A stretch of DNA of 64,000 nt from Lepus europaeus (lineage: Eukaryota > Chordata > Mammalia > Lagomorpha > Leporidae), in the NCBI RefSeq assembly GCF_033115175.1, contig NC_084838.1, positions 62,092,468 through 62,156,467 on the forward strand. The letters are read 5' to 3'. The notes under the pieces are model-generated. The model was not told the origin of the DNA. It made no database searches and was given only the letters and a program-made list of their open reading frames with translations. The position numbers were made by a program, and so were the translations under genes. Below are positions 1-64,000 of this stretch, one piece after another. How positions within the stretch are numbered: position 1 is the stretch's first letter; each line of letters opens with the position of its first letter.

Positions 1-1656
1 ACTCTTGTTTTGAGAAGGCTGTGTATTTGTGAATACTTGGTGATCCTTTTTCCTTCCACCTTCCTCCTCATTATATGCATATTTTCAGAAACAGTCATCC
101 TTGGAAGCTACCTCTTTTTACCTATTATTGATGTGTTAGAAATTATGGTTTTTCAACCAAGTCTACTCTGAGATATTTCGCACTTGAAGTTCTACTCCCC
201 TAAACTTCATGAGCATAAAGGCATTTTATTCTATTCAATACAATTAATAGTTTTATCTTGATTTGGATAGTAAAATATTAACACTGTGCACAGAATAAGC
301 TTGAAGAAATGGTAGTAGTTATCCTAGAAGACATAGAATAATAAAAAGTCAATAGTTTCTTCAAATAGCCATCAATTTTCATTTTTGTGCAGTTGTGTCT
401 TTTTGTTCTGATATTGGATGCAAATCAACTTATACTAAACTTTCCAAAATTTCAGTCATTTTGGGAACACCCTTCATGATGTTTCCCTTATCTTCTAACT
501 GTACTATTAATCACTAAATATTTTTAAAGTAAAATAACTTTTTAACTTAAAAGTGCTTGATTGAGAAATTATACATCAGTGCTTTAAATAGAAACTCAAT
601 AAAATTTGCCATAAATTTGAAATAACTGAGCAAAAGCTATAAATTCTACCCAGATATTAAGGTCTACCAAGGATCAGGACTGGAGGCCCACTCTGTGATA
701 AAAGGAAATTGCAAATGTTATAATGGTATCAAAAACCTAGTGGAAACTATTTCCTGGACTTAAACAAAGATATTTTCATACCTTGATTATGTGATTTAAC
801 ATGAAAGGACTTTTAAAATGCTTGGAAATTTCGCATTATTTTTAACTTCACTTGTCTGTGCATTTACAGAGCCCCTAGTTTTTTGCTAGTGCCTTACCCA
901 TGGCATGTAAAATGATGATCTTACGGTGTGCTCTCTCTGTAAAAATAAATAAATAAATAGATAGATAAAACACTATTAAACCAAAGTCAGTAAGGTTTTG
1001 TTTATGGGACTCTTTTTTTTTTAATATGAAAACCAGTCAATCAATTTCTGTTCTTTAGAGTATACTTGGCTATGGAAGTTGCTAAACATTTCGTTTATAA
1101 TATAATGCTTTCACTGAAATCAGAATTAGGTCATCGTGTCCATTGCCTTCATTTTGGCAATCTGAGTTTGAAATAAAAGACAAATGACATAAATTAATGG
1201 AGTAAAATTAATGTTGTGGTAATATTAAATAAAGCTAATGCCTCTTGCACCTGGAGGGCTATACAGATGGCAGGCATACCTAATTACGCACCCTGCTGCC
1301 TGTAAGTGTACAGATAAAATCTCTCAACTGAATATAAAATATGTTCATTCACTGGCTCCAGAAAGGTATGAGTAAGGCCACACAATACACAAAAGTGGAA
1401 CCTAGAATTCACATTTTTTAGGAAAAAAAAATATAATTCTAGTGGTGGAATGAAATAAGGAAATATTCAGCTGATTTTAAAAATAAGTCATTATTACAGT
1501 TTGGTCTTTGTCTTCCTGTGAAGATTAAAAGTACATGTCAATCCCATTAGAAAAAGCTTACTGTGAAACCAGTAAGGAAGTACTTAAATTTAAGATTATA
1601 TTTTCACTTGCTACATATCAGTGGAAAAGAATAATTTACTATTAAAATCCTGATTT
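1..1656. other. AT-rich DNA, no recognisable feature
   Basis: No gene, RNA or clear repeat seen. There is a short AAAT/AGAT simple repeat around 943-970 and A- or T-runs near 1010 and 1420. All reading frames are short. Confidence 0.6.
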
Positions 1657-2164
1657 AACAAATTGACACTCTTGTTTAAGGCACCAGCAATCTCCCCAGG
1701 CTCTAGTCATGAGTTTCCAAGGCCATGGAAGCCCCCTGAGCTTGCCGACTTTGATCTTTTTTTGACAAGGCCATAGTCAAAGTGGAAGTAGTGTCAATTT
1801 GTTAAGTCAACAACAGGAGTCCCTGTGCACTTACTCCTCACGTAGGATCTCTGTCCTTAATGTGTAGTTCAATGTGAATTAATGCTATCACTAGTGCTCA
1901 AACAGTATTTTGCACTTTGTGTTTTGTTGTGGGTGCAAACTGATGAAATCTTTACTTAATATATACTAAATTGATCTTCTGTATATAAAGATAATTGAAA
2001 ATGAATCTTGATGTCAATGGGATGGGAGAGGGAGCAGGAGATGGGAGGGTTGCTGGTAGGAGGGAAGTTATGGGGGGGAGGAAGCCATTGTAATCTATAA
2101 GCTATACTTTGGAAATTCATATTTACTAAATAAAAGTTAAAAAAAAAAACCCTGAACAAATTGA
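1657..2164 (+). mobile_element. Twin-primed (5'-inverted) L1 3' end
   Basis: About 1791-2150 is an L1 3' UTR end in + orientation, with the G-rich tract (GGGATGGGAGAGGGAGCAGG), AATAAA-like signal and short poly(A). About 1667-1790 is the immediately upstream part of the same 3' UTR in reverse orientation; it matches the complement of roughly 40270-40410 in the full-length L1. AACAAATTGA occurs at 1657-1666 and 2155-2164, each preceded by CCTGA, with a 3-nt indel between. Inverted 5' segment plus direct 3' segment plus flanking duplication is the twin-priming signature. The 3' UTR here lacks the internal duplication of the young L1. Confidence 0.85.
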
Positions 2165-2570
2165 TTGGATTTCTCCAGGAATAAACTGGATTAATTATTG
2201 CTTAGATATTTTTAAACTTGTTCAATTCTATAAGTAACTTCTGTAGAAAATACATTACTATAATTAAGCATATAGATAATACATTTTGCTAAAGATATTT
2301 CAGAAATGTGACTGAGCTTTTTAAAACACTGTGAGTTCTCTCCATTTAAGGAATGTGAATTTCCATGAATTTCATTTTGTTGCAGTTAAAAATACAACCA
2401 GAAACTTACACTTTTAGCTTCAGAATGTTTTTTTTAAATCTTTTTATAATATTTGTTATACATATTTATTATTTTTCTTATAATTAGCTATATTTTTGTT
2501 GCCTACATTTTAAGCATTATGGACCAGTATCGCTTTTTCAGACTTAGTTTCCATCAAACTAGGAGATCTG
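2165..2570. other. AT-rich DNA, no recognisable feature
   Basis: No gene or clear repeat seen; short T-runs only. Confidence 0.5.
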
Positions 2571-2848
2571 GGAGTAGGCATTTGGCTTAGCAGTTAAGAT
2601 GCCTTTATACCACATTGGAGTGCCTGGGCTCAACTCCCAACTCTGGCTCCTGACTATGGCTCCCTGCTAATGCAGACACTGGAAGGTAGCAGTGATGGCT
2701 CAAGTGATTAGATTTCTACCACCCAAGTGAGAGACTGGCATTGAGTTCCCATTTTTCCAACTCAACTCAGTCCTGGCATTGGGGAGTGAACCAGCAGAGG
2801 GGAGTGCTCTCTGTTTCTCTCTGCCTCTCATTTAAAATTTGGAAATCT
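2571..2848 (+). repeat. Old diverged CSINE
   Basis: Diverged C repeat: GGCTTAGCAGTTAAGATGCC head, TGGCTCCTGACTATGGCTCC region, GGGGAGTGAACCAGCAG, CT-rich tail. The tail is eroded. Confidence 0.75.
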
Positions 2849-3184
2849 AGAGGACCAGAGTTGTGGCCTAGCAGGTAAAGCTGCCACCTGTGATGTTGGC
2901 ATCTCATTTGGGCACCAGTTTGAGTCCTAGCTGCTCCACTTTGATCCAGCTCCCTGTAAATGGCCTAGGAAAAGCAGCAGAGCATGATTTAAGTCTTTGG
3001 GTCTCTGCTACCCAGGTGGGAAATCTGGAAAAAGCTCTTGGCTCCTGGCTTTGGCTTGGCCCATCCCTGGCAGTTGTGGCCAACTTGGAAGTCAACCAGC
3101 AGATGGAAGATCTTTCTCTTCCTCTCTCTCTGTAACTCTGACTTTCAAATAAGTAAATAAATTTAAAATAAATAAACAAAATTA
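2849..3184 (+). repeat. CSINE, tandem behind the previous one
   Basis: Full C repeat with head near 2852, AAATGGCCTAGGAAAAGCAG, GTCAACCAGCAGATGGAAGA, CTCT tract and AAATAA tail. GGAAATCT at 2841-2848 recurs at 3185-3192 and looks like its target-site duplication, so it inserted at the end of the older CSINE. Confidence 0.85.
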
Positions 3185-3539
3185 GGAAATCTGGTGTCAT
3201 ATATTTATAAGAGGATACTTTCTAAACTAAGGAACATGGTTTTCTCATCTTATACTATTTAATCTAGAGTTGATAAAGTATACATTTAAACATGTATTTG
3301 TAATAAGTGTTGCCATTTCAATAACTAAAATCATCACCTCATCCTTCCACACTTATTTAGAGGTATTTGATTATTATTCTTCTTATGAGTAGGTGATTTT
3401 TTTCCAAAGATTTTTCTTTCTGTACATTAAAGATATTTATGTGCAAAATTATCATGTCTTTCCTTTTTTCTGTCTTGCTCTTGCATTTCATGTAAATCAC
3501 TGGTGACAAATGTCTAACCCTGAAGGCGCTCTAAATTTC

Positions 3540-3720
3540 TCTGAAATGTGGGGTGGAGAACAAGAGCCTGCAGATTGCAAGGCCCTGAGTGCATTCCCTG
3601 GCTCGTTTCCTGGCTGGAAGACAGCTGACTTCTGTCTGGAAAATGGGAACAATAGCATCTTCTACACGGTGCTGTTAGTATCGAATGAAATGAAGTGTCT
3701 GTACATGATGACGCTTGATA
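3540..3720 (+). repeat. Ancient MIR SINE remnant
   Basis: The string GGAAAATGGGAACAATAGCA followed by a GAATGAAATGA region fits the MIR 3' half. Diverged; called by eye. An ATG-start frame of 72 codons across it looks incidental. Confidence 0.5.
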
Positions 3721-4024
3721 AACGGTAGAAGTGTTTTGGCTATGAAAGTCAACATAGTTGGAGTGCTGTGATGATTCACCGAGTGGAACTGTGGGGATCC
3801 TGTGAAATAGAGTGGGCTATTGCTGCTCTTAATTTATACCCCAACTTTTAACTAAAGTTGTAACATGCCTTCCTACTTTCTCATTTTAGAGATTTCCTCA
3901 CAATTCCTGCAGGAAAGGGAATTTGAAAAAAAAAAGCAATTCTAGAAGTAAGAACTGTAGGGTATCCTGGGTTGGTGAAGTGAATGCCACAACTTAATAA
4001 TATATGTAAGATTATTCTTTATTC

Positions 4025-4353
4025 TTTTTTTTAAAGATTTACTCATTTACCTGAAAGTCAGTTACAGAGAGAAAGGAGAGACAGACAGAGAGGGATCTTC
4101 CATCTGCTGGTTCACTCCCTAAATGTCCTCGATGGCCAGTGCTGGGCCTTGTGGAACCCAGGAGCCAGGACTTTCTTCCAGGTTCCCCACATGGATGTGA
4201 GGGCCCAAGCACTTAGACCATCTTCTGCTGCTTTCCCCAGACCATTAGCGGGGAACCTGATAGGAAGTGGAGCAGCTGGAACATGAACTGATGCCCATAT
4301 GGGTTGCTGGCACCACAGGTAGTGTCTTTACCAGCTATGCCACAACACTGGCC
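4025..4353 (-). repeat. CSINE, antisense
   Basis: Reverse-complement C repeat: AAAGATTTACTCATTTACCT tail, GAGAGAGGGATCTTCCATCT, CTGCTGGTTCACTCCC, and the head complement ending in CACAACACTGGCC. Confidence 0.85.
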
Positions 4354-4483
4354 TCTCTATATGAGATTTAAGTGAAAGTTATTTAAACCTAATGAGAGGC
4401 TTTACCAATAAAGCCTCAATGCTTGCAAAAGAAGTAAAATATCTAGTTTTAAAAGTAAATGGGAAATTGAATATTAACCATCA

Positions 4484-4853
4484 CTTTAGGGTGGTATTGT
4501 GTGCAGTGGGTTAAGCCAACGCCTGGGATGCCTGTATCCCATATGAGTATGGCATAGAATCTAGGCTGCTCAGCTTCCAAACCAGCTCCCAGCTGATCTG
4601 CCTGGGAAAGCAGTAGAAGATGGCTCAAGTGCTTGAGACACCACCACCCATGTGGGAGACTCAGATGAAGCCCCTGGCTCCTGGCTTCAGCCTGGCGCAG
4701 CTCCAGCCCCAACTACTGTGGCCATTTGAGGAATGAGCCAGCAGTGGAAGGTGGATCTCTTTCTCTTTTCTCTCTCTCACTCCCTCTTCTCATTCTCCTT
4801 CTCCCTCTCCTCTGTATCTCTGCCTTTCAAACAAACAAATCTTTTAAAAATAA
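4484..4853 (+). repeat. CSINE with target-site duplication
   Basis: C repeat with a long CT-rich tract. TAACCATCA at 4475-4483 and 4854-4862 flanks it. Confidence 0.85.
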
Positions 4854-4862
4854 TAACCATCA

Positions 4863-6667
4863 TTCATATATCCCTCCACTCCAGACATTGGTGTTAAATG
4901 AATTAGGGAAAGTAGACCCCATTTCATTCCTTTTTTAAGGTACCTCCTTTTCAAAAGGAGAGAAAAAGAAAAGTTAGCTTGGTTAACTAAACAGACCTCT
5001 AGGTTGTTGATGAGATCAGACTACCTGCCACAAGCTTAGTTTCTTCCATATTACAAATTGCTCAGATGCTTGATACTAAGTAAGTTGGTAAAACATAAAG
5101 TGAAAAGTGTATGTACCTCTAGTGGTTAAGTTTTTAAACTTTTAAGTTTTATTTGAAGAAGTCGAGAAAAAGAAAGGTGCTTCTAAAAAGCACTTGTGCC
5201 AAGCAATGAGCACATTTGACTATAAAAAGAACAACATCCTGAGACCCTGGCTCTGAAACTTCATACCATTTAAGACCTAGGTTAGGGTTGGAGGACAGAA
5301 GTTTCCATTTGGAATACTGCAGCGTTTTCTTTGGGTGTCAAGTGGGGATGGTACCTCTCTGAACTGGAAAGCAGGCAGCTTAATCTCTACATTTACACAT
5401 TGAAAGAGATTATATTCAGTCTTGATCCCTGCTTGCTAGTTAAATTTTTATGGATATTTATAAAAGAAATGATGCATTTCAAATATGGAAAGATAGTGAA
5501 GGGCCAAGAATCACTTTTTAACATTAATGAATTGAGATTCCAAAGAGTATAATGTGTATAGCCACCTGTGTAGAAGCAATTATTTGTGGAAAGCTCTGTT
5601 CCTGTGAAAGTTGTGCTGAGAAGTTCTGAAAGTGTGAAAATCTTTGGTGAATTTTGCTTTATAAGCCATGAGCTTATATTTCTTGTGTGATTTTCTTACC
5701 ATGATTTTGCTTAGAAGGCTTACCTGTTTTTCAACTTTTAAATGAAAAACAAGTAAAAGTTACTGGAAAGACCTTTAATTTCTAAACGTGTATTCTGAAC
5801 ACTGCAGATATTAGAAACTTAAATTGCTAAAAATTTGAATGTCCTGTTCTCTAAATCTATTTCTTAGAAGTATAGACTCTCACTCAAGGTTCAGAAATCA
5901 AAATGTATAATTTATGTGAAAATTTTTGAAACACGATATAAGCATTGGGCATTATTATCATATGTTAGCTCAACTACATATTTATGGCAATTTTTATTAT
6001 ATTATCAAACAGACCAAGATATTATTTAAATGTGTGTTCTTTCAATTTCCTGTTATATATGCCTGGAAATAAAACCTTTCTTCTGATGCAATGCTTAATT
6101 AAGGAATAACATATGTCAAAAATTTCCCAAAGGTATGAAGTGGTATGTAATTTTTTTTTATTTTACAAGTGTGTGCTTTAAAAAATTCAGTGAAAAACTT
6201 GTCGATTTATGATTCTCTTTTTTTGTAAAAGAAAGAATTTGTAAAATCTCAAGTTTGCCTAAAATTACTATTTTGAGAGCCTCAAATTGAATATGAATTA
6301 GTGGGCATAAATAAATGAACAATAGAATTATTTAGGGAGAGATTAGGATAAATAAGAAAAAAGGAGACCAAATAAGTACCAATGCTAGTTTACATCTTCT
6401 GTATCTTTCACTTTCCAAGCATTTCTCTTTGAGTTTGGGAAAATAGTACTAAGAGAGTGGTGATAATTATGGAAATTTTTCATACTCTGAGAAAGCAGGA
6501 AAAATGTGCAAGGTGTCCAGTGTCTGAAGGTCAGAAAGCAACTGGGACTGTTTCTGCAGACATTGTCAAAGGTAGGTCTGGTGGGTGGTTTCCATGTACA
6601 AACATATTATCCAAGTGCATGCTGGCAACATGACTTAACCTTTCTGGAATGTGAATTCTTGTTCTTT
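4863..6667. other. AT-rich DNA, no firm feature
   Basis: A possible eroded MIR lies near 5235-5360 (ACCCTGGCTCTGAAACTTCA), too diverged to call firmly. Nothing else recognised. Confidence 0.5.
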
Positions 6668-6737
6668 TTTAAATGTTGATTTTCATCTACCAGAAAGGCA
6701 GAGCAATACACATACACACACACCCCTATCTGTATGC

Positions 6738-6785
<48 letters not shown>

Positions 6786-7035
6786 TCCTGAACCTGCATC
6801 TGCTGATTCACTCCCTATATACCCACAAAAGCCAAGGCTGGCCCTGGCTGAAGCCAGGAGCCTGGAACTCCATCCAGGTCTCAAGAGCCCAAGCACTTGA
6901 GCTGTCATCTGCTGCTTCCCAGGATGCTTTAACATGGAGCTGGTTTGGAAGCTCAGTAGATAGGACTTGAGCTCAGCACTCAATTATGGGATGCAGTTAT
7001 CCCAAAGAAGACAACTGTTATACCACACCACTCAT
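6668..7035 (-). repeat. CSINE, antisense, with (GA)n expansion
   Basis: Reverse-complement C repeat. Its CT tract has become a pure (GA)n microsatellite at about 6738-6781, preceded by an ACACAC run at 6709-6723. Confidence 0.8.
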
Positions 7036-9783
7036 TCCTGTTAATTCTTCTTAATTAGTTAAAACTGCTTCCAAATATAGTCTTTATTATAAATGAAATA
7101 ATTTGCAGTATGAATCTTATTTAATCAAGCCCATTATTTAATCTGGGTATAATATCTATGGACAAACAAGAAATTTTCAAAGAAGTTAGCATTTCAAAAA
7201 ATCAACAAAAAAGAATTAGCATTTCAGCTTGATTTATCACCTTGACTCTTGCCTTATAATAATCAGAATCATCCAGTCTGTTGATCCCTCTTAGAATCAT
7301 GCAATAATAACATATTTCTTCTGTCCTTGGGTTTACAAATCCCTGAAGTCCCCTGAGAAGACGGTAATAGGTAGTAGTGTGAAGCATAAATGAAGTAAAA
7401 CCCAAATCTATATATTGCAGATGAAGTTGATTTTCTGGATTAAATTATCAAGTAAATTAAGCCAATATCACAAACATTTCTGTAGTACAGATTTTGCTAG
7501 AAATATGGTAAAAATAAAGTATAATCCCAACACTGTACACACAGGGTGATGAGTTTAATTACTGATGGTGACAGTACTCTAGTCTCTAGTTTAAAAGCAG
7601 TGTAAGTGGCCTCTTTTTTTTCTTTGCCCGTATCCTGCATGAACACTTTAGAAAGTGAAATGTTTTCTAGAAGTTGATTATGGTTTGGAAGCTCAGTGGC
7701 TATGAAAACATCCTTAGTGGTATCTTGCTCTGTCTTACCTTCTTTTCCCACTAAACTACCCTCTCCCTGTAGAAAGAGTATTGCATATTATTTATATCCC
7801 ATTACAGCAGTTTCCTTGTAGTTCCAACATGCTTTTTGTCCCTCTGGTGTTCTGCAGGAATTTAAAAAAAAAAAATGATTCCTTGCCTCTTCCTGAGTTA
7901 AATTTCTGGAAATGAAAGGGTATAATCTTTGCCTTGGATAAACAAGAAGTAGGCAGTGGCAGTCACTGGCATTATCTCAAGAAGCATCACCACATTAATG
8001 CCTGCAGTTAATAAGTAGACAAAGGCTGAAGGGTGAACTGAGGAAGTGGGGCAAGGGAGTAATCTGGTGTAGGGGTCAGGGAAGGCCCAGATTCCCATGC
8101 TGGTTTACTAGAAAGGCTCGAGGACCACAGTTCCTTCGCAGAATTGCCCGTTTCATTTAGAATTGATGTTTTCAACCCATCCTTATAAACGAACCATCTA
8201 TGGGAGTCAAGAGATCAGAGTAGCAACAAGTCTGTTTTCTCTCTTTCCTTGTACTCTGATCTTCAGTTCTCCATAGCTAGATGGGACATTCCTTATGATC
8301 AAGTCTTTTCTAGCTACAGCTTATTTATCAACTTTTCAATCTTTTTGCTTTCTTATGGATCTCTCCAAATCCCTTATACCCTGGTGTTTATCTAGTAGGA
8401 TTCAAATTTAAGGTTAGTTTTCCTAACATGATCAATGAGTAAACCATAATTTATGTGTAACCCAAATATAAATGGACCATAATTAACGAAGCACAGTTTG
8501 ACAACCAAAAAAATGTAACTAAAGGCTGACTACACATTTATTTCATCTATGATACCTTAGCTGATTTGCCCCTTATCCTTCTTCAAAATAGTTTCACTTC
8601 TGTCTTGTCCTAATCTTCCACATTCAAAGGGGCTTAAAATTCTATCTCCTCCCTACCCTGCTGGCTCATGCCTAAGTACTTCCTCACATTAAGCTTGGCC
8701 CCATTTCTGTATCTTCGAACAGGAGCAACCACTTCTAACGGCCAGGTGTGTCAGGCTGACCTAGACTGCTGGGCGACCCAGACTCTGCATGTACTCCTCA
8801 CCTGTATAGGAGGAAACACAGAGCAGTCCCTAGGAAATTTAATTCAACCCCAACTCTGACCATTTCTCTGCCAGAATCACCCCATTCTGTAAATTCAGTG
8901 TATAAATAAATGAAAACAAGCAAAATTAAAAAAAAGAAAAAACAAAAACAAAAACAAAACCAAACTTTGCTTGGGAAAATGTGTAGATTGGGAAGACAAG
9001 GCAAACATTTGTAAGTAGGTACAGCAAGGTGCACAAGCAGGTGTGGCAGTACAATCACTTGAAATGCAAACAACTCTCTTTTTCTTCTCTCTTTTTCTCT
9101 CTCTCTCTCAATCGAAAATCATTCCTCCCTCCACGCTGCCCAAACAAAGTCTCAAAGTACCTGCCAGTAGAAATGTTACAGGAAAGTCTTGGGTGTCTGA
9201 TGCAGAGAATTTTCACACCTCAAGAATACATCAGAATAAGAGTAAATAAGGGAGAATGAATTGAGTAATGGAAAAAAAAATAAAAGTCCTTAAAGTGGGA
9301 GGTGGGCAAGAAGCTTCTATTGCAAGGAGCACAGTCCAGAGGAAGAGTGCTAAATGATCATCCCTGGTTGCCAGTTCATTCGCAATTGACTCAGTCCCTG
9401 ACTCTGTGCACTTTTCTACTCCATTGCCTGTGTATAACCCACCATCCAACAGGAGGAGTCACTTGTAAGTCCCCCAACTGAGGAAGGGTGAGAGGCATTG
9501 GATGACATTAATGGATTTGGTGACAGGGAAGGAAAGTCTGTAACCTTGATCAGAGGGGTAGTTCATTACCAGCTGGGAAGTTCTCTAACAGCCCGGGCAT
9601 GCAATGTTAGAGTGTATCTCCCACTCCCAGATGGCTTATGTTCCAAAAGTTTCTTTTGGAATAGTTGGGCATGGGAGCATGGTGGTTGGGAATAGAACTT
9701 AGCAGATATTTTACTGAGGCTTCAGTAATGATTAGGCTTCCTGGATCCAGACTGGTTTGTTAAGAAAAGAAACTTTTTCTCTT
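7036..9783. other. Long stretch without a recognisable gene
   Basis: Reading frames are all under 100 codons with no recognisable domain. An A-rich AAAAACAAAAAC run lies near 8926-8962. Parts near 8540-8690 are faintly L2-like but too diverged to call. Confidence 0.5.
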
Positions 9784-9797
9784 GAAATACAAAGATA

Positions 9798-10128
9798 TGG
9801 AGTTGGTGCTATGGCGTAACAGATAAAGCCACCGCCTGCAGTGCTGGCATCCAATATGGGCGCCAGTTCAAGTCCCAGCTGCTCCACTTCCAATCCAACT
9901 CTCTGCTATAGCCTGGGAAAGCATCAGAAGATGGCCCAAGCCCTTGGGCCCCTGCACGGGGGTGGGAGACCCGGAAGAAGCTCCTGGCTCCTGGCTTCAA
10001 ATCAGCGCATCTCCGCCCATTGCGGCCAATTGGGGAGTGAACCAGTGGAAGGAAGATCTCTCTCTGCCTCTCCTTCTTTCTCTCTGTAACTCTGACTTTC
10101 AAATAAATAAATCTTAAGAAAAAAAAAA
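9798..10128 (+). repeat. CSINE with 14-bp target-site duplication
   Basis: Complete C repeat ending in AAATAAATAAATCTTAAG and an A tail. GAAATACAAAGATA at 9784-9797 and 10129-10142 flanks it exactly, implying recent insertion. Confidence 0.93.
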
Positions 10129-10142
10129 GAAATACAAAGATA

Positions 10143-11469
10143 GTTCATCAAGCCCCACTTCCCCAGGTGATGTCATGTGGTCACTGCCAGAGGTCTGGCT
10201 TGTTGCCCAGGGTGTGGTCTGAGCAGAGAGAGGAAGGGAAAGCGTTCACTCTCATCCTGAAATCTGCAGGTCAAAATAGCTTTCTTGGGTATTTGAGTTT
10301 TATCTTAATTCTAAGCCACACTTCTTTTACTTCTGATACTTAGACCTTCTATTCTTCTCGCCATGGCCCTGTTCTTGATCATCTATTCTGTCTGATGGGA
10401 CTCGGGACTTATTATCCCATAATATGACATCGTGACATACTGAGCGTTTTAAGCTGAAAGAATTTGAAAACCAGAAATTGCAGGAAGGACTTTTTGACCC
10501 TTCTTTGAAGCAGATCTTAAGCCCCTGTGCTTGTTATCTCCCTCGACTTAGAGAAAAGGAGCATCCTCGCCTCCAAAGATGGAAGGCATGCTGAGAGGAA
10601 TCTGACAACAGGTCCTGCTGAGTTTCCCCCAATCTACACCTTCTGGCTCATGCCATTCATCTTATCCCCCTTCACCATAACTCTTAGCTGACATTTAGGT
10701 TTAACCATGTCCGTGAGTCTTCATTTCCTATGAAGTCTCCCATGACATATAAAACTTTCATACGTATTGTAAAGTTTGTATGCTGTTCTCTTGATAATCT
10801 GTCTTTTGTCATAGAGGCCCCAGTTGAGGACTTAGAAGGGTAGAAGGAAAAGACAGTTTTCTTCCCCAGTAGATGAAAAACACCACCTTGTGCCCAGACC
10901 CCGCACACTGTGCATTCGCACTTGCACCTGCTCTGCATTCATCATCACTGCCATCTGCCCATGCCTTGAAAGAAATGCACCTGTGACTTACCTCAGTGTC
11001 TCGCCCCTTCCCCGCATCTTGCCACCTCTACCTGGGTTGGATCTATAGTTTGCTAGGACACCCTGTGCTGATGGTGGAGTACCCCCCCATACCCATCTTT
11101 CCTAAGCACGAGGGTCCTGCAGTGGTTTCCTTCATCAGATCTGTCAGATGCTTTATAAGATGGATTTTCTCACCACAAATCTTTAGCCCATAAATGGATT
11201 AATTGATCAAAAACATTAAACTATGTTAATGTTGTATTCTGAAATAATGAAGTTGTTTAGAAAACCTAATGTTTGGGCTGTTTGGATCCTAGAATTCCAG
11301 GAAAACCATTGGAGGCATAAAACACTTTTGTGAAGACCGTGAAGAAACCTTTTGGGCATGTTCAAATGCTTGAAAATGAAAAGTTCTGGGTCTCTATGAT
11401 CCTAATTTTATCTCCCAGTATGCAGCTTCTGCTTGCCTTGATCTGCCCCTATTGCTGACAAGATTCTTT
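10143..11469. other. No recognisable feature
   Basis: Moderate-complexity sequence without long frames or repeat hallmarks that I recognise. Confidence 0.5.
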
Positions 11470-11790
11470 TGGTCCCTTGTTCAGTCATCCTGCCCCTTGC
11501 TCAAATTTGTCCTAGGATTCTCACTGCATAGAAAAAGAGTCCACACTCTTAGCATCAGAGACACCTACTGCTTGGTTCCAGATTTTCTTGTTCATTTCCC
11601 CACTTTTGTTCCAATGAAGCTCTAGCCATTCTTTTAGTCATTTTCCAGACATCATTTGCATAAATTGACCTCCATGTTTTTATTTAAAATCTACTTTTTC
11701 TGGAGTGATTTTTTTCCCCCTCAACATGTTCCTGAGTTAGTCATCCCTTAATGCCTTTGTCAAATCTCTCACCCTCCACAAAGTTTTCTG
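11470..11790 (+). repeat. Probable L2 LINE 3'-end remnant
   Basis: The order of motifs (AGAGTCCACACTCTTAGCAT, CAATGAAGCTCTAGCCATTC, CCTTTGTCAAATCTCTCACC) follows the mammalian L2 3' end. Strongly diverged; from memory of the consensus. Confidence 0.45.
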
Positions 11791-12256
11791 TTTAATGAGC
11801 TAATTTTGTGTTAAAGTTTTTCTTATGGGAAGTAGAATTTAATGAATACTCAGAAATAGTAGTGATAATTAATTAGAATTTGTCTTTCTTATCATGTCAT
11901 GAATTTTTATCTTTGGCACAGCATTTTTTAAATGTCATTTATAAAAATATTATATACAAAATATAGCTTTTTGAAAAACAAAAATCTATGTTCCAAAAGT
12001 AACATCTGGGAGCATTGCTTAAATACAGTAAAAGAGATGTGTTTTGACAGGCTTATGAGAATATCAAATATGACAATACATTGTAAATCTTCTATGGGTG
12101 TGAAATACTATTTACCAAATTCACTTTACAAAAAATCACTGGAGAGACTGAGGAATACATTTTCAGGAAACATACCTCTACTGCACCAAACTTTGGTCTT
12201 TAGTCACAGATTCTGCTCCCAAGTAGACTGTGAGGTTCTGGATAGCAGGACTGGGT
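11791..12256. other. AT-rich DNA, no firm feature
   Basis: A 123-codon frame starts at 11932 and runs into the poly-T and tail of the next CSINE. It has no recognisable domain and I treat it as chance. Confidence 0.45.
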
Positions 12257-12270
12257 CTCCTTCAGCTTTT

Positions 12271-12606
12271 TTTTTTTTTCAAAGATGTTATTTATTTATT
12301 TGAGAGGTAGAGTTACAGACAGTGAGAGGGAGAGACAGAGAAAAAGGTCTTCCTTCTGTTGGTTCACTCCCCAGGTGACCACTACGACCGGAGCTGTGCT
12401 GATCCAAAGCCAGGAGCCAGGTGCTTCTTCCAGGTCTCCCATGTGGGGGCAGGGGCCCAAGCACTTGGACTATCTTCTACTGCTTTTCCCAGGCCATAGC
12501 AGAGAGCTGGATTGGATTAGGGGCAGCCGGGACTAGAACCAGCACCCATATGGGATGGTGGCACTGCAGGAGGAGGATTAACTTACTGTGCCATGGCGCC
12601 GGCCCC
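12271..12606 (-). repeat. CSINE, antisense, with 14-bp duplication
   Basis: Reverse-complement C repeat ending in CATGGCGCCGGCCCC. CTCCTTCAGCTTTT at 12257-12270 and 12607-12620 flanks it. Confidence 0.93.
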
Positions 12607-12620
12607 CTCCTTCAGCTTTT

Positions 12621-13203
12621 GACCTTCATGAGATACAATAGCTAGATCACATAGCGGGTCATATTGCATGTGATTTTGTTTTCTTGTGTGAAAGCAAGAT
12701 TTTTTTCCCCTAGTAAAAGTTAAAAGCAAGAAAGGTATTTGTTATATTTGAAGAATTACTTCGGAGAGGTGACAAAGAAAAAGTATCTCTGTGCATTCTC
12801 CCTACAGGCAGAATGGAGCTGGAGAGGGAAATACTAGGTCAACTTTTTAAGTTATTAGCATAGTTGATATTGGAAGGTTAAGCGTAGAATATAAGCCAGT
12901 CCTTTAATGATCAAATGTGTTTCTAGATTGGCTGATCTTACTTGGTAAATCCTTATGCATGGATGTATTTTTATATTCCAATTATCCATCATCTGCCTAG
13001 CTTGTTAAATTGGACCAAAACATTGATTATATGCTATGGGCCATGAATGATATCACTCAGACTAAATAAGTAAGTAACAGGCCTGGAAATTCTCGACTTT
13101 CTATCAAACTAAGAAATTTAAATTGAGAGAATTTATTCCAACCCGCTAATGAATACATGAGCCAGCTTTAAAGTTAGCAATCATTTATGATGGACCTTGG
13201 AAT
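12621..13203. other. No recognisable feature
   Basis: AT-rich, no long frame, no repeat hallmark. Confidence 0.5.
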
Positions 13204-13219
13204 AAAAAATCTAGGTTTT

Positions 13220-13533
13220 CAGGGCCAGCACTGTAGCTTAACTGGTGAAGCCACTGCCTGCTATGCCGGCATCAAATATGGGCACCGGTTCAAGTCCTGG
13301 ATGCTCCACTTCCGATCCAGCTCTCTGCTATGGCCTGGGAAAGCAGTAGAAGATGGCCAAGTTCCTTGGGTCCCTGCACCCCTGTGGGAGACCTGGAAAA
13401 AGCTCCAGGCTCCTGGCTTCAGATTGGCACAGCTCCAGCCATTGCCGCCAATTGGGGAGTGAACCAGCAGATGGAAGACCTCTCTCTCTGCCTCTCCTTC
13501 TCTCTCTGCATAACTCTTTCAAATAAATTAAAA
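13220..13533 (+). repeat. CSINE with 16-bp target-site duplication
   Basis: C repeat with tail TTTCAAATAAATTAAAA. AAAAAATCTAGGTTTT occurs at 13204-13219 and 13534-13549. Confidence 0.92.
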
Positions 13534-13549
13534 AAAAAATCTAGGTTTT

Positions 13550-14376
13550 TTTCCCATCAATGAGTACTCCTAATTTAACACAAGTATTTGAAAGTGATTT
13601 TAAAAGATACCTAAATAATTTTAAAGATTGTATCTTACTACATTAGCTTAATTGAAGGAAATTAATTAAGCATTAATCTTGCACATTTGATTTTGGGATA
13701 AAGAAGATAAATGAATAACAGTTGACTATTATTAATTCATGGAGATGTACTCTCAAAAGTTCAGACATTAAACCATTAAGTTCATTGTCATCAGCATATA
13801 TGAATTTACACCAGGAAGTTATCTGGAAGAATTTTTGTGTCAATGATTTCTTTGACAGAGGAGGAAATTGTGAATGAGCAAGTTGATCAACAAGTATTAA
13901 AGTTCAATGATTCTCACATCATCTTTATGAACTGGAGCTGAGTTCATTTCTATCTGTTCTCCTCTAGGAGTATCAGGCAAAATTCCACATCAATTTATTG
14001 CCATGCTACCTACTAAATCTTGGGCGCATTGTCAATCTTGGACAGAAACAAGATGAAGCAAAAATGTTATTTTGATTGCTACTCTTTTTACTTCTAATAA
14101 GACAACACAAATTTGATTAAATGCCTATGTTTGTATGGTGATGATTGCAATATCAAGTTACAAGATAGAGCCATTTTACGATCATTTAATATTATGTGCA
14201 CTACAAAGAATGTGTGCATTATATAACCAATTGGAGTGTGTGCAATTATAAAACACATTAAATAAATGGAAGTTACAAATGAGTACATTTAGATTACTTA
14301 TAAAAATATTTAAATATTACTTAAAGATATAAATCCCATTCAAAGGGAAAATGTAGAAATAAGACATAAAATTAGC
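13550..14376. other. AT-rich DNA, no recognisable feature
   Basis: No gene or repeat hallmark seen. Confidence 0.5.
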
Positions 14377-14702
14377 AGGGCAGTTCAGTTGCTGTGGAAT
14401 ACCAGGTAAAGCTGGTGCATCTGATGCTGGCATCCCATATGGGCTTCAGCTCAAGTACCAGCTGTTCTACTTCTGATCCAGCTCCCTGCTAATGTGCCTG
14501 GGAAAGCAGCAGAGGATGATCCAAGTATTTGGGCCTCTGCACCCACGTGGAAGATCTTGATGAAGCTCGTGGCTCCTGGCTTCAGCCTGGCCCAGCCCCA
14601 GCTGGTACAGCCATTTGGGGAGTGAACAAGCAGATGGAAGATCTGTCTCTCTGTCTCTCCCTCTCTTTTTCTATAACTCTGCCTTTCAAATAAACAAAAT
14701 AA
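14377..14702 (+). repeat. CSINE, older copy
   Basis: C repeat with GAATACCAGGTAAAGCTGG head, CCAGCTCCCTGCTAATGTGC and a CT-rich tract, ending CCTTTCAAATAAACAAAAT. Confidence 0.85.
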
Positions 14703-15736
14703 ACTTCAACAAAAACTCATGAGATTAGAGTACAGTTTTTATAGTACAGTCTCTTAAGTGTAACAAATGAAATAGCCTTACAGCCGTGGTAAAATACAAG
14801 GCTCACATCAGGACGACCACCCCCTTGGATTCCAACAGCCCATGCTGGTTCGCACTCATGCAGTGCAACAGTGACACCACTGGGTGGGCTTCCTCTGCCT
14901 CCTTGAGTTCTCAAATGTAAAAAGCAGTTAGATGCTTACAAGAAATGCAAATGGTTGGGGAAAATGTGTGCAGAGTCATAAAACTCTGCTTCTGAATTTT
15001 TTTTGGAATAAATCCTTCCAGTAACACCTTCCTGCATATAATGCTGATTCTGTGTTTGCTATATTTTCCTCAAATATCTGAATATATAAACAGAGAACCA
15101 GATAATAATTAAAAGTTTCAAAGTCAAATGTGGCTGTTCCTGATCCTCCAGACATTCTTTGCATTTGGTTAAAGACCTTTCCATTTAGTCAAATTTCTCC
15201 AAGTGATAAACCCACTGAAAGATGAATGAAATCCATGCTTATTTTTTTCTGAATCCCAACCACACGAGGGCAGTAGAGCACTTGGTACTTCTGCTTTCCT
15301 CTATGCTACCCTCCCATCCTTGCCCCGACTCTGTCCCAGGCCATGCTTCCCAGTCCTGGAGTGGCTAACTAAACTCCTCAGAAAAGCAGCTCTTTCTTGG
15401 TTCTAGAGGACTGGAACATTACATTTTCTCAGAATCTTGTACAAAATTGGAAAGTAAGATACACTCTCTCCAGATTTAAGAGTATGAACATATTCTTATT
15501 GTTTCTATGGAAATTAGCCTTGTTTTGGAAGTGAACATTTTGGCAAAAGGAAGGGTATAGCTTCAGGCTTATGTGGTTATTGAAAAAAATTAGCATCAAA
15601 CACTAAGTTTGTTCTTAAGTCATTTTTTAACAGAAGCACTTACTAATGATAATCCAGCTTAAAGTAGCAAAATAAAAAAAAAAAAACAAGTGAAAAAGTT
15701 ACGCTCTTTGTGTTTAAAGAAGAAAACCTATATAAA
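14703..15736. other. No recognisable feature
   Basis: Mixed-complexity sequence; an A-run at about 15673-15687. Short frames only. Confidence 0.45.
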
Positions 15737-15745
15737 GAATATAAG

Positions 15746-15945
15746 AGTCCTGCACTCACGTGGGGGACCCAGAAACTCCTGGCTCCTGGCTTCGGATCAG
15801 TGCAGCTCCAGCCATTGCGGCCAACTGGGGAGTGAACCAGTGGACGGAAGACCTCTCTCTTTCTCTGCCTCTCCTTCTGTCTCTGTGTAACTCTGATTTT
15901 CATATAAATAAATAAATAAATAAATAAATCTTTTTTTAAAAAAAT
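15746..15945 (+). repeat. 5'-truncated CSINE with target-site duplication
   Basis: Only the 3' two-thirds of a C repeat is present, starting near CCTGCACTCACGTGGG and ending in a (TAAA)n tail. GAATATAAG at 15737-15745 and 15946-15954 flanks it, so the truncation occurred at insertion and is not later decay. Confidence 0.88.
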
Positions 15946-15954
15946 GAATATAAG

Positions 15955-16275
15955 GGGTCCACACTGTGGCATGGCGGGTGGGGCCACTGCTTGCAGTGCC
16001 GGCATCTTATATGGGCACCAGTTCAAATCCCGGCTGCTCCACTTCTGATCCAGCTCTCTGCTATGGCCTGGGAGGGCAGTGGAGAATGGCCTAAGTCATT
16101 GGTCCCCTGCAACCTCGTGGGAGACCCGGAGGAAGCTCTTGGCTCTTGGCTTCGGATTGGCACAGCTCCGGCCATTGTGGCCAACTGGAGAGTGAACCAG
16201 CAAATGGAAGACCTCGCTCTCTGCCTCTCCTTCTCTCTCTGTGTGACTCTGACTTTCAAATAAATAAATGAATCT
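15955..16275 (+). repeat. CSINE directly downstream, head-to-tail
   Basis: Full C repeat from GGTCCACACTGTGGCATGGC to a TTTCAAATAAATAAATG tail. It begins right after the duplication of the truncated copy. I could not define its own duplication. Confidence 0.88.
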
Positions 16276-17936
16276 TAAAAAATAAGATTATAAAATAATA
16301 GTCATTTCAATAAATACTTGAAACTTAGAAACCTGGCTTTTTATTGGTAGTACTATTGCAAGTTAATGCTGGAGTTTAGAAGAGAAAAGGGAAGAAATGT
16401 AGCTGGTACATTCAACCTTGAAACACTTAGACTTATATTTTTCAATGAGCATACTTATGGATGTACTGGTTTTATTTGCTGAAGAATGGAATGCTATAAA
16501 CACTTTGAAAAAATATAAATCTCATGTTGAAATTTTCTGAGAAAACAGAGTTAAATACAGTTAGACCTTAGCCTGTATTTTTGAATAATTATTCCCAAGA
16601 ACAATGCTGGACGTAAGGTAGATACTTAATTTGTTAAAAAAAATTAGCATCTATTGAGCATATCTAAATTCCCACAGCTGTGCTGGTTGCACTTACTACT
16701 TCCTAGTAGGAGCTAAAATCCTCTAAATTAATAAATACTTCAAAGATAAAATGTTTCTAATACTCCTTTGTTATTTGGCTAAATTTGCTTCTCACAAAAA
16801 TGCTATATGACAAATACTTTTTTTTCAATTACAATGAATTGAATTATTTCAGTGGGGAATTTTAAAACAAACTTTAAGATTATTGTAAGCAAATTGCAAT
16901 GTCTCAAAGTCCATGTTGGCATTAACTGGCTTAGGTGACTTCTTTTCTACAAAATCCCTGCATGTTGTCATCCAAACTTCCTTCTGTAGTTCCCATAAAT
17001 ACATATAAAGCCCCTCCTGAACAAATTCACTTTGGAGATTTACAAGGGATTTAATCCTAGCTGTGGCCTAGGGCTTGACAAGCAACTTCCTGAAAGGCTT
17101 TACAATAGGCACTTTTTGTACAAAAATGGTTCTGGCTCACTTTAATTTTTCCTCCGTGTATAATTCTACTATTACTCATGCAATGGCTCCATTTACATCT
17201 ATCCTTCCCAGTGCACTACAAGGATATGATCTTAAGGAGACAGTGTGCTCATATCAAAGCTATCCAGTAATAATATTTTAAAGAGAATTCTTGGGAGACA
17301 GCTGCTGACAGTGGATTATAACACTTCTTTCTTAAAAATTACTTTGGCGTTCGAAGTTAAGCTCAAATATGTTATCTTTCTCTCCCTAGAGCAGAAGAGA
17401 ACTCCTGAGATCTCAAAGCAGCCATTGGCATGTCAGGTATGAAGACATGCATTTATACAGCAACTGCTGGAAATGGAATGTGTCAGAACTGTTTGTCTCA
17501 TGATTACGCTCAATTTGAATAAGATATTTTAATAAGATAATGTTTACTGAAGAAGGGCTTTTCAGGGGAAGAAGAAGGACCAGTAGGGATCCCACTTCTT
17601 CACTGGGTAAGATTATGCTGTAATGAGACACTGCCTAATGTTAAACTGTAAAGATGGTGAACTTAGTCAACCGAGTGTTTGCTCAAGTTCTAGAACATCA
17701 CAACCTGTTCCATTTTGCAAGATTTCCTGTTGGACTTGAGGGCCAGTCTGCCCTGGAGGATAACAGCCAATTATTTCTCTTTCCCTGTACCATCTTGTCA
17801 TCTTCCAGTTCTCCTATTACTTGTTAGCTGTATTTCTGGGTGGCCGTCAACATGTTAGTTTTTTGCACAATGCTCTGATTTATTATTCAACCATTATTTA
17901 TTCAGAAAAGTGATTACTTAATTCTCTTGGATATGA
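16276..17936. other. AT-rich DNA, no recognisable feature
   Basis: No gene or repeat hallmark seen; short frames only. Confidence 0.5.
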
Positions 17937-17982
17937 GGATGCTTCAAAAAGTTTGCAGAAAATGGTTTCAAAAGTAAGTTTA

Positions 17983-18290
17983 GGAGGGAGCCGATAGGCA
18001 AAATGGTGAAGATGCTGTTTGGGATGCCTGCATTGCAAATCAGAGTGCTTTGAATGAAGTCGTGGCTCTGCTTGTGATTCCAGTTTCTTTTTAAAGTGCA
18101 CCCTGGGATGCTCAAGTGCTTGGGTCCCTGCACTCATGTGCCAGACTTGGATTGAGTTCTGGGATGCTAGTGTCAGCCTGGCTCAGCCCTGGCTTTTTTC
18201 CAGTGAACTAGCAGATGGGAAATCTCTCTTTGTATCTTTTTCTTTTTTCTCTATGCCTTTCAAATTAAAATAAATAAATAATTTAGAAGA
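17983..18290 (+). repeat. Old CSINE inside the inverted-repeat element
   Basis: Diverged C repeat. TAAGTTTA at 17975-17982 and 18291-18298 flanks it. Confidence 0.75.
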
Positions 18291-18443
18291 TAAGTTTATT
18301 CTGGTGCAAATAGACTTTGAAATCCATGTACATGAAAGGTCTTCAAAAAGTTCACATAAAATGTTTAATATGAAAAAATTGCATTAATTTCAATTTTTGT
18401 ATCAAAATAAATATCTTTTAATTCTATTTCCCATGAATTTTTA

Positions 18444-18781
18444 AATAAAGCTTATTTATTTATTTATAGTTGAAACACAACATGATAGAGGGAGAAAGAG
18501 AGAGAGAGAGAAAGATCTTCTATCGGCTTGTTCACTCCCTGAATACCTGCAATAGCTGGGGGTAGGCCAGGCTGAAAGCAGAATCTGGAGACTCAATTTG
18601 AGTCTCCCACATGGGTGGCAGGAGTGCAGATATTTAGGACCTCATCCACTGCTTACCAGGCATATTAGCAAGAAGCTGGATCAGAAGCAGAGTAGCTGGG
18701 ATTTGAACCAAGCACTCTGATAACAGGATGCAGACTTCCCAAGCAGTGGCTTAGCCCATTAGGACACAATACCTGTCCCAT
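18444..18781 (-). repeat. Old CSINE, antisense
   Basis: Reverse-complement C repeat with GAGAGAGAAAGATCTTCTAT, TTGTTCACTCCCTGAATACC and head complement near 18770. It sits within the second inverted-repeat element. Confidence 0.8.
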
Positions 18782-18814
18782 TATTTGACATACCCTTGTA
18801 CATTATGAAATTGA

Positions 18815-18960
18815 ATACTTAGCAATGCTCATATGATGGGAGCAACAAGTAAGGGAAATAGAGATAACACAGTTGAATAGTCCAAAATCACACAGGATAA
18901 GAAGTGACAGAGTCAAACTCAAAGCCCGTCTTTTGACTTGATGATCACTATTGCTTTGCC
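18815..18960 (-). repeat. Ancient MIR SINE remnant, antisense
   Basis: AATCACACAGGATAAGAAGT and GACAGAGTCAAACTCAAAGC match the order of the MIR core in reverse orientation. Confidence 0.6.
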
Positions 18961-19679
18961 AAACCTATAGCTGTAGTTCCATTCCCAAGAGGGGAAAACT
19001 TGGTAGAAGCTGGACTAAAACAGAGTTTGAAAACACAAGTCAAGTTAAAGGTCATTGTCAGTAAGTGAGAGCAAGTCATGAACCCCACATGCTAGAGTCT
19101 ATTCTGACCTCAACCACATCATTACAGCTTCAAATGCAACTGTTCTGCTGAAGTCTTTAAACAGGAAGTTTGCACCATGATTCATGCCTAATAAGTGTCA
19201 ATGAGACTGCAGTGATTTTATAGAATAGCCGGACAAGTTCCAGCAGCCCAGATCTTTATCTGCATCAGCTGAAAAGACTGAATGCTGAAATAGGCTGGTT
19301 ACAGTTTAATCTCAGTTATATAAATGACTGTTTTGAAAGGAAGCTGGCACATCTCTAGAAGGCTTTTTTTCTTCTTCTTCTTTTGATACCCATTAAGTCT
19401 CTCTCTCTCTTTTCTTTTAAGTAAAGGAAAATTCTGAGTCCACATTAAGTCTAGAAAATGATGTTGGAGTCTCACTGTTGAATGGTTGTTCTGGTCAGGC
19501 TATTTTGTGAATTTAGTTAACTATAGCTGAGATTTTTTTTTTAAATACCAACTTAAATAGGGAAAAATTTATATTCAAGAAAATTTACCAGATTTAAATC
19601 TGGATTTGAATATGATTTGGCAAACCAATACATCAATTATTTTCAACATCCTCCAAAGTTCAAATATGACTCTTTTCAG
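18961..19679. other. No recognisable feature
   Basis: Mixed-complexity sequence; a CT-rich run near 19370-19420. Confidence 0.45.
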
Positions 19680-20067
19680 CCAAGTTTCCCTCTCCCAAGT
19701 CATTACACCTGGGCACAGAAAACCACTGATCTGCTTCCTGTTAACAGTTTAGTTTTTCTTTACCAGATTTCATATTAATCACTTAAAGTATATTTTTTTG
19801 TATTAGATTCTTTTTGCCATCATGTTTTTGAGATCATCTATGTTGCTGTATGTGTTGTGACAAAGTCATGAATAGTATTCCACTATTGATATATCTATGT
19901 GTATTTATTCATATGTTAGATAGTAGTGGCTTCAAATTTTTGATGATTATAAAGATGTTAAGAAGATTCATGAAAAAGTATTTGTGTTGAGAAAACAGTT
20001 TTATTTCTCTTAGAAAAACATTTAAGAATAGGATTGCCTGAGGGGATCATGAGGGAAAATGAGGTTT
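19680..20067 (-). mobile_element. Old antisense L1 (3' end of ORF2/3' UTR)
   Basis: Reads like the reverse complement of a mammalian L1M 3' region: AAAACCACTGATCTGCTTCC, CATGAATAGTATTCCACTAT, TGGCTTCAAATTTTTGATGA. It appears to continue at 21804 after the inserted elements. Confidence 0.6.
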
Positions 20068-20132
20068 CTTCAAAATGCTTGTGGAAAGAGAGAGGTTTAT
20101 CTTGGGGCAAAAATTTTTGGAATCCTATGAGC

Positions 20133-20403
20133 TGGTATTGTGATCGATATGGGTGCTTATTTGTGTCCTGGATACTCCGCTTCCAATCCAGCACTCTGCT
20201 AATGGCCTAGAAAAAGCAGTGGAAGAAGCCCCAAGTGTTTTCAGTCCTACACTCACATGAGTGACCTGGATGAAGCTTTGTATTCCTGGCTTTGGCCTGG
20301 TCCAGGCCTGGCCATTGAGGCCATCTAGGAAGTGAACCAGTGGATGGAAGATCTCTGTCTCTCTCTCTTATCTCTCTGTAACTCATTGAAAGATAAATCT
20401 TAC
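20133..20403 (+). repeat. CSINE, shortened
   Basis: C repeat sequence from about CTGGTATTGTGATCGATATG to a short AGATAAATCTTAC tail. The head is partly eroded. Confidence 0.75.
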
Positions 20404-20448
20404 AAATTTTTTGAAATCCATGCCTAGTTTTTTCACAATAAGCATTTT

Positions 20449-21402
20449 ACATGAGTTTTTTTTTAACTTTTATTTAATGAATATAAATTTCCAAAGTACA
20501 GCTTATGGATTACAATGGCTTCCCCCCCCCCATAACTTCCCTCCCACCCGCAACCCTCCCCTTTCCCACTCCCTATCCCCTTCCATTCACATCAAGATCA
20601 GTTTATATACAGAAGATCAGTTTAGTATATATTAAGTAAAGATTTCAACAGTTTGCCCCCACATAGCAACACAAAGTGAAAAAATACTGTTGGAGTACTA
20701 GTTATAGCATTAAATAACAGTGTACAGCACATTAAAGACAGAGATCCTACCATGTATCAATGCCATCTCACTAGTCCAAGTGATCAATTTCAGTTCACAA
20801 TTTATCACTCTGATAGGTCTAAGAGTCAAAGGGATCACACAAACAAGACTAGTGTCTGCTAATACTAACTGATAGAATCAAAAAAGGGAAAAAACGATCC
20901 AACATGGGAAGCGGGATACACAGCAGACTCATAGAATGGCAGATGTCCTAAACAGCACTCTAGTCTCAGAATCAGCCCTTAAGGCATTCGGATCTGGCTG
21001 AAGAGCCCATGAGAGGATTGTAGGCATGGAAAACCAAGACACCATGGGGAAAAAAAAAAAAAAAGAAGAAGAAGAAGACCTAAATGAAAGATCTCTGCAA
21101 GTGAGATCCCAGTGGAAAGAATGGGGTCATCAAAGAAGGAGGTACTTTTCTTTGAAGGGAGGAGAGTACTTCCACTTTGACTATGACCCTATCGGAATAA
21201 GATCAGAGTCGGCGAACCCTAAAGGCTTCCATAGCCTTGGCAACTCATGACTAGAGCCTAGGGAGATTACTGACGCCATAAACAAGAGTGTCAAATTGTT
21301 AAATCAACAACAGGAGTCACTGTGTACTTATGTCTCATGTGGGATCTGTCCTTAATGTGTTATCCAATGTGAAGTGATGCTATAGCTAGTACATGAGTTT
21401 TT
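20449..21402 (-). mobile_element. Twin-primed (5'-inverted) L1 insertion
   Basis: 20461-20750 is the L1 3' end in minus orientation, from the poly(A) complement, TTTATTTAATGAATATAAAT and the C-rich tract to GAGATCCTAC. 20751-21389 is upstream 3' UTR in plus orientation, matching 39874-40500 of the full-length L1. TACATGAGTTTTT at 20448-20460 and 21390-21402 flanks both halves. The two halves correspond to the two different copies of the 3' UTR duplication in the young L1. An A/GAA run at about 21050-21078 lies inside. Confidence 0.93.
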
Positions 21403-21442
21403 AGAAAGCTTTGTGTGTGCATTTGACTTTGAAAGAAACTTC

Positions 21443-21791
21443 AGCTGGCGCTGCAGCTCACTAGGCTAATCCTCCGCACCCCGGGTTCTAGTCACAGTCA
21501 GGGTGCTGGATTCTGTCCTGGTTGCTCCTCTTCCAGTCCAGCTCTCTGCTGTGGCCCTGGAAGGCAGTGGAGGATGGCCCAAGTACTTGGGCCCTGCACC
21601 CATATGGGAGACCAGGAGGAAGCATCTGGCTCCTGGCTTCACATGAGCACAGCGTGCAGGCCATAGCGGCCATTTGGGGGTGTGAGCCAACGGAAGGAAG
21701 ACCTTTCTATCTATCTCTCTCTCTCTCTCACTGTCTAACTCTGCCTGTCAAAAAAAAAAAAAAAAAAGAAAGAAAGAAAAAAAGAAAAAAA
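21443..21791 (+). repeat. CSINE, CTGCCTGTCAAAAA subtype, with duplication
   Basis: Younger subtype with CTCACTAGGCTAATCCTCCG head and long A/GAAA tail. GAAAGAAACTTC at 21431-21442 and 21792-21803 flanks it. Confidence 0.93.
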
Positions 21792-21803
21792 GAAAGAAAC
21801 TTC

Positions 21804-23098
21804 TTGACTTTTCCAAAGTAAATTAACAATTTTATATGCCCACTATCAAAGTAAAAGGGCTTCAGTTTCTTGATAGTCTCCCCAGTATTTAGTATGGTCA
21901 ATTTCTTTTTAACATAATCACTGTGATGGGTATGTACTGGTTTGGCATTACTTTAATTTCCATTCCCCAATAACTAATGATGTTGAACAGTTTTTCGTAT
22001 GAGTAGTTATTATTTGGATATTATTTGGACAGCATGAATCCTGTCCAAATTTCTGTTGCCCATTTTAAATATTAGCCTTTAGTTTGCCTGTTGTTGAGTA
22101 TGTTTGTGTATACATTCTGGATGGAGATCTTTTCTGTGTGTATAATTTATGTATTTATATATTACATACAGTATATGCACATTTTATATAATTTATTTAT
22201 ATAAAATAGCACATGTGTATTATATATAACATGCATATTCTTTTTTTATTGTAGACTATAGCTTTCTTTCCACTCTCTCATCAGTGCCTTTCAAAAAACA
22301 GAAATTTTTAATTTTGAAGAAGTCTGGTTATCAATCTGTTCCTTTATGTACCAAACATTTACTGTGCATCTAAAAAATTGTCTATCTCATAGTTACACAT
22401 GTTTGTTTTTAGAAAAGTCTCCTAAATGTTTATTGATTTTAGGTTTTTAATTTAAGCCTATGATTCATTTTGAGCTACCTTTTCTATCTAGTGAGAGATG
22501 TATATCCAAGTTCACTTTTTGCATATGAGTAGTCAATCATTGTAGCATCATTTGTTGAACATACCATCCTTTCTCTGCTGCATTGCCTTTGTACATTTGT
22601 GGAAAATTAAGTGTCCAATTATTTAGAGTTATTTCTGTTCTATTGATTTATTCTCACATGTTTACATTAATAGCACACTGTCTTGATTATTCTAGATTTA
22701 AAATAAACCTTGGTAAACATGGTAGTCTTAATCTTCTCACTTAATTCTTAATTTCATATTGCTTTGGGCTATTTTCATTTCCATTCGAGTTTTAGAACCA
22801 TTTTTCAATGTCTACAAAATCATTCTTTGAGGATTTTCAATGTAAAAACTAATTTTAGATAAAGGAAAACCTCAGCAACATAGGTTCTTTTGACCCATGA
22901 ACAACGTATATTTCATATTTAGATCTGCTTAATTTTTCTCAGTTTTTTTTTATTTTTAGAATATAATTTTTGGCATTTTTTAGATTTTTGTCTCCTAAGT
23001 TTTTCATATTTTATGATATCATTACAATTGGCATAGTTTTCTCCCCCCTTTTTTTTTTCTTTTAAAGATTTTACTTATTTATTTGAAAGTCAGAGTTA

Positions 23099-23132
<34 letters not shown>

Positions 23133-25417
23133 CTTCTTCCATTCGTTGGTTCACTCCCTAGATGGCTGCAACATCTAGGTCTGGGCCAGGCCTAAGCCAG
23201 GAGCTTAGAGATTCATCTGGATCTCCCACTTGAGTGCAAGGGCCCAAACACTTGGTGACATCCTCTATTGCTTTCCAAGGTCCATTAGCAGGGAGCAAGA
23301 TTGGAAGTGGAGCAGCCTGGTCTTGAACTGGAGCCCATAGGGGATGCTGGCACTGCAGGTGGCAGCTTTATCCACTATACCACAACACTGGCTGCAACAT
23401 AGTTTTCTAAGTTTCAATTTCTGATCTCTTATTGCTAGTATATAGAAATGCAATTGATTTTTATTATGTATCTCATATCCTATAAGCTTACTAGTGTTTA
23501 GTTCTAGTACTTTCCTTAAGGATTTCCTGATATTTTCCTTTCTAATCTGGATAATTGTTTTGTTTTTTTTTTTTTCATACCTAATTGCATTAACTAGAGA
23601 GTAAATAGAAGTTGGGACAGCTTATGTCTTTGTTATATTTGAAAGTGCTTAGTTTTTTTTCACTATTTAGTATGAAATTTACTGTAGGTTTTTGTTTATA
23701 GCCTTTATGTTGTGGAGCAGTTCCCTTATTTTCCCAGTTTGCTAACAGTATTTTGCAGGCATCCAGTACCTTTTCTGTGTCTGTTGAGCTGCTTTTTAAA
23801 AAGTTTATATTTATGATGAAATACCTTTAATTGATTTTCAATGGTTTAGCGAAACTGCAATTTTTAAAAGAAAGCCTACTTGGTTATAATGTTTTATGCT
23901 TTTTATATTGTTCAATTCAGTTGTTAAAATGTTATTCAGAATGTTTTATCTGTGTTCATGAGGAATACTGGTCTATAGTTCTCTTTTCTTATAATGTTGT
24001 TTATGGCTTGATATCAGAGTAATGTGATCCTCATAAAATAAACTGGGGGAATATGCCTTTCTTTTAAATTTTCTGAATTCATGTATAATTGGTATGATTC
24101 CTGCTGCATATGTTGGTAGAATTTATCAATGAAGGTATGCAAATCCAGTTTATGTAATAGATGTGGTAGTATTCAGGTTATTCATTGATTCTAAGGTTGA
24201 ATTTTGTTATTTGAATTTTTAAAACAAGTTCATCTGAATTGTCAGACTTATTGAATGAGTTATTGATAATTTCTCTTATTATCCTTTTAATATCTGGAGA
24301 GTCTCCAGCAATATCTCCTTCCTTATTCCTGAGATTGGTCATTTCTTCTTTTTCTGTAGTTCTTTCTACAGGAAATTTATAGTTAGAAGTCCATCAATTT
24401 TATTGATATTTTCAAGGAACCAACTTTTTGTTTAATAACTTACTATTATGATCTTAATTATCATTTTCTTCCATTTAATGTGGTTTTAATTTACTCTTAC
24501 TTTCCTGGTTTATTAAGGTAGAAACTGTAGTCATTGGTTTAAAACTTTTCATTTTTTCTAACATAGGCACTTGTGATTATAAATTTCTCCCTAAGTACTG
24601 CTTTAGTACCATCCCACGCATTTTGATATGCTGTGTTTTCATGTTTTCTTCTACTTTTTTAAATTAAAAAACAATCTAGTTCACTTTGAAATGGGATATT
24701 TAGTTTCAAAATATCTGATAATATTCCATAGATCACTTTTTTTGTGTATTTCTAATTTAATTTTAAAGCTGTGACACTATACGCTTTACATATATTGAAT
24801 TCCTTTGAATATTTTGAAACTTATTTTATGGCCCAGAATATGTTCTATTTTGGCAAATGCTATGAGTGTATTTGTAATTAGTGTGCATTGCAGTATGCTG
24901 GATGTTCTAAAAATGATGTTAGCTCAAATTGGTTGATATTGTTAAAATTTTCTGTCTTCTTACTGATGTTTTATTTACGTTGCTGTTAATTTTTAAAAGG
25001 AAGGTCTTGAAATCTCCTTTTGAAACTGGGCAATTTTCTGTTTTCTCTGCATTTCTATCAGTTTTTGCTTCATGTATTTTGAGACTGTATCCTTAGCCCA
25101 TGAAAATTTAAAATTGCTATGCCCTCTTGATATATTAACCTTTTGGTCATTAAAATGAAATCTCTTAGTGTCTGGAAACATCCTTTGCTCTGAAACTTAC
25201 CATATTTATAAAATAGCCACTTCAGATCTGTTTTGGCTGGTGCTAAAATTTATGGTTCATCCATTTATTTTTAAGTTAATTATGCTTTTAAAAGTCCACT
25301 TATTGTAGGCAGTATTTTTAGGGTTTTACTTTCAAATCCAATGTGACAATCCCTTATTATTAGACTATTTAAAAATATATATTTTATATGATTATTGTAT
25401 GGTTAACTATTTTTTAA
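21804..25417 (-). mobile_element. Old antisense L1, ORF2 region, decayed
   Basis: Reverse complement of old mammalian L1 ORF2. Landmarks: TAACTAATGATGTTGAACAG (21971), TTTGGGCTATTTTCATTTCC, GCTAGTATATAGAAATGCAA (23433), GGTATGATTCCTGCTGCATA and TCATTAAAATGAAATCTCTT near 25146. No open frame survives. Interrupted by a CSINE at 23043-23397. Confidence 0.75.
23043..23397 (-). repeat. CSINE, antisense, inside the old L1
   Basis: Reverse-complement C repeat with a (GA)n tract at about 23104-23130. CATAGTTTTCT at 23032-23042 and 23398-23408 flanks it. Confidence 0.92.
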
Positions 25418-25420
25418 ATA

Positions 25421-25741
25421 AAGATTTATTTATTTATTTGAAAGTCAGAGTTACATAGAGAGAGGAGAGGCAGAGGGAGAGAGAGGTCTTCATCCACTGG
25501 TTCACTCCCCAATTGGCCCCAATAACCAGAGCTGCACCGATTTGAAGCCAGGAGCCAGGAGTTTCTTCCGGTCTCCCATGTGGATGCAAGGGCCCAAGAA
25601 GTTGGGCCATCTTCCACTGCTTTCCCAGGCCATAGCAGAGAGCTGGATCAGAAGTGGAGCAGCAGAACTCAAACTCGTGCCCATATGGGATGCTGGCACT
25701 GCAGCCGGTGGGTCTTACCCGCTACGCCACAGTGCTGGCCC
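25421..25741 (-). repeat. CSINE, antisense
   Basis: Reverse-complement C repeat from AGATTTATTTATTTATTTGA to CCACAGTGCTGGCCCC. ATGGTTAACT before and GTGGTTAGCT after may be a diverged duplication. Confidence 0.9.
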
Positions 25742-26044
25742 CAGTGGTTAGCTTTTTTTGAAAATTGTTTATTTGGGAAGCAAAACAACAGAGGGATAAG
25801 AGAAGAGAGAGAGAGAGTTCTTTCAGGAACTGCAGTTAGACCAATGATATTAAGTGATAAAACTTTTTCCTGAGTGTATGAATGCTCTTTCAATATTTTA
25901 AAATTCTCTCTTCTCTATGTCAGTTCTGTCCGTTGGAGTTACCAATTCCGTGTGGCTGATGGTTTCTAGCCTTTTTGTGCACTTCATAATTTTGGTTTAA
26001 TATCAGACATTGAATCTTGCCCTCTGAGATTCTGGATCTTTTTT

Positions 26045-26393
26045 AAAAAATATTTATTTATTTATTTGAGAGACAGAGTTACAGAGAGAGAGAGGGAAAG
26101 ACAGAGAAAGGTCTCCCATCCACTGGTTCACTCTCCAAATAGCCGCAATGGCTGGAAATGGGCCTATCCAAAGCCAGGAACTAGGAGCTTCTTCAGGGTC
26201 TCCCACGTGGGTGCAGAGGCCCAAGCACTTGGGCCATCTTCCACTGCTTTCCCATACAGTTTTTCCCATATGGCTTTCTCTGCCATAGCAGAGAGCTGGA
26301 TTGGAAGAGGGACATCTGGGACACGAACCAGTGCCCATATAGGATGCCAGCAGCACGGGCAGAGGCTCAGCCTACTATGTCACAGCGTCGGCC
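26045..26393 (-). repeat. CSINE, antisense
   Basis: Reverse-complement C repeat ending in CACAGCGTCGGCCC. CTGGATCTTTTTT before and CTGGATTTTTTAA after look like a slightly diverged duplication. An extra CATACAGTTTTTCCCATATG block near 26253 lies within the element. Confidence 0.9.
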
Positions 26394-26837
26394 CCTGGAT
26401 TTTTTAATATACATTTCTGGACATGTTATTGAGCTTTCATCTGGAACACGGTTAAATTTCTTGGAAGCAGTTTAATATTTTACATTTGGCTTAAAGATTT
26501 GTTGGTGGTGTGGGAACAGTGTTCAGTCAAAAGCTAATTGTTCTTTCTGTGTACAATATTCCATGCCCCATGAATCATGATGGCTTCCATATGGCAGGAG
26601 AGAATAGAAACTCGGCTTATTGAATAACTTCTGGACACTTCTGTCACAATCCTCGTCAGCAATTCTTCCCACGCCCTCAAGTTTTCTTCTCCCATAATTG
26701 TACTGATCAGTACTCAGCTAAACACTTGAGGGGAACTCTGCAGACTTCATAGTTCTCTCTGTAGGTGTCCCCTTTCAGGTACAGTATCCAGCAGACTGTT
26801 GGTTCCTTCTTTCCCTTTCTTTTCTTTTCCTTCCTTT

Positions 26838-27158
26838 CCTTTTTTTTTTTTTTTTTAAGATTTGTTTATTTATTTGAAAGAGAGAGAGAGAGAGAGAGAA
26901 AGAGAGTTCCATCTGCTGGTTAACCCCCAAATGGCTGCAACAGCTGGGACTGGACCAAGCTGAAGCCAGAAGCCAGGAGCTTCCTCTGGGGCTCCCACGT
27001 GGGCAGCAGGGTCCCAAAGATTTGGTCCATCCCCGGCTGCCTTCACAGGTGCAATAGCAGGGAGCTTGACTGGAAGTGGAACAGCTGGGAAACGAACCAC
27101 TGCCCATTTAGGATGCTGGCACTGCAGGCTTTGGTTAACCTACACCACATGCCAGCCC
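26838..27158 (-). repeat. CSINE, antisense
   Basis: Poly-T run (26841-26857), AAGATTTGTTTATTTATTTG, (GA)n, CATCTGCTGGTTAACCCCCA, head complement ending in CACATGCCAGCCCC. Confidence 0.88.
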
Positions 27159-27644
27159 CAGCTCTTGGTTTCCCTAGACTCGCTCCTCAGCTCACTGAGT
27201 CCATTGTCTTCTATCTGGGTTACTCCTCCTTCTATTACAGTGGTCAATCTCTTTCAGAGTGGTAGTGGAGGGAATTGTAACTCTCACCTCATTTGTATCA
27301 TCTCTCAGGATCATTGGCTTTTGTTACTTTATGTACAATGTTTTATAAATATGCATTTCATATATTTTGTCCACTTTTTATTTTATGTGGGATGGGAAGT
27401 CTGAACCAATTGTTGCTCCATTTTGTTAGAAACCATGTCCTTAATTTTTATAGATCTGAATTTCCATCTGGTATTATTTTACACTTGAAGAATTTGTAGC
27501 ACAAGTTCTGGCAATGAATTATCTGAGACTTCATATGAAAATGTTTTGGTTTTCCTTCATATTTTAATGATTTTTTTTTTGCTTTAGCGAATGTAGATTA
27601 AATGTTTTTATTTTCATTTGCTATTTCAATAATACCAATCCATT

Positions 27645-27905
27645 TTTATCTGATATTATGGCTGAATTTTATACTTCTAAAATTCATATGTTGAACTCAT
27701 AACCCTCAGTATTTTAGAATAAAACTGTTTTTGGACATAGGACCTTTGAATAGGAAATTAAAGTAAAAAGAGTCCAAATAAGTGGGCCTTAGTCCACTAC
27801 GACTGGAGTCTTTATGGGAAGAAGATTTAGAAGATGTATCTGCATCCGTAGATACAGAAAGAAGACTGTGTGAAGATACTGGGAGAATACGATTGATTGT
27901 TAATT
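27645..27905 (+). mobile_element. MaLR-type LTR remnant (MLT1-like)
   Basis: TAAAATTCATATGTTGAACT near the start, then GACATAGGACCTTTGAATAG and GACTGGAGTCTTTATGGGAA, ending with TGTGTGAAGATACTGGG. This is the block order of mammalian MaLR LTRs. Non-coding and decayed. Confidence 0.65.
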
Positions 27906-28379
27906 CTTTGTGTCAGTTTGAGTGGTTCTAGTGCTCTTACAATAAACATTGTTTTGGTATGTGTCTGCCAGGATATTTCCAGATGAGATGAGTGGTTGAA
28001 TTGGTGGAATCAATCTGTTTAAGGTCTAATTAGAACAAAAGGTGGAGGAGGAGGAATTCATCAGTTTTTTTTCCCTTCCTCACCATTTGGGATGGGACAT
28101 CTCACGTCTTCTGCTCTTTGACTTGGATTTATATCATCAGCTCCCTGGTTCCCAAGTATCTGAACAAGGAGTGAAATTACATCAGCTTTCCTGAGTCTCC
28201 AGCATGTAGTCTGCAGATTCTAGACAGAGACAGCATAATCATGTTAGCCACTTCCTTTTTCCATCAATATGCCCCATATATAAATATATATTTGTGCCAT
28301 ATATATGCCATTTACACATAATTTTATATTATACCTGTATAATATATCCTACTGGTTCTGTTTTTCTGGAGTTGACTAA
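27906..28379 (+). repeat. Old interspersed repeat remnant, family not named
   Basis: GGTATGTGTCTGCCAGGATA, GGGACATCTCACGTCTTCTG and TCCTACTGGTTCTGTTTTTC followed by GACTAATACA resemble the order of a common mammalian repeat whose name I cannot give with confidence. AT-rich dinucleotide stretch 28270-28345. Confidence 0.4.
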
Positions 28380-28876
28380 TACAATTGTCATTTTTTTAAA
28401 CTTTTATTTAATGAATATAAATTTCCAAAGTATAGCTTATGGATTACAATGGCTCCCCCCCTATAACTTCCCTCCCACCCGCAACCCTCCCCTTTCCCGC
28501 TCCCTCTCCCCTTCCATTCACATCAAGATTCATTTTCAATTCTCTTTATATACAGAAGATCAATTTAGTTAAGATTTATTTTATTTATTTGAAAGACAGA
28601 ATTACAGAGAGAGGTAGAGAGAGAGGTCTTCCATCTGCTGGTTCACTCCCCAGATGCCTGATCTGAAGCCAGAAGCCAGGAGCTTCTTCCGGGTCTCCCA
28701 CATGGGTGCAGGGACCCAAGGACTTGAGCCGTCTTCTGCTATCCCAGACCATAGTAGAGAGCTGTATCAGAAGAGGAGCAGCCAGGACTAGAACCGGCGC
28801 CCATATGGGATGCCGGTGCTTCAGGCCAGGGCTTTAACCCACTGCACCATAGCGCCAGCCCCTACAATTGTCATTT
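28380..28876 (-). mobile_element. CSINE-L1 chimeric retrotransposon
   Basis: TACAATTGTCATTT at 28380-28393 and 28863-28876 is a single target-site duplication around two joined pieces. 28394-28566 is an L1 3' end, minus orientation, with poly(A) complement and C-rich tract. 28567-28862 is a CSINE, also minus. In sense orientation the order is CSINE, then 5'-truncated L1 3' end, then poly(A). The CSINE has no separate duplication at its inner end (left flank GATCAATTTAGTT). This fits reverse transcriptase switching from L1 RNA onto the 3' tail of a CSINE RNA. Confidence 0.85.
28567..28862 (-). repeat. CSINE part of the chimera
   Basis: AAGATTTATTTTATTTATTT tail complement to ATAGCGCCAGCCCC head complement. 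It lacks about 35 bp in the middle: after CTCCCCAGATG it resumes at CCTGATCTGAAGCC. Confidence 0.9.
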
Positions 28877-29960
28877 ATCAACCAAAAAGAAAGCCTTTCA
28901 GGAAGAAAACTCAGAACAATGTGTAGCATTCTGAACTATAAGTTGTTTAAATCCCTCTGTAATTCAGTGTAGTCTGCATCCCTGGATAAGTAATATGTTT
29001 GACACAAAATGTCTGTCAAGATGTCTGCACTACTTTTCATCTTCATTGCCTACATCTTTTCTCTAGCTACATGTAAAAATTTCTCTTTATAATTGTGTTT
29101 CTGCTAGTAAATTATAATGTGCCTTGATGTAGTTTTCTTTGAGTTTATGCTGCTTGGTAAGTGTTAAAAGGATAGATTTCAATGAATTTGGAAAAGTTGG
29201 GCATTAAGCTAAAATATTTTATAAACTCCCTCTCTTTTGGGGGGGATTCCAATTATATGTACATTAGAACATTTAATATTTTACCATAAGTCATGAAGTT
29301 TCTGTTCATTTTTTCTCACATATTTTCCTCTGTGCTTGAGTTTGTTCCATTTCCATTTCTATTTCTGTATCTTTACTTTAGTGCTCTGTACTTGTGCAGT
29401 GTCAAACATGTCTAGTAAATTTAAAAAATTTTAGATACTACTTTTTCAGTTCTAGAAATAATATTTTATCTACCACATTTCTTTTTTCAGGATGTTAAAT
29501 TTTCCTGTCTAGCTTCTAAGTGTTATTATGGCTGAACTTAAGTAGCTTTGCTCTACAGTTGGTTTAACCCTATTCCTCAGGCAATACTAAGTACTATGAG
29601 TTTTCAACAAGGAATATACACTTTGTCAACTCTGTCCTGTCCCCTGGCCCTCTGTAAGCTATGGGAACTCTTCATTTTACTGCTCACCAGTGGCTCTTTC
29701 CTAGTGCGGTTGTATTCTATGATGTGTAATTTAATATTCAGAAATGGACTCAATGATTCATATTCTTGATATAGTTTCTGTGTAGTTTTTTTGTCTCGAG
29801 ATCTGCTTATTAATTCCAGCTGAATTCTTTAAACTGTGACTTCTTTTGTCTGTGCTCTGCTTAGATTTGGCTACCATGTACTATAGTCCAGAAAAAAATC
29901 CCAATGCTGCTGTCATCAAGGTCAATCAGTGAATCAGCTTAAACATTGTTTACCTCCTGG
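28877..29960 (-). mobile_element. Old antisense L1, 5' region, continued
   Basis: AATGTGCCTTGATGTAGTTT (29118), GGGATTCCAATTATATGTAC (29243), CTGTTCATTTTTTCTCACAT and TTTTCAGTTCTAGAAATAAT follow the order of the reverse complement of L1M-type 5' sequence. It probably continues the copy ending near 27640. Confidence 0.55.
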
Positions 29961-32061
29961 GTCTTAGCGCAGCACTGACTATCATGGTCTGAAAAAAAAA
30001 AAGCCTCAAATTTTGTCCCATTTTGTAGTTTTCTTTCCTCCTTAAAAACAAGAGAACAAGACCAATTCCCAGTTATTTCAATATAGCTAGAAACTGAATA
30101 GAAGTTTGTGTATGAGTTTTGTTGAACAAGAGAAATGTTTCTACAAAATTATTGTTTTGTGTGTCAAATTGCATGTGTTATTTCTAGATATGTTCACTCA
30201 TAAGTCAAAATATTATTCAATGCTGAGATAAAAGACCTTCATCCAGAGTATATAGAAATTCTAAAATACTATTTAAATATGTTTTATTACAATCACGATA
30301 ACACATGACATCTATGTGGAATGATTTTTTTAATGCTCTTGGAGAAAATAAAAAAAGGCAAGGAAATTATTCTCTTTATGGTATAATTTTGAAATGAATA
30401 TAAATTTAATATGTCCAAGAAGGAAAAGAAGAAACACAACATTACAACCCATTCCACATGTTCTTTTGAATGCATATATTTAAATTAAACCTAAGCAAAA
30501 TTAAAAAAAAAAACTTTTGAACATTAAACATTTGTATAGCATATACAACGTTCAAGGCAATGTAATAGTATGAGCCAAGTAAAGAAGAAGACATATTTCC
30601 TCACCTTAGCAAATTTACTAGCTAGTTGAAGAAATACATGAGAGAAGCAAAAAGAACATGGAGTGGCCCGTGAATGAAAGTTAACAGTAATGGGCTGTGG
30701 ATTCTGAAGTTTGTGGAGACCTCAAAATCATTGACGGGATTTAATTCTGTTAAAATACTTTCTCCAGACCCTGAGCAATATAACACATAGTAGTCACAGG
30801 CCAGCATGGCTGAATGCCATTCTCTTTCTTCACAAACGAGTAATATTCTCTCTACCATTGCAGGGCGAGGTGAGACTAAGACAGAAGCTGCATTTGAGAC
30901 TTTGTTCTGGCTTGTGTTTCATACAGCCACAGGCAAGCATTAGGTAGCACCTTTTGTTCTGTTAATCCATTTCTGAATCGTATACCTAAGGTTTTTCAGA
31001 ATGAAGACTTAAGAGACATTCTATGGCAACTTAAAATACAAGAAGGTGTGGCTCTATCAGAGCAGAGTCCGTGAGAAAGGGAAATTTTTGTGAATAAAGG
31101 GCACATAAGTTGGCCCTTAGGGTATACTAAGCTGTGTGGAGAATCAGCCCCAAATTGTTTTATAGATGTGACTCATCTACTGATAGAAGAGGATCATTTA
31201 TATTCCTAGGAAAATAATGCTGAAAGTAATATTATCTTACTAGATACAAAATGCCTCATAAACAAACAGAAGGAACAGACATTGTGTTATAGAAATGTTT
31301 GATTTTTTAAGAAAAATTTCACTTAGATTTCCATTGAATATATGTGTTAGAAATGCCATGTAATACAGGTAGTAAGACTGCTGTCTTTTGCCTTTGTTCC
31401 TTCCCTTTTCCTATTTACAACATTATTCCCTGAATTTCTTCTTTGACACCTCATCTCCTCTGATTCAAAGACATGCGAGGCACTTATTCTTCACCCCTTT
31501 CCTCTCTTCTATACTTTCCTTCTGCAGCGCTTCTTTTGTGTGTGTATTAAGAGAATGAATTAATATTTTTGACAAAATATTTATAATCAATGTTGAACAT
31601 CTAAATGAACACAATATTCCATACTAATTACCTTGGAAAACTGTGCAATATACTAATAATATTATCACTATTCATTTCCATTTTAGAATCATTACAGAAC
31701 AACATGCAGCAAACATTTTCTATTTTGTTTATTTGAAAGCCAAAATTATATTTCTTAAATTTATAAATAAAACCTTTTTCTGTGTTATTTCTTAATGTTG
31801 CTTAATTATTTCAGAAACTGAGAAAAAATAATGATTGCTAACTTTGAAGATGTTCAATAAGACGTACAACAGCCAGTGAAGGTTGTCTGTGCCAAGAATT
31901 CCCAAAGAATTTCATGAGTGTCACTGCAAACTTTGGCCTCTCAAAATAAATGTAGTGTCTTTTAAACAATTGTTTTACTTGAGTAGACAGGAGCACAGAG
32001 TTTCTGTATATGTTGACCTACACATGGATTTTGTTGTTAATATCTTTCTGTATGTGGTACT
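29961..32061. other. Long stretch without a recognisable feature
   Basis: AT-rich, short frames only, small poly-A runs at 29992-30003 and 30502-30514. I recognise no repeat family. Confidence 0.5.
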
Positions 32062-32440
32062 GTATTAGACGGCTTTTCATTATCATGATGAAATACCTAA
32101 GACAAGCTACTATGGAGGAAGGAAGATTATTTTGACTCATTGATTTGCAGGTTCACAGTTCCAGATCAGTTATTCCCATTGGTTTGGTGTCTGTCTGATG
32201 ATGAAATATGTGTGAATGAAGGATCGCATGACAAACTAGGAAGCAGAGTTGTTAGACCCAAATCTCAGGCCTTTATAATCAAACCTCTTGCAAGAACTAC
32301 CTTGCAAGAGCAAGAACCTAGTGACCTCACAACCTCCCCCTATGCCTACCTTCTAAACACTATAATTGGATTAAGTTTCCACACTCTTAGTATTATCAAT
32401 TTATGACCTTGGGGATTAAACATCTACTTGAGTTTGGAAG
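32062..32440 (-). mobile_element. MaLR-type LTR remnant, antisense
   Basis: Plus strand starts TGTATTAGACGGCTTTTCAT and includes AAATACCTAAGACAAGCTAC, GGTTCACAGTTCC and CTTGGGGATTAAACATCTAC. This is the reverse complement of MST/MLT-like LTR blocks. An 88-codon frame over it is incidental. Confidence 0.6.
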
Positions 32441-33115
32441 CCGTATTCTGAAGTCCATAGTTTACATTACATTTATTCTTTGTGTTGGAAAGTTCTATAG
32501 GTTTTCACAAACATGTAATGACATTTATCCACCATTGTGGCATTATAAACAGTAGTATCATTACCCTAAAAAACCCCATGCTTCAGCTACTCATCTCTTC
32601 TCCCTCTTCCTGGAAACCACTGATATTTTTATTGTCTTTATATAAACTTTACCTTTTCCAGAATATAATATAAATGAACTCACATGGTATGTAGCCTCTT
32701 CAGACTGAGTTCTCTGAGTTTTAGCCATTCTAATGGGTATCTAATTTTTTGTAATTTCCCTTATGTTAAGAGTATTTTCATATGCTTGTTTTCCATTTGA
32801 TGTCTTCTTTGGTGAGGTGTCTGTTCAAATACTTTGCCCATTTTAAAACTCGGTCATGGGGCTGGCATTGTGGCATGGTGGGTAAAGCCGCCACCTGCAG
32901 TGCCCACATCCCATATGCGTGCCGGTTCGAGTCTCCGCTGCTCCTCTTCCAATCCAGCTCTCTGCTATGGTCTGGGAAAGCAGAGAAAGATGTGCCAAGC
33001 CCTTAGGCCCCTGCACCCACATGGAGACCCATAAGAAGCTCCTGGCTCCTGGCTTCAGATCAGCCCAGCTCCAGCCATTGTGGCCATTTTGAGAGTGAAC
33101 CAGTGGGTGGAAGAC

Positions 33116-33147
<32 letters not shown>

Positions 33148-33414
33148 GTCTCTGCCTTTTTGTAACTCTGCCTTTCAAATAAATATATAAACCTTTATAA
33201 AAAACAATTTGGTCATTTGGTTTTACTATTGAATTTAGGGATTTTCTTTTCTATTTTTTTTGTATTTAAGTAATTTAGCAGGTGTAAGAGTTAGCCCACA
33301 TTTTTCCCAATCTGTGGCTTTTTTTTTTCATTCTCTTAATTGTATGTAACATTTATAATTATGATTCATTTTAAGTTATTTTTTGTAAAAGGTGTGAGGT
33401 CTGTGTCTAGATAC
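32441..33414 (-). mobile_element. Old antisense L1 (3' part), host of the young L1
   Basis: TGGCATTATAAACAGTAGTA, CCTCTTCAGACTGAGTTCTC, TTTGGTGAGGTGTCTGTTCA and AAAAGGTGTGAGGTCTGTGT match the reverse complement of old L1 ORF2/3' UTR. It continues at 41076 (CTATTTGTTGAAAAGTTTAT), so the full-length L1 landed inside it. Confidence 0.65.
32857..33197 (+). repeat. CSINE
   Basis: GGGGCTGGCATTGTGGCATG head; B-box GGTTCGAGTCT at 32924-32934; CTCT tract 33114-33160; TTTCAAATAAATATATAAAC tail. GGTCAT before and after may be the remnant of a duplication. Confidence 0.92.
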
Positions 33415-33438
33415 AGAATTTTACATAGGTAGCGGAGC

Positions 33439-33449
33439 CAAGATGGCGG
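33439..33449 (+). promoter_or_regulatory. YY1-type site at L1 start
   Basis: CAAGATGGCGG lies 8 bases into the element. In human L1 a YY1 site at the same relative position directs the transcription start. Binding here is inferred. Confidence 0.65.
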
Positions 33450-33715
33450 ATAGTGAGGACGTGCGCCATTAGTCTGCGAAAATAAAGTTTCATAAAAGTG
33501 GAATTACTGTAGCCTTAGGAAAAGACTCAAGAAAAAAACTACAGAGGAGACGCCTCCGGATCGAGTGGACGGGACACAGAGGATCTACTGAGAGCCCACT
33601 GCGTGGAAACCCAACCGCGAGAACCGAGCCACAGAGTCTTGCCGGCGCGGGAACCGGGGTAAGACAAAAGCCTCAGAAACTCTCCTCCTCCCGCCTCCGT
33701 CTGCAGCTCTGCCGC

Positions 33716-33746
<31 letters not shown>

Positions 33747-33754
33747 GCGGCGGC

Positions 33755-34257
33755 GCCCTGACCGCCTCTCTCCACGGTCCCAGCCCCGGGGAGCGCGCGC
33801 GGGCACTGCAACGGCGGCGGCGGAGGCGGCGGCGGCGGCGGCGCCCTGACCGCCTCTCTCCACGGTCCCAGCCTCGAGGAGCGCGCGCGGGCACTGCAGC
33901 GGCGGCGGCAGCGGCAGCGACGGCGGCGCCCTGACCGCCTCTCTCCACGGTCCCAGCCCCGGGGAACGCGCGCGGGCACTGCAGCGGCGGCGGCGGAGGA
34001 GGCGGCGGCGGCGGCGGCGGCGCCCTGACCGCCTCTCTCCACGGTCCCAGCCTCGGGGAGCGCGCGCGGGCACTGCAGCGGCGGCAGCGGCAGCGGCGGC
34101 GGCGCCCTGACCGCCTCTCTCCACGGTCACAGCCCCGGGGAGCGTGCGCGGGCACTGCAGCGGCAGCGGCGGCGGCGGGGGCCTCCCGAGCGCCTCCCTC
34201 CACCGCCCCAGTCCCGGGGAGCGCGCGCAGGTACTACAGCGGCGGTGGTGACAGCGG
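33755..34257 (+). repeat. Six GC-rich tandem units in the L1 5' UTR
   Basis: The core GCCCTGACCGCCTCTCTCCA, followed by CGGTCCCAGCC and GCGCGCGCGGGCACTGCAGC, starts at 33755, 33843, 33928, 34022 and 34104. A diverged sixth unit (GCCTCCCGAGCGCCTCCCTC) starts at 34181. Spacings are 88, 85, 94, 82 and 77 bases; most of the difference lies in GGC/GCA triplet runs between cores. An initial triplet run (33712-33754) precedes the first core. Confidence 0.95.
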
Positions 34258-34613
34258 TGGCCGCAGCGATCCTGTGGCCCGGCTGGCCCTAGGCGACAGC
34301 GCCTAAAGAGGAAGATCACGGGAGAAGCCCCAGGTGGTGTCTTGGATCACCAGCTGAGACAAGGCTTCAGGAAAAGATTCAAGGAAAAAACTGCAGAAGA
34401 AACGCTTCCAGATAACCAACTGCGGGAGACGACCCGCAAAATCTACCCAGCGCGCTTTTACACAGCCTTAAACCTCAAGAAACAAGCATAGCTCTCTGGC
34501 CACACCCATCACAGCCCCGAAGGCTCCAACAAAGCAGACAGCTCACTTAGAGGCATAGTATAACGAGAGAAAAAAAAAAAACAAAAACAAAAACACCACA
34601 AATTATCTCTAAC

Positions 34614-35651
34614 ATGCCAAGCAAGAAACATAGAAGCGGAGGTACCAAGAACAAGGAAGGCACTATGACGCCCCCAAGTGAACAGGACACGCCAATGCAA
34701 GATTATGAAGATGAAGACATAGAGGAACTGCAAGAAGCAGATTTCAAAAAATTGATAAGAACATTAAGAAGTTCTCAAAAACAAATTCTTGAACTACAGA
34801 AATCCTTAATGGACAAGATAGAAAATCTCTCCCGTGAAAATGAAATATTAAGGAGGAATCAAAATGAAATGAAAAAACTAATGGAACAGGAATTCTCGAT
34901 AGTGACAAAAAACCACAATGAAATGAAGAACACAATGGATCAAATGGCAAACACATTAGAGAGCCTTAAAAACAGAATGGGTGAAGCAGAAGAGAGAATA
35001 TCGGAATTAGAAGACAGAGAACAGGAAAGGAAACAGTCAAATCAAAGAAAAGAAGAAGAAATTAGAAATCTAAAAAACACTGTCAGGAATCTACAGGATA
35101 CTATTAAAAAAACCAACATTCGGGTTCTAGGAGTTCCTGAAGGCATGGAAAGGGAGAAAGGATTAGAAGGCCTTTTTAGTGAGATACTAGCAGAAAATTT
35201 CCCAGGTTTGGAGAAGGACAGAGACATCCTAGTACAGGAAGCTCAGAGAACCCCTAATAAACATGATCAAAAGAGATCCTCACCACGACACGTCGTAATC
35301 AAACTCACCACAGTGAAACATAAAGAAAAGATCCTAAAATGTGCAAGAGAGAAACGCCAGATTACTCTCAGAGGATCTCCAATTAGACTTACAGCTGATT
35401 TCTCATCAGAAACCCTACAAGCCAGGAGAGAATGGCGAGATATAGCCCAGGTACTAAGAGAGAAAAACTGCCAGCCCAGAATATTATATCCTGCAAAGCT
35501 CTCATTTGTGAATGAAGGTGAAATTAAGACCTTTCACAGCAAACAGAAATTGAAAGAATTTGTCGCCACTCGTCCAGCCCTGCAAAAGATGCTTAAAGAT
35601 GTGTTACATACAGAAACACAGAAACACGGTCACCAATATGAAAGAAGGTAA
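34614..35651 (+). CDS. ORF1p: L1 ORF1 protein (RNA-binding chaperone)
   Basis: 345 aa, intact, close to the human protein's 338. L1 ORF1p is a trimeric nucleic-acid-binding chaperone that coats its own mRNA in a cytoplasmic RNP. Visible layout: basic, Ser/Thr-containing N-terminus ([10 protein letters not shown]); acidic patch at about 30-42; heptad-rich coiled coil at about 43-165, with Leu/Ile/Met spacing and [12 protein letters not shown] near 126; RRM beginning [11 protein letters not shown] at about 167; C-terminal domain at about 263-345 with the conserved REWRDI and YPAKLSF motifs (about 273 and 292). The start has A at -3 and is the first in-frame Met after the UTR. Stop TAA; ORF2 starts 69 bases later. 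No damage seen. Confidence 0.97.
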
Positions 35652-35719
35652 AGGAAGGAAACCTCACAGCAAAAGATCACAGGAATCTCAAACCAGATAT
35701 CAGAAAATATCTTTGGCAA
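35652..35719 (+). other. L1 inter-ORF spacer
   Basis: 68 bases between the ORF1 stop and ORF2 start, with ORF2 in a different frame from ORF1. ORF2 translation in L1 is known to occur by an unconventional, inefficient mechanism; nothing here looks like an IRES to me. Confidence 0.8.
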
Positions 35720-38700
35720 ATGGCAGGGCAAAGTTACTCCTTCTCAATAGTCACATTGAATGTTAATGGCTTGAACTGTCCAGTTAAAAGACACCGATTG
35801 GCGGATTGGGTCAAGGAACAAAACCCATCCTTTTGCTGCCTACAAGAAACCCATCTATCCAACAATGATCCATACAAGCTGAGAGTGAAGGGCTGGAAAA
35901 AGATATACCATGCCAACAGAAATGAAAAGAGAGCGGGCGTAGCCATCTTAATATCAGACAACATAAACTTTACCACAAAAACTGTTAGGAGAGACAAAGA
36001 GGGGCACTATATAATGATTAAGGGATCCATTCAACAGGAAGATATAACGATTATCAACGTATATGCACCTAATTACAGGGCACCAGCTTATTTAAAAGAC
36101 TTGTTAAGGGACTTAAAGGGAGACTTAGACCCCAATACAATAGTACTGGGGGACTTCAATACTCCACTCTCAGAGATAGACAGATCATCAGGACAGAAGA
36201 TCAACAAGGAGACAGTAGATTTAAATGACACTATAGCCCAAATGGATCTAACAGATATCTACAGAACATTTCATCCTACATCTAAGGACTTTACATTCTT
36301 CTCAGCAGTACATGGAACCCTCTCTAGGATTGACCACATACTAGGCCATAAAGCAAGTCTCAGCAAATTCAAAAAAATTAGAATCGTACCATGCAGCTTC
36401 TCAGACCATAAAGGAATGAAATTGGAAATTGGCAACTCAGGAATCCCTAGAGCACGAGCAAACACATGGAGATTGAACAACATGCTCCTGAATGAACAAT
36501 GGGTCATAGAAGAAATTAAAAGAGAAATCAAAAATTTTCTGGAAATAAATGAAGATAACAGCACAACATACCAAAACCTATGGGATACAACAAAAGCAGT
36601 GTTAAGAGGAAAGTTTATATCAATAGGTGCCTACATCAAGAAATTGGAAAGGCACCAAATAGATGAGCTTTCAAGTCACCTCAAGGATCTAGAAAATCTG
36701 CAGCAAACCAAACCTAAACCCAGTAGGAGAAGAGAAATAATTAAAATCAGAGAAGAAATCAACAGGATTGAATCCAAAAAAACATTACAAAAAATCAGCC
36801 AAACGAGGAGCTGGTTTTTTGAAAAAATAAACAAAATTGACACCCCATTGGCCCAACTAACTAAAAAAAGAAGAGAAAAGACCCAAATCAATAGGATCAG
36901 AGATGAAATGGGAAACATAACAACAGATGCCACAGAAATAAAAAGAATCATCAGAAATTACTACAAGGACTTGTATGCCAGCAAACAGGGAAATCTATCA
37001 GAAATGGAAAGATTTTTGGACACATACAACCTCCCAAAATTGAGCCAGGAAGACATAGAAAACCTAAACAGACCAATAACTGACACAGAAATTGAAACAG
37101 TAATAAAGGCCCTCCCAACAAAGAAAAGCCCAGGACCAGATGGATTCACTGCTGAGTTCTACCAGACATTTAGAGAAGAACTAACTCCAATTCTCCTCAA
37201 ACTATTTAGAGCAATCGAAAAAGAGGGAATCCTCCCAAATTCTTTCTATGAAGCCACCATCACCTTAATTCCTAAGCCAGAAAGAGACGCAACATTGAAA
37301 GAGAATTACAGACCAATATCCCTGATGAACATAGATGCAAAAATCCTCAATAAAATTCTGGCCAATAGAATGCAACAACACATCAGAAAGATCATCCACC
37401 CAGACCAAGTGGGATTCATCCCCGGTATGCAGGGATGGTTCAACATTCGCAAAACAATCAACGTAATACACTACATTAACAGACTGCAGAAGAAAAACCA
37501 TATGATTCTCTCAATAGACGCAGAGAAAGCATTTGATAAAATACAACACCCTTTCATGATGAAAACTCTAAGCAAACTGGGTATGGAAGGAACATTCCTT
37601 AATACAATCAAAGCAATATATGAAAAACCCACGGCCAACATCCTATTGAATGGGGAAAAGTTGGAAGCATTTCCACTGAAATCTGGTACCAGACAGGGAT
37701 GTCCTCTCTCACCACTGCTATTCAATATAGTTCTGGAAGTTTTGGCCAGAGCTATTAGGCAAGAAAAAGAAATTAAAGGGATACAAATCGGGAAGGAAGA
37801 ACTCAAACTATCCCTCTTTGCAGATGATATGATTCTTTATTTAGGGGACCCAAAGAACTCTACTAAGAGACTGCTGGAACTCATCGAAGAGTTTGGCAAA
37901 GTAGCAGGATATAAAATCAATGCACAAAAATCAACAGCCTTTGTATACACAGGCAATGCCACGGCCGAGGAAGAACTTCTAAAATCAATCCCATTCACAA
38001 TAGCTACAAAAACAATCAAATACCTTGGAATAAACTTAACCAAAGACGTTAAAGATCTCTACGATGAAAACTACAAAACCTTACAGAAAGAAATAGAAGA
38101 GGATACCAAAAAATGGAGAAATCTTCCATGCTCATGGATTGGAAGAATCAATATCATCAAAATGTCTATTCTCCCAAAAACAATTTATACATTCAATGCA
38201 ATACCCATCAAGATCCCAAAGACCTTCTTCTCAGATCTGGAAAAAATGATGCTGAAATTCATATGGAGACACAGAAGACCTCGAATAGCCAAAGCAATCC
38301 TGTACAACAAAAACAAAGCCGGAGGCATCACAATACCTGAGTTTAGGACATACTACAGGGCAGTTGTTATCAAAACAGCATGGTACTGGTACAGAAACAG
38401 ATGGATAGACCAATGGAACAGAATAGAAACACCAGAAATCAATCCAAACATCTACAGCCAACTTATATTTGACCAAAGATCCAAATCTAAACCCTGGAAT
38501 AAGGACAGCCTATTCAATAAATGGTGCTGGGAAAATTGGATTTCCACATGCAGAAGCTTGAAGCAAGACCCATACCTATCACCTTACACAAAAATTCACT
38601 CAACATGGATTAAAGACTTAAACCTACGACCCGAAACCATCAAATTATTAGAGAGCATTGGAGAAACCCTGCAAGATATAGGCACAGGCAAAGACTTCCT

Positions 38701-39544
38701 GGAAAATACTCCAACAGCACAGGCAGTGAAAACCAAAATTAACTTTTGGGATTGCATCAAATTGAGAAGTTTCTGTACTTCAAAAGAAACAGTCAGGAAA
38801 GTGAAGAGGCAACCAACAGAATGGGAAAAAATATTTGCAAACTATACTACAGATAAAGGATTGATAACCAGAATCTACAAAGAAATCAAGAAAATCCACA
38901 AAAACAGAACAAACAACCCACTTAAGAGATGGGCCAAGGACCTCAATAGACATTTTTCGAAAGAGGAAATCCAAATGGCCAACAGACACATGAAAAAATG
39001 TTCAAGATCACTAGCAATCAGAGAAATGCAAATCAAAACCACAATGAGGTTCCATCTCACCCCGGTGAGAATGGCTCACATTCAGAAATCTACCAACAAC
39101 AGCTGCTGGAGAGGATGTGGGGAAAAAGGAACACTGACCCACTGTTGGTGGGAATGCAAACTGGTTAAGCCACTGTGGAAGTCTGTCTGGAGATTCCTCA
39201 GAAACCTGAACATAACCCTACCATACAACCCAGCCATCCCACTCCTTGGAATTTACCCAAAGGAAATTAATTTGGCTAATAAAAAAGCCATCTGCACATT
39301 AATGTTTATTGCAGCTCAATTCACAATAGCTAAGACCTGGAACCAACCCAAATGCCCATCAACAGTAGATTGGATAAAGAAATTATGGGACATGTACTCC
39401 ATAGAATACTATGCAGCAGTAAGAAACAACGAAACCCAGTCATTTGCAACAAGATGGAGCAATCTGGAAAACATCATGCTGAGTGAATTAAGCCAGTCCC
39501 AAAGAGAAAAATATCATTTGTTTTCCCTGATCGGTGACAACTGA
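35720..39544 (+). CDS. ORF2p: L1 ORF2 protein (endonuclease and reverse transcriptase)
   Basis: 1274 aa, intact (human 1275). It nicks target DNA and reverse-transcribes L1 RNA from the nick (target-primed reverse transcription), and also mobilises SINEs such as CSINE in trans. APE-type endonuclease at about 1-240: N14 (LNVNGL), E43 (LQETHL), D145 and N147 (LGDFN), D205 (RIDHIL), D229-H230 (SDHK). All are present at the human numbering. Reverse transcriptase at about 440-780: SPGPDGF, D600 (SIDAEKAFD), [13 protein letters not shown], and D702-D703 in FADD. C-terminal Cys-rich motif C-x3-C-x7-H-x4-C at about 1129-1146. Ends at TGA in ...SLIGDN. The start codon is in [10 protein letters not shown], and two earlier residues of context (GCAAATGG) give A at -3. 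No stop, frameshift or missing catalytic residue found. Confidence 0.98.
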
Positions 39545-40445
39545 GCGCCAAAGGGGAAACCTATTAAATGAACACTATAAGCAACAATGAACTGATCAGC
39601 TCCTGTCCTGACTTTAGATGTACAATGTAATATTTTATCCTTTTTGGTATTTGCTGTTATTGTTGTTGTTCTAGTACTGTTGGTTGAACTCAGTAATTAA
39701 CACACAATTATTCTTAGGTGTTTAAATTTAACTGAAAAGAGATCCCTGTTAAATCTAAGAGTGGAAAAAGAGGGGGAGGAGAGGAACAATTTGGAACATG
39801 CTCAATCGGACTGGCCGCAAATGGTGGAGTTGGAAATGTGCCAGGGGATTCCAACACAATCCCATCAGGATGGCATGTACCAATGCCATCGCACTAGTCC
39901 AAGTGATCAATTTCAGCTCACAATTGATAGCTCTGATAGCCCTAAGAGTCAAAGAGATCACACAAACAAGACAAGTATCTGCTAATACTAACTGATAGAA
40001 TCAAAAAGGGAGAGAAAGATCCAACATGGGAAGTGGGATACACAGCAGACTCATAGGATGGCAGATGTCCTAAACAACACTCTGGCCTCAGAATCAGCCC
40101 TCAGGGCATTCAGATCTGGCTGAAGAGCCCATGAGAGTATAGCAGGCATGGAAAGCCAAGATACCATGGAAAAAAAAAAAAAAGACCTAAATGAATGATC
40201 TCTGTGAGTGAGATCCCAGTGGAAAGAACGGGGCCATCAAAGAAGGAGGTACCCTTCTCCGAAGGGAGGAGAGAACCTCCACTTTGACTATGACCCTATC
40301 GGAATAAGATCAAAGTCAGCGAACTCTAAAGGCTTCCATAGCCCTGGCAACTCATGACTAGAGCCTAGGGAGATTACTGATGCCATGAACAGGAGTGTCA
40401 AATTGTTAAGTCAGCAACAGGAGTCACTGTGTACTTACACCCCAT

Positions 40446-40870
40446 GTGGGATCTGTCCCTAATGTGTCGTTTAAAGCCAAGTGATGCTATGACTGGTACT
40501 GAAACAGTATTTTTATACTTTGCGTTTCTGTGTGGGCGCAGACTGATGAGGTCTTTGCTAATTATAGACTGAAGTGATCTTCTGTATATAAAGAGAATTG
40601 GAAACGAAAAAAAAAAAAAAAAGGAAGGAAAAAAAAAAAAAAAAAAACAACCTGGTGTTAAAATGGAAATGGCATAGAAAATTAATTAATTTGAAAAAAA
40701 TTTTTGTAGGATCTCTGTCTTTAATGTGCTGTACATTGCGATTTAATGCTATAATTAGTAATCCAATGGTAGTTTTTTCACTTGATGTTGCTATGTGGGC
40801 AAAATGTTGAAATCTTTACCTAATGTATACTAAACTGATCTTCTGTATATAAAGAGAATTGAAAATGAAT
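40446..40870 (+). repeat. Partial tandem duplication in the L1 3' UTR
   Basis: Copy A, 40446-40606, and copy B, 40706-40870, both run from GTGGGATCTGT/GTAGGATCTCTGT to GATCTTCTGTATATAAAGAGAATTG. They are diverged from each other (for example GTGATGCTAT against TTTAATGCTAT). A-rich sequence and about 60 bases of AT-rich DNA lie between them. Older L1 ends at 1791-2150 and 52705-53460 have only one such block. Confidence 0.85.
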
Positions 40871-40882
40871 CCTTACACGAAT

Positions 40883-40930
40883 GGAGGGAGAGGGGGAGCG
40901 GGAGGGGGGAGGGTTGCGGGCGGGAGGGAA
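40883..40930 (+). other. G-rich polypurine tract of L1 3' UTR
   Basis: Runs GGGAGAGGGGGAGCGGGAGG and GGGGGGAGGG give more than four closely spaced G-runs, able in principle to form a G-quadruplex. This is a conserved feature of mammalian L1 3' UTRs. Confidence 0.8.
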
Positions 40931-40992
40931 GTTATGCGAGAGGGGAAGCCATTGTAACCCATAAACTATACTTTGGAAATTTATATTCATTA

Positions 40993-41004
40993 AATAAAAG
41001 TTTA

Positions 41005-41058
<54 letters not shown>
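40993..41058 (+). other. L1 polyadenylation signals and poly(A) tail
   Basis: AATAAA at 40993-40998 and 41004-41009, followed by an essentially uninterrupted A tail to 41058. Tail length supports youth; assembly may have changed it. Confidence 0.9.
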
Positions 41059-41061
<3 letters not shown>

Positions 41062-41075
41062 ATTTTACATAGGTA

Positions 41076-41240
41076 TGTTCAATTGTTCTAACCCTATTTG
41101 TTGAAAAGTTTATCCTTTCTCTATTGAATCAGATTTGCATTTTTTAACCAATGATGAATTGACTGTATTTGAGTGAATCTGATTTTTTCTCAATAAAAAA
41201 ACAAGGTATATTGTAAGAAAATAATTAAATATAAACAAGA
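41076..41240 (-). mobile_element. Right-hand part of the old antisense L1
   Basis: AACCCTATTTGTTGAAAAGT and TTCTCTATTGAATCAGATTT are the typical reverse complement of old L1 ORF2, continuing from 33414. Confidence 0.6.
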
Positions 41241-42207
41241 AAAGCACAAATGATAGATGGAGGGAACTTCCATTTATTAGATGATAGAATAAGATTGGGT
41301 TTCTTCCCTTGTTTCAGGAATCACTCCAAAGAAACAACGATAATGACAGACACACAGATGTTATCTTTGATGTAAGTAGTGTGTGTTTTTTTTTTTTTAT
41401 TCCAGATCACGGTGTCTAAGAAAGGAATGCCAAATGCAGTGCTAGTTGGATGAGAGTGCCAGGAGACACCTCGATTTTCTATGTGGGGCTATGAAACTAT
41501 AAACAGCTGGAATTCCCAGAATTGTGATACCTCCTGGGAGCAATGCCTTCTTTTCAACAACAGAAATGGATAATTAGAGTAGTGACAGATCTCTCCTGAA
41601 AGCTATTTTATATATCATAAAGAAGCATGCACGCATGCACATGTACACACACCACACCCACACAAAATGCTGTGACAGAAAGCACTTCAAGTGTAAATCA
41701 GAAAGAATTTCTTCTTTCCTGAATTACTGATCTCCCAAGCATAAGCTTGTAATTAACTGGTAGAGAGTGAATCTGCTTCACCCAGTGATGACTAGTAATT
41801 TTATAAAAAAAATAGCAATGACAAAAAAGTCAGAAAAGAAACAAAGAAATAGCAGCCAAATAATATTTAACAAAAATATTGCAACCAAATGAATGAACAT
41901 TGTGATCAACCACAAGCATATGCTTAAGGAATTTAATAAAACATGTGTTATGTGAGCAGGGATCTCATCAGAGATACAAAGGCTCAGGTAGAGATCTCTT
42001 GTCCTACCTTTGATCTAAATACCCTCCACAAAATTAAAATGCTGGGGCCACTGAAGTAAGTTCTTTCCCCCTTCTATGTCGATTAAGTGCAATAATTTAG
42101 ATATTATTTTAGAAGGGTGAAAAGCCAAGCTTGAGCCTCTGGTTCCTCCTTCAGTTGTCAAACTTGGCATTATCCTCTCCTGCATAGCACAAGAAATTAG
42201 AAGCTGG
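41241..42207. other. No recognisable feature
   Basis: Mixed-complexity AT-rich DNA; a CA-rich stretch (CACGCATGCACATGTACACA) at about 41630-41665. Confidence 0.5.
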
Positions 42208-42545
42208 GGTGGGAGTATGGGACAGTCATGGAGTTGCTAAGCTTGTATCACATATTGATGTGTTGGTTCGAGGCCCACCTCTTCCAGTTCTAACCCAGGT
42301 TGCTCTTAATGTACACCCTGGAAGACAACAGGTGACGACTTAATTACCTGGATCCCTGCTACCCACATGGGAGATCTGGATTGAGTTTTGTGATACTGGC
42401 ATCAGCCTGGCCCTGCCCTGGCTGTTGCAGGCATCTGGAGAGTGACATAGCAGATGGGAGATGTCTCTGCTTGTCTGTCTTTCTGTCTGTCTCTCTCTGC
42501 CTTTCCAATTAAATGAAAATAAGGAAATAAAAATTTTTAAAAAGA
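42208..42545 (+). repeat. Old CSINE
   Basis: Diverged C repeat: CATGGAGTTGCTAAGCTTGT, GTTCGAGGCCCACCTCTTCC, CTGGATTGAGTTTTGTGATA, GTCTGT tract, CCTTTCCAATTAAATGAAA tail. Confidence 0.8.
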
Positions 42546-42879
42546 AATTAGAAGCTAATAACTCCACTAGGTTAGATGGGGTCCTGTGTATCAGCCTAAG
42601 CAGGACACCTTAGAAAGGGATACTTCCTGTGAAGAAAGGGGTGAGGGCTAAATGCTGCTTGGATGTCCTGGCCCAAACACATATCAGCTCATCAACTGAA
42701 CAATGTGTAGAGTGACCATGAGAGTGAAATATCCATCAGATTAATGCCTGTGAAGGGACATCCAGGAGTAGCAGACTCTAAAAGGTTCCTAACAGGCTCC
42801 TCAGAGAATTGGAAATGACTTTTAGTCATTTTGGAAAGAGCATGCTAAGTACAAAGCATATTTTTGGAGAAGACAGCAC

Positions 42880-43040
42880 CCTTGTTTTTACAAGTCCAAG
42901 TCTGAATATGAGGCTTTCCCTAATAGAAATCAATTGTGTGACTTTAAGCAAATTACTTCTAAAATCTAGATCCTATGTCTATGAAATGCATGAAATGATG
43001 TTTGTATTTCATAGGTTGCTAGAAGCTTTAATTGAAATGA
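42880..43040 (+). repeat. Ancient MIR SINE remnant
   Basis: TTGTGTGACTTTAAGCAAAT is the MIR core, followed by an eroded 3' half. Confidence 0.6.
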
Positions 43041-43177
43041 TGTTTGTAAATTGCTAAATCCAGTGTTTTTTTTACAGTAGGTGGCTTATGACCACTGGAG
43101 AACTCTTGAAGGCACCATTCTCAGTGCAGATGGCAATGGAAGCTGTAGAATATGGAAGCACCAGGCCAACAGTAAGA

Positions 43178-43213
43178 TAGTTGTTGTTGTTGTTGTTGTT
43201 ATTATTATTATTT
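43178..43213 (+). repeat. (GTT)n(ATT)n microsatellite
   Basis: Seven GTT units followed by about four ATT units. Confidence 0.95.
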
Positions 43214-43364
43214 TCTAATTTTGTCTAAGGGCAGCTCCAGTAAGTCATGTATTAGATTTATGCAAGAAAGTAAATTGAACTCTTTGCCTTCTCTGTTAAT
43301 TTCTGTCTCTGTATATCCTTCATAGATAGGAGCAATTCTGTCTAGTTTATCCTGAATGTTTTAG

Positions 43365-43510
43365 GGCATGTGAAAGGACCTAGACTTTAGAAAAGGATTC
43401 CTGGTCAAAATCTCCACTTGGGTCCTTAGTTTCTTGGGCTGTCAAATGAGAGACCAGGATCACATAGTCTGTAATGTTCCTTCCAGAGTTCTTTGGTTTA
43501 CAGGCTGAGT
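43365..43510 (+). repeat. Ancient MIR SINE remnant
   Basis: GTCCTTAGTTTCTTGGGCTG, then CAAATGAGAGACCAGGATCA and AATGTTCCTTCCAGAGTTCT, match the 3' half of MIR in order. Confidence 0.65.
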
Positions 43511-44734
43511 GCCATTCAAACTTATAATCCTCATTCTGCCCACAGACAGGAAATCTTGTTCTGAAAATGACAATGAAATTCATTGAACATGAATTCCCAG
43601 GGGGTATGGGGAAACGAGCCAGATTTTTCCTTCAAGTGTGTGGTGTTTAGTCTTTGTCAAGAAAAGGAAGCTGTCAGACTAAGCTTTGAATATTCCACTC
43701 CCCAATATGATATTAATTAAATCTGCTTAATCATTACTGCAACTGCTTAGCAAAGAAAACTTAGGTGCAGAGGGCTCAGAGAAACAAGCATGTGATGGGA
43801 AAGAAGGAGAAAGTCAAAACTGGAATCATGTTGGAACACCCACCTCTCCCTCTTCTCATAATTTTAAGGAGTTGATCATTTGCTAAGAAGCCTTGGAGAG
43901 TTGCCTGGAGTTCTGTCCTGTGGGACCATTGCACTACTCCCATCTCACTGGTAATTACTCATGGTAAGTGACACGGAGTGACAACATACACAAAAGTTCT
44001 TTTCAAAGGAAAACCTTCAAATCTACTCCCACTTTCCTAACAGGTTTTCTAAATCTTCAATAAGTTTGTGTTAGCTAGGAATGAATGTCTGAATTTAGGA
44101 TTCAAAAATGTTCCTTCCCTCCACCCCCCTCCCCAATCTGTATAATTACTGTTTTTTTCCTGAAGTCTTTCAAAATACTATAATTAACAGATTGGCAGAT
44201 AACCCATATAACTGCAGTTAAGGCAAATATAGTATGCAGCTGTCTTTGCATTAAGTGATTAAATCAAATAGCATAGTTTTGAAGTACATTTATAAAGCAT
44301 AAATTTACCTCCTGGCAAAACTGTCTTAAGTAACACACCCTACACCATCTGTTCACTCAGTATTAATAACATATTTCCCAGGACTATAGCTATGGAGATC
44401 AGAGCTACCAGCTGTGCAGAACCAAGAGACGGCGAAGGATCCTTTGGAATACTCAGCAACTTTTGGATCCTCTTAAGGGTGCTCATAGTAATTGTGCATG
44501 TGAAACACATACACACAACATGAATTGCTGCACACATGAGGCACACATGCTTGTACTTACCATGAACATGCACATGCATGCATATTACCTCAAGATAGAA
44601 ATGGTCTGTATTTTGATATTCTGAAAGTATGCTAACTTTCTATGAGCAAGACAATACCCTGATACAACCAAAGACATATTTATTCATGTTTTTACTTTTT
44701 ATTAAATTATTCATTCAAAGACAATTTACAGAAA
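43511..44734. other. No recognisable feature
   Basis: Mixed-complexity DNA with CA/GT-rich patches near 44505-44580. Short frames only. Confidence 0.5.
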
Positions 44735-45180
44735 TCTCTTATTTATCCTTGGGGAATACATTCCAGGACTCTGCAATGGATACCTGGAATGGTGGATGGT
44801 AAGAAACCCTGTATATGCATGTTTCTTTCCGATACTTTCATGTGTGCTAGGAAGTATAATTTATGAATTGGACACAGTAAGGTTAGCAACAATAACTACC
44901 AACGAAATGCAGCAAATATATCAATATGTTATAATAAAAATTATCACTTTGGGGCCATTAATAAGTAAAAGGAAGATTATTTGAACAGAAACATTGGAAT
45001 ACCATGACAGTCTCTCTGATAGCCGAGACAGTTACTAAGTGACTGATGGGTGAGTAGCATATATGGTGTGAATATACCAGTTAAGGAGATAATTCAAGCC
45101 CTGAGTGGGCTGGACCTGAGTGGCACAAGATTTCATGATGCCACTCAAAACACTGCACAATTTGGATCGTAGAAATTGTT
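44735..45180 (+). mobile_element. DNA-transposon-like remnant
   Basis: TTGGGGAATACATTCCAGGA, GCAATGGATACCTGGAATGG, ATTTATGAATTGGACACAGT and TTAGCAACAATAACTACCAA follow the order of a common mammalian Tigger/MER-type non-autonomous element. Exact family not assigned. Confidence 0.5.
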
Positions 45181-45267
45181 TATTTCTGATATTTTCTTTT
45201 TAATATATTCAGACAGAAAGTGAATCTGCTAATAAGTTCAGGGGGTGCTATATTCTTTATTCAAAAA

Positions 45268-45309
45268 TTTATTTATTTATATTCATTTTATTTGAATAGA
45301 AAGGAAAGA

Positions 45310-45355
<46 letters not shown>

Positions 45356-45630
45356 CAGACAAGGAAACATGTATTCCAGCCACTGGTTCACTTCCCAGAT
45401 GCTTTGCATCAGCCAAGGATGGAACAGGCTAAAGCTGAGAGTGTAGAATTCATTCCAGGTTCCCATGTGGGTGGCAGGGACTCATATACTCATTACCTGC
45501 TGCTTCTCAGAACCCATATTAGCAGTGAACTAGATTGGAAGCAGAGCAGTAGGGACTTGAACCAGGCACTCTGATATGGATATGGAGGTCCCAAATGATG
45601 GTTTAACTTTTGCACCAAATGTTGCATGAG
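45268..45630 (-). repeat. Old CSINE, antisense, with (GA)n
   Basis: AATTTATTTATTTATATTCA tail complement, (GA)n at about 45315-45353, CACTGGTTCACTTCCCAGAT, eroded head near 45600-45628. Confidence 0.8.
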
Positions 45631-46335
45631 AACCACTATACTCAATGCCTTCGACAGCCTAAAGACTAGGTTCTGGACATACCGTGGTGAACAAGATGTT
45701 CCTTGCCTTCACGGAAATATGGTCCAGTACAGAATTCTTCTATTAATAAATTAGCTACAATAAATGATGATGGTTCTATACATAACAGAAACCCACAAAA
45801 GCTCAGCTTCTGTTAGAGTTTGGAAAATCAAAAGCTATGAATGTTTGTTTTTCAATTCAAGAATGTACACAATAAGTGAAAATGGTTCATTCACCATAAA
45901 CTTACCCTAGCCTGTCATGAACAGTGGTAGACTCAATGGGAAAAAAAAAAACCACAAACAAACAAACAAAAACAGGAAAAGATGCTTATAATTTGGTGAA
46001 GAAAACTGGTTTTACAAGGAAAAAGAGGTATTAGATTTAATGATTCAGATTATTGCATAGAGGTTCCAAGCTCTCCAGCAAGCCCTGAGAAATAGGAAGT
46101 CTGAGCAATTTTCCTGGAACAGTGGTTTTCAACCCTAGCTACAGATTGGAATATCTGGGAATCTCTTTTAAAAAAAAAATCCCTACTCAGATTTCACTCA
46201 GGGACACTTGAATTCGAAATCTGGAGATGGAGATGGGGCTAAAGGTATCTTTTTTTCTCCTCCTCCCCTCCTCCTCCTCCTTCTTCAGTTTCCTATGTAA
46301 TTTCAATGAGAACTACCTTAAAAGATGTAAGCTTT
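45631..46335. other. No recognisable feature
   Basis: Mixed-complexity DNA; (AAAC)-rich run near 45942-45973 and a CTCCTC run at 46256-46283. Confidence 0.5.
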
Positions 46336-46512
46336 GCAGGACAGGCATTGGGACTTATGGTCAAGACACCAGTTAAGATCCCACATTCATATCAGAATGC
46401 CTGAGTTTGAGTCCTGGCTCAGCTCTCATTTCCAGCTTCCTGCTAATGCACGCTCTGGGAGGCATTTCAGCGTGTGATACAAAGCAGAGCCAATCACAAA
46501 GAGTTTAAATTT
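46336..46512 (+). repeat. Old CSINE fragment
   Basis: GGACAGGCATTGGGACTTAT, AGTTTGAGTCCTGGCTCAGC and TTCCAGCTTCCTGCTAATGC match the 5' half of an old C repeat. The 3' half is missing. Confidence 0.65.
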
Positions 46513-46526
46513 TAATCAGCTTTTTT

Positions 46527-46871
46527 TTTTTTTTTTTTTTTTGACAGGCAGAGTGGACAGTAAGAGAGAGAGACAGAGAGAAAGGTCTTCCTTTTGCCAT
46601 TGCTTCACCCTCCAATGGCCGCCGCGGTAGGCGCGCTGCAGCCGGCGCACCGCGCTGATCCGATGGCAGGGGCCAGGTGCTTCTCCTGGTCTCCCATGGG
46701 GTGCAGGGCCCAAGCACTTGGGCCATCCTCCACTGCACTCCCTGGCCACAGCAGAGAGCTGACCTGGAAGAGGGGCAACCGGGACAGGATTGGTGCCCCG
46801 ACCGGGACTAGAACCCAGTGTGCCTGCGCCGCAAGGCGGAGGATTAGCCTAGTGAGCCGCAGCGCCGGCCC
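46527..46871 (-). repeat. Young CSINE, antisense, with 13-bp duplication
   Basis: TTTTTGACAGGCAGAGTGGA start, GCCGCCGCGGTAGGCGCGCT, and GCCGCAGCGCCGGCC end. TAATCAGCTTTTT at 46513-46525 and 46872-46884 flanks it. CpG-rich and barely decayed. Confidence 0.94.
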
Positions 46872-46998
46872 TAATCAGCTTTTTCAAGATGGGGCTACTT
46901 TGAGGAGGAAAGCAAAGAGCAGGAATACATATAATCAATTGAAATGAAAGATCAAATGTTATTTTTGGAGGGTAAGTAGACACAGAATTTTATATATA

Positions 46999-47575
46999 TT
47001 TTTTCATTTTTAAAAATGTATTTGAGAAGGCTGGTGCTGCAGCTCACTAGGCTAATCCTCCGCCTGCGGTGCTGGCACCCCAGGTTCTAGTCCCGGTTGG
47101 GGCGCTGGATTCTGTCCCGGTTGCTCTTCTTTCAGTACAGCTCTTTGCTGTGGCCCGGGGAAGGCAGTGGAGGATGGCCCAAGTCCTTGGGCCCTGCACC
47201 AGCATGGGAGACCAGGAGGAAGCACCTGTGTCCTGGCTTTGGATCGGCGCAACGCACCGGCCGTAGCGGCCATTTGTGGGGTGCACCAATGGTAGGAAGA
47301 CCTTTCTCTCTGTCTCTCTCTCTCTCTCCCTGTCTAACTCTGCCTATCAAAAAAAAAAAAAATGTATTTGAGAAGCAGATAGAAAGAAATGGTGGAAGCT
47401 AGGTTGTGTTTTAAGCTTGGAGCTGAGAACTCAGTCCAGGTTTTTCATGTAGGTGACTTTAACTTAATTTGAGCCATCAACATTGTTTCCAAGAGTCTGT
47501 ATTAGCAGGAATCTGGAGTCAGGAGCTGGTACCTGGGTGACTCAATCAGTGTCACTGTTGGCCTTGACATCCACC
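46999..47575 (-). repeat. Old CSINE split by a younger CSINE
   Basis: Left stub near 47000-47029 (AAATGTATTTGAGAAG) and right part 47376-47575 (GCTGAGAACTCAGTCCAGGT, AGAGTCTGTATTAGCAGGAA, TGGAGTCAGGAGCTGG) form an old antisense C repeat interrupted by a young one. Confidence 0.7.
47030..47357 (+). repeat. Young CSINE with 18-bp duplication
   Basis: CTCACTAGGCTAATCCTCCG head, TGTGGCCCGGGGAAGGCAGT, and CTGCCTATCAAAAA tail. AAAAATGTATTTGAGAAG at 47012-47029 and 47358-47375 flanks it. Confidence 0.95.
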
Positions 47576-47579
47576 ACAG

Positions 47580-49288
47580 ATTCTCAAATTTTGTGTGTGT
47601 GTACATGGAATACTACAAATGCAAGTGAGCTCATTTTTTTTTTTTTTTTGCTGCTGTTGTTTTTGCTGTTATCTTATAGTTAATTTTATAGCTACAGGTT
47701 ATTTCATCTTTTTGAGAAATTTTTGAGGTCTTGCCTGCTCAAGAATCCATCATAACTGTAGTGCTTTATTTACAACTCATATAAATTTATTCAGTAGAGA
47801 GTAGGTAAAATAGACATGGAGCTTTCTGGAGTTTAATCTAAAAAAAAAGTTTTCTCTTATTAGAGTCTGAGGGACATAACTTCCAGACTGGACTGCAAGT
47901 TTCAGGTTACAAAAGGAGATATTCTGGGTTTGGTGTTGCAGCAGCAATTATCATTGTATCAGCTGCTATATTTAATGTGATTATAATTTATTAGTAGTCT
48001 TTATCTGGAGGCAGAAGCAGATTCCATAATTATTGTGAATCACATGCCCTCCAGGCATTTTAGATTTAACTTTTGTTTACTGTCACTTGTACTGAATATA
48101 TCACTTTGCAATTCATAAAGAAGCACTTCACAGAAAACTAGTAGGTAGTCTACCCCAATATTTTCTATTTTATTAGCCAATGGGAGTTGGCTTTAACCTA
48201 CCCAGCTTATAATTTGTAACCAGAACAGGCAATTTAATCATTTCAAGATGTGTTGTAGCACAGCTCAAAGCTTTAACAAGCCTGCTTCTTTCATTTCTTA
48301 GCTCCTCCCATTCAAGAAGGCTCTTGTATTTTAACAAAGAAAACAGCACTTCTTTTCAGTTTCCCTTGAGGGAAATGTGTATTGAAGCACTTTATAAGGA
48401 AAGTGAAGAGGGGGAGAAAAACAAATATCCAAGATGAGGAGAAATGAACTGGGAAATTTTTGAGGTCATATAAAAATTAAGAGAGAAGTTGGTGCAATTA
48501 TTTTGACAGCAGGTGGGATCTCTAAACTGTTAATTAAGAGACCAACCATTAAGGACATGAAGCTTCAAGTTTCTAGAGAGTTACTCATTCTTTTCTGGTA
48601 TTTTGAGGTTGATTATATGGCACTATTTTTAAATTTCCTTTTACAACTTTAAAAAATGACAGAGGAAGCACCTTAACAAAATGATCATCCCTGAGGGGAC
48701 AAGGGCAAAATTCACTGTTTGCCAGATTCTCGTTTTATTTATCTCAAAACTATTTATTCTATGGACAAAAAGACCATTCATTATGAGAAGCAGAGATAGA
48801 ATTCAACATGCCCACGCTTTGTTAACTAATAAATCAGCCAAATTGGCCCCATAGGAAACCGAATGGGAGTTTCTGCTGATGGAATTAATTGATGGGTGGA
48901 CAGACAGAAAAATGGACAGATGGGTACTGAAAGACAATATTAGTATTCACCTATCAGATATTATCTAATATTAGCTACATCATGTCCATGTCAAACAGAC
49001 AAAAAGAACCAAAAGAAAGCAAATTGGTAGGTAGGTTATGCCCTCTGCAATCACAGTAGCAGCAACTTGAGTAACTGGCAGGAGCTTTGTCTTACTTTTC
49101 TTTACAGCCTTCACATCTATAATTATTCTTCTTATGTAGTAGCTGCTCAATAAATGTCACATAAATTGAGATAAATGCTATGAATTTATGTGTCAGTAAA
49201 CAAAAATGACACTTTTCGTTTAGTGTTGGAAAGAATCTTAACATCAAAAAAGGAAGGCATCCTAAATGGAAATAGAACCACTTCAAGG
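47580..49288. other. Repeat-poor stretch, no gene seen
   Basis: One of the longest stretches here without repeat hallmarks. It has a poly-T run at 47634-47649 and tetranucleotide-like TGGA/ACAG at 48890-48925. 47860-48500 is of higher complexity and could be conserved non-coding DNA; that cannot be judged from one sequence. Confidence 0.45.
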
Positions 49289-49298
49289 CGTTATTCTG

Positions 49299-49620
49299 GG
49301 GGTCAGCACAGTGGCATAGTGGATAAAGCCTCCGCCTGCAGGGCCGGCATATGGGTGCCGGTTCGAATCCCAGCTGTTCCACTTCCGTTCCAGCTCTCTG
49401 CTATGGCCTGGGAAAGCATTAGAAGATGGCCCGAGTCCTTGCATCTCTGCACCTGCTTGGAAGACCCTGAAAAAGCTCCTGGCTCCTGGCTTTGGATCAG
49501 CACAGCTTCAGCTGTTGCAGCCATTTGGGGAGTATACCAGTGGATGGAAGACCTCTCCCTCTCTCTCTGCCTCTCTTTCTCTCTGTAACTCGGACTTTCA
49601 AATAAATAAATAAATCTAAA
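49299..49620 (+). repeat. CSINE with target-site duplication
   Basis: B-box GGTTCGAATCC at 49360-49370; tail TTTCAAATAAATAAATAAAT. CGTTATTCTG at 49289-49298 and 49624-49633, each preceded by AAGG, flanks it. A 132-codon frame over it is incidental. Confidence 0.92.
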
Positions 49621-49779
49621 GGTCGTTATTCTGAAGTAGTTTATCTACAAAATCCTAAAGAGGCCTTGATGAAGGAAGGGGATATTAGAAGGCACTGGAG
49701 TAGGTGAGATGTACAGTACCACCAAGGAGTTCAGTGACCAGAGCAAAAAGATCAGTGGGACCTGGTAATCCTATCATTA

Positions 49780-49880
49780 GTTGAGCAGTCCTGGACAAAT
49801 CTATGGGCCTGCTTCTTATTGTATAAAATAGAAAGTTATATTAATTTACTGCATAGGTCCTTTGCAAGGTCTGATGTATA
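49780..49880 (+). repeat. Possible MIR remnant
   Basis: AGCAGTCCTGGACAAATCTA, GTATAAAATAGAAAGTTATA and GCATAGGTCCTTTGCAAGGT are weakly MIR-like. Confidence 0.35.
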
Positions 49881-50219
49881 TTTTTATAATTCTTATGTCC
49901 TGGTCATGAAATACCTTATTTAATCGCCTAGAAATAAAAAAATGATTCATTGTTATTTCTCTTTTTTTGGAGTTGTGGTGGTGGGGTGGATAGCAGAAAC
50001 ACTGATATCTTTTATTTTCTTTCCAGTTGTGTTATAATTTGGAAAGAATTCTTTGATACACAAAAGCCCTAAAACATTAAGTCTACATAGAATTTCGTTA
50101 AAGTAACAACCTGGAAAAAATTGGATTTCAGAACAAAAAGATTACTTTAAAAAGAAATCTCTCTAAATATGTATATATTGTATATGTATTTGCAAATACA
50201 TATGCCAAGAATCAAACCT

Positions 50220-50572
50220 GGCCAGCGCCGCGGCTCAATAGGCTAATCCTCTGCCTTGCGGCGCCGGCACACCGCGTTCTAGTCCCGATCCGGGCTCCGG
50301 ATTCTGTCCTGGTTGCCCCTCTTCCAGGCCAGCTCTATGCTGTGGCCCAGGAGTGCAGTGGAGGATGGCCCAAGTGCTTGGGCCCTGCACCCCATGGGAG
50401 ACCAGGAGAAGCACCTGGCTCCTGCCTTCAGATCAGCGCGGTGCGCCGGTTGCGACGGCCATTGGAGGGTGAAGCAATGGCAAAAGGAAGACCTTTCTCT
50501 CTGTCTCTCTCTCACTGTCCACTCTGCCTGTCAAAAATAAAAAAATAAAAAATAAATAAAAAATAAATTAAA
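50220..50572 (+). repeat. Young CSINE with 13-bp duplication
   Basis: GGCCAGCGCCGCGGCTCAAT head, GCGGCGCCGGCACACCGCG, and CTGCCTGTCAAAAATAAAAA tail. AAGAATCAAACCT at 50207-50219 and 50573-50585 flanks it. Confidence 0.95.
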
Positions 50573-50585
50573 AAGAATCAAACCT

Positions 50586-51064
50586 ATGCATTTTTATTTT
50601 TAATTAAAATCATTCAGTAATGATTTAGCATTGTATGGGTATATAATAAGACCTTATATTTGATTGTTTTGAGATTTCACATTGGAAATTACCATTGCTT
50701 TAGTCAATAATCTAGTAAAGCATAACTTTCATCCCCAGAGAAGGCAGCTGGCAATTTCCAAACACAAGGCAAACCCTCCATGGATCATAGAGTTCTCTTC
50801 TGATATTTCAGAGGGGTGGGATGACTGCACTTCTGTATTTGTTTCTACTCTGAATGAGGTTTGCCACATGAGGTTTGCATTTTTCATTTATTTTTATCAA
50901 AACTTTTTATTAGAAAATGGCAACTGTACATAGATCTTTGTAGAGGAAACAAAGAGACAAGTATCAAAATCCCATGCAATGCTTGGTAAAGCAAACATGG
51001 GGCAGGTTTGTTCCAATATAAAAAATTTTAAAGAGAAATAGAATTTAAGTGAAATCTGCTAATC
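50586..51064. other. No recognisable feature
   Basis: AT-rich, no repeat hallmark. An 83-codon frame starting 50682 has no recognisable domain. Confidence 0.45.
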
Positions 51065-51076
51065 AAAAGCTAGGGA

Positions 51077-51366
51077 GGCTGGTGCCATGGCTCACTAAGC
51101 TAATCCTCTGCCTGCAGCACCAGCATCCCAGGTTCTAGTCCTGGTTGGGGCGCTGGATTCTGTTCTGGTTGCTCCTCTTCCAGTCCAGCTCTCTGCTGTG
51201 GCCCAGGAGGGCAGTGGAGGATGGCCCAAGTGCTTGGGTCCTGCACCCGCATGGGAGACCAGGAGGAAGCACCTGGCTCCTGGCTTCAGATTGGTGTTAG
51301 TGCACCTGCTGTAGCGGCCATTTGGGTAGTGAACCAACAGAAAAAAAAAAAAAAGGAAGACTTTTT

Positions 51367-51398
<32 letters not shown>

Positions 51399-51416
51399 AC
51401 TGTCTAATTCTGCCTG

Positions 51417-51439
<23 letters not shown>
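51077..51439 (+). repeat. Young CSINE with 12-bp duplication
   Basis: CTCACTAAGCTAATCCTCTG head. It has an internal A-run (51339-51353) and a long A tail. AAAAGCTAGGGA at 51065-51076 and 51440-51451 flanks it. Confidence 0.94.
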
Positions 51440-51448
<9 letters not shown>

Positions 51449-51451
51449 GGA

Positions 51452-52179
51452 GAGGGGAAGGTCTCAATGGAAGAGAAAAGGCAGATGTGAGAGGACTGCC
51501 CTGAAAAAACTGAAAGGAGAGGGCATGTGTTAGATAGAGCTGGTGGTCCTTAGTAGATCAGCTCTATGGAGTGGTGGGGATGCTATTAACCCGCAACAAG
51601 AAAGAAGTGCTCCATCTTGATATAATCGATCTATGGACTTGTTGGACAGTGTACGCTGAATTCCAGGTCAGATCCATGCAGAATAATTAGCGTCTTCTGC
51701 ATAAAGGAATGTCAGATCCAGTAGAGTTTCTACTGCTTCTATCTGGCTTTTTAATCATAGGTACCATTTATCATGTTACCATGGAGTTTTATCTCTACTT
51801 TTCAGATAAAGAAACAAATGAGAAGGAGGCAAAAATGACATTTCCCATATGGGACAGGGCAAGAGTTTGAAATCATGATGCCATTATGATTTTTATGGTT
51901 TTACATGTAGTATTTCTTTTTATTTCATTTGTCTTTTTTTTTTGCTTTGCTTTAATATTTTGTAAACCTTTATTGGCAATGTTAGAAACACAGTTGTAAC
52001 AAGAAGATCTTAATGTTTTTGCCTGAGATAAAATTTAATAAAACTATTTTAAATCTGGAATTCCTCAAGGTGGGAAGTTCAGCATAATGGTGAAAGATGT
52101 GAACATCAGTTTGCTCATCTCAAAGGGAGTTAAAACTCAGCAGGACTGGTAGATGGGCATTTGTTAGAATAATGTATTA
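51452..52179. other. Mostly unrecognised; weak MIR
   Basis: 51755-51880 (ATCTCTACTTTTCAGATAAA, GAAACAAATGAGAAGGAGGC) is weakly like an antisense MIR. The rest holds nothing I recognise. Confidence 0.4.
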
Positions 52180-52690
52180 GGAAATATTTTGAAACACATA
52201 GGAAGGCTGTAAGAATGGAAAAGAAGATTCTATAACCCTATACCCACTTTATTTACTATAATCTGTCCTGTTTGCTCTATCTCATCGCTCTGGGTCTCAG
52301 ACTTTGAAATTCAATTGCATACATTGTGATCCTTTTCTTTTAGATAGTTTGATGTGTGTTTTCTAAGGAAAAGAATATTCCCTGACATAGTTCCAGTATA
52401 GTTATCAATGAAAGTGAATTTAACATGGACATTGGAAATATATCTCACGTGACGTCTCAATTAGAGTTTTGCCAATTTTCCTAGCCACCAATGACCTTTA
52501 CAGCATGTTTTCCCCCCAGGATAGGATCCTTAAGGATTGCATATTGAATTTAGTTATTCTCCTTTTGTTTCCTTTAACATGGAGCAGCTCCTAAAATTCC
52601 TTTGTCTTTCATAACTTTGACATTTTTGAAGAAAATGAAGTTGATGGGCCATTTTTAGAGTCCTTTCTTGGCATCTGGAAATAACTTTCC
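52180..52690 (-). mobile_element. Old antisense L1 3' UTR remnant
   Basis: TGTGTGTTTTCTAAGGAAAA, GAATATTCCCTGACATAGTT, GATAGGATCCTTAAGGATTG and TTTGACATTTTTGAAGAAAA follow the reverse complement of an old mammalian L1 3' UTR. From memory of the consensus. Confidence 0.5.
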
Positions 52691-52699
52691 TGGAGCTTA

Positions 52700-53315
52700 T
52701 TTTTTATAAAAAGCTTTTATTTAATAAATATAAATTTTGTTAAGTACAACTTTTGGATCATAACTGTTCTTCCCCCTATACCCGCCCTCCCACCTCCTAC
52801 TCCCTCTCTCATCCCATTCTTTGTTAAGATTCATTTTTAATTATTTTTATATACAGACGATCAACTCTATATTAAGTAAAGATTTTAACAGTTTGCACCC
52901 ACACAGACAATAAAGTATAAAGTACTGGTTGAAGACTATTTTACCATTAATTCTCATAGTACAACACATTAAGGACAGAGATCCTACATGGGGAGCAAGT
53001 GTACAGTGACTTCTATTGTTGAGTTAACAATTGACAAACTTGGGGCCGGCGCCGTGGCTCACTTGGTTAATCCTCCATCTGCGGCGCTGTCATCCCATAT
53101 AGGCACTGGGTTCTAGTCCCGGTTTTTCCTCTTCCAGTCCAGCTCTCTGCTGTGGCCCAGGAGGGCAGTGGAGGATGGCCCAAGTGCTTGGGCCATGCAC
53201 CTGCGCCCCGCACCTGCATGGGAGACCAGGAGGAAGCACCTGGCTCCTGGCTTCGGATCGGCACGATGCGCCAGCCGCAGCGGCCATTGGAGGGTGAACC
53301 AACGGCAAAGGAAGA

Positions 53316-53360
<45 letters not shown>

Positions 53361-53465
53361 AACTCTACCTGTCAAATAAAAAAAATTGACACTCTTATTT
53401 ATGACATCAGTAATCACCTGAGGCTTTTGTCATGAGCTGCCAAGGCTATGGAATTTATTTTTTAC
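52700..53465 (-). mobile_element. L1 3' end, antisense, split by a CSINE
   Basis: AAGCTTTTATTTAATAAATA, the C-rich tract (CCCGCCCTCCCACCTCCTAC), GTACAACACATTAAGGACAG and, after the CSINE, GACACTCTTATTTATGACAT to CTGCCAAGGCTATGGAA. This is an older relative of the young L1 3' UTR with one copy of the duplicated block. Confidence 0.85.
53042..53383 (+). repeat. CSINE inside the L1 3' end
   Basis: GGGGCCGGCGCCGTGGCTCA head and CTACCTGTCAAATAAAA tail. AATTGACAAACTT (53029-53041) and AATTGACACTCTT (53384-53396) are a slightly diverged duplication. CT tract 53320-53351. Confidence 0.93.
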
Positions 53466-53572
53466 TGAAAGTAAAAATATATGAGAGTCCTTTGGCCTTT
53501 ATATTCCATGCAAGACACACTAAATGTGCAGAGGAACTTTTCTGAATATAATTGCATCTTTTAAAATAAGCA

Positions 53573-53894
53573 TTTAAAAAATATTTATTTATTTATTTAT
53601 TTCAAAGACAGAGTTGAGAGAGAGAGAGAGAGATCTTCCATCTGCTGTTTCACTCCCCAAATGGACACAACTGCCAGAGCAGGGTCAGTCTGGAGCCAGG
53701 AGGCAGGAAGCAGGAGCCAAGAGCTTCTTCTGGGTCTGCCATGTGGATGCAGAGGCCCAAGGACTTGAGCCATTCTCTGCTGCTCTCCAGGGCACATTAG
53801 CAGGGAGCTGAATTGGAATGGAGCAGCTGGGACTCAAACTGGTGCTGACCTTGAGGGTGGCATCTTTACCTGCTATACCACAACACTAGCACCT
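53573..53894 (-). repeat. CSINE, antisense
   Basis: ATATTTATTTATTTATTTAT tail complement, (GA)n 53615-53630, CATCTGCTGTTTCACTCCCC, and head complement ending CACAACACTAGCACC. Confidence 0.88.
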
Positions 53895-53967
53895 AAAAAA
53901 TGCATCCTGTGTTGAAGGAAGAATAGATCAGGGAGAGGCAGGACTTGAAGTATAAGACTGCCATGGT

Positions 53968-54305
53968 TGTAAATGTTGCTTCTGCCTGAAACTCATATGT
54001 TGAAATCCTTAACCCCAGGTGATTGTATTGGGATGTGGGTCTTTGGAGGAGGTGATTACTTTGTTGAGGGCAGACCCTTCCTCAAGAGGATTAATGTCCT
54101 TACAATAGAGGTCCCAGACAGGTGCTTGCCCCCTTCACCCTGTGAAGACAGCAAGAAGATGTCATCTATGTGAAGTGAGCCCCCACCAGATGCTAAATCT
54201 GCTGGTGCCTTGATTTTGAGTTCACTAACATCCTTAACTATGAGGAGTAAGTTTCTGTTGTTTCCAAGCTATCCAATTTATGGTGTTTTGTACAGTAGAC
54301 CAAAG
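53968..54305 (+). mobile_element. MaLR-type LTR (MLT1/MST-like)
   Basis: ACTCATATGTTGAAATCCTT, GTGATTGTATTGGGATGTGG, GATTAATGTCCTTACAATAG, CCTGTGAAGACAGCAAGAAG, CTGCTGGTGCCTTGATTTTG and TTTATGGTGTTTTGTACAGT follow the MaLR LTR order from start to end. Non-coding. Confidence 0.8.
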
Positions 54306-54578
54306 GGAGTAAGAAAAAGTTCTCCATGGTCTGTGACTCATGAACAGCTATTGATGCTGAAGGATATTGTGAATGAGAGAAACTGTCAACCCTGATGAAA
54401 CCTCATCCTATGAAACAGAAAGATTTGGGAGTCATGAGCATGGGACTTTGTTAATATCAGCAGAGGAACTGAAGAAACCCAAGTAAGGAAATGACACAGT
54501 ACTTAAATTAACTAGTTTGAAATATTAAGAATTAGTCTATAAGTAGTACGAATCTCTTAAGTGTTTGACTAGCATTGA

Positions 54579-54609
<31 letters not shown>

Positions 54610-56529
54610 AACACATATATATGAGGCCATCAATTATTTTTGATAAGTATTAAAGGATTTGTTGAAAAGTTATCAAATAGATAAGAAAAAATAGGAAAAC
54701 TTTTATAGAAAATATAACTGAAGGTGTGATTGAAAATACACACACACAGACACAAACACAAATAATATCACGCTGCATGACTCCCACTGCTCTCTTATAA
54801 ACTTGGGCCTTGCTCATCCTTTAAATCAAGATGTGCCTGTCTATCCAGGTTGGGGTTGGAAACTGGAAGAGCTGACATTCTCTGTCTAAGAAAGAATAAT
54901 TTGACATATTGTGATGATGGTGGTGTTGGTTGTGTGAGGAACTGGGAGAGAGGAGAGGGGGTCCAACAGGGCAGAACATTTCTTGAGTAGAGGGGGAGAG
55001 TTGAGAGCCTGACAGGCAAAATAGTGCAAAAGGGATTTTGGATAGAAAGTAATTTCATGGAGAAGAGATTCAATTGTTTGTAGTGGCGTGACCTATACAG
55101 CTTCTCCCACTCTGTAAAACTTTGCTTACTTGTGTGTTTTTTTTTTTTTTTAATGAAAGTGACATGATTTGAGGATGCTTGTAAAGAAGACTGAGGTCGA
55201 TGTTTAGGTTGATTAAATACTAAATTAGATTATATGGAGAAGCTGTCATACAAGATTAAGATTTAAGGGGTGTGGCTTCTTGGCAATTGGCAAAAATTCT
55301 AAGATAGACTCAAACTTTTATGATTTTATAGTTACTGATAGACTTAAAGCCAAGATCTCCAAGGGTACAAGATGGGTACTGATAATATTTGGGTTGTGTG
55401 TGAATTAAATAGAAAATGTGTGTGTGTGTATGATGAAATGATGGAGTGGAAAATAGCAAGATTCAGAAATGGGTGAGTGCAATATATTTCAGATAATGGA
55501 GAACGCTGGAGAAGGAGCTCCTTTTTTTGTTTGCTTTTTTTTTTTTTTTTTTTTTTTTTTTTTGGTCTTGGGGCACTTTTTGACCCTTAAAGGAATTCAA
55601 GCTCTTCTACTTGGTTTCCCAACTTGATTATCTACATCTTTTCTTTTGGGTGTGGCTCCTCCTTCTGTTTATACCAATCTTAGGGGAGAGAAAGTGCTCC
55701 AGGTCAGGTAAGGGAACACTAAGCCCAGCTCATGGAAGGATTTAATATTTTCTCCTTTTCTCAGTTTTCTAAACCATGTTGGAGCAGAGAGGCACTTGCA
55801 AATAAAACTCTCAGGAAGTAGTAGAACACATCAGTCTGGGGAAACAAGTTGGGCAGGCAGAGGTTGAAGTGGGTACTGGGGCTCCCAGGTAAAACTTACA
55901 GACCTCCTGGGGTAGATCCCAAATACCATTATTCAGGGGTGGTGGACTGCTTCTGCAAAAGAATTCAGGGCACTTGAGAAGAATAGTTTTTTTCCCACAT
56001 TGTTCATCAGTTGCCTTTCTATCGTCAACATCTTTAGGACAATCTTCCTCTGTACAGGTATTGACGTTGACCTGAAGAACAATGTTGAGCCTCTGACGAG
56101 ATGATACCCTATTTCTATGTGGAGCCAAATGCTACTGAATGGAGGGTAGATGCTCCTAAAGTTCTGAGACTCTGGGACTTTCTCAAGGAAATATTAAGTG
56201 AAGACCTCATGCAGGTAATCTTTGTTATTTGAGTTGTATAGAGAAAAAACAAAGGAAACTGATTTTGGCCATTTAAAAAATGTAATAAGGAAGTAATAAG
56301 GAAGCAAAACTGACCATAATTAATGCCATCTAGAAAGACATATTCCTGAAAAATTAATGTCTGCAGTTTTCTCAGAGAAAGGAGAGTGAGCATTAAGCTC
56401 TAAACTCTTCATTCAGGATCCATGCGGAGAGCCAGGAAGAGGATCAGAGGTGGAAGATGAATAGGTAAGAGTCTGCCTATTCAATCAGTGCCAATCAGTG
56501 TCCTGGGAGACACGGCCATGCAAACTATA
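54306..56529. other. No recognisable gene
   Basis: Minus-strand frames of 105 and 92 codons (55811-56128, 56115-56393) overlap, but I recognise no domain and the sequence looks non-coding. Simple repeats: poly-T at 55137-55152 and 55534-55563. Confidence 0.4.
54586..54609. repeat. (TA)n microsatellite
   Basis: Twelve TA units, followed by CACATATATATG. Confidence 0.95.
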
Positions 56530-56640
56530 ATCCAAGTGTTGAAATCCTGAAAGGCCAAAATCCCAAAATCACAATCTCAAAAGATTAAAACTTGAATGTT
56601 GAAATTCTGAAAGCCAAAATCTTGAAAACTGTAATTTTGT
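56530..56640 (+). repeat. Short imperfect repeat cluster
   Basis: Repeats of the type TTGAAATCCTGAAAGGCCAA / TTGAAATTCTGAAAGCCAAA with CAAAATCCCAAAATCAC between. Units are about 60 bp apart; origin unknown. Confidence 0.6.
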
Positions 56641-56883
56641 TGGAAACAAAATGTATGCCATATAGGAGGGGTAGAAACCTGAATTCTGGAGGAAGGGATT
56701 GGTATGCTTTCAGCTGTATACAAGATAGCTACCAAACTGTTCAATTATGTGCTACTTCTGCCCCCTTTAAACATAGTATCATGCTTATTTTCAAAAAACA
56801 TTCTTCCTTAGAGACTAAAAAATTCAGCAACCTTCTGATCTGGACACTTGCTGATATAGAAGTTCTTCCAGTTGTTTTTCTTT

Positions 56884-57186
56884 TTTTTAAAGAATTATTT
56901 CATTTATTTGAAAGACAGAGTTACAGAGAGAGCTAGAGCCAGAGAGAAGACTTCCATTCCACTGGTTCACTCCCCAAATAACTGCAATGGCCAGAGCTGA
57001 GCTTATCTGAAGCCAGGAGCCAGGAGCTTCTTCCTGGTCACCCATATGGGTACAGGGATCCAAGGAGTTGGGCTGTATTCTATTGCTTTCCCAGGCCACA
57101 GCAGAGAGCTGGATGGGAAGAGGAGCAGCCAGGATGCCAGCTCTGCAGCCTGGGGCTTTAACCCATTGCATCACAGTGCCGGCCCC
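56884..57186 (-). repeat. CSINE, antisense, internally shortened
   Basis: AAGAATTATTTCATTTATTT tail complement to CATCACAGTGCCGGCCCC. The segment between CAGCCAGGATGCCAG and the head is about 25 bp shorter than in other copies. Confidence 0.88.
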
Positions 57187-57604
57187 TCCTCCAGTGTTAA
57201 AAAATACATCTGATGGTGAACTATTCTTGATTAGAGATTTGACTATTGAAAAAAGTAGAGTTCTTAATTTATCACTAAATATACCAGAAAAGCAGAGCAG
57301 GCATGCACAATTCGATACTTAAAAAAAAATATAATTAATGGTCAAGAAAGTCAGCCAGGTCCTACATTTCACCTCTGTAATATATTTTCAGATGTTGCCT
57401 TTTCATTTCATTTTTATATTTCTTTTGTCTTCTTTAATATTTCCCACCATTTAAAATTGTCACAATATGTTTTAACAATGTTCCATGCCACATATTTCAC
57501 CTCTAGATCATTTCTAATACTGGAAATATAATTTGTGTAGACTTAGCTCTAATTCAGGCAAACTATTTTTAAAGAATTCCAAATGTTATGATTGGGTACT
57601 TAAA

Positions 57605-57715
57605 ATTGTGAAAAAATAGAATTAAAAATCTTTATTTTGGTGCAAAAAAAATTGAAATCCTGACATAGTTTTTTTTTCCCAACATGCATATTCCATGAAA
57701 TTTTTGAAGATTTCC
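57605..57715 (+). mobile_element. Half copy of the inverted-repeat element
   Basis: TCTTTATTTTGGTGCAAAAA, TTGAAATCCTGACATAGTTT, CATGAAATTTTTGAAGA: the same right half as at 18291 and 20404. Confidence 0.55.
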
Positions 57716-57841
57716 TTGAGTATAAATTGGATTTAGTGAATTGTTTTCCAAGCATAGAATGTGGAAAGGAAAAATCATACCTTAACAAAAGAGAAACCTA
57801 GCAGATACCACCTCATCAAATGATCACAATTCAAATCACAA

Positions 57842-58030
57842 GTAATAGTCTGCTGGGAATGGCTCCATACTGGAAACCTTGATACAGATCACAGCTCCTC
57901 ACTTCATTTTGGTCTGGCCTCAGTTGTTTTGGTCATTTGAGAAGTGAACCAATGAAAGGGAGTTCCCTCTCTGTCTTTGTTTTTCTATCTCTTTACCTCT
58001 CAAATAAATTAAATAAATCAATTTTTAAAA
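57842..58030 (+). repeat. 5'-truncated old CSINE
   Basis: CCTTGATACAGATCACAGCT, GGTCATTTGAGAAGTGAACC, CTCTGTCTTTG tract and CCTCTCAAATAAATTAAATA tail. The 5' part is missing. Confidence 0.7.
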
Positions 58031-58699
58031 ATAAAAACCTAACTGTAGATAATAAAGTTCATAGCATTAAGAGACATTGTCAGCAAACTGAATTAAATAG
58101 GCGTTTCTTTTACTACTAAGAGGTATTGTCAGTAAACACTGAAGTAAACAGACTTCACCACAAACATAACAGAGTTAAATGCTGAGCAAAACATTTTTAA
58201 ATTATTTTCAACAGGAGCTAGTCTTGTAACTTTGGTCAGTGGCAAAATGGCTTAGATTCTGACACAAAAAAGAAGTTATGGAGTTATGGTAAAAATAAAC
58301 TAATATTGCAGTTACAGAAATTTTGTTATACAAGGATGTGGAAAAAAACTAGGCAAGATGTTTTACAAAACATTTGCCCTCAACCACCACTTACTTCTAG
58401 AATAAAAGTCCTTGTTAACAATCCCAAAGATCTTTGGATCATAATTTGAAATGCCATAAGAAAATTTCAAGGAGCTGTATCAATATTGATAATAGACTTG
58501 ATTTTTAATTTATATATTGCATTTTATCTTAGTAATGCTGAGTTAACATTACGACATTGATTGTATGTAACTTGGGAAGATTTAGCTTGGAAATTGATAT
58601 GCTTTGCTTGAAAGTTTAATCAATTCTCTTAAAAACGATAAACTACTGTTGTCAACACAGATAAGAATATGAAAGGAAAATTATTTTCAGAACTTTTTT
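58031..58699. other. AT-rich DNA, possibly part of a hAT element
   Basis: No frame and no clear repeat. Since a transposase-like fragment follows, some of this may be its decayed upstream part. Confidence 0.35.
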
Positions 58700-58894
58700 C
58701 TTACATTGGAAAAACATTTAAGCATGTTTGGAAAAACTTGGGAATGTGATTCTGCTTTTGCAATTGCAAATTTTAAGAAATATAGATGGAAATCAAGTTT
58801 ATCCAATGAAAATTTAATATCCAAATTTGGATATTTTGTAACTTGGTATACATTTAATTGTGAAGACTTTGTATTGAAAAAAAAGATGTGAAAG
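58700..58894 (+). pseudogene. Degenerate hAT-type transposase C-terminal fragment
   Basis: A short open stretch (58706-58891, 61 codons) reads KHLSMFGKTWECDSAFAIAN, then KYRWKSSLSNENLIS and EDFVLKKK. This resembles the C-terminal dimerisation region of hAT transposases and domesticated relatives, which have S-(M/L)-F-G-S-T-Y-x-C-E-x-x-F-S, then K-Y-R-S-x-L-(S/T)-(D/N)-E-(N/H)-L. Only this block is readable; the rest of the protein is gone, so it is a fossil. It could come from an autonomous transposon or a processed copy of a host hAT-derived gene. Recognition is by eye. Confidence 0.5.
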
Positions 58895-59031
58895 AATTTC
58901 AATATTTATTTATATTGACTACATGTTGAAAAATATTTTGAATTTATAGAATTAATTAAAATATACTAATTTTACTGCTTTCTAAAGATGTGCCTACTGC
59001 AAATTTATAATCATATGCAGTAAGGTGGATT

Positions 59032-59130
59032 TAAAAAATAACTTTATTTTGGTACAAAAATATTTTGATATCTGTGCTTAGCTTTTTCATAATATACAAT
59101 ATTCATGAAGTTTTTAAAACTCTTTCAAAG
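59032..59130 (+). mobile_element. Half copy of the inverted-repeat element
   Basis: ACTTTATTTTGGTACAAAAA, TTTTGATATCTGTGCTTAGC, TTCATGAAGTTTTTAAAACT: a diverged right half of the same element. Confidence 0.5.
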
Positions 59131-59340
59131 TAGATTTAAATTTAGAAAACAAAAATTGCGAAATTGTAAAAGAGTTCCCATATATTCCACATCCAGGTTT
59201 ACCTATTAACCTCTTCTATCAGTATATTTATCATTATTTATAAACCACACCAAAGTGCCCCTTTTTGTTTCCAAACTCTCTCTATCCCTCCTACTTCTCC
59301 TGACCTATAGTAATCAGTCTATGTTCATAATGATTTCTTT

Positions 59341-59670
59341 CTTTTTTTTAAAAGATTTATTTATTTATTTGAAAGTCAGAGTTACATAGAGAAAGAAGGA
59401 GAGGCAGAGAGAGAGAGAGAGGTCTTCTATCCTTGGGCCCACTCCCCAAATGGCCGCAAGGGCCAGAGCTGGGATGATCCAAAGCCAGGAGCCAGGAGCT
59501 TCCTCGGGCTCTTCCCTTGAGGGTGCAGGAGCCCAGACTTAGGCCGTCCTCCACTGCTCTCCCAAGCCATGAGCAGACTGAAGAGAAGCAGGCGGGACTC
59601 GAACTGGTGCCAATATAGGATGCTGGTACTGCAGGCGGCGGCCTCACCTGCTAGCCACAGCGCCGGCCCC
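59341..59670 (-). repeat. CSINE, antisense, with 15-bp duplication
   Basis: AAAAGATTTATTTATTTATT to CCACAGCGCCGGCCCC. CATAATGATTTCTTT at 59326-59340 and 59671-59685 flanks it. Confidence 0.94.
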
Positions 59671-59685
59671 CATAATGATTTCTTT

Positions 59686-60735
59686 TGTTTTAGCTTCCAT
59701 ATTGGAGGAAGAAAGTGTGGTATTTGCCTGCATCTGACTTACTTCACTCAACATGATGTCCTCCAGATCCATCAATTTTCCTGAAAATGGCAAGATTTCA
59801 TTCTTTTGTATTGCTGAATGGTATTCCATTATGTACATATGCCACATTTTCTTTGTCCATTCACCTGATGATGGATACATTGGTTTATTCCATATCTTGG
59901 CTATTGTGAAGAGAGGTGTAGTATACATGGTGGGCTATTTATCACTTTGATCTAATGATTTATATCTTACAGATTTATACCCTGTATGGCAGTTCTATTT
60001 CTTACTTTATTTTTAAAAAATGCATATTATTTTCACTGTTGCCGAAATAATTTACATTTCTATCAACAAGTATGAAAGTGTTCCCTTTTCTCCATATCCT
60101 CATCAGTTTTTGTGAGTTTCTGTCTTTTTGATAATATCCATTCTAACAAGGGTGATGTGATATCTCATTGTGACTTTGACTTGCATTTCCTTGATGGCAA
60201 GTGGTTTTGAGCATTTTTTTCATATCTATTGGCCATCTGTATTTCTTCTATTTTTATTTTTATTTATTTTTCTTTTAGTGTATTTCTTCTTTTGAGAACT
60301 CTCTATTCAGATCCTTTCCTCATTTCTTAACTGGATTAGTAGTTTTCTGGTTATTGAGTTATATTGAATTTCTGATGCATTCTAAATATAAACATTTTTC
60401 ATATAGGTAGCTTGCAAATACATTTTCCCATTCTATCTAATGTCTCTTCACTGTGTTTATTGTTGTCTAGGCTGTACAGAATCTTCTGAGTTTAATATAA
60501 TCCTATTTATCTAGTTTTACTTGTTGCTTGTGTTTTGGAGGTCTTCTCCAAAAAATCATTGCCTACAACAATCTCTTGAAATGTTTGCATATGTTTTTTT
60601 ATAGCAAATTTATGGTTTCTGGTCTTATATTTAGGTCTTTGATACATCTTCAATTGATTATTTTTTATGTGATGAGAGGCAGGGATCTAATTTAACTCTT
60701 TTACATAACATATATCCAGCTTTGCCAGCATTATT
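59686..60735 (-). mobile_element. Old antisense L1, ORF2 C-terminal region
   Basis: The minus strand still encodes an L1 ORF2 C-terminal fragment (59644-59928) with WTKKMWHMYIMEYHSAIQKN and DLEDIMLSEVSQ, parallel to the end of the intact ORF2. Further right, TTGACTTGCATTTCCTTGAT, TTTTGAGAACTCTCTATTCA and GTGATGAGAGGCAGGGATCT continue the reverse complement of ORF2. Beyond the fragment the frame is broken. Confidence 0.8.
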
Positions 60736-60739
60736 TATT

Positions 60740-61112
60740 TATTTTATTATTTTTAAATTTTTTTATTTTTATTTTTTATTTTTGACAGGCAGAGTGGACA
60801 GTGAGAGAGAGAGACAGAGAGAAAGGTCTTCCTTTTGCCATTGGTTCACCCTCCAATGGCCGCCGCGGTAGGCGCGCTGCGGCTGGCGCACCGTGCTGAT
60901 CCGATGGCAGGAGCCAGGTGCTTCTCCTGGTCTCCCATGGGGTGCACGTCCCAAGCACTTGGGCCATCCTCCACTGCACTCCCGGGCCACAGCAGAGAGC
61001 TGGCCTGGAAGAGGGGCAACCGGGACAGAATCTGGTGCCCCGACCAGGACTAGAACCCGGTGTGCCAGCGCCGCAAGGCAGAGGATTAGCCTAGTGAGCC
61101 GTGGCGCCGGCC
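60740..61112 (-). repeat. Young CSINE, antisense
   Basis: A long (TTTTA)-rich tail complement (60735-60783), TTTTTGACAGGCAGAGTGGA, GCCGCCGCGGTAGGCGCGCT, and CCGTGGCGCCGGCC. It is very like the copy at 46527-46871. Duplication not resolved. Confidence 0.92.
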
Positions 61113-62099
61113 TAAGTATACTATTTTAGACATGTAATTGCTTGCTTGCTTCTACATTTTTCCTCATTCCACCATGCAGAAATTTCCATTTTTTTTTTCT
61201 TCGGCTCCTTGTATATACATAGGCTCATGTCTACCTAACTACCTTAACATTTCCCCCTTAAGTGGAATAACCTATAATCTTACAGGGGTAACATGGATGG
61301 AGGTCCATCTTGTGTTTTTTTTTTCAGAGCTGACATATGGGAATAGAACTGCTTACAGGTATTCTTCTGCTCTCTGTTCAATGGTTTTGGGGTGGCCTAG
61401 GAAAAGTTGGTCTTGTGCAGTCCAGAGTTCTGGTCACACAGTACAACAGGATAGACTGGAAGCCCTGCCTCATCTGGAGCTAGCTGGCTTTTATTCTTTT
61501 AGAAACAAAATACTTAAAGTATAAATAGAAACTGTGAGAGTGTGGGAAAAATAGCAACCAGGATCTCCACAATCCAGTATTGGGCCAGAAATTCCAGCCC
61601 TGTTCAGCCTTGGCTGTCCTGGAGTTATCTGGCCTCATTCAAGAAATGGTGAATATGGTTGTGTACCTGTCTAGTTTGACCCATAGGACACAGTCTTAGA
61701 GCATGGAACACATGCCCCTTGGGCAGAAGTTAGCATGTATAACTATCTGCCTGTTTGGAGGGTTGGGTTTCACAACCCCAACCCAGGGTCCATAATCAAG
61801 ATGGTATTCCACTGGGCAAAGGCTGTGTTTTGGTCTTTCCCAAAAAGAGGGGGCCCTCTTCACTTTGATATGAGAACTTTGCTATTTTCCTATACCTAGG
61901 GACCAATAATCTATTAATCTTAGATATACCAGAACTGTCTTCAGGTTATAGGAATAGGAATGTGCTACATAGCCTGTATCCTCCCTGTGGCCTATCTCTG
62001 TTTCTAAGAGGTGAGGACCAACTCCAAATAATTAACTTCCTGGCTGATTAACTGTGCTTTCTTCTTGGATATCCAGTATCCATGATTTACTTGGAATTT
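61113..62099. other. No firm feature
   Basis: Mixed-complexity DNA. A 128-codon frame (61138-61524) has no recognisable domain. It may be further L1 5' sequence, but I cannot show it. Confidence 0.4.
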
Positions 62100-62950
62100 A
62101 AGAATGTTAATTAAGTGCCCAAGATCAGAGCCTTGTCCTTAGCTTTTGATAATTTGACTATAATGTGGCTTTCAGAAGGTTTTTTTTTTTTTGTTCCAGT
62201 TGGGTTATCCTATATCAGGATATTTATGTCTCTTTCAAGACTTGGGAATTTTTCAACTATTATTTTATCCAGTAAGTTAATTCCTTTTTCCTTCTATTCC
62301 CCATCAGGTAGTCATACACTATGAATACTTGTTCACGTAGTAGTATCCCTTATGTCTTCTTCATTCTTTTTAATTCTTTTTTCTATGTTTTTGTCAGACC
62401 AGGTTATTTCAGCAATCTTGACCTTCAGGTCAGAAATACTTTCCTCTGCTTGATATTTTTGTTGTTAAAACTCTCAGTTGTACTTTTTTATCTCATTGAT
62501 TGAAATTTCCAGTTCCAAAATTTCTCATGTTTTTATTGACTTCTATCTTGAAGTTCTCATTTGTACCATGTTTTTTTCTTCATTTAAACTGGTTGCATTC
62601 ACTTGCATCTTACTGAGTTTCATTAAATTATTATTTTGTATTCTTTTTCAGGCATCTCATATATTTTCTTTAAATCAGAATCTATTTCTGGAGAACTGTT
62701 GTGTTGTTTTGAGGGTATCATGCTTCATTGCTTTTTTATGTTTCCTGTGAACATCTTGGTAACATTTCCTTCTTCTTTATGGTGTAGGCTTCATTGGAAA
62801 AGACATTTTTGTTTGGATGGGACGTGGGGTATCCCTTGAGTTGTTGCTTTGGCTTTTGTTTTTGGTAAGCCCAGAAGGGTAACCTCCTAGTGATTTCTTC
62901 AGCTTTATCAATGTCAGCAGTGTGTCACAGTTGTATAATCTGCAGCAGGT
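62100..62950 (-). mobile_element. Old antisense L1, 5' region
   Basis: TTTTATCCAGTAAGTTAATT, TATTCCCCATCAGGTAGTCA, TTGACCTTCAGGTCAGAAAT, TCTCAGTTGTACTTTTTTAT and ATCTATTTCTGGAGAACTGT follow the reverse complement of mammalian L1M 5' sequence. Frames of 60-90 codons on the plus strand are incidental. Confidence 0.55.
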
Positions 62951-64000
62951 TGTGGAAATAAAAGTATGACTTTGAAGGAGACATTGGCTTTCTAGGATGT
63001 GTATCTTGAGTCCCCAGAGTTGGGTGTCAGTGATGGTTGTAGCCATGTTTTTTGTACTATTGGATATAGATAGTTGCCCCTTCGGCCCACCAGGCAAGCC
63101 TGAATGATGTAGTGGAAGGCAGTTAGGTAGGTTCTTCTATATGCCCCATGGTTAGATTTTAGTGATTCTGAGGAATCTAGTACTAATAGTCACAAATCTG
63201 GAACTTTAGGAAACACTACCCAGGTTTCAGAGGACGAAAGGTGGTCATGTTGGGTACTGTGGAAAGGTAATCACTAGCCTGAAGCAGAGGAATGCAAATA
63301 GGGCTCTCTAGATACTACCTGAATGCAAGTTGTTCCAAGGTTTGTAGAACCAACTGTGATAATCCAAGATCTGCAAGGCATAGAGTACAATTACCCCAGT
63401 TTCATAGGAAATGCAGGAGTGATGTTGGTTCCTGTGTCCAGGGAACCTAGAACTTTGTGCCAAGAGATGCTGAGGAGGGCCTGCTTACCCAGGTCTGGTC
63501 CTCTGGAATTCTTTTAATGGGCTTCTGCTTGTGCCAGTCCCAAAGAAGGAACAGGAAACTTCCTTAGATGGTATAAAATGAGGGAGTGTGGCTCTGGGGT
63601 TAGTGCCCAGAAATCCTTGGGCTTGTTCCCAGAACAACCACAGCTAAAGGTATGGGGCGGTCTGCTCTCTGCCCTGAAGAGTGCTCTGTCTCTGAGTGTG
63701 GTGGTTTCTGTAGTAGAGGGAGTGCTTGCTGTCCCCTCAGTCAGGATAGAGTTCAGCAGTGGCTACACCACAGCAGCTGAAAAGTCTGGTTCTTTGTGGG
63801 CAGAGGGAAGCAATGTGGTTTCCTTTTTCACAGCAAAGTGGTTCCTCAGATCCTGGTCAACTCTAAGCTGTTATTAAAGTTAGTGAAGACTGTGGAGTTT
63901 TCCTGTAGTTAGGGTTGATGGTTTATGATAATGGAAGGAGCTATATAGTACTTTGTGCTTTTCCTGTCAAGATGGCATCTTCTAGCCAGGCAGAAGCTAG
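62951..64000. other. Unassigned, possibly more antisense L1 5' sequence
   Basis: GGTGTCAGTGATGGTTGTAG, CCTGTGTCCAGGGAACCTAG and similar G-rich phrases are like L1M 5' UTRs in reverse, but too diverged to call. No gene seen. Confidence 0.3.

Follow-up and report, generated by a model that had tools for sequence, protein, structure and literature searches.

A very young, structurally complete L1 element in a leporid genome, most likely that of a hare

The window, i.e. the whole stretch of 64,000 nucleotides analysed here, contains a complete L1 element. With high confidence we consider it a recent insertion, complete in structure, that belongs to the youngest of the L1 subfamilies seen in this leporid. 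Its body spans positions 33432-41006 (this and all following features lie on the + strand unless indicated otherwise), is followed by 53 A, and is enclosed by two copies of a 17-bp target-site duplication. Together with both duplication copies, the locus occupies C14:62125882-62133542. It is an ordinary L1, very young and apparently complete, and not a new kind of element. The preliminary description had presented it as a full-length L1 with both ORFs and a set of named catalytic residues intact, with a preserved tail and CpG-rich 5' UTR, and with an exact target-site duplication; all of these points were borne out, and no evidence contradicting the anatomy was found.

Anatomy, proteins and close relatives

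The 5' UTR (33432-34613) has a GC content of 66% and 132 CpGs, and its CpG observed/expected ratio of 1.03 compares with 0.21-0.39 in the ORFs and the 3' UTR and with 0.16-0.19 in the flanks. It opens with GCGGAGCCAAGATGGCGG and carries, at the extreme 5' end of the element, the start block CCAAGATGGCGG (33438-33449), which resembles a YY1 site; it also has a GC-rich array (33755-34245) composed of five units of 76-94 bp and a divergent last one. At the opposite end, the 3' UTR (39545-41006) directly follows ORF2 and includes one stretch rich in A (40607-40647) and another rich in G (about 40881-40930, delimited by eye). The A tail (41007-41059) is a pure run of 53 A, the last of which possibly belongs to the target-site duplication. 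The 3' UTR also contains a degenerate internal duplication (40452-40608 and 40714-40869, 71.5% identical), as if a second 3' end had extended an old one, and the A-rich stretch between its two halves differs in length among copies.

ORF1 (34614-35651, 345 codons) and ORF2 (35720-39544, 1274 codons) contain no stops. The ORF1 protein comprises an RBD-like domain (residues 167-262) and a dsRBD-like domain (residues 266-329), both of the L1 type, and matches the Pfam families Transposase_22 and Tnp_22_dsRBD, while the ORF2 protein matches RVT_1 and Exo_endo_phos. The latter combines an L1-type APE-like endonuclease (residues 1-237; 35720-36430) with a reverse transcriptase (residues 517-773; 37268-38038) and a C-terminal C-X3-C-X7-H-X4-C motif (residues 1129-1146; 39104-39157). 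All catalytic residues named in the preliminary description were found (N14, E43, D145, N147, D205, D229 and H230 in the endonuclease, and D600, D702 and D703 in the reverse transcriptase), together with Y115, T192, S228 and the FADD motif at residues 700-703. Among proteins of solved structure, the nearest are L1 ORF2p, with an alignment that spans residues 1-1274 (8uw3 and 8sxt, which we take to be human LINE-1 ORF2p; the alignment to 8uw3 runs from end to end), and L1 ORF1p, aligned over residues 116-341 (2ykp, presumably human ORF1p). The element thus resembles human LINE-1 in having two ORFs, in the end-to-end alignment of the endonuclease, reverse transcriptase and Cys motif of ORF2p, and in the aligned part of ORF1p.

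Of the 2724 first-look candidates found with the 147-base 3' end of the element, 40 were scored, the window included, and none of these 40 is less than 99% identical. From the 39 other matches, 20 were retrieved at full length: three cover the whole element, two have their 5' end within the array, and the remaining 15 are cut back further, an inverted 5' piece being present in four of these 15. The five long relatives, namely the three complete copies and the two that begin in the array, encode an ORF1 protein identical to that of the window element (345/345) and a nearly identical ORF2 protein (1270-1273/1274). Over the 6393 bp that begin with ORF1 and extend to the 3' end, 10-17 substitutions separate each of them from the window element; these counts skip the A-rich stretch at element positions 7176-7222, although its 47 positions are included in the denominators.

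Of the 36 ORF2 loci scored (228,405 first-look candidates), 35 have an open frame and one carries a TGA. When these 36 loci were paired with the first 36 of 117 ORF1 matches, both ORFs were open in at least 23; the other 13 comprise one locus with the ORF2 stop, one with stops in ORF1 and 11 lacking an ORF1 match, for which no partners were found by eye among the other 81 ORF1 matches. The count of 23 is a lower bound, and the underlying lists of loci favour intact copies. A less biased sample consists of the 15 best matches to the part of the 5' UTR that adjoins ORF1: all are 99-100% identical over the whole query, and in all 15 both ORFs are open. The 16th (C13:116889444; 99% identical) covers query positions 9-368, scores lower than two matches of 98% and one of 97% identity, and was assigned to the older copies; it has an open ORF1, and its ORF2 lies outside the 36 scored loci. 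The window element belongs to the youngest subfamily by its top-scoring 5' UTR match (99-100%) and its two open ORFs, and it is one of many intact copies, not an exceptional one. This leporid genome, probably that of a hare, hence harbours a recently amplified L1 subfamily, and both ORFs are open at no fewer than those 23 L1 loci.

L1 relatives from outside the genome were found neither among plasmids or phages, at megablast sensitivity, nor in genome_contigs. One IMG/VR contig (IMGVR_UViG_3300006201_000159) encodes a 64% identical L1 ORF2 and probably represents animal DNA that was placed in a viral collection by mistake. Neither this element nor hare L1 subfamilies were described among the literature matches listed.

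The window element as a possible source of other copies

The 3' UTR variant A at position 40941, searched for as an exact 35-base pattern, occurs at only two places in 2.93 Gb, namely in the window and on contig C8. The copy on C8 is 5'-truncated and starts at element position 3130; no clear target-site duplication was found around it. It also has in common with the window a G at 39773, where nine of ten covering copies differ. Being truncated, the C8 copy is excluded as the parent; either the window element is the parent and was changed later, or that role falls to a third copy, which would be either missing from the assembly or altered within the 35-base pattern. Since the C8 copy lacks four variants of the window (38341, 39136, 39175 and 40104), parentage of the window element requires that these arose in the window afterwards, the alternative being a shared third parent; the C8 copy has two substitutions of its own. 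No 3'-transduced daughter was seen, the 3' flank of the window having no other high-identity match in the assembly. On this modest evidence, the window element may have given rise to one daughter, the truncated copy on C8.

As the 5' UTR, both ORFs and the tail are kept, the element is probably able to move. It is nonetheless a distinct possibility that the copy is complete yet dead or silenced, by a missense change or by promoter methylation, and that its relative on C8 came from another parent. In favour of this are the one to four nonsynonymous ORF2 codons by which the window element differs from the five long relatives, and the four window variants absent from the C8 copy. Against it are the intact catalytic residues, the ORF1 protein identical to that of the relatives, and the fact that the shared variant has no full-length carrier other than the window element. 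The earlier proposal of a candidate source element stands in part: it gains from the two variants shared with one truncated copy, but the special status it implied was overstated, given the number of other loci with both ORFs open. We regard as unlikely a stronger version, according to which this is a live source element in a hare, the only full-length carrier of the variant of a two-member sub-lineage, and the leporid 5' UTR joins a start block of human type with a CpG-rich array further inside that can likewise seed 5' ends.

Start block and internal array of the 5' UTR

The GCGGAGCCAAGATGGCGG block forms the 5' start in 13 of 15 young copies, the window included, and in the other 12 of these 13 it is preceded by at least one extra G, hence the window copy lacks at most a few bases of its full length. 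The number of array units is equal in all 13 copies and their lengths differ by 3-9 bases, with the exception of L026, in which one unit is 21 bases shorter. The two remaining young copies, L020 and L025, begin within the array, directly after their duplication and at the same unit phase, CGCCCTGACC.

An older sample comprised 20 of 21 other loci that have the whole or nearly the whole of the 5' UTR part. Twelve of the 20 possess the start block (among them L047 and L057, which represent a single duplicated locus) and eight do not, and in five of these eight the junction lies inside the array, at offsets of -3 (L062, read by eye), +8, +18, +47 and +54 from the CGCCCTGACC phase. Altogether, four of seven array junctions fall within 10 bases of that phase (0, 0, -3 and +8), for which the binomial chance is about 0.07, with the phase chosen after the data were seen. 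It might be proposed from the common phase of L020 and L025 and from this clustering that array units can themselves initiate transcription, as the monomers of mouse elements do; however, 13 of the 15 young copies begin upstream of the array, the clustering is weak, and a CGG run ends at the CGCCCTGACC phase, so that stalling of reverse transcription at CGG runs, an equally good explanation of the array 5' ends, would also put ends there. We consider such internal starts rather improbable and did not adopt a fixed start inside the array.

The 5' UTR bears comparison with two known systems. The block at the 5' end, with CCAAGATGGC, resembles the start of human LINE-1, which is not known to have a counterpart of the GC-rich array of 76-94 bp units. 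Mouse L1Md elements (Tf, Gf and A) are described as having tandem CpG-rich 5' UTR units, or monomers, that contain start sites, vary in number and lie upstream of a nonmonomeric region (PMC10620060, PMC6454616). Tandem CpG-rich units in the 5' UTR are a feature in common with the element studied here. The mouse monomers differ from the present array in their length (about 200 bp versus 76-94 bp), in their number, which varies between copies whereas it is constant in the 13 young copies here, and in their position, since they precede the nonmonomeric region whereas here the start block is upstream of the array.

The array is covered on the opposite strand by an open reading frame of 244 codons (33585-34319, - strand), which was considered as an ORF0-like gene and rejected. 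It has a GTG start, reads like translated CGG repeats and has no Pfam match at E 0.001. Because the lengths of the units mostly differ between copies by multiples of 3, such a frame tends to persist, and it looks like a by-product of composition.

The two older loci mentioned above as duplicates, L057 (C44:11052602-11052966, + strand) and L047 (C44:18317535-18317902, - strand), have a common 5' flank in opposite orientation and are 99.5% identical over the 1301 bases of flank and 5' UTR compared, which indicates an inverted duplication on the 33.6-Mb contig C44. This contig is perhaps a sex chromosome.

Insertion site, age and host

The target-site duplication AGAATTTTACATAGGTA is exact (33415-33431 and 41059-41075); 16 of its 17 bp are unambiguous, because the first A cannot be distinguished from the A tail, and the motif occurs nowhere else in the window. 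Tail and duplication have the form expected of target-primed reverse transcription (TPRT). The insertion site, TTCT/GT, is a degenerate match to the consensus site of the L1 endonuclease, which is TTTT/AA-like. By this route, transcription of a genomic parent would have begun at its 5' end and run across both ORFs as far as the poly(A) tail. This RNA would have been bound by ORF1p and ORF2p, and ORF2p would have nicked the bottom strand at TTCT/GT within an old repeat copy; the nick would then have served to prime cDNA, and the 17-bp duplication would have arisen once the second strand was completed.

Analysis of the flanks agrees with a genuine insertion. For the left as for the right flank, the only full-length match in the assembly is the window itself, and the remaining matches (29 for the left and 12 for the right flank) are partial and at most 89% identical. 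A query made of the two flanks joined after removal of the element gave 40 scored matches out of 77 first-look candidates, of which 30 are other copies of the old repeat, unbroken across the junction (71-76% identity), two are the window's own halves, and eight cover one side only, or one side with part or all of the duplicated site. As the old-repeat copies continue without a break across the junction, the element interrupts an old repeat, as a real insertion should. No near-identical empty site was found in this single assembly. Older L1 fragments also occur around the young element (window positions 1650-2149, 20456-21392, 28391-28569, 52697-53453 and 59728-62452), recognised by a DNA identity of about 64-89% or by weaker matches at the protein level.

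The age of the insertion was estimated by comparison with other L1 copies, for which 18 of the 20 were used (L011 and L017, which retain just the last 170 and 148 bases, were omitted). The window element has five private substitutions, in ORF2 and the 3' UTR, each relative to all compared copies that cover it (5, 8, 9, 9 and 11 copies). At an assumed rate of 2.2e-9 per site per year, five substitutions correspond to about 0.36 Myr, and the upper bound under a Poisson model lies near 0.8 Myr; over about 6.4 kb, this suggests an age well under 1 Myr. The value is to be read as an order of magnitude only, as it depends on the assumed rate and as some of the five substitutions may also be present in copies outside the sample. 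The many near-identical copies invite mis-assembly or conversion, yet it is very improbable that the locus holds an old L1 whose intactness is due to gene conversion or to assembly collapse onto young copies, given the exact duplication, the pure run of 53 A, and private substitutions of its own.

The preliminary description had taken the host for a rabbit, and this was not confirmed. The albumin exons find their best match in 4f5v and 3v09, which we take to be rabbit albumin (370/393 residues or 94.1% identical, i.e. 23 differences, counted by eye), and the transferrin exons match 1jnf, presumably rabbit transferrin (274/283 or 96.8% identical, i.e. nine differences, counted by eye). These differences seem too many for Oryctolagus and would fit another leporid, most likely a hare; should the matches be gene duplicates of a leporid and not true orthologs, this would have to apply to both genes. 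Leporid-type SINE matches are present in the window (10 with at most three mismatches to the motif, versus 0.01 expected). The element is a lagomorph L1 like L1Oc, the rabbit L1 reportedly described by Price et al. in 1992, in Genomics 14:320; it differs in that its host is probably not Oryctolagus cuniculus or another Oryctolagus. The reassignment alters the design of an empty-site test, since asking whether the insertion is absent in hares means something else when the host itself is probably a hare. With its unique flanks and private variants, the locus can be genotyped for presence or absence of the element.
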